From NCBI RefSeq assembly GCF_001044395.1, contig NZ_JANU01000064.1:1-64000 (forward strand): a DNA stretch of 64,000 nt, read 5' to 3'. Positions 1 to 64,000 of the stretch are shown piece after piece. The stretch's first letter is position 1; each line of letters begins with the position of its first letter. Position numbers and translations under genes: made by a program. Under the pieces are notes generated by a model. It searched no databases, was not told where the DNA came from, and saw nothing but the letters and a program-made list of their open reading frames with translations. This DNA comes from Caenimonas sp. SL110. GTDB lineage: Bacteria > Pseudomonadota > Gammaproteobacteria > Burkholderiales > Burkholderiaceae_C.

Positions 1-3755
<3,755 letters not shown>

Positions 3756-3771
<16 letters not shown>

Positions 3772-5849
3772 CGGCTCAGGCGGCGGCTACATCGCCGACA
3801 GCGCTCGAGCAGGAGAAGGTCAACATCCTGGTCGTGGATGACCTGCAGGAAAAGCACGTCGTCTTTCGCACCATCCTGGATGAGCTGGGCCAGAACATCA
3901 TCAGCGCGCGTTCCGGCAAGGAGGCGCTGAAGTACATCCTCGACCAGGAATTCGCGGTCATCCTGCTGGACGTCAACATGCCCGACATCGACGGGCTGGA
4001 AACCGCAGGCCTCATCCGCCAATACAAGAAGTCGTCGCAGACGCCTATCGTTTTCATCACGGCTTACGTGGACGATGTACAGGCCAAGCGCGGCTATGCG
4101 CTGGGCGCGGTGGACTACATCCCTTCGCCGGTCGTGCCGGAAGTTCTTCGATCGAAGGTGCGGGTTTTCGTCGAACTCTTTCGCATGAACCGCCAGCTGC
4201 AGCAGCAGGCTGTGCAGCGTGAAGCGCTGGCCCGGTCTGAAACTGCGCGCGTCGCGGCTGAAGAAGCCATCCACCGCGCGGACTACCTGGCCGAGGCGAG
4301 CCAGACGCTGTCGCGTTCGCTCGATGTCGAGAACACGATCGGCGCGCTGTTCGATGTTGCCGTGCCTATGCTGGGAGACCGCGCGATCCTCACGCTGTCC
4401 AACCCGGACGGCACTTTGGGCCGGGTCGTCATGCATCCCCAGCCGGGCGAGGGCGAGCCGACCGAGATGCCCAATGCGCTCAGGGCGTCGCTTGCCAAGG
4501 CGCTGGAGCGAAAGCAGTTCGAGATGTGGAAGGGCGGCGCCGAGGCTGCTGCCATCTGTCCGCTGATCTCCGGTGGCATCGCGCGCGGCGCGCTGATCCT
4601 GGTATCGAAATCCGAGGCGATGGACGCGCCGCGTGTCGCGCTGGCCCGTGAAATCGTGAGCCGCGCGTCGATCGCGATGGAGAACGCGCGCCTGTATCGC
4701 GCGGTGCAGGACGCCGACCGCCGCAAGAACGAATTCCTGGCGATGCTCGCGCACGAATTGCGCAACCCCCTGGCGCCGATCCGCAACGCGGTGCACCTCA
4801 TGCAGGGCCACGACGTTTCGCCCAAGACCATGAACTGGGCCCGCGACGTGATCGGGCGTCAGGCCGACCATATGTCGCGCCTGATCGATGACCTGCTTGA
4901 CGTGTCGCGCATCGTGCAGGGCAAGGTGGTGGTCAAGCCCGAGAAGCTGAGCCTTGCCACCATGGTCGAGCGCACGGTAGAGGCCACATCGCCCAGCATT
5001 GCCAGCCGCCACCAGACGCTGGATGTAGTGCTGCCCAGGGAGCCGGTTGCGATCAACGGCGACGCCGTGCGGCTGGCGCAGGTGCTGTCCAACCTGGTGA
5101 ACAACGCCTCGAAGTTCTCGGGACCCAACACGACCATCTCGCTCAACGCCGCGATGGAAGGCGGGCAGATCAGGATTTCGGTGAAGGACCAGGGCGCGGG
5201 CATAGACCCGGCATTCCTGCCGCACATCTTCGACCTCTTCGCGCAGGCCGACCAGTCGCTCGACCGCTCGCAGGGCGGGCTGGGCATCGGCCTCACGCTG
5301 GTCAAGCACCTGGTGGAGCAACACGGCGGCTCGGTGGTTGCACGCAGCGAAGGCACCGGCAAGGGCGCCGAGCTGTGCATCTACCTGCCCGCTGAAATCG
5401 CTGCGCAAGGCTCGCTGCCCGGCGCGCCGGACATGCCGGACAGCACACCGCCGCCGGTCAAGGCGCGTGCGCGTGTGCTGGTGGTCGATGACCTCGTTGC
5501 ATCGGCCGAAACGCTGATGGCCTTGCTGGAAATGGAAGGCTACGAAGTGCAGCTGGCACACGAAGGCGTGACGGCGCTGAAGATCGCAGAGGAGTTCAAG
5601 CCCGACGTGGTGCTGCTGGATATCGGCTTGCCGGGCATGAACGGATTTGAAGTGGCCATCCGCATGCGCAACCTGGCGGGCACGCGCGATGCGTTGCTGA
5701 TTGCGCTCACGGGATACGGCGAAGCCGAGAGCCGCTCGCGATCGGAGCAGGCTGGCTTTGACTTTCACATGGTCAAGCCTGCGGATGTGAACCTGCTTCT
5801 GACCATGCTGGCCGACCCGGATCAGGCGCGTCGGGTGAAAGTGGCCTGA
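3756..5849 (+). CDS. Hybrid histidine kinase REC-GAF-HisKA-HATPase-REC
   Basis: Cytosolic-looking hybrid kinase of 697 residues with no membrane segment. Domains: N-terminal receiver (about 27-145, phospho-Asp72 in LLDVNMPDIDG), coiled linker, GAF-like sensor (about 185-325), HisKA with HELRNP (His333), HATPase with GGLGIGL, and a C-terminal receiver (Asp622 in LLDIGLPGMNG). The open frame extends back to 3681, but the ATG at 3756 is preferred because it gives a short lead into the receiver; it overlaps the upstream kinase stop by 16 bases. In the first receiver the usual switch Lys before Pro is absent: the sequence reads DYIPSPV where DY..KP is typical. The pair probably acts in one phosphorelay; this is inference from overlap and shared domain type. 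Confidence 0.9.
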
Positions 5850-5864
5850 GGGCATCCGCGCCAC

Positions 5865-5873
5865 TGCTACAAT
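5865..5873 (+). promoter_or_regulatory. Candidate extended -10 promoter of tRNA-Ser
   Basis: TGCTACAAT reads as TGn plus TACAAT and ends 12 bases before the tRNA. There is no good -35 box at 17 bases (CCTGAG), which fits an extended -10 promoter. Identified by eye only. Confidence 0.5.
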
Positions 5874-5885
5874 CGCGGGCTCGCA

Positions 5886-5973
5886 GGAGAGGTGGATGAG
5901 CGGTTTAAGTCGCACGCCTGGAAAGCGTGTGAGGGTTAATAGCCCTCCGCGGGTTCGAATCCCGCCCTCTCCG
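5886..5973 (+). tRNA. tRNA-Ser (anticodon GGA)
   Basis: The acceptor stem GGAGAGG (5886-5892) pairs with CCTCTCC (5966-5972), followed by discriminator G. The anticodon loop reads CTGGAAA, giving anticodon GGA, which decodes UCC and UCU. A long variable arm and the T-loop GGTTCGAATCC are present, as expected for a class II serine tRNA. The 3' CCA is not encoded (CCG follows). Confidence 0.95.
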
Positions 5974-6020
5974 CCGCGAATGTGTTTTCGGCAGTCCGTT
6001 CCAGACTGCAAACCCCTCTG

Positions 6021-6053
6021 AAAAGCCCCTAACCACGGGGCTTTTTTGTTTTT
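6021..6053 (+). terminator. Intrinsic terminator after tRNA-Ser
   Basis: The stem AAAAGCCCC / GGGGCTTTT with a short loop (TAACCAC) is followed by a T-rich run. It lies about 50 bases past the tRNA and ahead of the Tim44-domain gene. Confidence 0.9.
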
Positions 6054-6198
6054 TGGCGTCCGATCTGAAAGCAGGGGCGAGTGCCGGAACGAAACTGAAG
6101 GTTTTTCCTGAGTTGTCTGCAGGCTCCTGCTGCTTTTTTCTTCCGCCGGACGGGCGTATGTTAAGGCTTCATCCGATTTCACTCATGGAGACCCTCTT

Positions 6199-7122
6199 AT
6201 GAAAAAAGTACTTGGCCTGGCGGCACTGGTGCTCGCCCTGAGCACAACGATGGCATTCGACGCGCAAGCCAAGCGATTGGGCGGCGCGAAGTCCAGCGGC
6301 ATGCAACGCCAGCAGACAACACAACCAGCCACCCCCGCCAACACACCGGGATCGCCGGCACAGGCCCTGCCTGCAGCCGGCGCAGGGGCAGCAGCCGCTG
6401 CACCCGCTGCTGCAGCGGCAAAGCGCAGCTGGATGGGCCCGATCGCAGGCCTGGCCGCCGGCCTGGGCTTGATGGCGCTCGCGTCGCACTTGGGGTTTGG
6501 CGCAGCGATGGCCAATGTCATGCTCATGGTTCTGTTGGGCGTGGTGGTCATGGCCGTGGTGGGCTTCGTCATGCGCAAGCGCATGGCCAACGGGGCCGCT
6601 CCCGCCATTGCAGGAGGCAGTGGTGCAGCGGGACCCGCAGCCGGAAGCTTCGGAGGTAGCCTCACAGGCCAGCCTTCAAGCGGCACGCGGATCGGTTCGG
6701 CGTTAGGTGCGGTCACCGCGAGTGCGGTGCCATCCGCGATCCCCGCCGACTTCGACACCGCAGCCTTCGCGCGCAACGCAACCCAGCAATTCATGGCACT
6801 GCAGTCGGCAAACGACGCTGGGGATTTGCAGCGTCTGCGTGACTACCTCACGCCCGACTTGTTTGAAGAAGTGCGAGCGGAAATCGAGGCGCGAGGCGCG
6901 GTCGCACAGGAGACGCAGGTGTTCGGCCTTGACGCTCAGGTGCTGGAAGTCGTGGAAGAAGGTGATCGGTACATCGTCAGCGTGCGCTTCAGAGGCAGCG
7001 TGCGCGATCAGGTGCATGCCGACACGGAAGACCTGGATGAGGTCTGGCACCTGACAAAGCCGCGCTCCGGCTTCGGTGGCTGGGTCGTCGCAGGCATTCA
7101 GCAAGTCTCATCGGCCACGTGA
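6199..7122 (+). CDS. Tim44-like domain membrane protein
   Basis: 307 residues. An N-terminal signal-like segment (MKKVLGLAALVLALSTTMA) is followed by an Ala/Gln/Pro-rich low-complexity linker (about 25-75), two closely spaced hydrophobic segments (about 80-128) and a C-terminal Tim44/TIM21-like domain (about 175-305) with the pattern of charged residues and the DLDEVWHL region typical of bacterial members. Bacterial Tim44-domain proteins are membrane-associated and of unclear function; the mitochondrial relative docks Hsp70 to the import channel. GGAG lies upstream of the ATG. The gene appears monocistronic, between the tRNA terminator and the hairpin at 7235. Confidence 0.88.
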   Translation: MKKVLGLAALVLALSTTMAFDAQAKRLGGAKSSGMQRQQTTQPATPANTPGSPAQALPAAGAGAAAAAPAAAAAKRSWMGPIAGLAAGLGLMALASHLGFGAAMANVMLMVLLGVVVMAVVGFVMRKRMANGAAPAIAGGSGAAGPAAGSFGGSLTGQPSSGTRIGSALGAVTASAVPSAIPADFDTAAFARNATQQFMALQSANDAGDLQRLRDYLTPDLFEEVRAEIEARGAVAQETQVFGLDAQVLEVVEEGDRYIVSVRFRGSVRDQVHADTEDLDEVWHLTKPRSGFGGWVVAGIQQVSSAT

Positions 7123-7234
7123 GCGAGCGGGCTCAACCGGGCTCCATGAAAGCCGGGGTAGTTAAGGGCTCATAGACGACGTCGCTACCGCTATCCCCAA
7201 TGGGGGTGTAGCTGAGGCGGCGCTCTCACTCAAC

Positions 7235-7262
7235 GACAAGGGCCTTCGGGCCCTTGTCTTTT
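7235..7262 (+). terminator. Intrinsic terminator
   Basis: A perfect 10-bp stem GACAAGGGCC / GGCCCTTGTC around a TTCG tetraloop, followed by TTTT. It lies 112 bases after the Tim44-domain gene and is the likely end of that transcript. The rest of 7123-7378 shows no gene that I can support. Confidence 0.85.
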
Positions 7263-7378
7263 CTACAAGCCAGGCGCTCACGCCGCCCTACATGGGCAAT
7301 CCCCGCTCATCGCCCGTGTCGATTGAGGTGAAAATGCCTCGGCTATTGCCCATAGGGCATCGAATACCAAGGGAGCCC

Positions 7379-7468
7379 ATGAATCACCAAGCGCTGTCGT
7401 CCTTCATCTGGTCTGTCGCCGACCTCCTGCGAGGCGACTAGGAGCAGTCTGAATACGGCCGCGTCATG
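7379..7468 (+). pseudogene. Remnant of type I restriction methyltransferase hsdM (N-terminus)
   Basis: The ATG at 7379 opens MNHQALSSFIWSVADLLRGD, which matches the conserved start of HsdM methyltransferase subunits. Codon 21, normally Tyr, is TAG (7439-7441). The same frame then continues as EQSEYGRV, still HsdM-like (family: KQS.YG.V), and the similarity ends around 7468. The rest of the roughly 500-residue enzyme, with its SAM-binding and NPPF motifs, is absent. A nonsense mutation plus a large deletion make it a clear relic. The family match is from memory of HsdM starts. Confidence 0.8.
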
Positions 7469-7853
7469 GCTCTCCGAGGAGCACTACCGGGAAGATGCCT
7501 TTTCCGGGCCGCATGGATTCGTGGTCGGCGGAGCATCCGTTCCGACCATGCTGGAGATGGCCGAACAATACCTGCACGCGGCTAATGTTCTTGCCGAAGC
7601 CATCAAAGGCCAGGAACAGGAAGACTACCGCTTGGCGAATCCAGTGTTGTTTCTGTACAGGCATGCGCTGGAACTGGTGCTGAAGGTGCACTGGACCCGA
7701 ATTCGATGGCCTTCCGCTACGGCGAGGAGAAGTACGGGGGCAGCAGGCAGTTCTCGCCGGTGCCCGGAGAGGCCTACGTCAGCGTGCCCCGACTGCAAGA
7801 ATCAATCAACGAACTCTTTGCCGCCCTGGCCGGCGCGGCCGGGAAGATGTAGC
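7464..7853 (+). pseudogene. Broken HEPN-like accessory gene
   Basis: One frame from 7464 reads a coherent segment (GGASVPTMLEMAEQYLHAAN, then NPVLFLYRHALELVLK up to about 7690). The coherent reading then moves to another frame, DPNSMAFRYGEEKYGG through LQESINELFAALAGAAGKM, ending at TAG 7851-7853. The LYRHALEL motif and the AFRY/SV..L C-terminus resemble hypothetical HEPN-like proteins often found in defence islands. The central part is missing and the frame shifts at the junction near 7692-7700, so this looks like an internal deletion. The function of the intact relative is not established here. Confidence 0.65.
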
Positions 7854-7915
7854 CGTCCGCCAACGCTGGGTCGTTGCATCGCACGGCCCGCTTGCGCAAA
7901 AAGGGTTTCATCAGC

Positions 7916-7945
7916 GATATTCGTAATTCGCGAATAGCGAATATC
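7916..7945. promoter_or_regulatory. 30-bp nested palindrome, probable operator
   Basis: GATATTCG (7916-7923) and CGAATATC (7938-7945) flank an inner perfect ATTCGCGAAT (7926-7935). Both share the axis at 7930.5, and 13 of 15 base pairs match. It ends 8 bases before the ATG of the winged-helix gene, so a bound protein would block initiation. Autoregulation by that gene product is inferred. Confidence 0.75.
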
Positions 7946-7953
7946 ACTCCTCC

Positions 7954-8508
7954 ATGGACCTCAAACCCCAAGACCTGCTCGTACTCCTGAAGGTGGCGGC
8001 CCACCCGCCGCAGCGCTGGACGTATGCCGCGCTGGGCGAAGCCCTGGCCATCAGCGCTTCGGAAGCGCATGCGAGCGTGAAACGTGCAGTGGCCTCGGGC
8101 CTGGCTGTGGCGCCCGGACGTGGCGACTGGTCGCCGGTCAGACCCAATCTGCTGGAGTTCATGCTCCACGGCGTGCGCTACATCTGGCCCGCCACGACTG
8201 GGCCAGTCAAGCGCGGCGTGCCGACGGCCTTTGGCGCAGAGCCGCTCGTCAGCGAGTTGACTGTGGCTTCGGAGCAAGCCCCCGTCTGGGCCCACCCTAC
8301 GGGTAGCGCCAAGGGCCCCACGCTCTCGCCGATCTATCGCACCGCGCCGCAGGCTGCGCTGGCCGACCCCGCGCTACACCGCCTGCTGGCTTTGCTGGAT
8401 GCCTTGCGGGTCGGGCGGGCGCGGGAGCGCACCCTTGCCGCCAACCTGATGAAAGCGGAGCTGATGCGCTTCGATTCGGGCAGCGACGGAGGGGCCGATG
8501 CGAGCTGA
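7954..8508 (+). CDS. Winged-helix DNA-binding protein (MarR-like N-terminus)
   Basis: 184 residues. Residues 1-60 (DLLVLLKVAAHPPQRWTYAALGEALAISASEAHASVKRAVASGL) read as a winged helix-turn-helix: a helix, a WTYAALGEALAIS turn, then a recognition helix with SVKRAV. The remainder has no motif that I recognise. The frame is intact, unlike its neighbours. A strong palindrome sits directly upstream. The gene overlaps the next 30-codon ORF by 11 bases, and that ORF overlaps the hsdR relic start, so it was probably the control gene of the lost restriction island. This is inferred from position only; it may now be an orphan regulator. Confidence 0.75.
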   Translation: MDLKPQDLLVLLKVAAHPPQRWTYAALGEALAISASEAHASVKRAVASGLAVAPGRGDWSPVRPNLLEFMLHGVRYIWPATTGPVKRGVPTAFGAEPLVSELTVASEQAPVWAHPTGSAKGPTLSPIYRTAPQAALADPALHRLLALLDALRVGRARERTLAANLMKAELMRFDSGSDGGADAS

Positions 8509-8590
8509 TGATCCGAACCTGCCGTATCTGCGCCGCATTGCCGAGCGCGCCGACCTCGTCATGGACCGCCTGAAAGCCTTGAGCCAATGA
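8498..8590 (+). CDS. 30-codon ORF between regulator and hsdR relic
   Basis: ATG at 8498 to TGA at 8588 encodes a 30-residue peptide beginning MRADDPNLPYLRRIAERADL and ending MDRLKALSQ. It overlaps the regulator stop by 11 bases and the hsdR relic start by the 4-base ATGA, a coupling pattern of a real operon. It may be a natural small gene, or the fused ends of a deleted nucleotidyltransferase-like gene that usually partners such winged-helix proteins. That second idea is from memory and weak. Confidence 0.4.
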   Translation: MRADDPNLPYLRRIAERADLVMDRLKALSQ

Positions 8591-8733
8591 ACCGGCACGA
8601 GGAACACCACTTCGAAGCCGAAATCTGTGTCAGCCTGGCGGCGAACGGTTGGCTTTATGCCGAGGGCGATGCTGCGCTGTTCGACCGGGCCAACAGCCTG
8701 TTCATGCCCGACCTGCTGGCCGATACCGCCCGG
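8587..8733 (+). pseudogene. Remnant of type I restriction subunit hsdR (N-terminus)
   Basis: ATG 8587 opens MNRHEEHHFEAEICVSLAAN, then GWLYAEGDAALFDRANSLF, a close match in pattern to HsdR starts (HE..FE..IC..LA..GWLY..GDA..FDRA..LF). The similarity fades after LLADTA near 8728, just before the stop codon of the opposite-strand ATPase gene at 8734. The nuclease and helicase domains, about 900 residues, are gone. The frame stays open into the antisense of the ATPase gene, but that part is not homologous. The break marks a deletion or replacement boundary. Confidence 0.75.
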
Positions 8734-11370
8734 TCAAATCCCCCGCGCCACCACCCCCAGATCCCGCCATGCCGCCGGGTGGCAGGTAAAGATCAGCACC
8801 TGATGCCGCTGCGCGGCGTCGTACAGCACGCGCTTCATCTGCCCGAGCCGGTCATCGTCGGTGTTCACCAATGCGTCGTCCAGGATCAGCAATGTCGGCC
8901 TGCCGGCTTCCTGCAACAGGTCGGCATAGGCCAGCCGCGCCACGATGCCCATCTGCTCGCGCGTGCCTACGCTCAGCTCTTCGAACTCGCCTACCTCTTG
9001 ACCGCGCGGGCCGGCGCGCGTGATGGCGCCGGGCGAGAGGTCGTCGGCGACTTCGATGCGCGCGCCCGGAAACAGGATGCCCAGGTAGTGGTCCAGATGC
9101 TTTTGCAGCGGCGCGCGCAGGCGGCGGGCCAGTTCCGAGCGCTTGTCCTGCAGCAGGGTCAGCAGGTGATCCAGCGCATTGGCGCGGCGGGCCAGTTCGT
9201 CGGCGCGGCGCGTGGCGGCTTCCAGTTCGCGTTGGCGTTCGGCTCTTTGTTCTTCAAGGCCCAACGCGCCCTTGGTTTCCAGCTCCACTTCAAGCCGCGT
9301 GATGTCGTGCCGGCGAAGCTCGTGGGCTTCTTCCAGTTGTTGTGCGCTGCGCGCCAGCCGATCCACGTCCTGGCGCAGCAGGACCAGGTTCACGCTTCGC
9401 AGCTCGGAGGCGGTGGCGTCCAGGCGTTGCTGGGCGGTCGATTCATGGACCAGCGCGTCGCTCAATGACTGGCGTGCCACGGCCATGCGTTGTGCGCGAC
9501 CGGCGTCGCTGACTGTCGCTTTGGCGGCGTCCAGTTCCTGGATTGCCGTCGTGAGGTCGCTCTGCGCTTTGCCGACTGACACGCGGGCCTGGGTGAGGGC
9601 GGCGGCTGTGGTTGTCAGGCTGGCGGCGGCGCGTTCGGCTTGCGCTTGCGCTGATGCAAGGTCGGGCAGGCTGTCATCGCCCTCGGCGGGTGGGGGCAGG
9701 GCGGCAAGGACCGATTTGAGTTCCTGCGCCCGCACCGTTCGCAAAGCCTGATCGGCTTCAAGAGCGTCCACGCCGTTGGGGGCCAGCGCTTCCAGAACCT
9801 GCTTGCTTGCCCTGGCGTCTTGCAGGCGTTGCGAGGCCTGGCGGTCCCGCTCTTCGGCTTCGGCCAGATTGGCGATGCCGAGCTTTTGCAGCAACGCGGC
9901 CAGGTCGGCAGAGAGCGTGCCCTGCTGCGTCGCAAGCGCCGGGATGTCTGCGCCGCCGGGCTGCACACAGATCAGGCCGAATCCGTCGATCTGGATTTCC
10001 GTGCGGCCGACCACTGTGTGCCGTGCACGTCCTTCGACGCTTTCGTCGCCCAGTCGCATCGACTGTCCTTCGAGCAGATCGAATTCAAGCAGGGTGGCGG
10101 CCGCTTCCAGGCGCACGCCGACATCGCGCAGCGATTGCGAAAGCTGCTTGAGCTTCTTCAGGTCTGTGGCTGGGATGGACATGGCCTGCGCCTCGGCTTG
10201 CAGGCGGGCCAGTCGCGTGTGTTCCTCGCGCGCTCGGGTGAGCGAATGGGTCACTGCGGCGAGCGTGGTTTCCAGCTCCTGCGCGGCGCGAACGGTCTCG
10301 GTTCGCGCTGCTGCCGCACGCACGCGCTCCAGCATCTGCCGCGCCTGTGTATCGACGGTGATGGCGTCGTTGTGCCGTCGCTCCCACGATTGCACCTGTG
10401 CGAGCGCAGTGGCCTCAGCCGCTGCGCGAAGCGCCAGTGCCTGCTCTCGCGTCGTGACGGCCGCATCGTCGCGCGCGAACGCTTCGAGCTCTGACCGGTG
10501 AGAAGCCGTCTGCGCGCGCCACTGCTCAACCGCCGTCTGCTGGGCCTGTTGCCGTGCCTCCAGGCCCTGCGCCGCTTCCAGTGTTTGCAGTGCGAGCTGG
10601 TGCTGTTCGCGGATGGCGCTCCACGGACGCTCGTGTTCGTCGCGCTGGTGATCGTGACGCAGCGCGGCGAGCCGATCGACGCTGCCCTGGTAGGCCCTGA
10701 TATCAGCGTCGAGTGTGGTCAATGCGTCCGTCAACTCGGCCTTGCGCAGCAATGCCGCTGCGTATTCGCCTTTGGGGTTGCCGGTTGAGCGCGTGAGCAG
10801 CTCGTGACGTCCCGCTTCCACGGCTCGCAGCACCACGTCCCCGCTGGAAGACGTCAGGTCGCCCAGTGACTCACCCAGCACCTGGCGCAAGTGGTCTGCG
10901 GCATAGGTGACGGCGTCGGCCAGTTCGTGCGCAGTGCCTTGCCGGATCCACAGGAGTCCGGGAATGCCACGGTGTTCGGGCGCGCTCGCGCCCTTGCCCG
11001 GGAACTTGAAACCCAGCAGACCGGCCAGGTGATCTTCGGCCGCGACGCCATCCAGCGGCGACTGTCCGTCGATCAGCAGGTCGCAGCGCTTTTTGCCCAA
11101 AAACACCTTGGTCAGGCGATGGCGCTTGTCGCCCATATCGAATTCCACCTCGACGGTGGGCGTGGCTGACGAGTCACCCCAGGGGCGCAGGTGCTCCACG
11201 CTGCCCGAGCGATGCCGCTCAAAAAATGCGGCGCGAATCGCTTCTGCCACGGTGGATTTGCCGGACTCGTTGGGCGCGGCGAACAGGTTGAGGCCATCGG
11301 TGAATCCGGTGATTTCCAGCGGTTCGCGAAAGCGCTTGAACTGCTCGATGCGCAGGCGCCTGATCTTCAT
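8734..11370 (-). CDS. SbcC/YhaN-like AAA ATPase with coiled coils
   Basis: 878-residue SMC/Rad50-type ATPase, likely the DNA-end-processing motor paired with the nuclease encoded just before it. The N-terminus MKIRRLRIEQFKRFREP leads to Walker A APNESGKST (about 33-41). A long Ala/Gln/Arg-rich coiled-coil region (about 190-700) follows, then the signature ELSVGTREQMGIVARLAYAD, Walker B LLILDDALVNTDDDR and the switch-like FTCHP. Domain order fits the YhaN/COG4717 branch more than classical SbcC because it is shorter. The start overlaps the nuclease stop by ATGA (11367-11370), so the pair is translationally coupled. The 3' end abuts the hsdR relic. Confidence 0.88.
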   Translation of the reverse strand: MKIRRLRIEQFKRFREPLEITGFTDGLNLFAAPNESGKSTVAEAIRAAFFERHRSGSVEHLRPWGDSSATPTVEVEFDMGDKRHRLTKVFLGKKRCDLLIDGQSPLDGVAAEDHLAGLLGFKFPGKGASAPEHRGIPGLLWIRQGTAHELADAVTYAADHLRQVLGESLGDLTSSSGDVVLRAVEAGRHELLTRSTGNPKGEYAAALLRKAELTDALTTLDADIRAYQGSVDRLAALRHDHQRDEHERPWSAIREQHQLALQTLEAAQGLEARQQAQQTAVEQWRAQTASHRSELEAFARDDAAVTTREQALALRAAAEATALAQVQSWERRHNDAITVDTQARQMLERVRAAAARTETVRAAQELETTLAAVTHSLTRAREEHTRLARLQAEAQAMSIPATDLKKLKQLSQSLRDVGVRLEAAATLLEFDLLEGQSMRLGDESVEGRARHTVVGRTEIQIDGFGLICVQPGGADIPALATQQGTLSADLAALLQKLGIANLAEAEERDRQASQRLQDARASKQVLEALAPNGVDALEADQALRTVRAQELKSVLAALPPPAEGDDSLPDLASAQAQAERAAASLTTTAAALTQARVSVGKAQSDLTTAIQELDAAKATVSDAGRAQRMAVARQSLSDALVHESTAQQRLDATASELRSVNLVLLRQDVDRLARSAQQLEEAHELRRHDITRLEVELETKGALGLEEQRAERQRELEAATRRADELARRANALDHLLTLLQDKRSELARRLRAPLQKHLDHYLGILFPGARIEVADDLSPGAITRAGPRGQEVGEFEELSVGTREQMGIVARLAYADLLQEAGRPTLLILDDALVNTDDDRLGQMKRVLYDAAQRHQVLIFTCHPAAWRDLGVVARGI

Positions 11371-12509
11371 GGCCGGGCCTCCTGGCTGGCCGCTGCAGGA
11401 CTGCTGCCCAGTTCATTGAGCATGCCGGCCAGGACCACCAGTGCATCGCGAGCCAGCCCTGCCTGCGGTCCGTCCTGTTCGACGCGCAACTGTTGCAGCA
11501 CTTCGCCGACGTAGCCATCGGCATGGAGCGATTCGATGTCCTCTTGCGTGGGCTCCAGCCTGAGCGAATGCGATTCATGAACGAGCGCCCGCAGACGGGC
11601 ACGGGCAGCTTCCACGCCTTGCTGGAGGCGGCGCTGGCCGTTCAGGTCGCACACGCCAGACACGCGCATCTGCAGCACGTCATCAGGACCGGTGGATTCG
11701 AGCGCCTGCAGGGTTTCCTCCAGGTCACTGGGTACAGCCAGCCGTGGGTCCATCTGCTGCCAGCGATATCGCCCGGTCTGCAGCGCCCGCACCTGGGGCA
11801 CAGCGCCCGGCGCGGCAATGTCAACCAGCAGTGCCTGGCCCGAATCGTTGGCCTTGAAACGGTCGGTTTCCGGCGTGCCGGCGTACCAGGTGCGCTCATC
11901 GATGCAGCGCGTGCCGTGCCAGTCACCCAACGCCAGGTAGTCCAGCCCGGCGGTGGCGGCACGGCCGGTGGCAATGGGGTTGGCCGAATCCAGCTCGTCG
12001 GCCAGCACCCCTTGCACGCAGCCGTGGGCCAGGCCGATTCGATGAAGGCCCTCTGGCGTGGAGGCAGACGAGAACCACTGGGTCAGGTCGCCGTAGGTGT
12101 GGCGCTGCACGAGTGGTGCGGGTAGCACCGCGAACTGGTCACCGATGATGCGCACGACGGGTTCGAGGCAGGTGACGACGTTGGGTGGAATGACGCCGAG
12201 CCGATGCGCGCGGGTCCAGACCGATTCGGCGAGCGCGGCATCGTGGTTGCCGGGCAGCATGACCCAATGGCCGGTGTAGCCCTTCATGGCGTTGAAGAGG
12301 CGGCGTATGGTCTTGTCGGAGACGGTTTGTGCGTCGAAGACGTCGCCAGCGACGAGGACGGCATCCACGTTGTGCTCGACAGCCAGCGCGGCCAATCGTT
12401 CGACGACGAGAAAGCGAGCCTCGAACAGGGCCGCCGCGTCGTCAGGCTCGAACTGCGAGTAGATCCTCCCGATCTGCCAGTCGGCCGAATGCAGCAATCT
12501 CAGCGCCAT
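11367..12509 (-). CDS. SbcD/YhaO-like metallophosphoesterase (DNA repair exonuclease)
   Basis: 380 residues. Calcineurin-like phosphoesterase motifs are in order: LHSADWQIG (D-x-H-like motif, His replaced by Gln as in related YhaO/SbcD relatives), VLVAGDVFDAQ (GDxxD), MLPGNHDAAL (GNHD) and LALGDWHGTR (GDWH). The family hydrolyses DNA ends with Mn2+ in complex with a Rad50-like ATPase, here the coupled downstream gene. It starts at the ATG at 12509 and is not obviously co-transcribed with qmcA, since the 133-base gap (12510-12642) contains a dispersed-type palindrome. A role in recombinational repair is inferred from family and pairing. Confidence 0.87.
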   Translation of the reverse strand: MALRLLHSADWQIGRIYSQFEPDDAAALFEARFLVVERLAALAVEHNVDAVLVAGDVFDAQTVSDKTIRRLFNAMKGYTGHWVMLPGNHDAALAESVWTRAHRLGVIPPNVVTCLEPVVRIIGDQFAVLPAPLVQRHTYGDLTQWFSSASTPEGLHRIGLAHGCVQGVLADELDSANPIATGRAATAGLDYLALGDWHGTRCIDERTWYAGTPETDRFKANDSGQALLVDIAAPGAVPQVRALQTGRYRWQQMDPRLAVPSDLEETLQALESTGPDDVLQMRVSGVCDLNGQRRLQQGVEAARARLRALVHESHSLRLEPTQEDIESLHADGYVGEVLQQLRVEQDGPQAGLARDALVVLAGMLNELGSSPAAASQEARP

Positions 12510-12603
12510 AACTCCCCTGGGTGGTTCTTTGCAAAGCAGCGGTGATTCTGCATGAGCAGTGGCCGCCGTTGTCGCTTCGACAGCCGTTGCCGCTACGCGG
12601 TGG

Positions 12604-12624
12604 ATGCCGGATCGAGTCCGGCAT
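12604..12624. repeat. REP-like palindrome
   Basis: ATGCCGGA (12604-12611), TCGAG, TCCGGCAT (12617-12624): a perfect 8-bp inverted repeat in the gap between qmcA and the nuclease gene, with no T-run. Similar intergenic palindromes (GCCGGA...TCCGGC) are widespread in proteobacterial genomes, so it is likely a dispersed repeat. Confidence 0.55.
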
Positions 12625-12642
12625 GACAGCCAGTTGCGGCGA

Positions 12643-13560
12643 TCAGGGTGCCGTGCGCGTGCCTTGGACCATCTTCATCGCGGAGCCAATCAGCGCAGAA
12701 ACTTCCGTCATGTTGCTCGGCACGATCAGCGTGGTGGTCGCATCCGATGCGACCTTGCTGTAGGCATCGACCGCGCGTTCAGCGACCTTGAGTTGCACGG
12801 CCTGTTCGCCGCCAGGGCTGCGGATGGCGACCGCGATGCGTTCGATCGCCATCGCGGTTGCATCAGCCACAGCGGTGATTGCCGCGGCTTCACCTTGCGC
12901 CGAGTTGATGGCTGCCTGCTTCTCGCCTTCGGAGCGGGCGATGAAGGCCTCGCGCTCGCCGGTCGCGATATTGATCTGCTCTTGCCTGCGGCCTTCGGAT
13001 GCTGCGATCAGGGCGCGCTTCTCGCGCTCGGCGGTGATCTGCGCCTGCATGGCGTGCAGGATTTCCTTAGGGGGTGTCAGGTCCTTGATTTCGTAGCGCA
13101 GAACCTTCACGCCCCAGTTCAGGGCCGCTTCGTCGATGGCCTGCACCACTTGCGCATTGATGATGTCGCGCTCTTCGAAGGTCTTGTCCAGTTCGAGCTT
13201 GCCGATCACGCTGCGCAGCGATGTCTGCGCGAGCTGCGTGACGGCCACGATGTAGTTGGATGAGCCGTAGCTCGCGCGCATCGGGTCGGTGACCTGGAAG
13301 TAAAGGATGCCGTCCACCTGCAGCTGGGTGTTGTCGCGCGTGATGCAGACCTGGCTGGGCACATCGAGTGGAATTTCTTTCAGGCTGTGCTTGTAGGCAA
13401 CCTTGTCCACGAAGGGGATGAGAAAGTTCAGGCCGGGCGTGAGCGTGGAGTGGAATTTGCCCAGGCGCTCGACGACCCAGGCATTTTGCTGGGGCACGAC
13501 CTTGATCGAGCGGATGATGAAGATCGCTGCGACGACCAGGATGATGATGGCTACGGTCAT
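12643..13560 (-). CDS. qmcA: SPFH/band-7 domain membrane protein (QmcA/stomatin-like)
   Basis: 305 residues. A single N-terminal membrane anchor (TVAIIILVVAAIFIIRSI) is followed by the SPFH domain (VVPQQNAWVVERLGKF through the VDGILYFQVTDP and LGK-type helices, about 22-190) and a long charged helix rich in Ala/Glu/Arg (AEREKRALIAASEGRRQEQI). Band-7 proteins form oligomeric cages on the inner membrane linked to protease control and membrane microdomains. It lies 38 bases after an NfeD gene on the same strand, the classic NfeD-stomatin pairing, so the two probably form one membrane complex. The coding frame is intact and of typical length. Confidence 0.92.
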   Translation of the reverse strand: MTVAIIILVVAAIFIIRSIKVVPQQNAWVVERLGKFHSTLTPGLNFLIPFVDKVAYKHSLKEIPLDVPSQVCITRDNTQLQVDGILYFQVTDPMRASYGSSNYIVAVTQLAQTSLRSVIGKLELDKTFEERDIINAQVVQAIDEAALNWGVKVLRYEIKDLTPPKEILHAMQAQITAEREKRALIAASEGRRQEQINIATGEREAFIARSEGEKQAAINSAQGEAAAITAVADATAMAIERIAVAIRSPGGEQAVQLKVAERAVDAYSKVASDATTTLIVPSNMTEVSALIGSAMKMVQGTRTAP

Positions 13561-13598
13561 TGAACTGTTCCCTTTGTTGTTGGCTGTGTGCGTTGCGG

Positions 13599-14024
13599 TC
13601 AGATTTTTTCGAGCACCAGGCGGTTGCCCACGACTTCGCGCACGCGATGGGCGCCTGCCGCGTGCACGGTCCCGCCGGCCGCCACCGCTGCCCAGTTGGC
13701 GCCGCGGTATTTGATGGACGTGGTGCCGTCTGCGTTCCAGGCATCAACGTGCACCGTCTCGCCCACGTCCATGTTGACATCGCGATTGGAGGAGGCCGGC
13801 TGCTCCGAGGGTCGCTTGCCCCGGACGGCGGACCAGGCGGCTACCGCTCCGCCGCCAATCACGGCTGCGGTCACCAGCTGCACGGTCATGCTGCCGCCCG
13901 CGTGAGCCGCCAGCGCTGCCGCGGCCAGCCCGATGGCCAGCATCAGCAGGTAGAAGGTTCCGGTGATGAGTTCGATGGCGATGGCGGTGCCCGCCAGCAG
14001 CCACCAGATGGTCGATTCGGCCAT
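13599..14024 (-). CDS. NfeD family protein
   Basis: 141 residues, starting at MAESTIWWLLAG. Three to four hydrophobic helices (about 5-75) precede a C-terminal OB-fold (about 85-141: GETVHVDAWNADGTTSIKYRGANWAAVAAGGTV), the short NfeD type. NfeD OB domains partner with SPFH proteins, and qmcA follows 38 bases downstream. The open frame extends back to 14105, but the ATG at 14024 fits the family start and leaves 122 bases for a promoter shared with the divergent decarboxylase gene. Confidence 0.9.
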   Translation of the reverse strand: MAESTIWWLLAGTAIAIELITGTFYLLMLAIGLAAAALAAHAGGSMTVQLVTAAVIGGGAVAAWSAVRGKRPSEQPASSNRDVNMDVGETVHVDAWNADGTTSIKYRGANWAAVAAGGTVHAAGAHRVREVVGNRLVLEKI

Positions 14025-14146
14025 AGGCCCCTCTATTGCTCGTTGTAGTGCAGACATTTTGTGTGAAATCACGGTTAGCGCAAGAACATGACACGGCTTT
14101 TGCATACACTTCGCGCCTGTTTCCCCGATTTTCCGCAGGCCGCCCC

Positions 14147-16411
14147 ATGAAATTCCGCTTCCCTATCGTCATCATCGACGAGGACTACCGCTCTGAAAAC
14201 ACTTCCGGGCTCGGCATCCGTGCGCTGGCCGATGCCATCGAGGCGGAGGGCTTCGAGGTACTGGGCGTGACGCGCTACGGCGACCTGTCGCAGTTCGCGC
14301 AACAGCAAAGCCGGGCCAGCGCGTTCATTTTGTCGATCGACGACGAGGAGTTCACGCCCGGTCCCGACCTCGACCCGGCCGTCGTGCACCTGCGCAACTT
14401 CATCCAGGAAGTGCGCCGCAAGAACGCCGACGTGCCCATCTACGTGCACGGCGAAACCAAGACATCGCGCCACATCCCCAACGACATCCTGCGCGAGTTG
14501 CATGGCTTCATCCACATGTTCGAGGACACGCCGGAATTCATGGCGCGCCACATCATCCGTGAAGCCAAGTCGTACCTCGAAGGCATACAGCCGCCGTTTT
14601 TCAAGGCGCTGCTCGATTACGCCGAAGACGGCTCCTATTCGTGGCATTGCCCGGGTCACTCGGGCGGCGTGGCATTTCTGAAGAGCCCGGTGGGCCAGAT
14701 GTTCCACCAGTTCTTTGGCGAGAACATGCTGCGTGCCGACGTGTGCAATGCGGTGGACGAACTCGGTCAGCTGCTCGACCACACCGGCCCGGTGGCAGCG
14801 AGCGAGCGCAATGCGGCGCGCATCTTCAACGCCGACCATTGCTTCTTCGTGACGAACGGCACCTCCACATCCAACAAGATGGTGTGGCACCACACGGTGG
14901 CACCGGGCGACGTGGTGGTGGTGGACCGCAACTGCCACAAGTCGATCCTGCACGCGATCATCATGACGGGCTCGATTCCCGTCTTTCTGAAACCCACGCG
15001 CAACCATTTCGGCATCATCGGCCCGATCCCGCAGAGCGAGTTCGAACCGGCTGCGATCAAGGCCAAGATCAGGGCGAATCCGTTGCTCAAGGGCGCCGAT
15101 TTCGATTCGATCAAGCCGCGCGTGATGACGGTGACGCAGTCCACTTATGACGGCGTGCTCTACAACACCGAGACGATCAAGAAGCTGCTCGACGGCTATG
15201 TCGATACGCTGCACTTCGACGAAGCGTGGCTGCCGCACGCGGCGTTCCATCCGTTCTATGGCACCTACCACTCGATGGGCCGCAACCGCACCCGGCCCAA
15301 GGAATCGCTGACCTTTGCAACGCAGTCCACCCACAAGCTGCTCGCCGGCATCAGCCAGGCCAGCCATGTGCTCGTGCAGGATTCGCAAAACCGCAAGCTC
15401 GACAGGCACCTCTTCAATGAGGCCTACCTGATGCACACCTCCACCAGCCCGCAGTACTCGATCATTGCGAGCTGCGACGTGGCGGCAGCCATGATGGAGC
15501 CGCCCGGTGGCACGGCGCTGGTCGAAGAGTCGATCCTGGAAGCGCTGGACTTTCGCCGCGCCATGCGCAAGGTCGATGAGGAATACGGCAAGGACTGGTG
15601 GTTCAAGGTCTGGGGACCGGACCGGCTGGTCGATGAAGGCATCGGCCGGGCCGACGACTGGATCATCAAGGGCGAGGCGCGCACGGCCAAGTGGCACGGC
15701 TTCGGCAACCTGGCCGAAGGCTTCAACATGCTGGACCCGATCAAGTCCACCATCGTGACGCCCGGCCTGGACTTGCAGGGCAAGTTCGCCAAGACGGGCA
15801 TTCCGGCTTCCATCGTCACGCGATTCCTGGCGGAACACGGAATCATTGTCGAGAAGACGGGCCTGTACAGCTTCTTCATCATGTTCACCATCGGCATCAC
15901 CAAGGGCCGCTGGAACACGATGCTTACCGCGCTGCAGCAGTTCAAGGACGACTACGCGCGCAACCAGCCGATGTGGCGCATCCTGCCCGAGTTCTGCCAG
16001 CAGTTCCCGCGTTACGAGCGCATGGGCCTGGCCGATCTGTGCCAGCACATCCACGCGCTCTACGCCAAGTACGACATCGCGCGCCTGACGACCGAGATGT
16101 ACCTGAGCGACCTGACGCCTGCCATGAAGCCGAGCGACGCGTTTGCGTACATCGCGCACCGCAAGACCGAGCGGGTCGAGATCGACGAGCTGGAAGGGCG
16201 CATCACGACCTCACTGGTCACGCCGTACCCGCCGGGCATTCCGCTGTTGATTCCGGGCGAGGTGTTCAACAAGAAGATCGTCGATTACCTGAAGTTCTCG
16301 CGCGAGTTCAATGCGCAGTGCCCAGGGTTTGAAACCGACATCCACGGGCTGGTGGAAGAAGAAGGCCCGGACGGGAAGATGCGGTATTACGCGGACTGCG
16401 TGAAGAACTGA
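14147..16411 (+). CDS. Orn/Lys/Arg decarboxylase, PLP-dependent (fold type I)
   Basis: 754 residues, the usual length for the large inducible basic-amino-acid decarboxylases. An N-terminal response-regulator-like wing domain (MKFRFPIVIIDEDYRSENTS, about 1-150) precedes the PLP core: HCPGHSGG, FVTNGTSTSNK, DRNCHKS, VTQSTYDG, HFDEAW and STHKLL with the Schiff-base Lys at about 397. The C-terminal domain carries PYPPGIPLLIPGE. It decarboxylates Arg, Lys or Orn to the matching polyamine, consuming a proton; which substrate cannot be told by eye. The ATG at 14147 was chosen over the open frame from 14036 because MKFRFPIVIIDEDY is the family start. It stands alone, with no antiporter gene beside it. 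Confidence 0.92.
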   Translation: MKFRFPIVIIDEDYRSENTSGLGIRALADAIEAEGFEVLGVTRYGDLSQFAQQQSRASAFILSIDDEEFTPGPDLDPAVVHLRNFIQEVRRKNADVPIYVHGETKTSRHIPNDILRELHGFIHMFEDTPEFMARHIIREAKSYLEGIQPPFFKALLDYAEDGSYSWHCPGHSGGVAFLKSPVGQMFHQFFGENMLRADVCNAVDELGQLLDHTGPVAASERNAARIFNADHCFFVTNGTSTSNKMVWHHTVAPGDVVVVDRNCHKSILHAIIMTGSIPVFLKPTRNHFGIIGPIPQSEFEPAAIKAKIRANPLLKGADFDSIKPRVMTVTQSTYDGVLYNTETIKKLLDGYVDTLHFDEAWLPHAAFHPFYGTYHSMGRNRTRPKESLTFATQSTHKLLAGISQASHVLVQDSQNRKLDRHLFNEAYLMHTSTSPQYSIIASCDVAAAMMEPPGGTALVEESILEALDFRRAMRKVDEEYGKDWWFKVWGPDRLVDEGIGRADDWIIKGEARTAKWHGFGNLAEGFNMLDPIKSTIVTPGLDLQGKFAKTGIPASIVTRFLAEHGIIVEKTGLYSFFIMFTIGITKGRWNTMLTALQQFKDDYARNQPMWRILPEFCQQFPRYERMGLADLCQHIHALYAKYDIARLTTEMYLSDLTPAMKPSDAFAYIAHRKTERVEIDELEGRITTSLVTPYPPGIPLLIPGEVFNKKIVDYLKFSREFNAQCPGFETDIHGLVEEEGPDGKMRYYADCVKN

Positions 16412-16495
16412 GGCACGGTCTGCAAGAACTCATGGGCGTGATGGCGGGAGCGCGTGCCCCACCTGGTGGAGCAGCCCCATGAATGCCCAGGAGCA

Positions 16496-18547
16496 TCAAT
16501 TGGCGGGCTCGCGTGGCAAGCCCTCGAACAGAGAGCCCAGGTACGGCTCGTAGCGGTGCCAGCGGGCCAGCGATCTGGCGTAGAGCGGCTGGCGCACCTG
16601 CGCGAGGCTGGCGGTTCTCACCGGCCGCGAATTCTGATGGAACGCCAGGCACGCCGGCTCCCATTCCAGGCCGCAGGCGACGACCAGCCGGCGCGCCTGC
16701 GGCTCGAAGTCACCGACAAGCCGCTCATAGTGGACTTCGTGCACCCGCCCCGGCAACACAGCCAGCCAGTGCTCGCTGAGCCGCTGGTAATTGCCGATGC
16801 GGTGGGCAAGGTCATGCATGTCGTCGGCCCACCGCATGCTGCGAAAGGGCGTCTGCCAGCAGGAGACCGCCACGTCGCGCAGGTCGCGTCGCACGTGGAT
16901 GAGCGTTGCGCGCGGAAACATGAGCGCGATCATGCCGAGGTACAGGTAGTTGTCCGGCATCTTGTCGACGATGCGCGTTGCAGTCGGTGATTCGGCCCGA
17001 AGAGTCCGTGTGATGCCTTGCTGCTCAAGCACCTCGCGCAAGCCGCCCAGGTAGCCGGCGGCCAGGCGCCTGACTTCGGCGGCCTCCAGCGAAGCCAGGT
17101 CCGGCAGTTGCTCGCCCGTCTCGCGGGCAGGAACTTGCAAAGAGTCCATCGCACGCCGCACCAGCGTCAGTTCACCGGCGCCGTGGATGCGCGAGTGACT
17201 GGACAGGATCTGCTCGACCAGCGTGGTCCCCGAGCGCGGCATGCCGAACACGAAAACCGGTTGTGACGAGTCATCGCCAACTGCGCCGAGGCGCGCGAAC
17301 AGCTGCGGCGTGAACGCCGCCATCAACCAGTCGACATAGCGCGTGTGTTCCTCCGGGTCGTAATGCTGCCCACTGGCGCGCCGAAGGCCGCGCGTGAGCG
17401 CATTGGCCTGCGCCAGGCAGGCGGCGACCTCGGCATAGTCGCCGCGCGCATCGGCCACCTGTGCCAACGCAAAGAGGGTGCAGGCGCGCTCGTTCGGCGC
17501 AAGAGCGTGCTGGTTCAGCGCGAAGCGAAGATGGTCACGCTCGGCGTCGCTCGTGCTGTGTGCCGCCAACTGAGCGCGGCGGGCTGCGGGCAGCAGCGAC
17601 TGCGGGTGACTGGCCTGCGCCTTGCGGTAACACGCATGCGCCGTGTCCAGCGCGCCCTGCTGCTCATGCAGGTCGGCCAGGTTGAGGCATGCCTGCAAAT
17701 GACCGGGGGCGACGTCCAGCGCCCGTTGCAGCGTGGTCTGCGCAAGCGCTGTCCGCTCGCCCGACTGGTACGCGAAACCCAGGTCGCACAGCGCATCGAC
17801 GTCGCCCGGCGCAAGCGCGACGCGACGTTCGCAAAAGGGTATGGCGCTGGCCCAGTCGTCGCGCAGGGCGTGCAGCGTGGCCGCGTGCTGCTGCAGGCCG
17901 GCGTGGCCAGGCTCCAGCCTTGCGGCGCGCTCCGCGTGGGGCACGGCTGTGTCCAGTTGTCCATCCAGCTGCAGGAGCCGCGCCAGGTTGGAGTGCGCCA
18001 TCGCAAGACCGGGAGCCGTTTCAATCGCACGGCGATAGGCCGATTCTGCTTCACGCATCCTGCCCAGCTGGACCAGCGAGGTGCCACGATTGTTTTGGGC
18101 CAACGCGAACCCGGGGCGCTGCGCCAGTGCGATGTCGAACTGCTCCAGCGCCTCGTCGAAGCGTCCGAGGCCGTGCAAGGCCAGCCCGAGGTTGTTGGCT
18201 GCGTCGGGGTCTTGGGGCGCAAGCCGCAAGGCCTCGCGGCAGCACTCGGCGGCCAGGCTGAACTGCCCCAAAGCCCGATGCGCCTCGGCGAGGTTCGAAT
18301 GGAATGCGGCTATCTGGGGGCACTGCGCGATCGCCGCACCGATCAATTCCAGCGCGCGCTGCGGATAGCCGCACTGTTGGTGCAAAAGGCCGAACAGGTG
18401 CAGCGCGGCGGCGTCGCCAGGCCACTGGTCGAGCAGACATTGGTAGTCGCGCGCGGCGTCCGCGAAACGGCCGGCCTCGTGGTGCGCGAGCGCGCGAGTA
18501 CGCAGGTTGTCGCACGAGCTTGCCAAATAGTCCAAAGCACTTATCAT
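16496..18547 (-). CDS. TPR-repeat sulfotransferase
   Basis: 683 residues in two parts. Residues 1 to about 400 are tandem tetratricopeptide repeats (for example AANNLGLALHGLGRFDEALE, AHSNLARLLQLDGQLDTAV). From about 420 comes a PAPS-dependent sulfotransferase: the 5'-phosphosulfate loop FVFGMPRSGTTLVEQIL, a 3'-phosphate site around RATLIHVRRDLRDVAVSCW, and KMPDNYLYLG. The TPR-sulfotransferase fold resembles bacterial protein or glycan sulfotransferases, with the TPR likely binding a partner; the substrate is unknown. It is divergent from the large adhesin gene with 84 AT-rich bases between starts, suggesting joint control and a possible role in modifying surface material. Confidence 0.88.
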   Translation of the reverse strand: MISALDYLASSCDNLRTRALAHHEAGRFADAARDYQCLLDQWPGDAAALHLFGLLHQQCGYPQRALELIGAAIAQCPQIAAFHSNLAEAHRALGQFSLAAECCREALRLAPQDPDAANNLGLALHGLGRFDEALEQFDIALAQRPGFALAQNNRGTSLVQLGRMREAESAYRRAIETAPGLAMAHSNLARLLQLDGQLDTAVPHAERAARLEPGHAGLQQHAATLHALRDDWASAIPFCERRVALAPGDVDALCDLGFAYQSGERTALAQTTLQRALDVAPGHLQACLNLADLHEQQGALDTAHACYRKAQASHPQSLLPAARRAQLAAHSTSDAERDHLRFALNQHALAPNERACTLFALAQVADARGDYAEVAACLAQANALTRGLRRASGQHYDPEEHTRYVDWLMAAFTPQLFARLGAVGDDSSQPVFVFGMPRSGTTLVEQILSSHSRIHGAGELTLVRRAMDSLQVPARETGEQLPDLASLEAAEVRRLAAGYLGGLREVLEQQGITRTLRAESPTATRIVDKMPDNYLYLGMIALMFPRATLIHVRRDLRDVAVSCWQTPFRSMRWADDMHDLAHRIGNYQRLSEHWLAVLPGRVHEVHYERLVGDFEPQARRLVVACGLEWEPACLAFHQNSRPVRTASLAQVRQPLYARSLARWHRYEPYLGSLFEGLPREPAN

Positions 18548-18631
18548 TTCGCGGTTTATGTAAAACTAAAAAACTATTATTGCGCCAGAAATCGGATTCA
18601 AAAAAATTCCAACCAGACAGGGACCCCCGCA
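18548..18631. promoter_or_regulatory. AT-rich divergent promoter region of sulfotransferase and adhesin
   Basis: The 84 bases between the two divergent starts are clearly richer in A/T than the surroundings. A TATTAT box (18575-18580) is a possible -10 for the adhesin direction, but I see no convincing -35. Promoter activity is inferred from layout and composition. Confidence 0.45.
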
Positions 18632-21600
18632 ATGACTACTTTCATCGTTAACGTTGCCGGCGATGTATCCGGCACCAACGCCGGCACCGGCTCGGGCACC
18701 AGCGGCGACCTGCGCTACTGCCTGTACCAGGCGAGCCTCAACGGCGTCATCGACAGCATCACCTTCGACAGCACGGCCTTCACCGCACAGAACACCATCA
18801 CGCTGAGCGCGACACTGGCGACCGTGCCCGGCGGCTATGTCAATCCGTATGGGCAGACATCCTTCATCATCGGTGCCGACGACGTGACCATCGACGGCTC
18901 GCTCGGCGCGGGCAGGATGGGCATCACCATCGACGGCGCCGGGGCGACACGGCTGTTCGCCATCCAGGGCGGCGGCAGCCTGAGCCTGAACAACATCACG
19001 CTGGCCGGCGGCAACGCCGTTGGTGGGATGGGTGGCAACGGCGGCATAGGGGGCGCCGGCGGTGGCGGCGCAGGCCTCGGTGGCGCGGTACTCGTGGATG
19101 GCAGCACCAGCAGTTTCACCGCCAATGGTTGCACCTTTGTCAACAATCAGGCCCAGGGCGGCACGGGCGGCTCGACCAACGCGGGCAGCTTGCAGGCCGG
19201 TGGTGGCGGTGGCGGCATGGGTGCCGCAGGCTCGGCGCCCGTGGGGACCACCGGCGGCGACGGCGGCGGAGTCAATGGCGGCAACGGCGGGCCGCAGCTC
19301 AACGTCGGCGGCAATGGTGGCGTGGGCGGCGGGGCAGGCGGTGGCGGCGCCGGCGCCAATGGCACATCGATCGGCCGACCTGGCGGCACGGGCGGCTTCG
19401 GTGGCGGTGCCGGCGGTGGGGGCAACTTCAGCCACGGTGGATTCGGTGGCTTCGGCGGCGGTGGTGGCGGCGGCGGCGGTGGCCGCGGCACCAGCCTCGG
19501 CGGCAGCGGTGGCTTCGGCGCCGGTGCCGGCGGCCTCGGCCTCTTCAACGGCAAGGGCGGCGGCGGTGGCGGTGGGGCCGGCCTGGGCGGCGCCATCTTC
19601 AGCAATGGCGGGACCCTCACGCTGGTCAACGACACCTTCACGCAAAACAGTGCCATCGGCGGCGCGGGTGGCACAGGTGCCACCGCTGGCGGCACCGGCA
19701 GTGGCAGAGGCGGCGCTATCTTTGTGCGCAACGGCACGCTGAACGCGACCTTCGTGACCCTGAGCGGCAACATCGCGGCCCAAGGCGCAACGGACCTCTT
19801 CGTGCTGAGCGATGGCGGGGGCCAGCAGGCCACCGCGACCCTGAGGAACAGCATCCTCGGCCAGAACGCGTTCACCAGCGTGGCCGACTTTTTTGCAGCG
19901 ACCAACGGCGGCGGCCTGGCGGCCAATCTTTCGGCCAGCAGCAACAACCTGGTCACGCTCAATGCGTCCGGCAGCAACGGCCTGCCGGCTGGCTCGCTGG
20001 TCGCCGGCACCAACCCGAACTTCGATCCGGCCGGGCTGGCCGACAACGGCGGGCCGACCCGCACCATCGCGCTGACCACCGCAAGCATCGCGGCCCTGCG
20101 GGCCGGTGCCGGCGGTACCGGCGTCTTGGTCGATCAGCGCGGCCTGCCGCGCGGAGCGGATCCCGATTTGGGGGCCTATTCGTTGGCAACGCTGATCACA
20201 TCGATCACGTCTAGCGACGTCTCGCTCATCGCCAGCGACCCCAATCCCGCAATCACCTTCGTGCTCAGCACGCCAGCAGACGCGGGTACGTTCACGGGCA
20301 GCGATGTGAGCGTCAAGGACAGCATGGGCAACACCGTCGGCACGATGGGCGCGCTGGTCACCACCGACAATCTGCACTTCACCGGCGCGCTCACGCTCAG
20401 TGCCGGATTCAACGGCGTCGCGCTGATCAGCGTCGCAGCCGATCAGTTCACCGCCGTGTCGGGCATCGGCAACCAGGTATCGCCCACGCTTCTCATCGCG
20501 GTAGATAAGGTGGCGCCAGCGGTCACGGCCTTCAGCTCGACCGACCTGTCCCTCATCGCCGGCGATGCCAATCCCGCCGTCACGTTCACCTTGAACGAAG
20601 CGGCAGCCGTGGGTACCTTCACGGCCAGCGATGTGAGCGTCAAGGACAGCACGGGCAACATCGTCGGCACGATGGGCACGTTGAGCACCACCGACAATCA
20701 GACCTTCACCGGCATCTTCACACCCAACGCTGGCTTCACGGGCACAGCCCTTATCAGCGTCGCGGCCAACCGGTTCACCGACGTGCCAGGCAACGGCAAC
20801 TCCGCGTCCACCGCGCTCGGCATCGTGGTCGACAAGGTCGCGCCAGCGGTCACGTCGATCACGTCCACCGACCTGTTCGTCAACGCCAGCGATCCCGACC
20901 CGACCATCACGTTCACGCTGAGCGAGCCGGCAGCAGCGGGCAGCTTCACGGCCGGGGATGTCCGCGTCAGGGACGGCGCCGGCGCTGTGGTCGGCACGAT
21001 GGGCGCCCTGGGCACCAGCGACAACCGGACCTTCACCGGCATCTTCACGCCGAACGCCGGCTACACGGGCGCCGCCCTGATCAGCGTCGAGGCCAACCAG
21101 TTCACCGACATGCCCGGCAACAGCAATAGCGCCGCCTCGTCCACGCTGAGCATCGCGGTGGACACGGTGGCGCCGACGGTCACGGCTATCACCACCACCG
21201 ACGCTTCCCTCATCATTGGCGATGCCGACCCGACCATCACCTTCACCTTGAGCGAAGCTGTCGCCCCGGGCAGCTTCACGGGCGACGACGTCAGCATCAA
21301 GGACGGCGGCGGCGCCACGGTCGGCTCTCTGGGTGCATTGAGCACCAGCGACGACATCACCTTCACCGGCACTCTCACGCCGAATGCGGCCTATACGGGC
21401 ACGGCCTTCGTCAGCGTAGAGGCCAACCGGTTCACCGACGTGCCCGGCAACGGCAACATGGCCTCGTCGGTGCTCGCCATCGCGGTGGACGAGGTGGCGC
21501 CAGCGATCGACTCCATCACTTCCAGCGACCCGGCGCTGGCCATGGGCGACGCGGATCCCACGATCACCTTCACCCTGAGCGAGGCCGCCGCTGCGGGCAG

Positions 21601-24208
21601 CTTCACCGCCGCCGACGTCAGCGTGCTGGACGGCAGCGGCGCCGTGGTGGGGACGATGGGCGCATTGAGCACCAGCGACAGCATCACCTTCACCGGCACC
21701 TTCACGCCGAGTGTGGCCTACACGGGCGCCGCCCTCATCAGCATCGGGGCCAATCAGTTCACCGATGTGCCTGGCAATGGCAATGCCGCGTCGTCCAACC
21801 TGAACATCAACGTCGACAAAGTGGCGCCGACGGTCAGCTCCATCGCCGCCAGCGACATCGCGCTGGCCAATGGCGACGCGGACCCCGCGATCACCTTCAC
21901 CCTGAGCGAGGCAGCGGCCGCGGGCAGCTTCACCGCCGCCGATGTCAGTGTGCTCGACAGCACCGGCGCCGTGGCGGGGATCATGGGTGCCTTGAGCACC
22001 AGCGACAACCAGACCTTCATCGGCACCTTCACGCCGAACGCCGGGTTCAATGGAACTGCCTTGATCACGATTGCGGCCGGCCAGTTCACCGATGTGATCG
22101 GCAACCCGAGCAGCACGGCTTCACCAACGCTAGGCATCGAGGTGGACACCGTGTCGCCGACGGTCACGGCCATCACCTCCACCGGCCTGTCCGTCACCAA
22201 TGCAGACGCCGACCCCACCATCACTTTCACCCTCAGCGAAGCAGCGGCCGCGGGCACCTTCACGGCCGTGGACGTCAGCGTGCTGGACGGCACCGGTGCT
22301 GTCGTCGGCACGATGGGCGCCCTGGGCACCAGCGACAACCAGACCTTCACCGGCACCTTCACGCCGAACGCCGGCTTCGTCGGGACCGCCCTGATCGGCG
22401 TTGCCGCCAATGAATTCACGGACCCAGTCGGCAACGGCAATACCGCCTCCTCGATGCTAGGCATCGCGGTGGACCGGAGTTCGCCCGTCATCAGCGCCAT
22501 CACGTCGACGGACGTGGCGCTGAAAATAGGCGATACCAACCCGAAGATCAGCTTCACCCTGAACGAAGTGGCAAAGGCGGGCACCTTCACGGCCAGCGAT
22601 ATCAGCATCAAGGACAGCATCGGCACGGTGGTCGGTACGATGGGCACATTGACGACGACGAACAACAAGACCTTTACCGGGAGCTTCACGCCCAAGGCCG
22701 GGTTCAACGGCACAGCCCTGATCAGCGTTGCCGCCAATCAATTCACCAACGCGGCCGGCAGGGGCAACCTGGCCTCGCCGCAACTGGCCATCGAGATTGA
22801 CAAGGTCGCGCCCAAGCTCTTGGCTATCACCTCGAGCGACCTGTCGCTAGTCGTCGGCGACGCCGATCCCACGATCACCTTCACGCTCAGCGAGGCTGCG
22901 GCCGCGGGCACGTTCACGGCCAGCGACGTCAGCGTGAAGAACAGCGCCGGCTTTACCGTGGGCACGATGGGCGCCCTGACCACGAGCGACAACACCACGT
23001 TCAGCGGGAGTTTCACACCCAACGCCGCCTTTACAGGCACAGCCAGGATCAGCGTTGCCGCCAACCGGTTCACGGATGCCGTCGGCAACAACAACTCGGC
23101 ATCGACGGCCTTGTCCATCGCGGTCGACAGGACGGCTCCGACGGTCAAGGTCACCGCAAACGACTATGCGCTGAAAGCGGGGCAATTCAGTACCTTGACC
23201 ATCGTGCTTTCGGAACGCCCCGGGGCCGGGACACAGTTCACCCTCAGCGACCTGATCGTCGTGCCGCCTGGCAGCGGCACGCTCAGCAACTTCAGCCAGG
23301 CCACGGAAAGGTATTTCTTCGGCCTGTTCGAGCGGGTCGTGGAACTCACCTACACGGTCAGGTTCACGCCCGCGCCAGGCTATGAAGGCAATGCGACGAT
23401 CACGGTCGCGCAGGGCGCTTTCAGCGATGCGGCCGGCAACCTGAGCGTGCTGAACGACAACACTGTCATCGCGGTCGACCTGACGCCGCCAACGACGCCC
23501 AGCTTGTCATTGGCGGCAGCCAGCGACTCGGGGCTTGTGGGCGACAACATCACCAACGTGAAGTTGCCAACGATCACCGGCGTGGCCGAGGCGGGCGCAA
23601 AGGTGACGCTCCGGGACGGCACGACCGTTATCGGAGCGACGACCGCCTTGGCCGACGGCAGCTACTCGATCGTCCCCACGAGCGCCCGGGCCGATGGCGT
23701 TCACCGGCTCTCTGTGATGCAGACGGACCTTTCGGGCAACATCAGCCCTTGGAGCGTGCCCCTGCCACTGACCGTGGACACGAAGCCACCCGCAGTGACG
23801 ATTACCTCCAACGACCTGCTTCTGACCAGTGGACAAACTGCCACCCTCAGCTTCAAGTTGAGCGAAGCGCCGGCAGCCAACACCTTCGATGCAAGCGACA
23901 TTTCGGTCACCCGCGCAAGCCTGAGCGGATTCGCCCAGTCCGCCTCGAGCGACCTGCTCTACACGGCGCTGTTCACACCCGATGCAGGCCTCAATAACAT
24001 CGCGGCTTCGATCAGCATCGCGACGGGAAGCTTCACCGATGCTGCCGGAAATGCCAACAGCAGTGCGTCGCTGTCGTCGGTGAAGATCAACAACACCGTC
24101 GCGCAGCTGGTTCAGGCGATGGCTTCATTTGATCCCCCGGCGGGCGCAACGACCACGCCCGCACCGGAGTACCTCGTTCATACGGCCCAGCTGGTCATGC
24201 CTCATTGA
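18632..24208 (+). CDS. Giant Ig-like repeat surface protein (adhesin), Gly-rich N-terminal region
   Basis: 1858 residues. There is no classical signal peptide (MTTFIVNVAGDVSGTNAGTG). Residues about 1-520 resemble a right-handed beta-helix with a very glycine-rich section (about 125-325) and end with DNGGPTRTIAL...DQRGLPRG.DPDLGAYS, the choice-of-anchor Q-type pattern. Nine Ig-like repeats of about 109 residues follow (about 519-1501), then a diverged repeat, a different Ig-like domain (PTITGVAEAGAKVTLRDG) and a last repeat up to about 1820. The C-terminus is a short tail (QLVQAMASFDPPAG...LVMPH). The convergent HlyB/HlyD genes suggest type I secretion, although no RTX nonapeptides are seen. 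The frame stays open upstream to 17345, but that is antisense of the sulfotransferase. Confidence 0.9.
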   Translation: MTTFIVNVAGDVSGTNAGTGSGTSGDLRYCLYQASLNGVIDSITFDSTAFTAQNTITLSATLATVPGGYVNPYGQTSFIIGADDVTIDGSLGAGRMGITIDGAGATRLFAIQGGGSLSLNNITLAGGNAVGGMGGNGGIGGAGGGGAGLGGAVLVDGSTSSFTANGCTFVNNQAQGGTGGSTNAGSLQAGGGGGGMGAAGSAPVGTTGGDGGGVNGGNGGPQLNVGGNGGVGGGAGGGGAGANGTSIGRPGGTGGFGGGAGGGGNFSHGGFGGFGGGGGGGGGGRGTSLGGSGGFGAGAGGLGLFNGKGGGGGGGAGLGGAIFSNGGTLTLVNDTFTQNSAIGGAGGTGATAGGTGSGRGGAIFVRNGTLNATFVTLSGNIAAQGATDLFVLSDGGGQQATATLRNSILGQNAFTSVADFFAATNGGGLAANLSASSNNLVTLNASGSNGLPAGSLVAGTNPNFDPAGLADNGGPTRTIALTTASIAALRAGAGGTGVLVDQRGLPRGADPDLGAYSLATLITSITSSDVSLIASDPNPAITFVLSTPADAGTFTGSDVSVKDSMGNTVGTMGALVTTDNLHFTGALTLSAGFNGVALISVAADQFTAVSGIGNQVSPTLLIAVDKVAPAVTAFSSTDLSLIAGDANPAVTFTLNEAAAVGTFTASDVSVKDSTGNIVGTMGTLSTTDNQTFTGIFTPNAGFTGTALISVAANRFTDVPGNGNSASTALGIVVDKVAPAVTSITSTDLFVNASDPDPTITFTLSEPAAAGSFTAGDVRVRDGAGAVVGTMGALGTSDNRTFTGIFTPNAGYTGAALISVEANQFTDMPGNSNSAASSTLSIAVDTVAPTVTAITTTDASLIIGDADPTITFTLSEAVAPGSFTGDDVSIKDGGGATVGSLGALSTSDDITFTGTLTPNAAYTGTAFVSVEANRFTDVPGNGNMASSVLAIAVDEVAPAIDSITSSDPALAMGDADPTITFTLSEAAAAGSFTAADVSVLDGSGAVVGTMGALSTSDSITFTGTFTPSVAYTGAALISIGANQFTDVPGNGNAASSNLNINVDKVAPTVSSIAASDIALANGDADPAITFTLSEAAAAGSFTAADVSVLDSTGAVAGIMGALSTSDNQTFIGTFTPNAGFNGTALITIAAGQFTDVIGNPSSTASPTLGIEVDTVSPTVTAITSTGLSVTNADADPTITFTLSEAAAAGTFTAVDVSVLDGTGAVVGTMGALGTSDNQTFTGTFTPNAGFVGTALIGVAANEFTDPVGNGNTASSMLGIAVDRSSPVISAITSTDVALKIGDTNPKISFTLNEVAKAGTFTASDISIKDSIGTVVGTMGTLTTTNNKTFTGSFTPKAGFNGTALISVAANQFTNAAGRGNLASPQLAIEIDKVAPKLLAITSSDLSLVVGDADPTITFTLSEAAAAGTFTASDVSVKNSAGFTVGTMGALTTSDNTTFSGSFTPNAAFTGTARISVAANRFTDAVGNNNSASTALSIAVDRTAPTVKVTANDYALKAGQFSTLTIVLSERPGAGTQFTLSDLIVVPPGSGTLSNFSQATERYFFGLFERVVELTYTVRFTPAPGYEGNATITVAQGAFSDAAGNLSVLNDNTVIAVDLTPPTTPSLSLAAASDSGLVGDNITNVKLPTITGVAEAGAKVTLRDGTTVIGATTALADGSYSIVPTSARADGVHRLSVMQTDLSGNISPWSVPLPLTVDTKPPAVTITSNDLLLTSGQTATLSFKLSEAPAANTFDASDISVTRASLSGFAQSASSDLLYTALFTPDAGLNNIAASISIATGSFTDAAGNANSSASLSSVKINNTVAQLVQAMASFDPPAGATTTPAPEYLVHTAQLVMPH
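20186..23134 (+). repeat. Nine tandem 327/330-bp Ig-domain repeats
   Basis: Repeat boundaries at VD..AP fall at 20513, 20840, 21170, 21497, 21824, 22154, 22481, 22808 and 23135; a first unit without VD..AP starts about 20186. Steps are 327 or 330 bp. Shared blocks are DADPTITFTLSEAAAAG, TFTASDVSV, VGTMGAL, FTGTFTPNAGF and ALISVAANQFTD. DNA similarity is high, especially in units 4-7. Confidence 0.92.
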
Positions 24209-24209
24209 A

Positions 24210-24240
24210 GAGCCACGCCGGACAAACCATCCGGCGGCTC
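24210..24240. terminator. Hairpin between convergent adhesin and hlyD genes
   Basis: GAGCC-AC-GCCGGA (24210-24222) pairs with TCCGGC-GGCTC (24230-24240) around a 7-base loop. It sits exactly between the two convergent stops and overlaps the hlyD stop. Neither side has a clear T-run, so it may be a weak bidirectional terminator or simply an mRNA 3' end stabiliser. Confidence 0.5.
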
Positions 24241-25630
24241 ACCGCTCCCTCCATGCTTCACTGGCGGCCCGCTGTATCGGACTCAACAAATACTCAATCA
24301 CCTTCCTGCGCCCCGTCTTGATCTCCGCGGTCACGTTCATCCCCGGTGACAATCTCACACGCTTTCCGTCAACTTCGATGTCCTTGGCTTGCAGCGCGAG
24401 CGTCGCCGGAAACAACGCGCCTTTCTTCTCATCGTTCACGGCATCCGCGCTCACGCGCGCTACTGTCGCAGGCACCGTCCCGTAGCGCGTGTAAGGGAAA
24501 GTCTCCAGCTTGATTTCTGCCTGTTGTCCGACATTGACGAAACCCACATCCTTGTTTTCAAAGGTCACCTCGGCCGTGACCTGCGCTTCCTCTGGCACGA
24601 TGACCATCAGGGTCTGCGCCTCGGTCACCACGCCGCCGGCGGTGTGAGCCGCCAGTTGCTGGACGATGCCGTCCACAGGCGCAACCAGCACGGTGAGCTT
24701 TTCGCGCTGGATGGCCTTGGCCTGGTCCTGCGTGGCCTGCTGGTTCTTCAGCTCGGCCTCTGCCACTTTGTCGCTCAGCGTGCGGCGCGTTTCCGCGATG
24801 AAAGCCATGCGCGCGCTCTGGCTTGCGCGCATCGCCGCCTGTACTTCGACCTGGCGCGCGCGCTGCGTCGCGAGGTCGCGTTCCATCTCGATGCGCTCGC
24901 GCGACTTATCTTGCGCGGTGTGGTTCGGCGCGTAACCTTCTTTGGCCAGGCCCGCCAGGTCGGTCTCGCGCTGGCGCGCCAGTGGCAATGTTGCTTCGAG
25001 CTTGGCGATGATCTCCTGGCCCGTGGCGATCTCGGCTTCGCGATGCGAGATCTCCACGGCAGACTTCGCAAGCTTGGCGGAAATGTCGCTCCAGTCCGCA
25101 TCGAGCTGTGCTTGCGTGGCGAGTATGTCCGCTTGCGGCCAGTCCGCAACAAAGACCGGCCGAGGGCGCGCCTGTCCTGTGGACAGTGCCTCCATGATCG
25201 CGCGCGCGCGGATCACATCCGCGCGTGTGGCCCTGACCTGTTGCCCGATCGCCTTCTTGTCGGCGCTGGCGATGGTGCGGTCGAGTTCGACTAGCGGCTG
25301 CCCAGCTTTCACGCGATCGCCGTCTTGCACCAGCACGCGCTGGACCACGCTGCGTTCCAGCGGCTGCACGAGTTTCGTGCGTTCGCTCACGACGACCCGG
25401 CCTGTCGCCACGGCGACGATGTCGACCTGGCCGAAGAGCGCCCACATCAATGCCACGGCGAACAGCATCATGATCGCGTAACCAAAGCGGCGCGGGGCCG
25501 GATGAACGGGCGTCTCCTGCAGGCTCAGCGCCGCAGGAAGAAAGGCCGCTTCGTCAAGCAGTCGGGTCGGCCCGGCCAGTTCATGCCGCGCTGCCCACGC
25601 CGCCGAGAACACGGCGCGATAGCGGCTCAT
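24239..25630 (-). CDS. HlyD-family type I secretion membrane fusion protein
   Basis: 463 residues, close to the length of E. coli HlyD (478). A short cytosolic N-terminus is followed by one membrane helix (FGYAIMMLFAVALMWALF, about 50-68), then the barrel-sandwich half (VAVATGRVVVSERTKLVQPLE, VLVQDGDRVKAGQPLVELD), a long alpha-helical hairpin, the returning lipoyl half (VLVAPVDGIVQQLAAHTAGGV) and a beta-barrel with ETFPYTRYGTVPATV. It bridges the ABC exporter to an outer-membrane TolC-like channel; no tolC gene is in the window. The ATG at 25630 (MSRYRAVF) overlaps the ABC stop by ATGA and is preferred to the longer frame from 25675. Confidence 0.92.
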   Translation of the reverse strand: MSRYRAVFSAAWAARHELAGPTRLLDEAAFLPAALSLQETPVHPAPRRFGYAIMMLFAVALMWALFGQVDIVAVATGRVVVSERTKLVQPLERSVVQRVLVQDGDRVKAGQPLVELDRTIASADKKAIGQQVRATRADVIRARAIMEALSTGQARPRPVFVADWPQADILATQAQLDADWSDISAKLAKSAVEISHREAEIATGQEIIAKLEATLPLARQRETDLAGLAKEGYAPNHTAQDKSRERIEMERDLATQRARQVEVQAAMRASQSARMAFIAETRRTLSDKVAEAELKNQQATQDQAKAIQREKLTVLVAPVDGIVQQLAAHTAGGVVTEAQTLMVIVPEEAQVTAEVTFENKDVGFVNVGQQAEIKLETFPYTRYGTVPATVARVSADAVNDEKKGALFPATLALQAKDIEVDGKRVRLSPGMNVTAEIKTGRRKVIEYLLSPIQRAASEAWRER

Positions 25631-27876
25631 GCCGTGGCCTCCTGCCGTGCTGCGCTGCCGTCCTGCATGCGCCACAGGTGCGCATACAAACCACGCGCGC
25701 GCATCACAAGTTCGTCGTGCGAGCCCACTTCGACGATCTGGCCTTTTTCCAGCACGATGATGCGATCGGAGTGACGCACGGTCGACAGGCGATGCGCGAT
25801 GACGAACACGGTGCGGCCGTTGCAGATTTGGGCCATGTTGCGCTGGATCACGGCTTCACTTTCGTAGTCGAGCGCGCTGGTTGCTTCGTCGAAGATGAGG
25901 ATGCGCGGATTGGTAAACAAGGCCCTGGCGATGGCGATGCGCTGGCGCTGGCCACCCGACAGCGTTCCACCTTGCTCTCCGACGATTGTGTCGTAGCCCT
26001 CGGGCAGCTCGCTGATGAATTCATGCGCGCCCGCCAGCTGCGCGACGCGCACCACCGCTTCGATGGGTGCGGCGGGATCGGTGATGGCGATGTTCTCGCG
26101 CACGCTGCGGTTGAACAGAAGGTTTTCCTGCAGCACCACGCCGACCTGGCGGCGCAGCTGCGCGGCGTCGATCAGTGAGATGTCGGTGTCGTCCACCAGA
26201 ATGCGTCCCGCTTCGGGAACGTACAGGCGCTGAACGAGTTTGGTCAGCGTGCTTTTGCCGGAACCGGAGCGGCCGACGATGCCGATGACTTCGCCGGCGC
26301 GCACGTCCATGCTGATGCTCCGCAGGGCAGGCACCGTTTCTGGGCGATAGCGGAAAGTGACAGCGTCGATCTTCACGTCGCCCTTCACAGCGGGCATCTG
26401 CGCGGCACTGGCTGGCGGCACTTCAGTGCGTGTGTTCAGGACGTCGCCCAGGCGCGCCATGGACACTCCCGTCTGCTGGAAGTCAGTCCACAACTGTGCC
26501 ATGCGCATGATCGGGTTGGCCACGCGCTGCGCGAACATGGTGAAAGCGACGAACTGACCGACGGTCAGGCTGCTGTTCATCACCAGATGCGCACCCCACC
26601 ACAGCATTGCGGCGTTGACCAGTTTGCCGATCAGGTTCACCCCTTCATTTGCCCAGCTCGCGAGGTTCTGGGTGCGAAAGCTCGCACTGACGTAAGCGGC
26701 AAGCTGGTTGTCCCAGCGGCGCGCGAAGCTCGGTTCGAGCGCGCTGGCTTTCACTGTCTGGATGCCAGTGACAGTCTCGACCAGCATCGCGTGGTTTTCG
26801 GCGCTGCGCGCAAACTTCACGTCCAGTCGTTTGCGCAAGATAGGAACGACGGCCGCGCTGAGGGCGAAGTACAGCGGCAGGCTCACCAGCACGATTAGCG
26901 TCAGCGGCACGCTGTAAAACAACATCACGCCGATGAAGACGATGGAAAAGACCGTGTCAAGGACGACCGTCAGCGCCTGGCCGGTGAGGAAGCTGCGGAT
27001 GCTCTCGAGTTCGCGCACGCGCGCGACCGAGTCGCCGACGCGGCGGGTCTGGAAATAGTTCAGCGGCAGCTGCACAAGATGGCGGAACAGGCGAGCGCCC
27101 AGTTCCACGTCGATTCGGCTTGTCGTGTGACTGAAGACGTAGGAGCGCAACCCGGTCAAAACGCTCTCGAAAATCACCACTGCAATCAGGCCGATCACAA
27201 GTACGTCCAGGGTGATCAGTCCTTTGTGGACCAGAACCTTGTCCATCACGACCTGAAAGAACAACGGGCTGACCAGCGCGAACAGTTGTAGTGCAAATGA
27301 AATCAGAAGCACTTCGCCGAGCAGCTTCCGATACTTGACGATTGCAGGGATGAACCAGGAAAAATCGAAACGTGCGAGTTCGCCAGCCAGCCCGGCGCGA
27401 CTGGTGATGAGGATCAAATCCCCGGTCCACTTCGCCGCAAAGACATCGACAGGCTCGATGATCGGACGCGCAAGCACCGCGCTCGGATCGTGCAGGAGAA
27501 CGCGATGACCGTCGCACTGTGCCAGGATCACCGTGCGGACGCTTCCATCTCCGCCAGACAGCATCGCAAGTGCGGGAAGCGGCGTGAGTGACAAGCGATC
27601 GATCGTGGTCGATGACCGCTTGGCCCTCAGGCCAAGGTGCTTGGCGGCGCGTAGCAGATCGTCGGTGCCGATGTTGTCGCTGGCCCGGATGCCAAGTTGA
27701 TGCGCGACAGTCGATGGATCCGCCGCGATTTGATGAAATCCGGCGATTGCACACAGGGCCACCAGCTCCGTCGGCGGTGCCGCGTCGGGTGGCGCGGCAC
27801 GAGTGCTGTGCAGGACTCGTGCCTGCTTGCCCGGTTGCGTGTTTGTTTGCTGCCAGTCGGCCGTCTGATCGCTCAT
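25627..27876 (-). CDS. HlyB-like type I secretion ABC transporter with C39-like domain
   Basis: 749 residues. A degenerate C39-like peptidase domain (about 45-165; ELVALCAIAGFHQIAADPS, without the DCG.A catalytic Cys context) leads to FDFSWFIPAIVKYRKLL, a six-helix membrane domain with HTTSRIDVELGARLFRHLVQLP, then the nucleotide-binding domain: Walker A GIVGRSGSGKST, signature LSGGQRQRIAIARAL, Walker B ILIFDEATSAL. It follows E. coli HlyB almost block for block. HlyB-type exporters use the inactive C39-like domain to hold unfolded substrate rather than cut it. The start MSDQTADW at 27876 is chosen over the open frame from 27963. It is coupled to the HlyD gene. Confidence 0.93.
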   Translation of the reverse strand: MSDQTADWQQTNTQPGKQARVLHSTRAAPPDAAPPTELVALCAIAGFHQIAADPSTVAHQLGIRASDNIGTDDLLRAAKHLGLRAKRSSTTIDRLSLTPLPALAMLSGGDGSVRTVILAQCDGHRVLLHDPSAVLARPIIEPVDVFAAKWTGDLILITSRAGLAGELARFDFSWFIPAIVKYRKLLGEVLLISFALQLFALVSPLFFQVVMDKVLVHKGLITLDVLVIGLIAVVIFESVLTGLRSYVFSHTTSRIDVELGARLFRHLVQLPLNYFQTRRVGDSVARVRELESIRSFLTGQALTVVLDTVFSIVFIGVMLFYSVPLTLIVLVSLPLYFALSAAVVPILRKRLDVKFARSAENHAMLVETVTGIQTVKASALEPSFARRWDNQLAAYVSASFRTQNLASWANEGVNLIGKLVNAAMLWWGAHLVMNSSLTVGQFVAFTMFAQRVANPIMRMAQLWTDFQQTGVSMARLGDVLNTRTEVPPASAAQMPAVKGDVKIDAVTFRYRPETVPALRSISMDVRAGEVIGIVGRSGSGKSTLTKLVQRLYVPEAGRILVDDTDISLIDAAQLRRQVGVVLQENLLFNRSVRENIAITDPAAPIEAVVRVAQLAGAHEFISELPEGYDTIVGEQGGTLSGGQRQRIAIARALFTNPRILIFDEATSALDYESEAVIQRNMAQICNGRTVFVIAHRLSTVRHSDRIIVLEKGQIVEVGSHDELVMRARGLYAHLWRMQDGSAARQEATA

Positions 27877-28209
27877 GTTGTTGATTGGCAGGAGTGGCCC
27901 CCTCTCGACTGATCGGATGCCTGGTCTCTTTGCGCGCAATTGAAGGTGATTGTTGTAGCACATAAGTAATCACCAGAAGCGCAGGACCAGTTCTTTCGTT
28001 TCGCGAGTTGTCGGGGCACATAGCCGCCCGCCGTGGCGGTCCCGTATGCGCTGGTCTCCCTGGGGCAAACATGACGCCCCCATTCCCCATTTCCCGCAGT
28101 CTGTCGCACCCCGCCGTCATTCATCGCATACGGGTCGCGGTGCACGAGGGCGCTCCCTACAGTCCATCTTCAACGGGCCACAAGGGCCCGGCAACCGAAG
28201 AGGACTGAC

Positions 28210-28512
28210 ATGACCATCGCCAACACATCCGCCTATCCGCAGTACCAGCGCCCTGAATTCGCGGGCAGCGTCGCCAGCCTTGCGCTGGTGGTGGCCACGG
28301 CAGGAATGACCGCCATGGTGTGGCTCTCGGTTGCAGGCGTCGGAACCCAGCCGCGTGGCTACATGGCATCGCTGGTCGAGTCCAGCCCGGCACGTGTGAC
28401 GCTGCCGCGGGTCGAAGTCGTGGCCCGCCGCGATGCAGTGGCGTCGTTGGGCGACAGCCTCAGCGCCTCAGTCGGCTGCGCCATCGAGCCTGCCGCGCAC
28501 AAGCCCGGTTGA
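28210..28512 (+). CDS. Small hypothetical membrane protein
   Basis: 100 residues with one hydrophobic segment (SVASLALVVATAGMTAMVWLSVAGV, about 19-43), then a soluble tail with TLPRVEVVARRD. A GAGGA ribosome site lies just before the ATG. No family is recognised. It sits 39 bases ahead of the LytS-like sensor kinase on the same strand and may be co-transcribed with it, so a role linked to that signalling pair is possible but unsupported by motifs. Coding potential is fair: the frame fills the gap, with normal codon composition. Confidence 0.6.
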   Translation: MTIANTSAYPQYQRPEFAGSVASLALVVATAGMTAMVWLSVAGVGTQPRGYMASLVESSPARVTLPRVEVVARRDAVASLGDSLSASVGCAIEPAAHKPG

Positions 28513-28551
28513 AGCGAAAATTCCACGAATGAACGGATTAAGCTCGTGCCC

Positions 28552-29775
28552 ATGACAACGGATACCAAACAGACCCCGCCAATCGCGCAGACGGGACGGG
28601 CACCGGCCATCGAATGGCTTGTGCGGGCGAACAGCGAAATCTCCCAATGGGCCGCCTCGATGTCCTGGTGGCGGCTCATCGTGCTTTTCCTGGTGATCCT
28701 GATCGCGAGCAGCATCCTGGGCGAACTGCTCCACCTGCGCCATGACAGCGAGCGCGTGGCAGTGCCCCCCGGCAAGGAAGGCACCGTCACCATCGGCGGG
28801 CCCAACGGGGTCAAGATCACCCGGGGTCCCAAGGGCGCGAAGATCGAACGCAATTCGAAAGAGGGCGCAGATGCGCCGAATCCCGGCGCGAGCAGCTCAG
28901 GCGATTCGGACAATCCCCTGACCATCGAGATCGACGAGGACGAAGACGGGCACTTCACCAATCGCCGCATCATCACCGTCCAAGGCTTGCTGGGCGACCT
29001 GGGCGGCGCGCTCATGGTCATCTTCTTTTGCTATCTCGTGGCCGCCAAGATCGTGGTGCGCAAGGTGGCCCAGGCCGATGAGAAGGTGCGCACAGCGGTT
29101 GACGCTGCCGAGCGCGAAACCATGGAGCGGCAACTGGTGCAGGCGCGGCTACAGGTTCTGCAGGCGCAGGTCGAACCGCACTTCTTGTTCAACACGCTGG
29201 CCGCTGTCGATTACCTGATCGAGACCGAGCCGCCGCGTGCTTCGAAGATGCAAAAGGCGCTCATCACCTATCTGCGCGGCGCGCTACCGCAGATGCGGGA
29301 AGAGTCGTCCACCGTGGGCCGCGAGATGCGCCTGATCCGTTCGTACCTGGAGCTGATCAAGATGCGGATCGAGGACAGGCTGGAAGTGGAGATCGACGTG
29401 CCCGAAGCACTGGAGCCGGCTGAATTCCCGCCGATGATGTTGCAGTCGCTGGTCGAAAACGCCATCAAGCACGGCATAGAACCCAAGCCTGAAGGTGGCA
29501 AGGTGCGGGTGGCGGCCGGCGTGAGCAATGCGCAGCTGTGGGTCGAGGTGAGCGATACCGGCGTCGGCGTACCTGACGGCGACATTCTCGGCGGCCCGAC
29601 CTCAGGCACGGGTGTTGGCCTGCAGAACATCCGTGAGCGCCTGGCCATGCTGTACCCGGGCAAGAGCCAGCTGATGCTGGTTTCCGATCCGGCGACCGGC
29701 ACCTCACTCAAGATCACGGTGCCTTATCGCATCGGCAACGAAAGAGCCGGCAAGGCGGGCAGGGGGACAGCATGA
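28552..29775 (+). CDS. LytS/AlgZ-type sensor histidine kinase
   Basis: 407 residues. The first membrane helix (LIVLFLVILIASSILGELL, about 40-60) is followed by a charged extracytoplasmic loop rich in Gly/Lys (KEGTVTIGGPNGVKITRG) and Asp/Glu, a second helix (LLGDLGGALMVIFFCYLVAAKIVV, about 150-170), then the HisKA_7TM-less His_kinase domain with QAQVEPHFLFNTLAAVDYLI (phospho-His in EPHFLFN) and HATPase LVENAIKHG and DTGVGVP. This is the family that pairs with LytTR regulators. The ATG at 28552 is used; an in-frame GTG at 28546 is also possible. Its stop overlaps the regulator start by ATGA. Confidence 0.9.
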   Translation: MTTDTKQTPPIAQTGRAPAIEWLVRANSEISQWAASMSWWRLIVLFLVILIASSILGELLHLRHDSERVAVPPGKEGTVTIGGPNGVKITRGPKGAKIERNSKEGADAPNPGASSSGDSDNPLTIEIDEDEDGHFTNRRIITVQGLLGDLGGALMVIFFCYLVAAKIVVRKVAQADEKVRTAVDAAERETMERQLVQARLQVLQAQVEPHFLFNTLAAVDYLIETEPPRASKMQKALITYLRGALPQMREESSTVGREMRLIRSYLELIKMRIEDRLEVEIDVPEALEPAEFPPMMLQSLVENAIKHGIEPKPEGGKVRVAAGVSNAQLWVEVSDTGVGVPDGDILGGPTSGTGVGLQNIRERLAMLYPGKSQLMLVSDPATGTSLKITVPYRIGNERAGKAGRGTA

Positions 29776-30599
29776 GCGAGAAGCTGCGGGCCCTCATCGC
29801 CGACGACGAACGGTTGCTGCGCGAACAGCTGAAAACGCGGCTGGCGACTGCATGGCCCGACCTGGAGATCGTGGGCGAGGCGCGCGACGGCCAGGAGGCA
29901 TTGCAAAAGGCCGACGAACTGCGGCCGGACGTGGTCTTTCTGGATATCCGCATGCCGGGCCTGACGGGCCTCGAAGCTGCGAGCGAGATCGTGACCCTGC
30001 CATCATGGAATGGCGAGGTCGTTTTCGTCACGGCGTATGACGAGTACGCGGTGAAGGCGTTCGAGCAGGGGGCAATCGATTACCTGCTCAAGCCCGTGGA
30101 GGCGGAGCGCCTGGAGCAGACGGCCCAGCGCGTGAAGGCGCGATTGCAGGCACGCCGCGCGCAGCCGGTGAACGCGCCGCCATCGCAGGCCGACGAGCTG
30201 GCGCTCGATGCATTGCTGCAGAAGTTGATGAAGGCCAATCAGGGGCTGGCAGGCGCGAGCGCCGCCAGCGAGCCGCCGATGCGCTGGATCCAGTGCACCA
30301 CCGGGTCAACCACACGCCTGATCGACGTGAAGGACGTGCTCTTTTTCAGGTCGGACGAGAAGTACACCCGCGTGCAGACCAGGGACCAGGAAGCCTTCAT
30401 CCGCACGCCGATCCGCGAACTGATGCCCCGGCTCGATGGCAACCAGTTCTGGCAGATCCACCGTTCAACGATTGTGAATCTTGGTTTTATTGCGGCAGTG
30501 ACGCGTGACGATACCGGTCGGCAGCGGGTCCAGATCCAGGGGCACCCCGAGGTGCTCGAGGTAAGCCGTACGTTCGCCCACCTGTTTCGCGCGTCGTAA
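29772..30599 (+). CDS. LytTR-family response regulator (AlgR/LytR-like)
   Basis: 275 residues. An N-terminal receiver (ALIADDERLLREQL, phospho-Asp in VVFLDIRMPGLTG, switch Lys in IDYLLKPVE; 1-120), a Gln/Ala linker and a C-terminal LytTR DNA-binding domain (about 175-270: VKDVLFFRSDEKYTRVQT, FWQIHRSTIVNLGFI, GHPEVLEVSRTFAHLFR). It is coupled by ATGA to the sensor upstream, so the two form one two-component system. Targets are unknown; relatives control exopolysaccharide, peptide uptake or surface traits. Confidence 0.92.
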   Translation: MSEKLRALIADDERLLREQLKTRLATAWPDLEIVGEARDGQEALQKADELRPDVVFLDIRMPGLTGLEAASEIVTLPSWNGEVVFVTAYDEYAVKAFEQGAIDYLLKPVEAERLEQTAQRVKARLQARRAQPVNAPPSQADELALDALLQKLMKANQGLAGASAASEPPMRWIQCTTGSTTRLIDVKDVLFFRSDEKYTRVQTRDQEAFIRTPIRELMPRLDGNQFWQIHRSTIVNLGFIAAVTRDDTGRQRVQIQGHPEVLEVSRTFAHLFRAS

Positions 30600-30626
30600 C
30601 CGCGCGGGGCAGGTGGGCGGTTTTTT
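30598..30626 (+). terminator. Possible intrinsic terminator after the LytTR regulator
   Basis: AACCGC (30598-30603) pairs with GCGGTT (30617-30622), followed by TTTT. It starts within the regulator stop codon and is followed by the convergent fabI end at 30637. The stem is only 6 bp, so confidence is moderate. Confidence 0.5.
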
Positions 30627-30636
30627 GGTTACCGGA

Positions 30637-31428
30637 TTATTCAGCCGGCTCGTCGATGCCGCCGACCATGCGGCTGAACCCGCCATCGACATAGGTGATT
30701 TCGGCTGTCACACCGGCCGAGAGATCGCTCAGCATGAAGGCTGCGACATTGCCCACGTCTTCGATGGTCACGTTGCGGCGGATCGGCGAATTGGCCGCCA
30801 CCACCGACAAAATCCTGCCAAAGCCCTTGATGCCGCTTGCAGCCAGCGTCTTGATCGGGCCGGCGCTGATGCCGTTGACGCGGATGCCCCTGGGTCCAAG
30901 CGAACTCGCCAGGTAGCGCACCGACGCTTCGAGCGAAGCCTTGGCCAGGCCCATCGTGTTGTAGTTGGGCACGACCCGCTCGGCGCCCAGATAGGTGAGG
31001 GTCAGCAGCGCCGATTTGTCGTTGAGCATCGGCAGCGCGGCTTTCGCCATCGCAGGAAAGCTGTAGGCGCTGATGTCGTGGGCGATCTTGAATGCCTCGC
31101 GCGAGAGACCGTCGAGGAAGTCACCGGCAATCGCCTCGCGCGGCGCGAATCCAATGGCGTGGACAAAGCCGTCGAACTTCGGCCACACGGCAGACAGGTC
31201 GGTGAAGAGCCGCGCGATCTGCTCGTCGTCGCCAACGTCGCAGTCAAAAATCAGCTTGGAGCCGAAGTCAGCAGCGTACTCGGTGATACGCTCCTTGAAG
31301 CGCTCGCCGACGTAGCTGAATGCGAGTTCAGCGCCTTGTGCGTGGCACGCCTTGGCGATGCCATACGCGATCGAACGGTTGGAAAGAACACCCGTGATCA
31401 ATAACTTCTTGCCGGCTAGGAAGCCCAT
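30637..31428 (-). CDS. fabI: Enoyl-[acyl-carrier-protein] reductase (NADH), FabI
   Basis: 263 residues, standard FabI length. It reduces trans-2-enoyl-ACP in the last step of each fatty-acid elongation cycle, in the cytosol as a tetramer. The short-chain dehydrogenase features match FabI rather than FabG: the cofactor site [24 protein letters not shown], and the catalytic Tyr-x6-Lys in [19 protein letters not shown], with the second Tyr in [24 protein letters not shown] forms the substrate loop. The start [13 protein letters not shown] at 31428 is the family start; the longer frame to 31470 would run into yejA. It is divergent from yejA with only 40 bases between starts. Confidence 0.96.
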
Positions 31429-31468
31429 GGTTTTCCCGGAGAGATACAAAACTGGGCAGAATTGTCGC

Positions 31469-33301
31469 ATGCGAGGTTTCGTCTTATTGCTGGCCGTTCT
31501 GCTGGCCCCGCCGGTTTGCGCCGCCCCCGGCTATGCCATGTGGGGCAAGTTCAAGTACCAACCCGGCTTCACCCATTTCGATTACGTCAATCCGGATGCG
31601 CCCAAAGGTGGTGAGCTGCGCATGGTCTCGGGCTCGCGTATTTCCACCTTCGACAAGTACAACCCGTTCACGCTCAAGGGCAATGCGCCTTCGTTCACGG
31701 CTGACCTGTTGTTCGAGGGCCTGCTCACGGCTCCGATGGACGAGAACGGCGTGGGTTACGGCCTGCTGGCAGAGGACGTGGAAGTCGCAGCCGACCTGAT
31801 GTCCGCGACGTTCCGCATCCGGTCCGAAGCGCGGTTTCACAACGGCGACCCCGTCACTGCCGCCGACGTGAAGTACAGCTACGACACGCTTGCCTCCAAA
31901 TTCGCAAGCCCGTCGTATGGAAACATCCTGGCCGATGTCGCCGGCGCCGACGTGGTCGATGCCCGCACCATTCGCTACCGGTTCAAGAAGAAGGACCGGC
32001 AGATGCCGCTGGTGGTCGGCGCGCTGCCCGTGTTCTCGCCCAAGTGGGGCATGGAAAACGGCAAGACCAAGCAGTTCGACCAGATCGTGATGGACACGCC
32101 GATCGGCACGGGGCCCTACAAGATCGGGCCGGTGCGTTTCGGCAACGACGTGACATTCGTTCGCGACCCGAACTACTGGGGCCGCACCCAGCCCACTCGC
32201 AAGGGCACGGCCAATTTCGACCGCATCACGGTCAAGATCTATCGTGACAACACGGCGCAGCTCGAAGCGCTCAAGGCCGGTGAATTCGATCTGATGCAAT
32301 TCTTTTCGGCGGGTGACTGGAACCGCCGCTTGACCGGCAAGCGCATCGAAAGCGGCGAGCTGGTGAAGATGAATTTCCAGCACAAGTTGCCCGACGGCTT
32401 CTACAGCTTCGTGCTGAACACGCGCCTTCCCAAATTTGCAGATCGCCGCGTGCGGATGGCGATCGAGCTCGCCATGGATTACGAGTGGATGAACGTCCAC
32501 CTGTTTCGCGGCAGCTATGTGCGCGTCAAGGGCGTTTTCGGCAACACCGATTGCGAGGCGAACGGCATGCCTTCGCCGGCCGAAGTTGCACTGATGGAGC
32601 CCTTCAAGGCAGATCTGCCCGCCGAGGTTTTTGGCACGATGGCAGTGCCGCCGCGCACGGACGGCAAGCAGACCCTGCGCGACAACCTGCTCAAGGCCCG
32701 GCAGCTGCTGTCGGAGGCCGGCTGGACCTATCGCGATGGTGCGTTGCGAAATGCGAAGGGCGAGCCATTCACGATTGAGTTTCTCGACAGCACCGAGGCC
32801 AAGGGCGCCACGACCACTGCCGCGTGGAAGCGCGCCCTCGACAAGCTGGGCATCGACTTCCGCCTGCGTGAAGTGGACTTCGCGCTCTGGCAACAACGGC
32901 TCGAATCGAACAACTTCGAACTGCTCGGAATTTCGTTTCCCGGCACGCATTTCCCCGGCGCGGACTACGCCGACCTGTTCGGTAGCAAGGCTGCGGACAA
33001 CCCCGGCTCGGGCAACTACTCGGGCATCAAGAACCCTGCGATCGATGCCATGGTGGCCAAGCTCACCGTGGCTGAAAACCAGGAAGAGTTTTTGGCCGCC
33101 TGCCGGTCGCTGGACCGCATCATCGCGCACGGCCACTACCTGATTCCCGCGTGGACAAGCCGCAGTCGGCGCATTGCCTACAGCGACTGGAAACTCGAAC
33201 GGCCCAAGACCATCCCGACGTACCCGCCCGAAGGCGTTCCGTACATGGACTGGTTCATGCTGACGTGGTGGGCGCGTAACCCACCCAAGACATCCAAATA
33301 G
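31469..33301 (+). CDS. yejA: YejA-like periplasmic peptide-binding protein (family 5 SBP)
   Basis: 610 residues. A signal peptide ([18 protein letters not shown], cut near residue 18-19) precedes a family-5 solute-binding fold: [55 protein letters not shown] and [27 protein letters not shown]. It captures oligopeptides or microcin C-type compounds in the periplasm for the YejBEF importer encoded directly after it (7-base gap). The upstream frame from 31352 is antisense of fabI, so the ATG at 31469 is used. Start context has only a weak ribosome site. Confidence 0.93.
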
Positions 33302-33308
33302 GCCGCCC

Positions 33309-34328
33309 ATGTTCGCGTACGCACTCAAGCGCATCCTCCTGATGGTGCCCACGCTTTTCGGCGTGCTGCTCATCACATTCATCGTCACGCAGTTCGTCCC
33401 CGGTGGGCCGGTGGAGCAATACCTCGCCGAAGCGAAGCGCACGGGTGGCGGCGGCGACACCTCGTCCTATCGGGGCGGGCAGGGCGTCGACCCCAAGCGG
33501 GTTGAGCAGATCAAGCAGCTCTATGGCTTTGACAAGCCGCCCACCGAACGCTTCTGGCTGATGATCAAGCAGTACGCGCAGTTCGACCTGGGTCGCAGTT
33601 TTTTCCAGAACAAGCCGGTGGGCCAGTTGATCCTGGAGAAGCTGCCGGTGTCGATCAGCCTGGGCCTTTGGACTTTCTTCATCAGCTACCTGATAGCGGT
33701 GCCTCTCGGGGTTGCGAAAGCAGTACGAGCGGGGACCCGATTCGACTTCGTGACGACCATCCTTGTGTTGATCGGCTACGCGATTCCGGGGTTCGTGCTG
33801 GGCATTGCGCTGCTGGTGATCTTCGGCGGGCAGCTCAACTGGTTTCCGCTGCGGGGCCTCACATCGTCGAACTGGGCGGAGTTGAGCTGGGGCGCGCGGG
33901 TGGTCGACTACCTGTGGCACATCACGCTGCCGGTGACTGCGATGGTGCTCGGCAGTTTTGCCGTGACGACGATGCTCACCAAGAACTCGTTCCTTGAAGA
34001 GATCCGCAAGCAGTACGTGTTGACCGCGCGGGCCAAGGGCCTGTCCGAGCGCCGCGTGCTGTGGAAGCACATCTTTCGCAACGCGCTGATTCCGATCGTG
34101 ACGGGTTTTCCTGCGGCATTCATCGGCGCGTTCTTCACCGGCGCTCTGCTCATCGAAACGCTGTTCTCGCTCGACGGGCTGGGGCTGCTGAGTTACGAAA
34201 GCATCATCCGCCGCGACTACCCGGTCGTGCTCGGGTCCCTCTATGTCTTCACGCTGATCGGGCTTGTGACCAAGCTGATCAGCGATTTGAGTTACGTCTG
34301 GGTCGATCCTCGTGTCAAGTTCGATTGA
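33309..34328 (+). CDS. yejB: YejB-like ABC permease
   Basis: 339 residues. The first helix MFAYALKRILLMVPTLFGVLLITFIV is the DppB-type start, followed by a long periplasmic region (FVPGGPVEQYLAEAKR...RFWLMIKQYAQFDLGRSFF) and five further helices. The cytosolic EAA loop reads TARAKGLSERRVLWKHIFRNALIPIV. With YejE it makes the membrane channel of the peptide importer. The 40-residue insertion with TGGGGDTSSYRGGQGVDPKRV is typical of YejB and distinguishes it from DppB. The stop overlaps the GTG start of yejE by 17 bases. Confidence 0.93.
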   Translation: MFAYALKRILLMVPTLFGVLLITFIVTQFVPGGPVEQYLAEAKRTGGGGDTSSYRGGQGVDPKRVEQIKQLYGFDKPPTERFWLMIKQYAQFDLGRSFFQNKPVGQLILEKLPVSISLGLWTFFISYLIAVPLGVAKAVRAGTRFDFVTTILVLIGYAIPGFVLGIALLVIFGGQLNWFPLRGLTSSNWAELSWGARVVDYLWHITLPVTAMVLGSFAVTTMLTKNSFLEEIRKQYVLTARAKGLSERRVLWKHIFRNALIPIVTGFPAAFIGAFFTGALLIETLFSLDGLGLLSYESIIRRDYPVVLGSLYVFTLIGLVTKLISDLSYVWVDPRVKFD

Positions 34329-35418
34329 GTCCCCCGCACCCGTTGCGGTGCAACCCGTGGCAACGGGCCATACCGGCCTTGCAGCACCGGTGCTGTCTCA
34401 AAGGCCCGCCGCGCGCGCATGGCGGCGTTTTCGTCGCAACCGGCTGGGCTTCACCAGCCTGGTGATCTTTGCCACGCTTGTCGTGCTCAGCCTGTTCGCA
34501 GAGGTGATTGCCAACGACAAGCCGCTGGTCGTGAGCTACAACGGCACGCTGCATTTCCCAATGGTGAAAACCTATCCTGAGACGGCATTCGGTGGAGACT
34601 TTCCGACCGAAGCTGACTACCTGGACCCCTACATGCGACAGCGCCTGTCCGAAAAGGGCAACTGGGCGATCTACACGCTGATTCCATACGGCGCTTCGAC
34701 GATGGCATACCACTCGCCGCTGCCATTTCCGAGCCCTCCGTCGAGCACCAACTGGTTCGGCACCGATGAGCGTGGACGCGACTTGCTGGCGCAGCTCATT
34801 TACGGCTTTCGCCTGAGCGTCCTGTTCGGACTGGCACTGATGGCCATCGGTGTGGCGATCGGCGTTTTCACGGGTGCCGTTCAGGGGTACTTTGGCGGCA
34901 AGACCGACTTGACCATGCAGCGGCTGATCGAGATCTGGTCGTCGATGCCCGAGCTGTACCTGCTTATCATCTTCAGCGCGGTCTTTGCACCCAGCGTGGC
35001 TTTGCTCGTCATCCTTTTGAGCCTGTTCGGGTGGATGGGGCTTTCGGACTATGTGCGGGCCGAGTTCCTGCGTAATCGCCAGATGGATTACGTGAAAGCT
35101 GCGCGCGCGCTCGGCGTGGGCAACGGCCGAATCATGTGGCGGCACATTCTTCCCAACAGCATGACGCCCGTGGTGACGTTCCTGCCGTTTCGCATGAGCG
35201 CGGCCATTCTCGCGCTCACGTCCCTGGACTTCCTGGGGCTTGGCGTGCCGCCCGGCACGCCATCGCTTGGCGAGTTGCTGGCCCAGGGCAAGCAGAACAT
35301 CGATGCGTGGTGGATTTCGATTGCCACATTTGCAGTGCTCGCGATGACGCTGCTGCTGCTGACATTCATGGGCGACGCCTTGCGCGATGCGCTCGATCCC
35401 CGAAAGGTCGACAAATGA
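34312..35418 (+). CDS. yejE: YejE-like ABC permease
   Basis: 368 residues, starting with GTG at 34312 inside yejB. An N-terminal cytosolic segment (RAWRRFRRNRLGFTSLVIFATLVV) leads into a large periplasmic domain containing ETAFGGDFPTEADYLDPYM and FGTDERGRDLLAQLIYGFRLSV, then four or five helices and the EAA loop YVKAARALGVGNGRIMWRHILPNSMTPVV. This is the DppC-type partner of YejB. The stop overlaps yejF by ATGA. The large periplasmic insertion is a YejE hallmark. Confidence 0.93.
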   Translation: MSSSIESPAPVAVQPVATGHTGLAAPVLSQRPAARAWRRFRRNRLGFTSLVIFATLVVLSLFAEVIANDKPLVVSYNGTLHFPMVKTYPETAFGGDFPTEADYLDPYMRQRLSEKGNWAIYTLIPYGASTMAYHSPLPFPSPPSSTNWFGTDERGRDLLAQLIYGFRLSVLFGLALMAIGVAIGVFTGAVQGYFGGKTDLTMQRLIEIWSSMPELYLLIIFSAVFAPSVALLVILLSLFGWMGLSDYVRAEFLRNRQMDYVKAARALGVGNGRIMWRHILPNSMTPVVTFLPFRMSAAILALTSLDFLGLGVPPGTPSLGELLAQGKQNIDAWWISIATFAVLAMTLLLLTFMGDALRDALDPRKVDK

Positions 35419-37016
35419 ACCTGCTCGAAGCCAAGGGGCTGCGGGTCTCTTTTTCCGGCAAGGAAGTCGTGCACGGCGTGGACTTCACGCTCGCACCGGG
35501 CGAGAAGCTCGCGCTCGTCGGTGAATCCGGATCGGGCAAGACCGTCACGGCGCTCAGCCTGCTCGGACTTGCGCAGAACGCGGATGTCAGCGGCTCGGCG
35601 ATGTTTGCCGGCCTCGAAGGCCAGCCGACGCGCGATCTGCTGAAGCTTCCCGAGCGCGATCTGCTGTCGATTCGCGGCCGCGAAATCGCCATGATCTTCC
35701 AGGAGCCGATGACCGCACTCAATCCGCTGTTCACGGTCGGCAACCAGGTGGCAGAAGTGCTCCAGCTCAAGGAAGGCCTTACCGGCCGCGAAGCCTGGGA
35801 CGGCGCAGTTGAAGCACTGCGTGCGACGGGCATCCCCGATCCCGAACGACGTGCTGGCGCCTATCCGCACCAGCTCTCAGGCGGGCAGCGGCAGCGCGCG
35901 ATGATCGCAATGGCCCTGGCCGCGCGCCCCCGCTTGTTGCTGGCGGACGAGCCGACCACTGCACTTGACGTCACGCTCCGCTCGCAGATCCTGGAGCTGC
36001 TTGCCGACGTACAACGGCACAACGGCATGGCGATGCTGCTGATCACGCACGATCTGAACCTGGTGCGCAAGTTCGCCGATCGGGTTGCCGTCATGGAGAA
36101 CGGTTATCTGGTGGAGACCGGGACGGTCGAATCCGTGTTCGCCAATCCGCAGCACGCCTATACCCGCAAACTCATCGACAGCCGCCCCGCGCGCGACGTC
36201 GAGGAAGGGCCTGCGCCGGCTGGGCTTCCAGTCATGTCGGCCAGCGGCCTGCGGGTCAGTTACCCGGTGAATCTTCAAGGCTTCAAGGGCTGGTTCAAGA
36301 AGGGCGAGTACGTTGCTGTCAGGGACGCGGCGTTCTCTATTCCGCCGGGCCGCACGCTCGGTGTCGTGGGCGAGTCCGGTTCGGGCAAATCCACGCTCGC
36401 CATGGCTGCGTTGGGACTGATGCCGCATCGTGGCGAGCTCCACGTCGCCGGAACGCAGTGGGGACCCGACGCAGCGAGCAACAAGGCGATCCGCCGCGTG
36501 GTCCAGGTCGTCTTCCAGGACCCTTTTTCGTCGCTGTCGCCGCGCATGACGGTCGAAGAGATCGTGGGGGAGGGCCTCCTGGTCCATGAGCCCTCGCTGC
36601 CACTGGCCGGAAGGCGCGAGCGAGTCGTTCAGGCGCTCACTGAGGTGGGCCTTGGGGAGACCCAGTTTCCGGGCTTGCTCCAGCGCTACCCGCACGAGTT
36701 TTCCGGCGGGCAGCGCCAGCGTCTGGCTATTGCGCGTGCGCTGATCGTGCAGCCGCAGCTGCTGATCCTGGACGAGCCCACCAGTGCGCTGGATGTGACC
36801 ATCCAGAAACAGGTGCTGAAGCTGCTGCAACGATTGCAGCGGGAAAAGGGTCTGAGCTACCTGCTGATCACGCATGACGTGGATGTGATCCGCGCCATGG
36901 CGCACGAGGTGCTGGTAATGAAGGACGGCCACGTCGTCGAATCAGGACCGGTGCGCCAGGTGCTCGATGCGCCGCAGCAGGACTACACGCGCACGCTCGT
37001 GGCAGCGGCGTCCTGA
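35415..37016 (+). CDS. yejF: YejF-like ABC ATPase (two fused nucleotide-binding domains)
   Basis: 533 residues with two complete ABC cassettes in one chain, energising YejBE. Cassette 1: Walker A GESGSGKT, signature LSGGQRQRAMIAMALAARP, Walker B LLLADEPTTALDVT. Cassette 2: GESGSGKST, FSGGQRQRLAIARALIVQPQ, LLILDEPTSALDVT. Each ends with an oligopeptide-type C-terminal motif (YTRKLIDSRPARDV, YTRTLVAAAS). The ATG at 35415 lies in the ATGA overlap with yejE and gives the family start MNLLEAKGLRVSFSG; the longer frame from 35136 lies inside yejE. It closes the yejABEF operon. Confidence 0.94.
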   Translation: MNLLEAKGLRVSFSGKEVVHGVDFTLAPGEKLALVGESGSGKTVTALSLLGLAQNADVSGSAMFAGLEGQPTRDLLKLPERDLLSIRGREIAMIFQEPMTALNPLFTVGNQVAEVLQLKEGLTGREAWDGAVEALRATGIPDPERRAGAYPHQLSGGQRQRAMIAMALAARPRLLLADEPTTALDVTLRSQILELLADVQRHNGMAMLLITHDLNLVRKFADRVAVMENGYLVETGTVESVFANPQHAYTRKLIDSRPARDVEEGPAPAGLPVMSASGLRVSYPVNLQGFKGWFKKGEYVAVRDAAFSIPPGRTLGVVGESGSGKSTLAMAALGLMPHRGELHVAGTQWGPDAASNKAIRRVVQVVFQDPFSSLSPRMTVEEIVGEGLLVHEPSLPLAGRRERVVQALTEVGLGETQFPGLLQRYPHEFSGGQRQRLAIARALIVQPQLLILDEPTSALDVTIQKQVLKLLQRLQREKGLSYLLITHDVDVIRAMAHEVLVMKDGHVVESGPVRQVLDAPQQDYTRTLVAAAS

Positions 37017-37025
37017 GGCTATTGC

Positions 37026-37439
37026 GTGGGTGATCTGGTCATGGCCACTGTCATCCCCGAAAGCGAGGTTGAGGTCACCGCTGTTCGCGCCCAAGGTGCC
37101 GGGGGCCAGAACGTCAACAAGGTCTCCAGCGCGATCCACTTGCGTTTCGACATCCGTAACTCATCTTTGCCCGACGACCACAAGGAGCGGCTGCTGGCAC
37201 TTCGCGATTCGCGCATCACTCGCGATGGCGTGCTGGTGATCAAGGCGCAGACGCAGCGCAGCCAGGACATGAATCGGGCCGAGGCATTCGGGCGGTTGCA
37301 GGAGGTGGTTGACAGTGTTGCGCAGGCCCCGCGCGTGCGCCGGGCCACCAAGCCCACCTATGGATCGAAGATGCGCAGGCTCGAAACCAAGAACCTTCGT
37401 TCTCAAGTCAAGGTTCTTCGCGGCAGGGTCATCGAATAG
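37026..37439 (+). CDS. arfB: Peptidyl-tRNA hydrolase ArfB (ribosome rescue)
   Basis: 137 residues. The release-factor-like domain has the catalytic GGQ in TAVRAQGAGGQNVNKVSSAIHLRFD, and a basic C-terminal tail (RRATKPTYGSKMRRLETKNLRSQVKVLRGR) reads stalled ribosomes without a stop codon. ArfB is the codon-independent backup to tmRNA; smpB, encoded in this window too, serves the tmRNA route. The GTG at 37026 has GAGG 7 bases upstream; the ATG at 37041 in the same frame, also with a GGTGA-like site, is an equally plausible start. It lies 10 bases after yejF and may be read through from it. Confidence 0.92.
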   Translation: MGDLVMATVIPESEVEVTAVRAQGAGGQNVNKVSSAIHLRFDIRNSSLPDDHKERLLALRDSRITRDGVLVIKAQTQRSQDMNRAEAFGRLQEVVDSVAQAPRVRRATKPTYGSKMRRLETKNLRSQVKVLRGRVIE

Positions 37440-37466
37440 CTCTGCAACAGGGCTTCACGCTCTGGC

Positions 37467-37489
37467 AAACCGTTGCAAATCAACGGTTT
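37467..37489. promoter_or_regulatory. Inverted repeat over the rimP promoter -35
   Basis: AAACCGTTG (37467-37475) and CAACGGTTT (37481-37489), a perfect 9-bp inverted repeat with a 5-base centre. It covers the -35 box and half of the spacer of the rimP-operon promoter. No T-run follows, so an operator is more likely than an arfB terminator. Confidence 0.55.
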
Positions 37490-37501
37490 GAGGGGTACAA
37501 T
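37473..37501 (+). promoter_or_regulatory. Sigma-70 promoter of the rimP-nusA-infB operon
   Basis: TTGCAA (37473-37478), 17-base spacer, TACAAT (37496-37501). Good match to consensus in both boxes. Predicted transcription start near 37508, about 94 bases ahead of the rimP start. Confidence 0.75.
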
Positions 37502-37518
37502 CCTTGCTTCACGACCAA

Positions 37519-37548
37519 ACGGGCGGGTAATTACCGCCCGTTTTTTTT
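37519..37548 (+). terminator. Intrinsic terminator/attenuator in the rimP-nusA leader
   Basis: ACGGGCGG (37519-37526), 7-base loop, CCGCCCGT (37534-37541), then a run of T to 37548. It lies just after the promoter boxes and before rimP, so polymerase must pass it to reach nusA and infB. It is probably an attenuator rather than the end of arfB. Confidence 0.8.
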
Positions 37549-37601
37549 GGTCCATCGTTTATTGAAACACCTCGTTTTTGGCAAAGGTTGACGCGTACCA
37601 A

Positions 37602-38165
37602 GTGGCATTCCAGGAGATCGTCGAGCAAACAGTGACCGGCCTCGGTTACGAGCTGGTGGACATCGAGCGTTCCGCCGGTGGTTTGCTGCGCATCACGATC
37701 GACCTGCCCTGGTCGCCCGGCCAGGAATTGTTTGTCAACGTCGAAGACTGCGAGAAAGTCACGCGCCAGTTGCAGTTTGCACTGGAAGTCGAAGGTACGG
37801 AGTATCAGCGCCTCGAGGTGTCATCGCCGGGCCTTGACAGGCCGTTGAAGTCCGAGAAGGACTTTGAGCGTTTCGTTGGCAGCCAGATCGACGTGACGCT
37901 GAAGGCGCCGCTGGGAGCGGCAGCCAATGGCGGCGTCCACGCCAACCGAAAGAAGTTTCGCGGCACGCTGGAAAAAGAAGGCGACGTGTGGCAGATCGTG
38001 TGGAGCGAAGCGCCCGCCGCGAAGCCCGGCGCGAAGGTGAGCAAGAACAGGGCGTCTGCCCCTGTGCAGGCACTGGGTTTCAGGCTGGACGAGCTCAAGG
38101 AAGCTCGGCTGGCACCGGTTGTTGATTTCAAGGGTCGCAAGCCCAAGACAGTAGGAGAGTCCTGA
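37602..38165 (+). CDS. rimP: Ribosome maturation factor RimP
   Basis: 187 residues from the GTG at 37602 ([23 protein letters not shown]). RimP helps mature the 30S subunit. N-terminal domain to about 85 with [19 protein letters not shown] and [13 protein letters not shown], then [16 protein letters not shown], then the SH3-like C-terminal domain. It is longer than E. coli RimP (about 150) through an insertion near [16 protein letters not shown] and a Lys/Ala-rich stretch near [18 protein letters not shown] at 37578 in frame would add eight residues but has no ribosome site. First gene of the nusA operon. Confidence 0.92.
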
Positions 38166-38166
38166 G

Positions 38167-39663
38167 ATGAATCGCGAATTGTTGATGCTCGTGGAAGCGA
38201 TCTCGCGCGAGAAGAACGTAGAGCGCGATGTCGTGTTCGGCGCCGTGGAGTCGGCGCTGGCGCAGGCCACCAAGAAGCTGTATGAGGGGGACGTGGATAT
38301 CCGCGTTGCCATCGATCGCGACAGTGGCAACTACGAAACCTTCCGCCGCTGGCTTGTCGTCCCGGACGAAGCGGGGCTCCAGAACCCGCAAGCCGAAGAA
38401 CTCCTGATGGACGCGAAGGAGCGCATCGCTGACGTCGAAGAGGGCGAATACATCGAGGAATCGGTGGAATCCGTGCCGATCGGCCGCATCGGCGCCATGG
38501 CGGCCAAGCAGGTCATCCTCCAGAAGATCCGGGACGCCGAGCGCGAAATGCTGCTCAACGACTTCATGTCGCGTGGCGACAAGATCTTCGTGGGCACCGT
38601 CAAGCGCATGGACAAGGGCGACATCATTGTCGAGAGCGGTCGCGTCGAAGGGCGCCTTCGCCGCAGCGAGATGATCCCCAAAGAGAATCTGCGAAACGGC
38701 GACCGCGTCCGCGCCATGATCATGGAAGTGGACCTGACCCTTCGCGGCGCACCCATCATCCTGTCCCGCTCGGCTCCCGCGTTCATGATCGAGCTGTTCC
38801 GCCAGGAAGTGCCTGAGATCGAGCAGGGCCTGCTGGAAATCAAGAGCTGCGCCCGCGACCCGGGTTCGCGCGCCAAGATCGCCGTGCTTTCGCACGACAA
38901 GCGCGTTGATCCCATCGGCACCTGCGTGGGCGTGCGCGGCACCCGCGTCAATGCGGTGACCAACGAACTGGCCGGCGAGCGTGTCGATATCGTTTTGTGG
39001 TCTGAAGACCCGGCGCAGTTCGTGATCGGTGCCCTGGCACCTGCGAACGTGTCCTCCATCGTCGTCGACGAAGAAAAGCACGCAATGGACGTGGTGGTTG
39101 ACGAGGAAAATCTCGCCATCGCCATCGGCCGTGGCGGCCAGAACGTTCGCCTGGCTTCCGACCTTACCGGCTGGAAGATCAACATCATGGACGCCAACGA
39201 ATCGGCGCAAAAGCAGGCCGAGGAAACCGACACGATCCGCACGCTCTTCATGGAAAAGCTCGATGTCGACCAGGAAGTGGCCGACATCCTCTTTGCCGAG
39301 GGTTTCACCAGCCTGGAAGAAGTGGCTTACGTGCCGATCACCGAAATGCTGGAGATCGAGTCGTTTGACGAAGATACCGTGAACGAGCTTCGCACCCGGG
39401 CCAAGGATGCCCTGCTGACGATGGAGATTGCGCGCGAAGAAAGCGTCGAGGAAGTCTCGCAGGACCTGCGCGACCTCGACGGCCTGACCCCGCAACTCAT
39501 TTCCCAGCTGGCTGAGGCCGGCGTCCATACCCGCGACGACCTGGCTGACCTGGCCGTCGATGAACTCACCGATATCACCGGCCAGTCTGCGGACGAGGCC
39601 AAGACCCTGATCATGAAGGCTCGCGAGCACTGGTTTACCAGCGCCACCGCGGTCCAAGAGTAA
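38167..39663 (+). CDS. nusA: Transcription termination/antitermination factor NusA
   Basis: 498 residues, full length. N-terminal RNA-polymerase-binding domain ([20 protein letters not shown], 1-135), S1 domain ([29 protein letters not shown]), KH1 ([24 protein letters not shown]), KH2 ([20 protein letters not shown]) and two C-terminal acidic helix-hairpin repeats ([41 protein letters not shown]). Binds RNA polymerase and nascent RNA to modulate pausing and termination. It follows rimP by one base. In E. coli NusA controls its own operon through leader terminators; the leader hairpin here fits a similar idea. Confidence 0.97.
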
Positions 39664-39686
39664 TGTGATGGAAGGCACCACAACAC

Positions 39687-42551
39687 ATGTCCAGTACTAC
39701 CGTCGCCGAGTTTGCCAACGAACTCAAGAAGTCAACCGAGACGCTGCTTGAGCAGCTTCGCAGCGCAGGCGTGGCCAAATCGGCCCCTACCGATGCGCTC
39801 AGCGATGCCGACAAGCAGAAGCTGCTCGGTTTCCTGCAGGCCAGCCATGGCACCGTCGCGCCTGAGCGCAAGAAGATCACCCTGGTGAAAAAATCGACCA
39901 CCGAGATCAAGCAGGCCGACTCTTCGGGCAAGGCTCGCACCATTCAGGTCGAAGTGCGCAAGAAGCGCACCTTCGTCAAGCGCGACGAGGGCGGCGATAC
40001 GGCCGTGATCGAGGCGCCAGAACCCGAGGTTCAACAGGCGCCTGCTGCGCCTACGGTCGATGAGATCGAACTCACCCGTCGCGAAGAAGAAGCCCGACGC
40101 CAGGCCGAGCTGATCCGACGCCAGGAAGAAGACCTGGCCGAAAAGCGTCGCCAGCGCGAAGACTCGGAAAAGCGCGAGCGCGAGGCCGAAGAACGCGCCG
40201 CGAACTACGCCGCCAACGAACAGCAAAAGAAGACCGAAGCCAGCAGCAACAAGGCTGAAGCCGAGGCCGAAGCCCAGGCAGCCGCTGCCGCACGCGCCGC
40301 TGCACAGGCCGAAGCCCGCGAAAAGGCAGAAGCCGAGTCAAAGGCCCGGGCCGCTGAAGAAGCCGCGCGCGCTGCTGATCTGGGTGATCGCCGCCGCAAG
40401 GCCGAGGCCGAAGCCGCCGCGATCCGGTCCATGATGTCCGCGCCCAAGAAGGTGCTCGTTGCCCACAAGCCGCCCGAGAAGGTGGTTGCCAAGGTTGAGC
40501 CAGCCAAGCCGGCCGCCAAGGGCACGCTCCACAAGCCGGCAGTCGGCACGGGCACCGGTCGTCCGGCCCCCGGCGCAGCCGCGCCTGCCGGCCCGGGTGC
40601 GAACAAGGAAGTCAAGTCTGCCAAGCTCAGCTCCAGCTGGGCAGGCGACCCGGCCAAGAAGAAGGCCATCCCGACTCGCGGCGATGCCACGGGCGGCGTG
40701 GGCCGAAACAGCTGGCGCGGAGGCCCGCGTGGCCGCCGCGGGGACCGCGGTGACCATCGCGATGACAACGTCCAGTCGGCACCGGTGGAGCAACGCATCA
40801 TCGAAGTGCACGTCCCGGAGACGATCACCGTCGCCGAACTCGCGCACAAGATGGCCGTGAAGGCATCCGAGGTCATCAAGGCGCTGATGAAGATGGGACA
40901 GATGGTCACCATCAACCAGCCGCTCGACCAGGACACCGCGATGATCGTCGTCGAGGAAATGGGCCACAAGGCCGTTACCGCCGAGCTCGACGATCCAGAA
41001 GCATTTGCCGAAGAAGAAGTCGGCGCCACCGAGGGCGAATCGCTGCCGCGCGCGCCAGTCGTTACTGTCATGGGTCACGTCGACCACGGCAAGACCTCGC
41101 TGCTCGACTACATCCGCCGCGCCAAGGTTGCGGCTGGTGAAGCGGGTGGTATCACGCAGCACATCGGCGCTTATCACGTCGAGACCCCGCGCGGAATGAT
41201 CTCGTTCCTGGACACCCCCGGCCACGAGGCGTTCACCGCCATGCGTGCTCGCGGTGCGCAGGCAACCGACATCGTGATCCTGGTGGTTGCGGCCGATGAC
41301 GGCGTCATGCCGCAGACCAAGGAAGCCATCAAGCACGCCAAGGCGGCTGGTGTCCCTATCGTCGTGGCCATCAACAAGATTGACAAGCCCGACTCCAATC
41401 CGGATCGCGTGAAGCAAGAGCTCGTGACCGAAGAGGTCGTGCCCGAAGAGTACGGTGGCGAGTCGCCATTCGTGCCCGTGTCAGCCAAGACCGGCGAGGG
41501 CATCGACGCCTTGCTCGAGCAGGTGCTGCTCCAGGCTGAAGTGCTCGAATTGAAGGCGCCGGTTGATGCGATGGCCAAGGGCCTCGTGATCGAGGCGAAG
41601 CTCGACAAGGGTCGCGGCCCGGTTGCGACGGTGCTCATTCAGTCCGGCACGCTCAAGACCGGCGATGTGGTGCTGGCAGGCCAGACCTACGGCCGTGTTC
41701 GCGCCATGCTCGATGAGAACGGCAAGGCGATCAAGTCCGCTGGACCGTCGATTCCTGTCGAGATCCAGGGCCTGACCGAAGTGCCTCAAGCTGGCGACGA
41801 ATTCATGGTCATGACCGACGAGCGCCGCGCCCGCGAAATTTCCACCTATCGTGCTGGCAAGTTCCGCAACACCAAGCTGGCCAAGCAGCAGGCATCCAAG
41901 CTGGAGAACATGTTCACCGACATGACCGCCGGCGAAGTGAAGATGGTTCCGATCATCATCAAGGCCGACTTCCAGGGCTCGCAGGAAGCGCTCGGGCAAT
42001 CGCTGCTCAAGCTTTCGACGGACGAAGTCAAGGTGCAGTTGGTGTACTCCGGCGTCGGTGGCATCAGCGAATCCGACGTGAACCTGGCAATCGCCGCCAA
42101 GGGCATCATCATCGGCTTCAATGTTCGTGCCGATGCTGGCGCACGCAAGTTGGCTGAAGGCAACGGCGTGGACATTCGCTACTACGGCATCATCTACGAC
42201 GCCGTGGACGAATTGAAGGTCGCGATGTCCGGCATGCTGGCTCCAGAGCAGAAGGAAGAGATCATCGGTACGGCCGAAGTTCGCACCGTGTTCGTGGCCT
42301 CCAAGATCGGTACTGTCGCTGGTTCGTACATCACCTCTGGTCAGGTCACGCGCAACTGCAGGTTCCGCCTGCTGCGCGACAACGTGGTCGTCTACACCGG
42401 TGACGTCGAGTCGGTCAAGCGCCTCAAGGACGACGTGCGCGAGGTCAAGGAAGGCTTCGAGTGCGGTATCAAGCTGCGCAACTACAACGACGTGAAGGAA
42501 GGCGACAACCTCGAATTCTTCGAAGTCAAGGAAATTGCCCGGACGCTGTAA
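39687..42551 (+). CDS. infB: Translation initiation factor IF-2
   Basis: 954 residues. N-terminal IF2_N module ([19 protein letters not shown]), IF2-associated basic region, a very long Glu/Arg/Ala-rich helix (about 130-250), a Pro/Gly linker with [11 protein letters not shown], a second IF2_N ([19 protein letters not shown]), then the GTPase: G1 GHVDHGKT, G3 DTPGHEAF, G4 NKID, and domains II, III and IV ending VKEIARTL. It places initiator tRNA on the 30S subunit. An internal in-frame start producing a shorter IF-2 form is possible, as in E. coli, but I cannot assign one. Spacing to nusA is 23 bases. Confidence 0.97.
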
Positions 42552-42569
42552 GGCGTTTGTGATCCAGCC

Positions 42570-42941
42570 ATGCCCGCGAAAAAATCCGCTACGCCCAACC
42601 GGGCCTTCAAGGTCGCAGATCAGATCCAGCGCGACCTGACGGAGCTGATCGCGCGCGAGTTGAAGGACCCGCGCGTGGGGATGGTCACGATCCAGGCCGT
42701 TGAGGTGACGCCCGACTATGCGCATGCGAAGATTTTCTTCAGCGTGCTCGTGGGCGATGCACAGGAATGCGAGGACGCCTTGAACCAGGCGGCCGGCTTC
42801 CTGCGCAATGGGCTCTTCAAGCGCCTGCATATCCATACCGTGCCCACGCTGCACTTTCTCTTTGACCGCACCACTGAGCGTGCGGCCGATATGAACGCCC
42901 TGATCGCCAAGGCGGTCTCTTCGCGCGCTAAAGAGGACTGA
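42570..42941 (+). CDS. rbfA: 30S ribosome-binding factor RbfA
   Basis: 123 residues. A single KH-like domain: [48 protein letters not shown], then [29 protein letters not shown]. Assists late 30S maturation and cold adaptation. It sits 18 bases after infB and two bases before truB, the conserved order of this operon. Confidence 0.96.
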
Positions 42942-42943
42942 AC

Positions 42944-43918
42944 ATGACAGCGCCACGCACCAGGGTGCAGCGGCGCCCTGTGCATGGGGTGTTGCTGCTC
43001 GACAAACCGCTGGGACTTTCCAGCAACAACGCTTTGCAGCGATGCAAGTGGCTCTTGCGCGCCGAAAAGGCGGGGCATACCGGCACGCTCGATCCGCTGG
43101 CCACCGGTGTCCTGCCGCTTTGCTTTGGCGCAGCGACCAAGTTCTCGCAATTGCAGCTCGATGCGGACAAGACCTATGAAGCCACGATTCGCCTCGGCCA
43201 GAAAACGAGCACGGGCGACGCAGAAGGTGATGTGATCGAGACGCGCGAAGTGCCCAGGCTGACGGCCGATGACATCGCCGCAGTCGCAACCCGGTTCACC
43301 GGGCCGCAGCGCCAGATGCCTCCGATGTACAGCGCGCTAAAAAAAGACGGCAAGGCGCTGTATGAATACGCCCGGGCGGGTGAAGACGTCGAGCGAGAGC
43401 CGCGCGACATCGTGGTGCGGGAATTGCATCTGACACCCGATGGGAAAACCGATCTGCGCATGGTGGCGCGAGTGACCAAAGGCACCTACATTCGCACGCT
43501 GGGTGAAGACATCGGCGAGGCGCTCGGCTGCGGTGGGCACCTGGTGTCGCTCCGCCGCATCGCGACGGGGCAGTTCGACGTGTCGCAGTGCGTCACGCTC
43601 GACGCCTTTGAATCCATGACGGACGAGGCGCGTTCACAGGCGCTGCTTCCGGTGGAGTCGCTGCTGGTCGATCACACGCGTGTCACGCTTGATGCGGACA
43701 ATGCGGGGCGGTTTCTCAGCGGGCTGCGCAGGCGAGGTACCTGGCTCGATACCGAGCAGGTCGCTGTGTTCGGACCGCTGCCCTCATCCCAACCTTCCCC
43801 CAAAGAGGGGAGGAGTGAAGCCCTTTTGGGCACCGCTCATGTAAAAGGCGGCGAACTCATTCCTGGCCGGCTCCTGAGCCCGCCAGAAGTTGCACAAATT
43901 CAAGAAAGCAATCCATGA
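42944..43918 (+). CDS. truB: tRNA pseudouridine(55) synthase TruB, with repeat-derived insert
   Basis: 324 residues. TruB motifs: [19 protein letters not shown], the catalytic Asp in [63 protein letters not shown] and [22 protein letters not shown]. It makes pseudouridine 55 in the T-loop of tRNAs. Near the C-terminus, residues about 280-305 ([20 protein letters not shown]) come from a pyrimidine-then-purine repeat-like DNA stretch (43781-43821) that keeps the frame. The stop overlaps typA by ATGA. Confidence 0.95.
43781..43821. repeat. Repeat-like palindromic stretch inside truB
   Basis: CCCTCATCCCAACCTTCCCC followed by CAAAGAGGGGAGGAG, an imperfect inverted repeat of C-rich and G-rich halves. 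This type of sequence usually sits between genes in Burkholderiales. Here it is read in frame as part of the TruB C-terminal region. Dispersed status cannot be shown from one copy. Confidence 0.5.
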
Positions 43919-45741
43919 CCAACAAGCAAATTCGCAACATCGCCATCATCGCGCACGTCGACCATGGCAAGACCACCATGGTTGACCAGCTGCTGCGCCA
44001 GTCGGGCACCTTCGCCGAGCACGAGAAGGTCGTCGACACCGTGATGGACAACAACGCGATCGAACGCGAGCGCGGCATCACCATCCTGGCCAAGAACTGC
44101 GCCGTGAGCTGGAAGGGCACGCACATCAACATCGTCGACACCCCCGGCCACGCGGACTTCGGCGGTGAAGTCGAGCGCGCACTGTCCATGGTCGATGGTG
44201 TGGTGCTGCTGATCGATGCACAGGAAGGCCCGATGCCGCAAACGCGCTTCGTGACCAAGAAGGCGCTGGCCCTGGGCCTGCGTCCTATCCTTGTGGTGAA
44301 CAAGGTCGACAAGCCCGGCGCGCGTCCGCAGTACGTCGTCAACGCGGCCTTTGACCTGTTCGACAAGCTCGGCGCGACCGATGAACAGCTCGACTTTCCG
44401 GTCGTCTATGCCTCGGGCATCAACGGCTGGAGTTCGATGGAAGAGGGCGGCCAGGGCGAGCAGTGGGGCCCGGACATGTCGGCCCTGTTCGACACGGTGC
44501 TCAATCACGTGCCCGCGCATGAAGGTGACCCCGAAGCGCCGCTGCAGTTGCAGATCTCGGCCATCGACTACTCGTCGTTCGTTGGTCGCATCGGCGTTGG
44601 CCGAATTCACTCCGGCACCATCAAGCCGATGATGGATGTGCTGGTGATGGAAGGCCCGGACGGCAAGTCGTTCAAGGGTCGTATCAACCAGGTGCTGACG
44701 TTCCAGGGCCTGGACCGCGTGCAGGTGACCGAAGCAGGTCCCGGCCACATCGTGCTGGTCAACGGCATTGAGGACATCGGTATCGGCGTCACGCTGACCG
44801 ACCCCCTGAACCCCGCGCCGCTGCCGATGCTCAAGGTCGATGAGCCGACGCTGACAATGAATTTCTGCGTTAACACCAGCCCGCTCGCAGGCCGTGAAGG
44901 CAAGTTCGTGACCAGTCGCCAGATCTGGGACCGCCTGCAGAAAGAATTGCAATCGAACGTCGCGCTGCGCGTGAACGAGACCGATGAAGAAGGCATTTTC
45001 GAAGTGATGGGTCGCGGCGAATTGCACCTCACCATCCTGCTGGAAAACATGCGCCGCGAAGGCTACGAGCTCGCCGTCTCCAAGCCGCGCGTGGTCCTGC
45101 GTGATGTAAATGGCGAGAAGCACGAGCCGATCGAACTCGTCACCGTGGACATTGAAGAGACCCATCAAGGCGGCGTGATGCAGGCCCTGGGCGAGCGCAA
45201 GGGCGATCTCGTGAACATGGAGCCGGACGGCCGTGGCCGCGTTCGCCTCGAATACCGCATCCCGGCGCGCGGCCTCATCGGCTTTACCAATGAATTCCTG
45301 AACCTGACACGCGGTTCGGGCCTGATCTCGAACATCTTCGACAGCTATGAGCCGCACCGCGGTGATATCGGCGGTCGCAAGAACGGCGTGCTGATCTCGA
45401 TGGACGACGGCGAAATCTTCACCTACGCCCTGGGCAAGCTGGACGATCGCGGACGCATGTTCGTGCGCGCCAATGACCCGGTTTACGAAGGCATGATTGT
45501 CGGCATCCACAGCCGCGACAACGACCTGGTCGTGAATGCGACGCGTACCAAGCAGCTGACCAACTTCCGTGTGTCCGGCAAGGAAGACGCGATCAAGATC
45601 ACGCCGCCCATCCAGCTCACGCTCGAGTATGGCGTCGAGTTCATCGAAGACGACGAACTGGTTGAAATCACGCCCAAGAGCGTGCGCCTTCGCAAGCGCT
45701 TCCTGAAAGAGCACGAGCGCAAGCGCGCAGGCCGAGGCTAA
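43915..45741 (+). CDS. typA: Ribosome-associated GTPase TypA/BipA
   Basis: 608 residues. Translational GTPase: G1 [15 protein letters not shown], switch [10 protein letters not shown]3 [15 protein letters not shown]4 [10 protein letters not shown], then EF-G-like domains and the BipA-specific C-terminal domain ([54 protein letters not shown]). Helps ribosome assembly and stress growth. It starts in the ATGA overlap with the truB stop, so it is the last gene of the rimP operon here. Length and motifs are fully standard. Confidence 0.96.
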
Positions 45742-45755
45742 AAAAAACCGCAGGC

Positions 45756-46637
45756 ATGCAGCTCCGGCACGGTCAAGCCGTCTGGGTGATGGTGGCGGCG
45801 ACCCTGATGTGGTCGATCGCCGGCGTCGTCACACGCCAGCTGGAGCACGCGCGCAGCTTCGAGGTCACCTTCTGGCGCAGCTTTTTCACGGTGCTCGCGC
45901 TGCTCGTGCTGTTGCCCGCCTGGCAGGGCATCGGCGTCTTCAGGCGGATGCACTGGAAGAGCACGTACTTCTGGCTTTCGTGCATTTGCTGGGCCGTGAT
46001 GTTCACTGCATTCATGGTGGCAATGACGCTGACCACCGTGGCAAACGTGCTTGTGACGCTGGCACTCGGGCCGCTCTTCACCGCAATCCTTGCCCGAATC
46101 TTCGTGGACAGCAGCATGCCCACGCGGACCTGGGTCGCGATTTTTATCGCAGGACTCGGAATCGCCTGGATGTACGGCTCGCAGGTCAGCCTGGGTGCGC
46201 CGGGCGTCGTCACCAGTTACCTGGTTGCGCTGTGCGTTCCGATTGCCGGCGCGATTCAGTGGACCGTGGTCAAGCGTAGCCAGGGTCGTGGCGAGAAGCT
46301 CGATCTCGTACCATGCGTGCTCGTCGGGGCCGCAATCTCGGCGCTGGTCACGCTGCCGCTTGCAATGCCTTTCGAGGCTTCGGGCACCGATGTCGCATGG
46401 CTTGCGCTGCTGGGCGTCGTGCAGCTTGCGATTCCCTGTGCGCTGTCGGTGATCTGCGCGCGCGTACTGGCGGCGCCGGAGGTGTCGCTCCTCGGGCTGC
46501 TGGAGATCGTGTTCGGGATCGGCCTTGCATGGCTGGGTGCCAACGAAGCACCCGACCGCAATGTGCTGATCGGCGGCGCCCTTGTCATCGGGGCGCTGGT
46601 CGCAAATGAAATCATTGGCTGGAGGCAAAGGCTATGA
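45756..46637 (+). CDS. EamA-family (DMT) transporter
   Basis: 293 residues, ten predicted hydrophobic helices in two EamA halves. Half 1 begins VWVMVAATLMWSIAGVVTRQLEHARSFEVTFWRS and includes ALTLGPLF-like LALGPLFTAILARI; half 2 runs from GVVTSYLVALCVPIAGAIQW to LGLLEIVFGIGLAWLGANEAP. Probably exports a small metabolite; substrate not inferable. Starts 14 bases after the typA stop and overlaps the next gene by ATGA. Confidence 0.9.
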   Translation: MQLRHGQAVWVMVAATLMWSIAGVVTRQLEHARSFEVTFWRSFFTVLALLVLLPAWQGIGVFRRMHWKSTYFWLSCICWAVMFTAFMVAMTLTTVANVLVTLALGPLFTAILARIFVDSSMPTRTWVAIFIAGLGIAWMYGSQVSLGAPGVVTSYLVALCVPIAGAIQWTVVKRSQGRGEKLDLVPCVLVGAAISALVTLPLAMPFEASGTDVAWLALLGVVQLAIPCALSVICARVLAAPEVSLLGLLEIVFGIGLAWLGANEAPDRNVLIGGALVIGALVANEIIGWRQRL

Positions 46638-47719
46638 GCGAAATCCTGGCTGAACGCGTCGGCTCTGCCGGCCTCATCACACTCAACAGGCCCAAGGCGC
46701 TCAACGCCTTGTCGCTGTCGATGGTGCGTGACCTTGCGAAGACCTTGCGCGAGTGGCAAGACGACCCGTGGATCGAACGCGTCGCCCTGCGCGGCACAGG
46801 CAAGGACGGCCAGCCCTTTGGTGCGTTCTGTGCGGGTGGCGACATCCGCTGGTTCCATGAAGCGGCGCATGCCGGCGACACGACGCTGGAAGATTTCTTC
46901 ACCGACGAGTACGCACTCAACCACCTCATTCACAGCTACCCAAAACCTTATGCAGTGTTTCTGGACGGCATCGTGATGGGCGGCGGCATGGGCATCTCGG
47001 GCCACGGAAAGCACAAGGTGGCGCAGGGAATGCGCATCGTCACCGAGCGCACAAAGATGGCAATGCCAGAAACGAATATCGGCTTGTTCCCCGATGTCGG
47101 CGGAGGGTACTTTCTCAGCCGCTGTCCTGGCTTCATCGGCGAATACCTGGCCCTGACGGGACACCTCATACGCGCCGATGACGCGATCTATGCGCAGCTC
47201 GCCGACGTGCAGGTTCAGTCGGCGCGGCTTCCTGCTATCTGGGGTCACTACATCGAGCGCGGAATGTCTGCGTTTGAGGGCGAGGGCGTGCAGTCCGAAG
47301 AGCCCTGTGTGCTCGAGATCAATCGCGCAGCCATCGACGGTTTTTTTGGATTGCCGACGGTGACCGAAATCGTTGAGGCACTGGAAGCGGACAGCTCTGC
47401 CTGGGCCGAAGAGACTGCTGCCATGCTGCGCAAGCGCTCCCCGCTGATGCTGCACGTCACGCTCGAACAGCTGCGCCGGGGTCGCCGCATGTCGCTTGCG
47501 GACGACCTGCGGATGGAGCGTGACATCGTGCGCAACTGCTTTCAGTTGCGACAGGGCGCAGAGAGCGAAACGGTGGAGGGCATCCGTGCCCTTGTCATCG
47601 ACAAGGACCAGCAGCCGAACTGGAATCCGGCTCGCATCGAAGACGTGACACCGGATATGGTCGCGGACTTCTTCGAGAGCCCGTGGAGCGTCGACCAACA
47701 CCCCTTGCGGGCGTTGTAA
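46634..47719 (+). CDS. Enoyl-CoA hydratase/isomerase family, 3-hydroxyisobutyryl-CoA hydrolase-like
   Basis: 361 residues, the length of HIBCH-type members rather than about 260 for simple hydratases. Crotonase motifs: GLITLNRPKALNALS, the oxyanion hole AFCAGGDIRWFHE, and DGIVMGGGMGISGHGKHKVA followed by MAMPETNIGLFPDVGGGYFLSR with the catalytic Glu. These blocks are characteristic of 3-hydroxyisobutyryl-CoA hydrolase in valine breakdown. Other valine genes are not nearby, so the pathway is inferred from family only. Coupled to the EamA gene by ATGA, a pairing whose meaning is unclear. Confidence 0.88.
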   Translation: MSEILAERVGSAGLITLNRPKALNALSLSMVRDLAKTLREWQDDPWIERVALRGTGKDGQPFGAFCAGGDIRWFHEAAHAGDTTLEDFFTDEYALNHLIHSYPKPYAVFLDGIVMGGGMGISGHGKHKVAQGMRIVTERTKMAMPETNIGLFPDVGGGYFLSRCPGFIGEYLALTGHLIRADDAIYAQLADVQVQSARLPAIWGHYIERGMSAFEGEGVQSEEPCVLEINRAAIDGFFGLPTVTEIVEALEADSSAWAEETAAMLRKRSPLMLHVTLEQLRRGRRMSLADDLRMERDIVRNCFQLRQGAESETVEGIRALVIDKDQQPNWNPARIEDVTPDMVADFFESPWSVDQHPLRAL

Positions 47720-47739
47720 CCGTCTCGGGGCAGGGCGCC

Positions 47740-48216
47740 CTAGCGCCTGCTGCCCTTCATTGCCCGCTCGACCTCGCGCTTGCCTTCACGGTCCTTGATC
47801 GTGTTGCGCTTGTCGTGCTCGGCCTTGCCCTTGGCCAGAGCGATCTCGCATTTCACTTTTCCGCCCTTCCAGTGCAGGTTGAGCGGCACCAGGGTGTAGC
47901 CCTTTTGCTCAACCTTGCCGATGAGTCGGCGTATCTCTTCCTTGTGCAGCAACAGCTTCTTGGTGCGCACCGAGTCGGGCGAGACATGCGTGGATGCGGT
48001 GTTGAGCGGGTTGATCTGGCAGCCGATCACGAAGAGCTCACCGCCCTTGATGACCACGTAGCCATCGGTCAGCTGTACCTTGCCCGCGCGCAGGGCCTTG
48101 ATCTCCCAGCCCTGCAGCACCATGCCTGCCTCGTACTTCTCTTCAAAGGAGTAGTTGTAGGCAGCTTTCTTGTTGTCTGCGATTCGGCTGGAGGTGTCGG
48201 GTTTGCTGGAGGCCAT
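47740..48216 (-). CDS. smpB: SsrA-binding protein SmpB
   Basis: 158 residues. [59 protein letters not shown] is the OB-fold tmRNA-binding part; the basic tail ([30 protein letters not shown]) enters the mRNA channel. Together with tmRNA it rescues stalled ribosomes. Divergent from ratA with 77 bases between starts, a widely conserved arrangement. The ssrA gene is not in the window. Confidence 0.96.
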
Positions 48217-48293
48217 GAATTAAAGATGGAAATGCGCATTGCACATGGGGATGCGCGGCCATACATACAATGCCCCGGCAAGCGCAGATTCTA

Positions 48294-48734
48294 ATGAAGT
48301 CAGTCCACAAATCCGTTCTCATCTGGTACAGCGCCGACGAAATGTTCGCTCTCGTCACCGACGTTGCGCGCTATCCCGAGTTCCTGCCCTGGTGCGACCG
48401 CTCCAGGGTACTCGAGCAGGACGAGCATTCCATGAAGGCAGAAGTCGGCATCGCCTTCAGCGGTATCCGCCAGACGTTCACCACGCACAACCTGCATGTA
48501 CCCGGCCGCGAGGTGAAGCTCAAGCTCATCGATGGCCCGTTCTCGCAACTCGACGGGCAGTGGACCTTCAGCCCGATCGGCGACGAGAACCAGCGCGCCT
48601 GCCGGGTGGTGCTCCAATTGAATTACGGCTTTGACAATGCCGCGCTCGGAGCGCTTGTCGGCCCGGTGTTCGACAAGATCGCCGGCAGCATGGTCGATGC
48701 GTTCGTCAAGCGCGCGGAACAAGTGCATGGGTGA
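48294..48734 (+). CDS. ratA: RatA/COQ10-like START-domain protein
   Basis: 146 residues from the ATG at 48294 (MKSVHKSVLIWYSADEMFALVTDVARYPEFLPWCDRS); the ATG at 48270 would add eight residues but the family starts at MK.VHKS. A SRPBCC lipid-binding fold with FTTHNLHVPGREVKLKLIDGPFSQLDGQWTF and the C-terminal helix VFDKIAGSMVDAFVKRAEQV. In E. coli it is called an anti-association toxin, but homologs act as ubiquinone-binding chaperones; the latter is better supported for this family. Overlaps rnfH by 8 bases. Confidence 0.93.
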   Translation: MKSVHKSVLIWYSADEMFALVTDVARYPEFLPWCDRSRVLEQDEHSMKAEVGIAFSGIRQTFTTHNLHVPGREVKLKLIDGPFSQLDGQWTFSPIGDENQRACRVVLQLNYGFDNAALGALVGPVFDKIAGSMVDAFVKRAEQVHG

Positions 48735-49053
48735 AGGCTGCGTCATTCGCGTGACGATTGCTTTCTCGCCGGCTGCCCGGGAGGTTCGCGAGCTTCACGT
48801 CGAATTGCCGTCGGGCTCCAGCGTTGCGTCTGCGCTGCGAGCGGGCGCGATAGAAATGGCCAATGCCGATTTGGGTATCTGGGGCCGCGGCACAACGCTA
48901 GATGCGGCTTTGCACGACGGTGACCGCGTCGAGATCTACCGGCCGCTCAAGGTCGATCCCAAACTCGCGCGCCGTGAGCGATTCAAGAAGCAGGGTGCGA
49001 AGGCGGCGGGATTGTTCGCCAGTCGCAGGGCTGGCGCAAAAGCCGGCTACTGA
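48727..49053 (+). CDS. rnfH: RnfH-family ubiquitin-like protein
   Basis: 108 residues. A beta-grasp fold: IRVTIAFSPAAREVRELHVELPSGSSVASALRAGAI ... LGIWGRGTTLDAALHDGDRVEIYRPLKVDPKLARRERFKKQG. The YRPLKVDPK.ARR.R block is the RnfH signature. The start overlaps the ratA stop by 8 bases, the classical ratA-rnfH pair facing smpB. Function is unknown despite the name. Confidence 0.93.
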   Translation: MGEGCVIRVTIAFSPAAREVRELHVELPSGSSVASALRAGAIEMANADLGIWGRGTTLDAALHDGDRVEIYRPLKVDPKLARRERFKKQGAKAAGLFASRRAGAKAGY

Positions 49054-49068
49054 ATTTCCTGCTGGCAA

Positions 49069-49590
49069 TCAGCCCGCAGCGGGCGCACATTGCTTGGCAA
49101 TGATGCCTTCCACGCGCTTGGAGTCCGCCGCGCGGGTGGCGTCGTCCAGAAACTCGCGCTCGCCCTTGGCGTTGGTTCGGGCGATGCGCGCTCCGGAGTC
49201 GAAGTTGGCCTTGGCACGCTTGGCATTCGCGCAGTTTTCGGCCTTGATGCGATCGCGCTCGTCGTTGGCGGCCTTCTGCTTTTCGGCTTCGGCCGCATCG
49301 GCAGCCTTTTTCTTGGCTTCGAGCGCAGGGTCCTTGCCGGGTGCCTTGGCTGCCAGTGGCACCGGCTTGGCCGGCTCTGACGCCACAACCGGAGCAGCCG
49401 CAAAGTCCTGCTGCTTTTTCATGCCGGGCTGGCGAAGGATGTTTTTGGCCGGAATATCGTTGGGCGGCGCCTGGTCGCTCAGGACCTTGCGGCCGTCCTT
49501 GTCGACCCACATCCACTGGGCCAGCGAGACCGAGGGGATTGCGCATGCGGAACACGCAATGGCGAGCAGGGCGGCACGGATCGGTTTCAT
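49069..49590 (-). CDS. DUF4124-domain secreted protein
   Basis: 173 residues from the ATG at 49590. A signal peptide (MKPIRAALLAIACSACAIPSVSLA) is followed by the short DUF4124 motif (QWMWVDKDGRKVLSDQAPP, about 25-45) and a long Ala/Lys/Glu-rich helix with a conserved C-rich end (ENCANAKRAKANFDSGARIARTN, and a final Cys in AKQCAPAAG). Probably periplasmic; its role is not known. Convergent with rnfH, 15 bases apart. An earlier in-frame ATG at 49611 gives seven more residues and is less likely. Confidence 0.88.
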   Translation of the reverse strand: MKPIRAALLAIACSACAIPSVSLAQWMWVDKDGRKVLSDQAPPNDIPAKNILRQPGMKKQQDFAAAPVVASEPAKPVPLAAKAPGKDPALEAKKKAADAAEAEKQKAANDERDRIKAENCANAKRAKANFDSGARIARTNAKGEREFLDDATRAADSKRVEGIIAKQCAPAAG

Positions 49591-49705
49591 CTGCGCAGTG
49601 TAGCGCTGCACCCCATCCGTGCGCTACCCGGGCCGCCGCGACCCTGAGGACTTAGTCACAAGCAGGGCAACCGGTGCGCGAGGGTTAGTACCAAGGGCAC
49701 ACGAG

Positions 49706-49711
49706 TACAAT
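49706..49711 (+). promoter_or_regulatory. Candidate -10 box of guaB promoter
   Basis: TACAAT at 49706-49711, 20 bases ahead of the guaB start. No good -35 is seen at 17 bases. A GGAG ribosome site follows at 49721. The call rests on the -10 match and position only. Confidence 0.4.
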
Positions 49712-49731
49712 CCGTTTTTTGGAGCTTTCAC

Positions 49732-51201
49732 ATGCGCCTCTTAGGAAAAGCGCTCACCTTCGACGATGTGTTGCTGGTGCCAGCGTTCTCCCAGGTCCTT
49801 CCCAAGGACACGTCCCTCGCGACGAGATTCTCCCGAAACATCACCCTGAATCTGCCGCTCGTGTCCGCCGCCATGGACACAGTGACCGAGGCGCGGCTGG
49901 CCATTGCCATCGCGCAAGAAGGTGGTATCGGCATCGTCCACAAGAACTTCACCCCGAAGCAGCAGGCCGCCGAAGTTGCGCGGGTCAAGCGATATGAATC
50001 CGGTGTCCTTCGGGACCCGGTCATCATCACGCCGACCCACACGGTGCGCCAGGTCATCGACATGCAGGAACAGCTGGGCATCTCCGGCTTTCCGGTGGTC
50101 GATGGCGGCAAGGTGGTCGGCATCGTCACCGGACGCGATCTGCGCTTCGAAACGCGATACGACGTGCAGGTCAGCCAGATCATGACGCCGCGCGAAAAGC
50201 TTATCACGGTGCGCGAGGGCACGACGGCCGAAGAAGCCAAGGCCCTGCTCAACAAGTACAAGCTGGAGCGCCTTCTCGTCATCAATGACGAGTTCGAGCT
50301 CAAGGGCCTCATCACCGTCAAGGACATCACCAAGCAGACCAGCTTTCCCAACGCAGCGCGCGATGGGGCGGGCCGCTTGCGCGTTGGCGCAGCGGTCGGC
50401 GTGGGCGAGGGCACCGAAGAGCGTGTCGAGGCCCTGGTCAAGGCCGGCGTCGATGCCATCGTGGTGGACACCGCGCACGGTCACAGCAAGGGCGTGATCG
50501 AGCGCGTGCGCTGGGTCAAACAGAACTACCCGCACATCGATGTCATCGGCGGCAACATCGCCACCGGCGCTGCAGCCCTGGCACTGGTCGAAGCGGGCGC
50601 GGACGCGGTCAAGGTCGGCATCGGCCCAGGCTCGATTTGCACAACCCGTATCGTGGCCGGTGTGGGCGTTCCGCAGATCATGGCGATCGACAACGTCGCG
50701 ACTGCATTGCACGGCAGCGGCGTGCCCCTGATCGCCGACGGCGGCATTCGCTATTCCGGTGACATTGCCAAGGCCATTGCGGCCGGCGCGCACACCGTGA
50801 TGATGGGCGGCATGTTTGCGGGCACCGAAGAGGCGCCCGGCGAGATCGTGCTGTACCAGGGCCGCAGCTACAAGAGCTATCGCGGCATGGGCTCCATCGG
50901 CGCGATGCAGCAGGGCAGCGCCGACCGCTATTTCCAGGAAGCCACGACCGGCAACCCCAACGCCGACAAGCTCGTGCCCGAGGGCATCGAAGGTCGTGTG
51001 CCCTACAAGGGCTCGATGGTTTCCATCGTGTTCCAGATGGCCGGCGGTGTCCGCGCCAGCATGGGCTACTGCGGCTGCGCCACGATCGAAGACATGCGCG
51101 CCAAAGCCGAGTTCGTCGAGATCACGGCAGCAGGCATTCGCGAAAGCCATGTGCATGACGTGCAGATCACCAAAGAAGCGCCGAACTACCGCGCCGACTG
51201 A
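49732..51201 (+). CDS. guaB: IMP dehydrogenase GuaB
   Basis: 489 residues, standard bacterial length. Converts IMP to XMP with NAD+, the rate-limiting step to [23 protein letters not shown] start, two CBS domains (about 95-205: [44 protein letters not shown]), the catalytic Cys in [39 protein letters not shown] and the flap [21 protein letters not shown]. Followed 21 bases later by guaA, giving the usual guaBA operon. Confidence 0.97.
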
Positions 51202-51222
51202 CACCGGGCCCACACCTTCCCC

Positions 51223-52845
51223 ATGCAACACCAAAAGATCCTCATCCTCGATTTCGGCTCCCAGGTCACGCAGCTGATTGCGCGTCGTGTGCGCGAGTCC
51301 CATGTGTTTTGCGAAGTGCAGCCCTGCGACGTTTCCGACGAGTGGATTCGCGAATACGCCAAAGACGGACAACTCAAGGGCGTGATCCTGTCCGGCAGCC
51401 ATGCGAGCGTGTACGAAGACACCACCGACAAGGCCCCTCGGGCGGTGTTCGAGCTCGGCGTGCCGGTGCTGGGCATCTGCTACGGCATGCAGACGATGGC
51501 GCACCAGCTGGGCGGCAAGGTCGAAGGTGGCCACAAGCGCGAGTTCGGATTTGCGAGCGTGCGCGCACGCGGCCACACCCGGTTGCTGGAGAACATCGCC
51601 GACTTCACGACGGACGAAGGCCACGGCATGCTCAACGTCTGGATGAGCCATGGCGACAAGGTGACCGAGCTGCCACCGGGCTTCAAGCTGATGGCCTCGA
51701 CCGAGAGCTGCCCCATCGCGGGCATGGCCGACGAGGAGCGCAGGTTCTACGCCTTGCAGTTCCATCCGGAGGTCACGCACACCCAACAGGGCAAGGCGAT
51801 CCTGGAGCGTTTTGTCATCGGCATTTGCGGTGCGCGTCCGGACTGGATCATGCGCGACCACATCGCAGAGGCTGTGGAGCTGATCCGCAAGCAGGTGGGC
51901 GACGAAGAGGTGATCCTGGGTCTTTCAGGTGGCGTCGATTCTTCGGTGGCGGCGGCGCTGATCCACCGCGCGATCGGCGACCAGCTCACCTGTGTTTTCG
52001 TTGATCACGGCCTGCTGCGCCTGAACGAAGGCGACATGGTGATGGAGATGTTCGCCGGCAAGCTGCACGCCAAGGTGATGCGCGTCGATGCGAGCGAAGT
52101 CTTCCTGTCCAAACTTGCTGGCGTGAGCGAACCCGAAGCCAAACGCAAGATCATCGGGCGCGAGTTCGTTGAAGTATTCAAGGCCGAAGCGGCTCGCCTC
52201 AAGGCCGGCCTGGATGGCGCGCACAAGGGCGCCAAGTGGTTGGCCCAGGGCACGATCTACCCGGACGTCATCGAGTCCGGCGGTGCCAAGAGCAAGAAAG
52301 CCGTCACGATCAAGAGTCATCACAACGTCGGCGGGTTGCCAGAGCAGCTCGGCCTGAAGCTGCTGGAGCCGCTACGCGACCTGTTCAAGGACGAGGTTCG
52401 CGAACTCGGTGTCGCGCTCGGCCTGCCGCATGAGATGGTGTACCGCCATCCCTTCCCCGGCCCCGGCCTGGGTGTGCGCATCCTGGGTGAAGTGAAGAAA
52501 GAATACGCGGACCTGCTGCGGCGAGCCGACGCGATCTTCATCGAGGAACTGCGCAACTTCATCGACCCGGCCACCGGCAAGAGCTGGTACGACCTCACCA
52601 GCCAGGCCTTCACCGTGTTCCTGCCGGTCAAGAGCGTGGGTGTGATGGGCGATGGACGCACCTACGACTATGTCGTGGCGTTGCGCGCTGTGCAGACCAG
52701 CGACTTCATGACGGCCGACTGGGCCGAGCTGCCGTATGCGCTTCTCAAGAAGGTGTCGGGGCGCATCATCAATGAAGTGCGCGGCATCAACCGGGTGACC
52801 TACGACGTGAGCAGCAAGCCGCCAGCGACGATTGAGTGGGAATAA
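51223..52845 (+). CDS. guaA: GMP synthase (glutamine-hydrolysing) GuaA
   Basis: 540 residues. N-terminal class I glutamine amidotransferase: [20 protein letters not shown], nucleophile Cys in [15 protein letters not shown], and [10 protein letters not shown]-terminal ATP pyrophosphatase: P-loop [18 protein letters not shown], then [30 protein letters not shown] and the dimerisation end [17 protein letters not shown]. Makes GMP from XMP, directly after guaB. The next gene can start by GTG inside its 3' end or shortly after it. Confidence 0.97.
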
Positions 52846-52877
52846 GTCTGGAAGGCGACCTGACCCTCTCCGCAGGC

Positions 52878-53852
52878 ATGCCTCACTGCGTATCTGACTC
52901 CCCCACGCTCGACCCTGCGGCACCGATCCAGTTTCTGATCAACGCGGCTGCAGGCAGCAGCGACGCAGACCAGAAGCGGGAAATCATCGAGTCGGTGTTG
53001 CAAGTGGAAGGGCGGCTGGGTCAGCTGTACTTCTGCGGGCCCACCGATCTGGCCCGCGTGGCGCGCGAGGCTGCGGGCAGGGCGCTGGCGAACCGCTCTG
53101 CCGTGGTCGCGGTCGGAGGCGATGGCACGCTCAACACGGTCGCCCAGGCCGCCCACGCCACAGGTTGTGTCATGGGTGTCGTCGCGCAGGGCACCTTCAA
53201 CTACTTCGCCCGGACGCACGGCATCCCCACCGACCCTGCCGAAGCCGTTCGCATGCTGCTGCAGGCGGCTCCGATGCCGGTCCAGGTGGGCGGCATCAAC
53301 GAGCGCGTCTTTCTCGTCAACGCCAGCCTCGGCCTCTACCCTGACTTGCTGCAAGACCGCGAAGCCTTCAAGGCCCGCTTCGGCCGAAGCCGCTGGGTGG
53401 CCTTCATGGCAGCCTGTTCGACGCTGCTGCGAGCCCAGCGCCGGCTCCGGCTCCACATCGAAATGGGAGACCTGGTTCGCGACGTGCAGACCCTGACCCT
53501 GTTTGTGGGCAACAACCGTCTGCAGCTGGAGCAAGTCGGTGCCGACCCCAAGGACACCGTGGCTGGAACGCCCGGCCACGGCAGCCTGGCTGCGCTCGTG
53601 CTGCGGCCGATAGGGACGCTTGCGATGATGGGTCTCATGGTGCGGGGCGCGATGGGGAGGTTGGGTGAAGCCGCTGGCGTGGACGGCTTCGAGTTCCGCC
53701 AGATCGTTGTCAGGCCCACGCTGGCTGCCGGCCGTCCGGAGCTTGTGGTCGCATTCGACGGTGAAGTGGCGCGCATGCGCGCACCCATCGACATCCGTGT
53801 GCTGGACAAGCCGCTTTACCTGTTGAAGCCGCAGGGCGGGAATGACGAATGA
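52878..53852 (+). CDS. Diacylglycerol/sphingosine kinase-family lipid kinase
   Basis: 324 residues from the ATG at 52878; a GTG at 52836, overlapping the guaA stop, would add 14. DAGK catalytic domain with IQFLINAAAGSSDADQKRE, the nucleotide loop VVAVGGDGTLNTVAQAAHATG and VVAQGTFNYFARTHGIPTDP, where GTFNYFAR stands in for the usual GT.NDFAR. C-terminal beta-sandwich with PELVVAFDGEVARMR. Likely phosphorylates a membrane lipid or lipid-like alcohol. Coupled by ATGA to the phosphoesterase gene. Confidence 0.88.
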   Translation: MPHCVSDSPTLDPAAPIQFLINAAAGSSDADQKREIIESVLQVEGRLGQLYFCGPTDLARVAREAAGRALANRSAVVAVGGDGTLNTVAQAAHATGCVMGVVAQGTFNYFARTHGIPTDPAEAVRMLLQAAPMPVQVGGINERVFLVNASLGLYPDLLQDREAFKARFGRSRWVAFMAACSTLLRAQRRLRLHIEMGDLVRDVQTLTLFVGNNRLQLEQVGADPKDTVAGTPGHGSLAALVLRPIGTLAMMGLMVRGAMGRLGEAAGVDGFEFRQIVVRPTLAAGRPELVVAFDGEVARMRAPIDIRVLDKPLYLLKPQGGNDE

Positions 53853-54691
53853 GCATCCTGCTGCAGATCTCCGATACGCATTTCGGTACCGCACAGCCCG
53901 CAGTTGTCGAGGCGCTGGTCGCGCTGGCTCGTTCGCAGCGGCCTGACTTGACGGTGCTGTCCGGCGACATCACCCAGCGTGCGCGCCCGGCGCAGTTCAG
54001 GGCCGCACGCGCGTTCACAGACCGCCTGGGCGTGCCGCTGGTGGCAGTTCCGGGCAACCACGACATACCGCTGTTCGACCTGTGGACGCGCCTGCGTCAT
54101 CCGTATGCACGGTACATCGCGTCCTTCGGTAACGACCTCGAACCTGTGCACCGTTCGCCCGACGTACTGGTGGTGTGCGTGAACACCACCCGTGCGCGGC
54201 GTCACAAGGATGGTGAAGTCTCTGCGCAACAAGTCGAGCGGGTGGCTGGTCTCCTCGAAAATGCGCAGCCGGAGCAACTGCGCGTGGTGGTGGTGCACCA
54301 GCCAGCGGCCGTGATACGCGAGGAGGATGCGCCTAACCGGCTTCATGGCCACGCTGCAGCGCTGGAGCGCTGGGCGCAAGCCGGCGCCGACATCGTCATG
54401 GGCGGCCACATCCACCTGCCTTATGTGAAACCGATTGCCGGCCTGGCCCGCCCCCTGTGTGTGGTGCAGGCAGGAACGGCGGTGTCGTCGCGGGTTCGCC
54501 AGGGCGTTCCCAATTCGGTGAACCTGCTGCGCTGGGGCCAAGACTGCGCGCCGGGCCTGTGCCGGATCGAGCAGTGGGATTACTCGGCTGGCAATCAGGC
54601 ATTCCTGCTCGCCAGGGCCAGCGACATCCGGCCCGCCCGAAGTGCAGGGGTTCATGCCTGCTCATCCCCCTTTTTGGTACCAAACGGATAG
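53849..54691 (+). CDS. Calcineurin-like metallophosphoesterase
   Basis: 280 residues. Motifs in order: LLQISDTHFGT (DxH), LTVLSGDITQRARPAQF (GD), VAVPGNHDIPLFD (GNHD), VVVHQPA and VMGGHIHLPYV (GHxH), a complete two-metal site. Resembles the CpdA-like phosphodiesterase branch; the real substrate is unknown. ATGA overlap with the lipid kinase gene suggests a shared pathway. Its last 40 bases overlap the 3' end of the convergent terC gene. Confidence 0.9.
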   Translation: MSILLQISDTHFGTAQPAVVEALVALARSQRPDLTVLSGDITQRARPAQFRAARAFTDRLGVPLVAVPGNHDIPLFDLWTRLRHPYARYIASFGNDLEPVHRSPDVLVVCVNTTRARRHKDGEVSAQQVERVAGLLENAQPEQLRVVVVHQPAAVIREEDAPNRLHGHAAALERWAQAGADIVMGGHIHLPYVKPIAGLARPLCVVQAGTAVSSRVRQGVPNSVNLLRWGQDCAPGLCRIEQWDYSAGNQAFLLARASDIRPARSAGVHACSSPFLVPNG

Positions 54692-55662
54692 GCCCCACCC
54701 GGCGTGCCCTTTGGCGGGATCTTCAGCGACAGGATCATCGTCACGGCCAGCGTGACCGCGGTAAAGCCGAGCGAGAACACCACCGGAATCTTGTAGATGT
54801 CGATCATCAGCATCTTCAGGCCGATGAACACCAGCACGATTGCAAGGCCGTAGCTGAGCAGGTGAAAGCGCTCGTGCATGTTGGCCAGCAGGAAGTACAT
54901 CGCGCGCAGGCCCAGAATCGCGAACACGTTGGAGGTGAGCACGATGAAGGGGTCGGTCGTGATCGCGAAGATGGCCGGGATCGAGTCCACGGCGAACACG
55001 ATGTCCACAATGCCAATGAGCAGGATCACCACCAGCAGCGGCGTGGCCATCCGGGTACCGCCTACCCGGGTGAAGAACTTCTCGCCGTCATAGTCCGGCG
55101 AGATCTTGAAGCGGCTGCGAATCCACTTGAGGGCGGGGTTGTTGTCCAGGTCGGGTTCCTGGCCCGCAGCCCACCACATCTTGATGCCGGTGAACAGCAG
55201 GAAGGCGCCGAACACATAGAGGACCCAGTGGAACTGCGCGATCAGCCAGGCGCCCACCAGGATCATCGCGGCGCGCAGAACGAGTGCGCCCAGGATGCCG
55301 ATCATCAGCACCCGTTTCTGGAACTGGGCAGGCACCGCGAAGTAGGTGAACAGCATCAGGAACACGAAGATGTTGTCGACCGCCAGCGCCTTCTCGATCA
55401 GGTAGCCCGTGAGGAACTCCAGCGACTTGCTGTTGGCCAGTGAGCGCGCAGCTTCATCGGGGCCCGCGCCGCCGAGGTACCACCACATCCAGCCCATGAA
55501 GACGAAGGACACGGCTACCCAGACGAGTGACCAGATGGCAGCCTCGCGGGTGCTGACGCGGTGCGCACCCTGCTTGCTCATCGCAAAGAAGTCGACCAGC
55601 AGTGCCACAAGGACAAACGCCGCGAATAAGGACCACATGAGTGGAGAACCGATGGTTTGCAT
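54652..55662 (-). CDS. TerC-family integral membrane protein (Alx/TerC, metal exporter-like)
   Basis: 336 residues, about nine helices. TerC core: ALAVDNIFVFLMLFTYFAVP and FVLTSNVFAILGLRAMYF-type region (PFIVLTSNVFAILGLRAMYFLLANM), with the paired acidic VDNIFVF and IVFAVDSIPAIFAI motifs that bind metal in Mn2+ exporters of this family. It matches Alx-type length. I looked for a yybP-ykoY riboswitch upstream and saw none. It lies 121 bases downstream of the NhaR-like gene on the same strand, with a regulatory palindrome in the gap. The 3' end overlaps the phosphoesterase gene by 40 bases. Confidence 0.92.
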   Translation of the reverse strand: MQTIGSPLMWSLFAAFVLVALLVDFFAMSKQGAHRVSTREAAIWSLVWVAVSFVFMGWMWWYLGGAGPDEAARSLANSKSLEFLTGYLIEKALAVDNIFVFLMLFTYFAVPAQFQKRVLMIGILGALVLRAAMILVGAWLIAQFHWVLYVFGAFLLFTGIKMWWAAGQEPDLDNNPALKWIRSRFKISPDYDGEKFFTRVGGTRMATPLLVVILLIGIVDIVFAVDSIPAIFAITTDPFIVLTSNVFAILGLRAMYFLLANMHERFHLLSYGLAIVLVFIGLKMLMIDIYKIPVVFSLGFTAVTLAVTMILSLKIPPKGTPGGAYPFGTKKGDEQA

Positions 55663-55755
55663 GACTGACCTTGAAATAGATTTGCGCGATGGGAAAGCAG
55701 CGGCAAATCTAGGGCAAGGCGATGCCTTGTAAAAGCAGATTGTTCCGTCGTCCAG

Positions 55756-55772
55756 GTTCGGAAAAACCGAAC
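55756..55772. promoter_or_regulatory. Candidate NhaR-like regulator site upstream of terC
   Basis: GTTCGG-AAAAA-CCGAAC, a perfect 6-bp inverted repeat with a 5-base centre, 94 bases ahead of the terC start and just after the regulator stop. A near copy lies at 56681-56697 ahead of the regulator itself; 16 of 19 bases agree over the aligned stretch. Confidence 0.6.
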
Positions 55773-55782
55773 AATCGAGCAG

Positions 55783-56670
55783 TCATCGTCCAGAACGGGC
55801 GCCGGCCAGCACCCGCATCACCAAAGGGTGATGTTCGCCGCGGCGCGAGCGGATCGCGTGGATTTCTTCCCTGACGCCATCGCTGCTGCCCAGCAGGCGC
55901 AATCCGCGCATCAGGCCGACGTCACCTGCCCCCAGCCGGCTGACCGGGAACACGCCAAGCCCGCGCGCTGCAAACACCGCCAGCAACGCACTATCTTCGA
56001 ACTCGCCGACGATGTGCGGGTGCAGGCCCTGCGTCTCGAACCAGTGATCCAGCGTCGATCGCAGCGCCGAGTGCCCGGTCGGCAGCAGCACCGGCAGGTC
56101 GTCCAGGGCTTGCGGAAACCGGTCGCGTTCACCCTTGCGGACGAGGGCGGCCGGGCCGTACCAGTCGACCGGTGAATCGACGAGCCGTTCACTGGTCAGC
56201 CGCAGATTCGGGTTTCGTGGTGCTGCCTGCCCCGCCAGCACCAGGTCGAGGTGATGCAGCGCCAGTTCACCCAGCAGCTGCTCGAACTCACCTTCGTGGC
56301 AAACCAGCCGCAGGTTGGGCGTGCCCAAGACCGGCTCCAGCAGCGCATGGGCTGCGAGCTTGGAGATGCCGTCAGAAAGCCCCACCGCCAGGCGGGCCAC
56401 CTGGCTGTTGGCGGCTCCACGAACCTCATCGGGAATGCTCTGGCCCAGTCGAAAGATCTCCTCGGCTCGCGCGAAGGCGGCCTGGCCTGCATCGGTCAGG
56501 ACCACCCCGCGGCCCGAAGGCTTGAGCAACTGGTGACCCAGTGATTTTTCCAGGTCCCGGACTTGCGCGCTGATGGTCTGCACTGCCATGTCAAGCCGTT
56601 CGGCGGCGCGGGCAAATCCGCCTTCCTTGGTGACGACCCAGAAGTAGTGGAGGTGGCGGTAGTTCAGCAT
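55783..56670 (-). CDS. nhaR: LysR-type regulator, NhaR-like
   Basis: 295 residues. LysR helix-turn-helix: LNYRHLHYFWVVTKEGGFARAAERLDMAVQTISAQVRDLEKSLGHQLLKPSGRGVVLTDAG. The YFW.V.KEG start and the GRG linker are the NhaR branch, which in E. coli activates a Na+/H+ antiporter. The C-terminal domain (LVCHEGEFEQLLGELALHHLDLVLAG, VLLPTGHSALRSTLDHWFETQGL, VGEFEDSALLAVFAARGLGVFPVS) also follows NhaR closely. No nhaA is nearby; the next gene on the strand is terC. Two similar palindromes, before its own start and before terC, suggest it controls both. Confidence 0.88.
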   Translation of the reverse strand: MLNYRHLHYFWVVTKEGGFARAAERLDMAVQTISAQVRDLEKSLGHQLLKPSGRGVVLTDAGQAAFARAEEIFRLGQSIPDEVRGAANSQVARLAVGLSDGISKLAAHALLEPVLGTPNLRLVCHEGEFEQLLGELALHHLDLVLAGQAAPRNPNLRLTSERLVDSPVDWYGPAALVRKGERDRFPQALDDLPVLLPTGHSALRSTLDHWFETQGLHPHIVGEFEDSALLAVFAARGLGVFPVSRLGAGDVGLMRGLRLLGSSDGVREEIHAIRSRRGEHHPLVMRVLAGARSGR

Positions 56671-56680
56671 GCGTATTCCA

Positions 56681-56697
56681 GTGCGGAAAAATCGAAC
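56681..56697. promoter_or_regulatory. Candidate NhaR-like site before its own gene
   Basis: GTGCGG-AAAAA-TCGAAC, the degenerate twin of 55756-55772. It begins 11 bases before the regulator start and 98 bases before the divergent small membrane protein, so it could serve autoregulation or both genes. Confidence 0.55.
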
Positions 56698-56778
56698 TAT
56701 AAGTGCGCTTGCAGCTGATTTATTCGAACAGGCTTTTTCAGCACACTCCGAGCCACTTGAACCAACGAAAGTCCGATC

Positions 56779-57198
56779 ATGTTCTTTGCCTTCAGCTGGC
56801 TCTCTGTGCTTGCGCTATTGGCGCTGTGGTCCCTGGCGGCATGGGCGCTTCATGCGTCCGCCGTGTGGGCGGTCTCTCATGCGGGCGGGCTCTCTGGCGC
56901 GGCGTCGGCCGCACACACACTGGTTCTGCCGCCCTGGCTCACGCCCTGGATACCTGCCGAGATTGCGCAAGCGGTCAGCCAGATGCTGGCGGGCCTCGGA
57001 CCGTTTGTCGACGGGCTGCTTCAGGCCGCACCGGCTCTGGCGGCAGGCGTGACGGTGGTGTCCTGGTCGGTCTGGGGCATTGGCAGTGCGCTGCTGCTGG
57101 CGCTGGGTGCCGGGCTACACATACTCATCGCAGTGTGGCGCCGCCGCGCAAGCGCGGGCTCGCAGTCGAGCGCCGGCCGCTTCGTGGCGACTCGCTGA
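56779..57198 (+). CDS. Hypothetical membrane protein
   Basis: 139 residues with two strong hydrophobic segments (FAFSWLSVLALLALWSLAAWALHASAVWAVS, about 3-33; SVWGIGSALLLALGAGLHILIAVWRRR, about 97-123) and a central amphipathic stretch with PPWLTPWIPAEIAQAVSQML. No family recognised. Divergent from the NhaR-like gene, with the candidate operator 56681-56697 between; the product may belong to that regulon. It is followed 64 bases later by a CopD-like protein. Confidence 0.75.
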   Translation: MFFAFSWLSVLALLALWSLAAWALHASAVWAVSHAGGLSGAASAAHTLVLPPWLTPWIPAEIAQAVSQMLAGLGPFVDGLLQAAPALAAGVTVVSWSVWGIGSALLLALGAGLHILIAVWRRRASAGSQSSAGRFVATR

Positions 57199-57262
57199 GC
57201 ATGGGCTGCTGCCATACTCTGACGGGTGTGAAGCAGGTTCTCAACCGCAAGGGAAGTCTTCG

Positions 57263-57739
57263 ATGATTTATGCAGCGCTCAAGACAGTGCACGTCCTGTC
57301 CATCATTGTCTGGATCGGTGGAATGGCGTTCGCGCACTTCTTTCTGCGTCCGACCCTCGCGCAGCTCGAGCCTGCGGTTCGGCTGCGCCTCATGCACGAC
57401 GTCCTGGGGCGTTTCTTCCAGGCGGTACTGGTCGCATCTTTGGCGACGCTCGCCAGCGGTGTCTGGATGATTGGCCGTGTGGCAAAGCAGGTGGTGCAGT
57501 CCGGAGGAAAATTCGAGATGCCATTGGCCTGGACCGTCATGGCGGTGCTGGGTGTGGCGATGGTGGCGATCTTCATGCACATCCGATTCGCGCTCTACAA
57601 GCGTCTCGGCCGGGCCGTTGCCGGGTCCGATTGGGCCGCAGGCGCAGCCGCGCTGGCGCAGATCCGCACATGGGTCTCGGTCAACCTCGGCCTGGGCGTG
57701 GTGATACTGCTGGTGACCTTGTTGCGCTGGACCGCCTGA
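57263..57739 (+). CDS. CopD-like integral membrane protein
   Basis: 158 residues and four helices. MIYAALKTVHVLSIIVWIGGMAFAHFFLRPTL carries His and Trp positions typical of the CopD/DUF2269-like family, where a conserved His on helix 1 binds heme or copper. Further helices: FFQAVLVASLATLASGVWMIG, AWTVMAVLGVAMVAIFMHIRFALYKRL and VSVNLGLGVVILLVTLLRW. The ATG at 57263 is used; the frame open from 57080 overlaps the previous gene and lacks the family start. Function is not established. Confidence 0.85.
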   Translation: MIYAALKTVHVLSIIVWIGGMAFAHFFLRPTLAQLEPAVRLRLMHDVLGRFFQAVLVASLATLASGVWMIGRVAKQVVQSGGKFEMPLAWTVMAVLGVAMVAIFMHIRFALYKRLGRAVAGSDWAAGAAALAQIRTWVSVNLGLGVVILLVTLLRWTA

Positions 57740-57802
57740 AGTCGTCCAGGCCGATTCGCAGGGCTTGGAACACCCTCGGGGCCCATCTATGATCTGCAGG
57801 AA

Positions 57803-58735
57803 ATGTCGGCCACCACCACAGTTATCTTCGCGGACCTCACGGGTAGCACCAGCCTGTTCGAGGTCCTGGGCAATGAGATGGCGACCCGAACCGTCACCAC
57901 CCTCACGCAATGGATAGGCGACGTCGTCGTGGAAAACGGCGGGCGCGTCGTCAAGACCTTGGGCGATGGCGTCCTGGCCGTCTTCCCCGACGGCATAGGT
58001 GCGGTACACGCGGCCGTCGATCTGCAACGCCAACACGCGCAGCGCCTGCAGGAATGGCCCAAGCAGGTCCGCATGCGGCTGCAGGTGGGCGTGGCTTCCG
58101 GTGAAGTGATCGATGTGGACGGCGACTGCTACGGCGACGCCGTCAACATGGCATCGCGGCTCTCGGACCTGTCGGGCGCCGACCAGATATGGGCCACGAA
58201 ATCGGTCGTCACGCAGCATCGCTCGGACCCGCATGGAGTTCGCTTTCGCAGCCTGGGGCCTGTGCCCATTCGCGGCAAGAGCAACGCGACGACCATCTAT
58301 CGCGTCGAGTGGGATGTAGAAGTCCACACCATGAACCTCACGGTCCCCGCAGCACTGGCGCCCAATCGTGGCGCAGCGCTGCTGCCACCGCCGGCGCAGG
58401 GCATCGCGCTGTCGTGGCTCGACCAGCAGAGGTTGTTCACGCTGGACCAGATGCCCGTGCACCTCGGGCGCGCGGGTGCAGCCGATTTCGAGGTGAACGA
58501 CCAACGCGTTTCGCGGCTGCACGCGCGTATCGACTGGCGCAACGGCACCTTCATCCTCACCGATCTGAGCAGCTACGGAACCTGGGTGCGCTTCAACGGC
58601 AATTCACTCGAACTGGCCCTGCGCCGAAACGATTGCGTCCTGGTCAGCGATGGCGAAATCGCGCTGGGTGCATCGTTCGAAGACTTCACGGTGCCCACCG
58701 TGGCGTTCACCGTGACGAGCGGCCAGCGACGCTAG
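57803..58735 (+). CDS. Class III adenylate/guanylate cyclase fused to FHA domain
   Basis: 310 residues. Residues 1 to about 170 are a class III cyclase: FADLTGSTSLFEVLG with metal Asp10-11 region, VVKTLGDGVLAVFPD with the second metal Asp, GVASGEVIDVDGDCYGDAVNMASRLSDLS with the transition-state Asn and Arg. All core catalytic positions appear present. Residues about 215-295 are an FHA domain: VHLGRAGAADFEVNDQRVSRLHARIDWRNGTFILTDLSSYGTWVRFNG, which binds phosphothreonine. It therefore probably makes cAMP or cGMP and docks to a phosphorylated partner. No signal peptide or membrane helix. AGGAA lies just before the ATG. Confidence 0.92.
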   Translation: MSATTTVIFADLTGSTSLFEVLGNEMATRTVTTLTQWIGDVVVENGGRVVKTLGDGVLAVFPDGIGAVHAAVDLQRQHAQRLQEWPKQVRMRLQVGVASGEVIDVDGDCYGDAVNMASRLSDLSGADQIWATKSVVTQHRSDPHGVRFRSLGPVPIRGKSNATTIYRVEWDVEVHTMNLTVPAALAPNRGAALLPPPAQGIALSWLDQQRLFTLDQMPVHLGRAGAADFEVNDQRVSRLHARIDWRNGTFILTDLSSYGTWVRFNGNSLELALRRNDCVLVSDGEIALGASFEDFTVPTVAFTVTSGQRR

Positions 58736-58821
58736 CGGCAATATGAGTGCGAACACAAGTGCCATGCCGACCGCGTCCTTCAGCAGCGCCCGGACATGAT
58801 CGAAGGCGGCACAATTGCCGC

Positions 58822-59448
58822 ATGTACCTGCCGCCGCACTTCAAATCGACCGACCCGGCCGTCGCGGCCACGCTGATGCGTGAGAACGCATTCGCAAGCC
58901 TGATCTCCAACGACGACGACGGGTTTCCGTTCGTCACGCACCTGCCGCTGCACCTGTCGGTTGAGGGCGGGCAGGGCGATCAGTTCGTTCTCTGGGGTCA
59001 CTGCGCCAAACCCAACCCGCACTGGCGATACCTGCAGGACAGGCCCGAGGCGCTCGCGGTTTTCATCGGGCCGGATGCCTACCAGTCACCGAAGATTTAT
59101 GCAGACAAGGCGCGCGTCCCCAGCTGGAATTACGTGGCCGTGCATTGCAAGGTGCAGGCGCGCCTCATCGAAGACAACGCGGCCAAGGACGCTTTGCTCA
59201 AGAAGCTGATCGGCGACCATGAACCCACCTACGCGCAGCAGTGGCGGGACCTCGGCGAAGACTTCGCCAACAAGATGCTGCCGGGTATCGTGGGCTTCGA
59301 GCTGCGCGTGCTGCAGTGGCAATGCAAACTGAAAATCAACCAGCACCGGCCCGAGTCACGTGAGGCGCTGCACAGCGGCTACCTGGCCGGCGGCGATGAC
59401 GAGCGCGCGCTTGCCGGCTGGATGGACCGACTCAAACCAGGAGCTTGA
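58822..59448 (+). CDS. PaiB-like FMN-binding protein
   Basis: 208 residues from the ATG at 58822 (MYLPPHFKSTDPAVAATLMRENAFASLISNDDDGFPFVTHLPLHL), the characteristic start of PaiB-type FMN-binding split-barrel proteins. WGHCAKPNPHW.YLQDRPEALAVFIGPDAYQSPKIYADKARVPSWNYVAVH is the flavin site. The family is labelled negative transcriptional regulator after B. subtilis PaiB, but a flavoenzyme or heme-related role is likelier. Length is standard. The next small gene starts 2 bases later. Confidence 0.9.
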   Translation: MYLPPHFKSTDPAVAATLMRENAFASLISNDDDGFPFVTHLPLHLSVEGGQGDQFVLWGHCAKPNPHWRYLQDRPEALAVFIGPDAYQSPKIYADKARVPSWNYVAVHCKVQARLIEDNAAKDALLKKLIGDHEPTYAQQWRDLGEDFANKMLPGIVGFELRVLQWQCKLKINQHRPESREALHSGYLAGGDDERALAGWMDRLKPGA

Positions 59449-59449
59449 T

Positions 59450-59683
59450 ATGCGCGTCGTCTTTGGTGTCTTGAGCCTGCTGGTGGTGGTGGCCATCGTG
59501 GGAATCCTTGCGAAAAAGCAGCTGGGCGCCATGTCCGGTCCACCCGCCGGCTCGGCGGCATCCGCCCCGGCAGGCACAGTCGTTGCGCCAACGGGCACGC
59601 CGCAGCAACAGGTCCAGCAAGTGCAAAAGCAGGTGCAGGACGCGATGCAGCAGGCGCGGCCCATGCCTGACGAGACGAAGTAG
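59450..59683 (+). CDS. Small membrane-anchored hypothetical protein
   Basis: 77 residues: one N-terminal helix (MRVVFGVLSLLVVVAIVGIL) and a low-complexity Ala/Pro/Gly then Gln-rich tail (GTPQQQVQQVQKQVQDAMQQARPMP). AGGAG sits 6 bases upstream, and the start follows the PaiB-like stop by one base, so it is a real operon member. It ends 5 bases before the TadA fusion. No function can be assigned. Confidence 0.75.
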   Translation: MRVVFGVLSLLVVVAIVGILAKKQLGAMSGPPAGSAASAPAGTVVAPTGTPQQQVQQVQKQVQDAMQQARPMPDETK

Positions 59684-59688
59684 TTCAT

Positions 59689-61077
59689 ATGACCGCCGCG
59701 TCACGGACAGACGATGACTTCATGCGGCTGGCGCTCGCGCAGGCCGACGCCGCGAGAGCTTCCGGAGAAGTACCGGTAGGCGCAGTGCTCGTTCGAAATG
59801 GCGAGGTGATCGCCACCGGACGCAACGCGCCCATCGCGGACCACGACCCCACCGCACACGCCGAAATCAACGCCTTGCGCGCCGCAGCCAAGGCGCTCGG
59901 CAACTACCGCCTGGACGGTTGCACGCTTTATGTGACGCTCGAACCCTGCGCGATGTGCGCTGGTGCGATGCTGCATTCGCGGCTCGCGCGGGTCGTTTAT
60001 GGCGCAGCCGATCCCAAGACCGGCGCGGCCGGATCGGTCGTCGATCTTTTTGCGCAAGAGCAACTCAATCACCACACGGCGGTGCAGGGCGGCGTGCTCC
60101 AGCACGATTGCTCGTTGGCGCTCGCCGATTTCTTTCGCGAGCGCCGCGAGAACAGTCGCGCCGCCGCGCAGCCCGTCCGCGACGATGCGCTGCGCACGCC
60201 TGAAAGCCGTTTCGACGCGTTGCCCGGTTACCCCTGGGAGCCTCGCTATGTCGCAGACCTTCCCTCGCTCGCCGGCCTGCGCATGCACTACCTCGATGAA
60301 GGTCCGGCAGACGCTCGCCGCACCTGGCTATGCCTGCACGGCAATCCGGCCTGGAGCTATCTGTACCGCAAGATGATCCCGGTGTTGCTGGAGGCGGGCG
60401 ATCGCGTCGTTGCGCCTGACCTCATCGGATTCGGCAAGAGCGATAAGCCAAAGAAGGACTCCGCGCACACGTTCAGCTGGCATCGTCAGGTCCTGCTCGA
60501 ATTCATCGAGCGGCTTGATCTGAAAAACATCGTGCTGGCAGTCCAGGACTGGGGCGGCATCCTGGGCCTGACGCTGCCGATGGAAGGCCCGCAGCGCTAC
60601 CTCGGCCTGCTCGTCATGAACACAACTTTTGCAACCGGTGACACGCCGCTCAGTCCCGGGTTTCTGGCGTGGCGAACCATGTGCGCGAAGACGCCGGAGT
60701 TCGACGTGGCGCGTCTCTTTGGGCGAGGCAATCCGCAGATGACCGAGGCTGAACTCGCCGCCTACAACGCGCCATTTCCCGACCGCGGACATCGTGCGGC
60801 ACTGCGTGCGTTCCCGCCCATGGTGCCCGAGCACAGGGATGCCGACGGCGCAGCCGTGTCGCGCCAGGCTCGCGACTTTTTTGCGAAAGAGTGGCAAGGT
60901 CAATCCATGATGGCGATCGGCGCTGCCGACCCCGTGCTCGGCGTTCCCGTCATGCAAACGCTGCGCGAATCGATACGCGGATGTCCCGACCCGATGGTGA
61001 TCGCGAACGCCGGTCACTTCGTCCAGGAGCATGGCGAGCCCATCGCTCGCGCGGCAGTGGGATACTTCCACCGGTGA
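59689..61077 (+). CDS. tadA: TadA tRNA adenosine(34) deaminase fused to a haloalkane dehalogenase-like domain
   Basis: 462 residues, one uninterrupted frame. Residues 1 to about 155 are TadA: FMRLALAQADAARASGEVPVGAVLV, Zn/catalytic HAE in TAHAEINALR, PCAMCAGAMLHSRL, making inosine 34 in tRNA-Arg. Residues about 165-462 are an alpha/beta hydrolase close to haloalkane dehalogenase type I: YPWEPRYVADLPSLAGLRMHYLDEGP, oxyanion HGNPAWSYLYRKMIP, nucleophile in LAVQDWGGILGLTLPM (Asp followed by the halide Trp), cap Trp in FLAWRTM, acid in GAADPVLG and His in NAGHFVQEHGE. All catalytic positions expected for a dehalogenase are present. The stop overlaps ldcA by GTGA. Whether the fusion is cleaved or both halves are active is unknown. 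Confidence 0.93.
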   Translation: MTAASRTDDDFMRLALAQADAARASGEVPVGAVLVRNGEVIATGRNAPIADHDPTAHAEINALRAAAKALGNYRLDGCTLYVTLEPCAMCAGAMLHSRLARVVYGAADPKTGAAGSVVDLFAQEQLNHHTAVQGGVLQHDCSLALADFFRERRENSRAAAQPVRDDALRTPESRFDALPGYPWEPRYVADLPSLAGLRMHYLDEGPADARRTWLCLHGNPAWSYLYRKMIPVLLEAGDRVVAPDLIGFGKSDKPKKDSAHTFSWHRQVLLEFIERLDLKNIVLAVQDWGGILGLTLPMEGPQRYLGLLVMNTTFATGDTPLSPGFLAWRTMCAKTPEFDVARLFGRGNPQMTEAELAAYNAPFPDRGHRAALRAFPPMVPEHRDADGAAVSRQARDFFAKEWQGQSMMAIGAADPVLGVPVMQTLRESIRGCPDPMVIANAGHFVQEHGEPIARAAVGYFHR

Positions 61078-61988
61078 AAAAACATATCTACATCTTTTCG
61101 CCTTCCAGCGCGATTCGCGACAAGGCCGTGGTCAGGCGCGGCGTCCAGCGCCTGAAGGCCCTGGGCCATGAAGTCGAACTCGACGAGGCCGTCTTCGCAA
61201 CCCATATGCGTTTTGCCGGTGACGACGAGACGCGGCTTGCAGCCATTCATCGTGCAGCCGCCAGCGGCGCTGACGTGGCGCTCATCACCCGAGGCGGCTA
61301 CGGCCTGACAAGGCTCTTGCCCGGCATCCGGTACAAGACGGTAGCCAAGGCGATCGACAAGGGTATGAAGTTCGTGGGGCTCAGCGACTTCACGGCATTT
61401 CAATGTGCGGTGATGGCAAAGACCGGCAGCGTCACCTGGGCAGGCCCCGCGCTCGGTGAAGACTTCGGCATCGAAGGCGAGCCCGACGACATCATGCAAG
61501 CGTGCTTCGAAGACCTCGTCAGCGGACAAGGCGAGGGCGCAGGCTGGCAACTGCCGGCGTCAGAAGCACAAGACAAGCCGCTGCACATCAAGGGCCAACT
61601 GTGGGGCGGCAATCTCGCCATCATCACGTCGCTCGCGGGCACCGAGTGGTTGCCCAGGGTCAAGGGTGGAATCCTGTTTCTGGAAGACGTGCACGAGCAC
61701 CCATACCGCGTGGAACGCATGCTGACGCAGCTGCTCTACGCCGGCGTGCTCAAGGACCAGAAGGCGATCATCCTGGGTCATTTCACCAACTACAAGCCGG
61801 TGCCGCACGACAAGGGCTACAGGCTCAAAACCGTTGTCGACTGGTTGCGCACGCAGGTGAAAGCGCCGGTGTTCACCAACCTGCCGTTCGGTCATGTCCC
61901 GACCAAGGTCGCGCTACCGGTGGGTGCGAAAGTGAATCTGGAAGTAGAGGGCAGGGACGCATTCGTGCTGTGGGGACACAGTCACTGA
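61074..61988 (+). CDS. ldcA: LD-carboxypeptidase (muramoyl tetrapeptide type), LdcA-like
   Basis: 304 residues starting with GTG at 61074 in the GTGA overlap with the TadA fusion; the frame open from 60891 lies inside it. KKHIYIFSPSSAIRDKAVVRRGVQRLKALGHEVELDE start, ITRGGYGLTRLLPGI, the catalytic Ser in FVGLSDFTAFQCAV, Glu in ILFLEDVHEHPYRVERML and His in LPFGHVPTKVALPVGAKVNLE form the S66 family Ser-Glu-His triad. It trims the terminal D-Ala of murein tetrapeptide for cell-wall recycling. Length is typical. Confidence 0.93.
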   Translation: MKKHIYIFSPSSAIRDKAVVRRGVQRLKALGHEVELDEAVFATHMRFAGDDETRLAAIHRAAASGADVALITRGGYGLTRLLPGIRYKTVAKAIDKGMKFVGLSDFTAFQCAVMAKTGSVTWAGPALGEDFGIEGEPDDIMQACFEDLVSGQGEGAGWQLPASEAQDKPLHIKGQLWGGNLAIITSLAGTEWLPRVKGGILFLEDVHEHPYRVERMLTQLLYAGVLKDQKAIILGHFTNYKPVPHDKGYRLKTVVDWLRTQVKAPVFTNLPFGHVPTKVALPVGAKVNLEVEGRDAFVLWGHSH

Positions 61989-62010
61989 TCCCGTCTGGGG
62001 TGGAGCAGGT

Positions 62011-62355
62011 TCAGCCCACCAGCGGGCTGGGGCGGGAAGCCAGGCCGCCTGGCAAGAGCCCCTGGAACTGCGCCGTCAGCGAGGCCACACGCTCGCGAGC
62101 CACTCTTTCACCATGGATGGACGCCAGCGCGGCCATCAGGTCGCCGCGCAGGTACCACAGCGCCTGGATGTCGTTTGCGTAACGGATGCGCCGGGTGATC
62201 TGCGGAAAGTCCTTGGACCCCTGATCGCCCAGCGCCGCGAGCATCGACTCGCGGATGTCCTCGGTCCCGTTTTCAAGAATGGACTCCGAAGGCTTGACCG
62301 GATTACCCAACAATCCGTAGATGCTGCTTCTGAGATTCGGTTTTAGCCAACGCAT
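62011..62355 (-). CDS. Hypothetical protein
   Basis: 114 residues, soluble and helical (MRWLKPNLRSSIYGLLGNP ... RYANDIQALWYLRGDLMAALASIHGE). No motif I recognise. Upstream on the minus strand a GGTGAG-like ribosome site precedes the ATG. Convergent with ldcA (22-base gap) and divergent from the glycosyltransferase. Amino acid composition looks like a real gene. Confidence 0.7.
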   Translation of the reverse strand: MRWLKPNLRSSIYGLLGNPVKPSESILENGTEDIRESMLAALGDQGSKDFPQITRRIRYANDIQALWYLRGDLMAALASIHGERVARERVASLTAQFQGLLPGGLASRPSPLVG

Positions 62356-62611
62356 ATGTTTTGCTCACCACGCCACGAGGAAGCGGCGGTGGTGCCAAGG
62401 TATGCCCCGCATGTGAAAAGAGCAAGTCAGACGCGTGATCTAGTTAACGCAAAACCACAGTCAAATCAAAAGCTTGGTAACGAATTGCGGAGAGTTAATT
62501 CTTTAGGCCACGCAGCCTGCCAGTCGGGAACATACCGATTTCGCCCATCCGTATCCGACCTACGCTACGACGCGTGTTTCATCAATCCTTGCTGAGAGAT
62601 TTTCTTCAACC
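62356..62611. other. Intergenic region, comparatively AT-rich centre
   Basis: 256 bases between divergent starts. The stretch about 62400-62510 (CAAATCAAAAGCTTGG, GAGTTAATTCTTTAGG) is visibly richer in A/T than the surroundings, as expected for promoters in both directions, but no clear -35/-10 pair was found. A 79-codon ORF across it lacks protein-like composition. Confidence 0.4.
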
Positions 62612-63796
62612 ATGAGCAAGGCCGGTCCCAGCATCCTGTACGCATCGCCGATGTGCAGTCTCGACATGACCAGCGGTGCTGCAATCTCGATGCACGCGTT
62701 GCTCGCCTCGCTTGCGACCCGGGGTTATCGGGCGGTGGCGCTGGAGGCTCAGCTTTTCGATTGCGAGGAAGGCGGCGAACGGGTTGCCCAGGCCACACGG
62801 GACGCCGATCTCCAGACGCACGAGGTGCTGCACACCACCGTGCACGGTGTGGAGCATTTCATGGTGCGCACCCGGTCAAGCCGGCGACTGGAAATGACTT
62901 CTCGCGAAGAGGAATTATTTCTCCAGCGTTTGCGCCATGAGCTGCTGCGAAATCGGCCCGACATGGTCATCCTGTCTGGCGACCTGATGCTCGAGGGCGT
63001 GGTCATGCACGAGGCGCGCTTGCTGAAAATCCCGGTTGTGTTCTACCTGGCCCACGGTGGCTACGAGCGCCGCGAGACGTTTCGCGATGTCTCGGTGGTG
63101 GTCACAGACACGCAGGCCACAGCCGACCTGTACAAAAAACGGCTAGGCCTCGATTGCAAGCCGGTGGGCAAGTTCATCGATGCGGCGCGCTTCAAGGCAC
63201 CGCAGCGCAGGCCTGAATTCATCACCTTCATCAATCCGGAATTTGAAAAGGGCGTGCATGTTTTCATGGCGCTTGCGCTGCTGGCCTCGCGTGAGGCACC
63301 TGAGCTCAAGTTTCTCGTGGTGCAAAGCCGTGGACGCTGGGAAGCAGCGCTTGCCGTGCTTGCGCATTCACCAGCCGATTTTCCGAACGTCAAAGTCATT
63401 GGTCACCAGCTGGACATGAGACCGGTTTACGCCGTCACCCAGGTCTTGCTGGTGCCCTCGGTCTGGCACGAGAGCGGTGGACGTGTCGTCGTTGAAGCGC
63501 TGGTCAACGGTATTCCTGTACTGGCCAGTCGCTGCGGTGGGCCGCCCGAGCTGGCGGGCGAAGCGGGTGTGATCTTCGACCTGCCGGGGGATGTGACGAC
63601 ACAGCGTAACGAGCGGGCGCCCGAAGCGGTCGTGCGCCCGTGGCTTGAAGAGCTCAGGCGAATTTTCGGCGATTCGGCCTACTACGAAGAACTGGTCTCC
63701 AGGGCGAACCGCCAGGCTCTGAAACATGATGTCCGGCACAGTACCGACCGGTTTTTGGCGGCCGTGATGCCGACTGCCGACCTTCCAGCGGCCTAG
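62612..63796 (+). CDS. Glycosyltransferase family 4
   Basis: 394 residues. The N-terminal GT-B half begins PSILYASPMCSLDMTSGAAISMHALLASLATRGY; the C-terminal half has the nucleotide-sugar site FINPEFEKGVHVFMALALLA, VKVIGHQLDMRPVYAVTQVLLVPS and the E-x7-E-like WHESGGRVVVEALVNGIPVLASRCGGPPEL. A retaining transferase of unknown acceptor, probably acting at the inner side of the membrane. It precedes a gene starting like a giant surface protein, so decoration of that protein or of surface glycan is a reasonable guess only. Confidence 0.9.
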   Translation: MSKAGPSILYASPMCSLDMTSGAAISMHALLASLATRGYRAVALEAQLFDCEEGGERVAQATRDADLQTHEVLHTTVHGVEHFMVRTRSSRRLEMTSREEELFLQRLRHELLRNRPDMVILSGDLMLEGVVMHEARLLKIPVVFYLAHGGYERRETFRDVSVVVTDTQATADLYKKRLGLDCKPVGKFIDAARFKAPQRRPEFITFINPEFEKGVHVFMALALLASREAPELKFLVVQSRGRWEAALAVLAHSPADFPNVKVIGHQLDMRPVYAVTQVLLVPSVWHESGGRVVVEALVNGIPVLASRCGGPPELAGEAGVIFDLPGDVTTQRNERAPEAVVRPWLEELRRIFGDSAYYEELVSRANRQALKHDVRHSTDRFLAAVMPTADLPAA

Positions 63797-63889
63797 GTTC
63801 ACGCCCCGTCTCAGTCCTTGGTACTCGGCCCAATGGCCGATGTGGCGAACTGTTGCGAGGCGTACCTTTGCTGACATGTTGGGCGCGCC

Positions 63890-64000
63890 ATGAAAAAACA
63901 CCTCTCACCTGTTCCGGGCGTGCGCCTGGCCCTGGAGCCACGCATTGTCTTTGACGCTGCCATGGCGGCACTCGCCCCGAACGTGGCGGGATTCGCGAGC
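63890..64000 (+). CDS. Start of LEPR-motif surface protein (cut by window end)
   Basis: 37 codons are visible, beginning MKKHLSPVPGVRLALEPRIV and continuing FDAAMAALAPNVAG. The LEPR-(I/M)-(V/L/M)-FD-A-A segment is the N-terminal mark of many large secreted or surface proteins of Proteobacteria, often type I secreted and repeat-rich. The stop is outside the window. It follows the glycosyltransferase by 93 bases on the same strand, a stretch in which no other feature is seen. Confidence 0.75.
   Translation, partial: MKKHLSPVPGVRLALEPRIVFDAAMAALAPNVAGFAS

Follow-up and report, generated by a model that had tools for sequence, protein, structure and literature searches.

Organization of the fusion locus

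The window analyzed here, the whole 64,000-nucleotide stretch of Caenimonas sp. SL110 (contig NZ_JANU01000064.1, positions 1 to 64,000), carries a tadA-HLD fusion gene on its forward strand (59689..61077). The frame starts with ATG at 59689, ends with TGA at 61075-61077, encodes 462 residues, and has in-frame relatives in other genomes. The TadA half spans residues 1-161 (59689..60171, forward strand); residues 6-161 score 206.4 bits against the NCBIfam TadA model PRK10860 (cut-off 150), with the HAE motif at residues 57-59 (59857-59865) and PCAMC at residues 86-90 (59944-59958). Residues 154-171 (60148..60201, forward strand; ...PVRDDALRTP here) make up the linker together with the beginning of the hydrolase half, a stretch that is largely fusion-specific and nearly invariant. 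The haloalkane dehalogenase half, complete in the window genome, spans residues 168-460 (60190..61068, forward strand), of which residues 166-460 score 324.9 bits against the NCBIfam model PRK00870 (cut-off 265); its assignment is further based on superposition with DppA. With 462 residues in one frame and both family cut-offs passed, the initial annotation of a complete TadA joined to a complete hydrolase is borne out.

Alignment of the hydrolase half to DhlA (1b6g) places D287 and W288, both present (60547..60552), on D124 and W125, the cap tryptophan W328 (60670..60672) on W175, D414 (60928..60930) on D260, and H443 (61015..61017) on H289, all on the forward strand. In DhlA we take these residues to be, respectively, the nucleophile (D124), the two halide-binding tryptophans (W125 and W175), the catalytic acid (D260), and the base (H289), with Glu56 at the oxyanion position. 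The match to haloalkane dehalogenases that the initial annotation had proposed therefore holds for the nucleophile, both tryptophans, the acid, and the histidine, and differs at N219, which occupies the position of Glu56.

Immediately downstream lies ldcA, encoding an LD-carboxypeptidase (Peptidase_S66; 61074..61988, forward strand), a neighbour that is conserved with or without the hydrolase. A possible GTG start at 61074 overlaps the fusion stop as GTGA, in agreement with the coupling previously noted. The whole fusion protein has one matching place in the window genome. Its predicted structure consists of two well-formed domains (mean pLDDT 89.5), the mutual placement of which is uncertain (pTM 0.69). 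The genome also encodes tRNA-Arg(ACG) (L274, anticodon ACG; 30 of 43 tRNA matches were typed), the TadA substrate in which A34 is deaminated. Upstream of the fusion, at 57803-58735, the window encodes an FHA domain fused to what is predicted to be an adenylate/guanylate cyclase domain.

Distribution of the fusion

From a scan of public genomes with a hydrolase alignment, the 80 best-matching named loci were retained. In-frame fusion to TadA was found in 76 of these, the remainder being three contig-edge cuts and one standalone hydrolase, so that the search for TadA-hydrolase fusions in Comamonadaceae proposed in the initial annotation found them to be widespread. Genera represented among the named loci include Ramlibacter, Caenimonas, Curvibacter, Rhodoferax, Hydrogenophaga, Polaromonas, Limnohabitans, Acidovorax, Ottowia, and Verminephrobacter. 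Some match occurred in 396 of 399 genomes of the window's family, and among the 150 family matches listed, 143 (window included) span both halves, six are hydrolase-only, and one lies at a contig edge. In Comamonadaceae, this fusion is the usual form of tadA.

Outside the window's family, a sample of 300 genomes from the order yielded four fusions, all in one other family (hereafter the second family). Samples of the class (369 genomes) and phylum (398 genomes), searched at E <= 1e-70, a cut-off that weaker or strongly decayed fusions may escape, revealed no fusion beyond the window's family: 3 of 9 and 10 of 22 matches, respectively, span both halves, the window being counted among them, and the remaining matches are hydrolase-only.

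In the window's family, genome G042 (100% complete, 40 contigs) has no TadA-level match and G090 has a weak one only, reflecting either an assembly gap or a true absence of TadA. Among the 42 TadA-only loci, 26 carry an IP-x-G-(E/D/Q) motif in the TadA tail, often as IPTGEA-x-(E/H)L within an acidic tail (L203, L205, L207-L210, L212-L219, L222, L223, L225-L227, L229, L230, L232, L233, and L243-L245); this tail is a further TadA extension in the window's family.

Integrity of the hydrolase active site

After removal of duplicate sequences, at least six in number, the comparison comprised 169 distinct fusions from the window's family and 25 standalone hydrolases, from which three contig-edge loci bearing the fusion motif (L153, L168, and L169) were left out. 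We defined as intact the fusions that possess D287, D414, and H443. The full catalytic set anticipated for the hydrolase half is thus present in the window and in 107 of the 169 fusions, and is incomplete in the other 62, hereafter termed decayed. Although they do not define the group, W288 and W328 are found in 107/107 intact fusions, and N219 in 106/107. Because the catalytic set is kept in 107 of 169, hydrolysis probably still matters in most fusions. The zinc-binding and proton-shuttle residues of TadA, H57, E59, C87, and C90, are present in all 107 intact fusions and in all 54 decayed ones that were aligned.

Decay is graded: its extremes are a single Asp-to-Gly substitution and the deletion of more than one third of the domain. 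At the first extreme, L064, L151 (Verminephrobacter), and L171 (Rhodoferax) are full-length, with Gly at the nucleophile position and with W288, W328, D414, and H443 in place; others lack more of the catalytic letters, and many are without the cap and the C-terminal part. At most 215 residues of the hydrolase half are left in 26 of the 62, compared with 302 in the window. Catalytic residues persist in few decayed fusions (D287 in 5, W288 in 10, W328 in 22, D414 in 11, and H443 in 8 of 62), counts that are approximate beyond about residue 285, where decayed forms align poorly. It should also be considered that the 62 were recruited by similarity to the window protein, and a fully eroded hydrolase half would therefore be counted as TadA-only. 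Some decayed fusions were found in genomes assembled as one contig (L040 in G004 and L048 in G128), so broken assemblies do not explain all of them. In a separate case, L183 (G068), a stop codon follows about 109 residues of the hydrolase half, which may represent a sequencing error or a further truncation.

Residues retained in the hydrolase half

The part of the hydrolase half that outlasts the active site is a core at residues 161-285 (60169..60543, forward strand), present also in fusions without an active site. Within it lies the motif D-K-P-K-K-x3-H-x4-H (residues 252-265; 60442..60483, forward strand). Its K255 is found in 61/62 decayed and 107/107 intact fusions and in 0/25 standalone relatives; K or R at position 256 in 60/62, 107/107, and 2/25; and H260, which is partly absent from standalone relatives, in 60/62, 107/107, and 10/25, respectively. 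A second retained motif, APFPDRGHRAALRAF (residues 361-375; 60769..60813, forward strand), contains G367 (59/62 decayed, 107/107 intact, 0/25 standalone) and R369 (46/62, 106/107, and 5/25). The linker is likewise kept: among the 62 decayed fusions the frequencies of P162, R164, D166, and A167 are 0.98 each and that of R169 is 1.00, the last being found also in 24/25 standalone relatives. R164 occurs in 61/62 decayed and 106/107 intact fusions and in 1/25 standalone relatives; given that this linker and its frame are common to relatives, a frameshift or sequencing error at 60150-60200 is very unlikely. The pattern stays when the decayed set is thinned to 41 rows with less than 70% identity over the core (K255 in 40/41). 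The second-family fusions are without the KK motif, all four having the standalone-type letters KPVD or KPAD followed by Tyr.

Substitution rates were estimated by the Nei-Gojobori method in 51 chosen pairs of near relatives, which are non-independent, and synonymous-saturated pairs were left out of the ranges. In decayed pairs dN/dS was 0.08-0.39 for TadA, 0.10-0.57 for the core, and 0.09-1.07 after residue 285. With low dN/dS and a set of kept letters that includes ones standalone relatives lack, the retained core looks like selected protein sequence rather than a relic. Considering as a pseudoenzyme a domain that is kept and constrained after catalytic loss, such domains are found in relatives, the window protein itself being catalytically complete by its residues.

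A globally basic hydrolase half was not found, the median net charge over residues 168-285 being 0 in intact fusions, +1 in decayed fusions, and -2 in standalone relatives; the second-family fusion, without the KK motif, has +2. Since the charge of the core hardly differs, any case for RNA contact rests on the local motif. Similarly, comparison of fused with TadA-only rows did not reveal a strong fusion signature on the TadA side: differences in frequency are confined to residues 92 and 95, which also split the TadA-only rows, so that a new interface is not visible in the TadA half. The lysines and histidine of the core motif, situated beside an RNA enzyme, suggest tRNA contact or support of the TadA dimer.

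Phylogeny of the fusion and of active-site loss

The hydrolase sits between tadA and ldcA, which are neighbours also in most relatives without a hydrolase. In the stretches fetched, a same-strand ldcA lies downstream in 101/106 intact fusions, 50/54 decayed fusions, 37/42 TadA-only loci, 15/15 fusions unclassed in that count, and 4/4 second-family fusions. A combined TadA+LdcA tree was inferred from 192 rows (four from the second family) that had a long enough LdcA, out of 219 fused and TadA-only loci; the 42 TadA-only loci are a subset of such genomes in the family, and 36 of them are on the tree. One clade with a local support of 100 holds 151 of the 152 fused rows of the window's family. 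None of the 36 TadA-only rows falls inside this clade; that is, complete loss of the hydrolase was not seen within it. The exception, the decayed fusion L189, groups among TadA-only rows in both this tree and a 93-row tree, from which L236 and L109 were dropped as long branches and the remainder thinned. Its misplacement is driven by LdcA, as the nearest rows are fused when the TadA half is used alone. When all 77 fused rows of the window's family were constrained to one clade, the resulting tree was better than the freely searched 93-row tree (p-AU 0.95), and a single fused clade is not rejected. A single origin of the fusion within the window's family is supported but not proved.

On the 192-row tree the decayed label requires 18 changes, nine of them forced by well-supported (starred) branches. 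The 93-row tree gives 15 changes, six of them forced, and these counts are rough because the constrained tree is better than the free one, which is consequently not optimal. The TadA half alone forces two changes and LdcA alone eight. The active site was likely lost independently many times, the number not being fixed.

The four second-family fusions (L072-L075) have an intact active site. Their hydrolases fall inside a standalone clade (SH-aLRT 98, quick tree), and they also lie outside the window-family fusions on the TadA+LdcA tree. On the hydrolase tree, in which 54 of the 107 intact fusions were included, the intact-fusion group has a support of 94 and is not starred. The hydrolase tree does not support a single event behind the fusions in the two families, and forcing the two fused groups into one clade was rejected (p-AU 0.0025) in a test with 44 rows, namely 16 of the 107 intact fusions (thinned), the four second-family fusions, and 24 of the 25 standalone relatives, with the long branches L220, L061, and L062 left out. 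Given this placement and the outcome of the test, TadA probably acquired a dehalogenase on two occasions, each time at this junction.

In L061 and L062, intact fusions from one genus (g124), the hydrolase half forms a long branch and the C-terminal end has been rewritten. Genome G041 encodes an intact standalone dehalogenase (L055) close to the fused clade, together with a frame (G041:C118:14080-15267) that matches query residues 11-380 at 46% identity and looks like a decayed fusion.

Proposed role of the hydrolase half

We regard it as somewhat probable that the hydrolase half serves a tRNA editor as an accessory module, which has probably remained an enzyme in many species and has become a pseudoenzyme elsewhere. 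According to this proposal, a tRNA-Arg(ACG) A34 deaminase would have been extended C-terminally, apparently once, in the ancestor of a Comamonadaceae group, through insertion of a DhlA/DppA-type haloalkane dehalogenase between tadA and ldcA. Once fused, the hydrolase half would have taken on a job for the deaminase in which its own chemistry was not needed, most likely helping TadA to hold tRNA or its dimer by way of the DKPKK-x3-H loop, the GHRAALRAF segment, and the conserved linker. This second, TadA-tied job would have freed the hydrolase chemistry for loss wherever its substrate stopped mattering. Many species, including the window's, retain the active site, which is probably functional there; elsewhere it has been lost, in some cases by one substitution and in some with excision of the cap and C-terminal part, leaving a pseudoenzyme module. 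We infer that the retained job concerns TadA, and guess that it consists of tRNA contact. Because its active site is intact, the window protein may be bifunctional. The initial annotation had suggested that fusion recruits the hydrolase to tRNA; the evidence points to a hydrolase half that serves TadA, and the direction is probably the reverse.

A more specific version of this proposal, which we advance tentatively, is that a haloalkane dehalogenase fold was recruited to a tRNA editor and acquired a basic motif that contacts tRNA, its chemistry being lost repeatedly thereafter, so that an alpha/beta-hydrolase domain became an RNA-editing cofactor. If this is true, the independent second-family fusion at the same junction would represent a natural replicate captured before decay. 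The retained core could instead serve without any role at the tRNA, if the C-terminal helix of TadA came to rely on it for folding or solubility and the rest was free to decay. Such structural dependence fits with the kept part being mainly N-terminal and nearest to TadA, with the looseness of the sequence after residue 285 (median pairwise identity of 0.21 over residues 286-360 among decayed fusions), and with the conservation of R153 together with the linker. A folding prop, however, has no obvious need for a basic motif whose K255 is foreign to the standalone enzymes (0/25), and would not readily account for the survival of the GHRAA segment in most decayed forms once much of the intervening cap has disappeared; we consider this explanation unlikely, while giving it more weight than the two that follow.

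If fusion served co-expression only, as the initial annotation had also suggested, an active dehalogenase or related hydrolase would have been joined to TadA and the decayed forms would be pseudogene ends on their way out. In favour of this account are the conservation of W288, W328, and N219 among the 107 intact fusions, the intact standalone enzyme that accompanies a partly matching fusion in G041, and the stop inside the hydrolase half of L183. Pseudogene ends, on the other hand, fit poorly with a hydrolase half that persists without an intact active site in 62 of the 169 fusions and keeps an acquired motif, with dN/dS values for decayed cores that stayed below 1 in every unsaturated pair, with decayed cores widespread on the tree, and with complete loss being unseen in the fused clade (0/36 TadA-only rows), and we give this account very little credence. 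We find it just as improbable that the half is a regulatory pseudoenzyme, tuning TadA through a ligand or sensor site rather than acting as an RNA-binding module. A site of this kind could be lined by H217, W222, D244, G249, S251, D252, K253, K255, H260, and H265, each present in at least 0.94 of the 62 decayed fusions; most of these residues, however, are invariant or nearly so in the standalone enzymes too and may be structural, and we know of no ligand.

Novelty and implications

Within the literature searched, to which most subscription papers and the protein databases did not belong, no description of a TadA-hydrolase fusion was found. Domain fusion followed by pseudoenzyme drift is a known kind of event; the present instance looks new, as do its breadth and its connection with tRNA editing. 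Laboratory adenine base editors derive from TadA. If much of the family runs its TadA with a co-opted hydrolase, the decayed series would constitute a natural experiment on which parts of an enzyme fold survive once its role is purely non-catalytic, and entries labelled haloalkane dehalogenase in Comamonadaceae may in fact be tRNA editors whose hydrolase half is dead or active part-time. The step catalyzed by TadA is described as essential in E. coli (PMC11472039). A large dehalogenase mining run is reported to have excluded sequences with additional Pfam domains (PMC13355053), an exclusion by which the fused group would be hidden.

Comparison with known systems

In sequence and predicted fold, the N-terminal half is a TadA and the C-terminal half a haloalkane dehalogenase of the DhlA group, which is presumably haloalkane dehalogenase subfamily I. 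Residues 165-462 of the predicted model superpose on DppA (2xt0), a member of this group, with a Z score of 45.5 and 1.4 A over 297 residues at 54% identity. The nucleophile, the two tryptophans, the acid, and the base are shared between the window protein and DppA, DpaA (7avr), and DhlA (1b6g). The window protein differs from the group in having N219 in place of Glu56 and in possessing KPKK and G367, which are absent from standalone relatives, and its fused relatives differ in that 62 of 169 are without the active site. Since Asn replaces Glu in 10 of the 25 standalone relatives too, Glu at this position is perhaps not strictly defining for the DhlA group.

On the TadA side, a C-terminal extension has been described in S. 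pyogenes TadA, which its authors suggest may help in tRNA binding or positioning (PMC11472039). It is likewise a C-terminal addition, and the accessible part of that report mentions no hydrolase fold (PMC11472039). With the bacterial TadAs of E. coli and S. aureus the fusion shares a complete catalytic domain, HAE and PCxxC motifs, and a family score above the cut-off; the solved chains 1z3a and 2b3j, however, comprise 168 and 159 residues in all, whereas the fusion has approximately 300 extra C-terminal residues with an unrelated enzyme fold. Reliance of a tRNA A34 deaminase on a non-catalytic partner for tRNA placement is found in eukaryotic ADAT2/ADAT3, in which the partner is an inactive deaminase subunit, whereas the partner in the fusion is an alpha/beta-hydrolase within the same chain.
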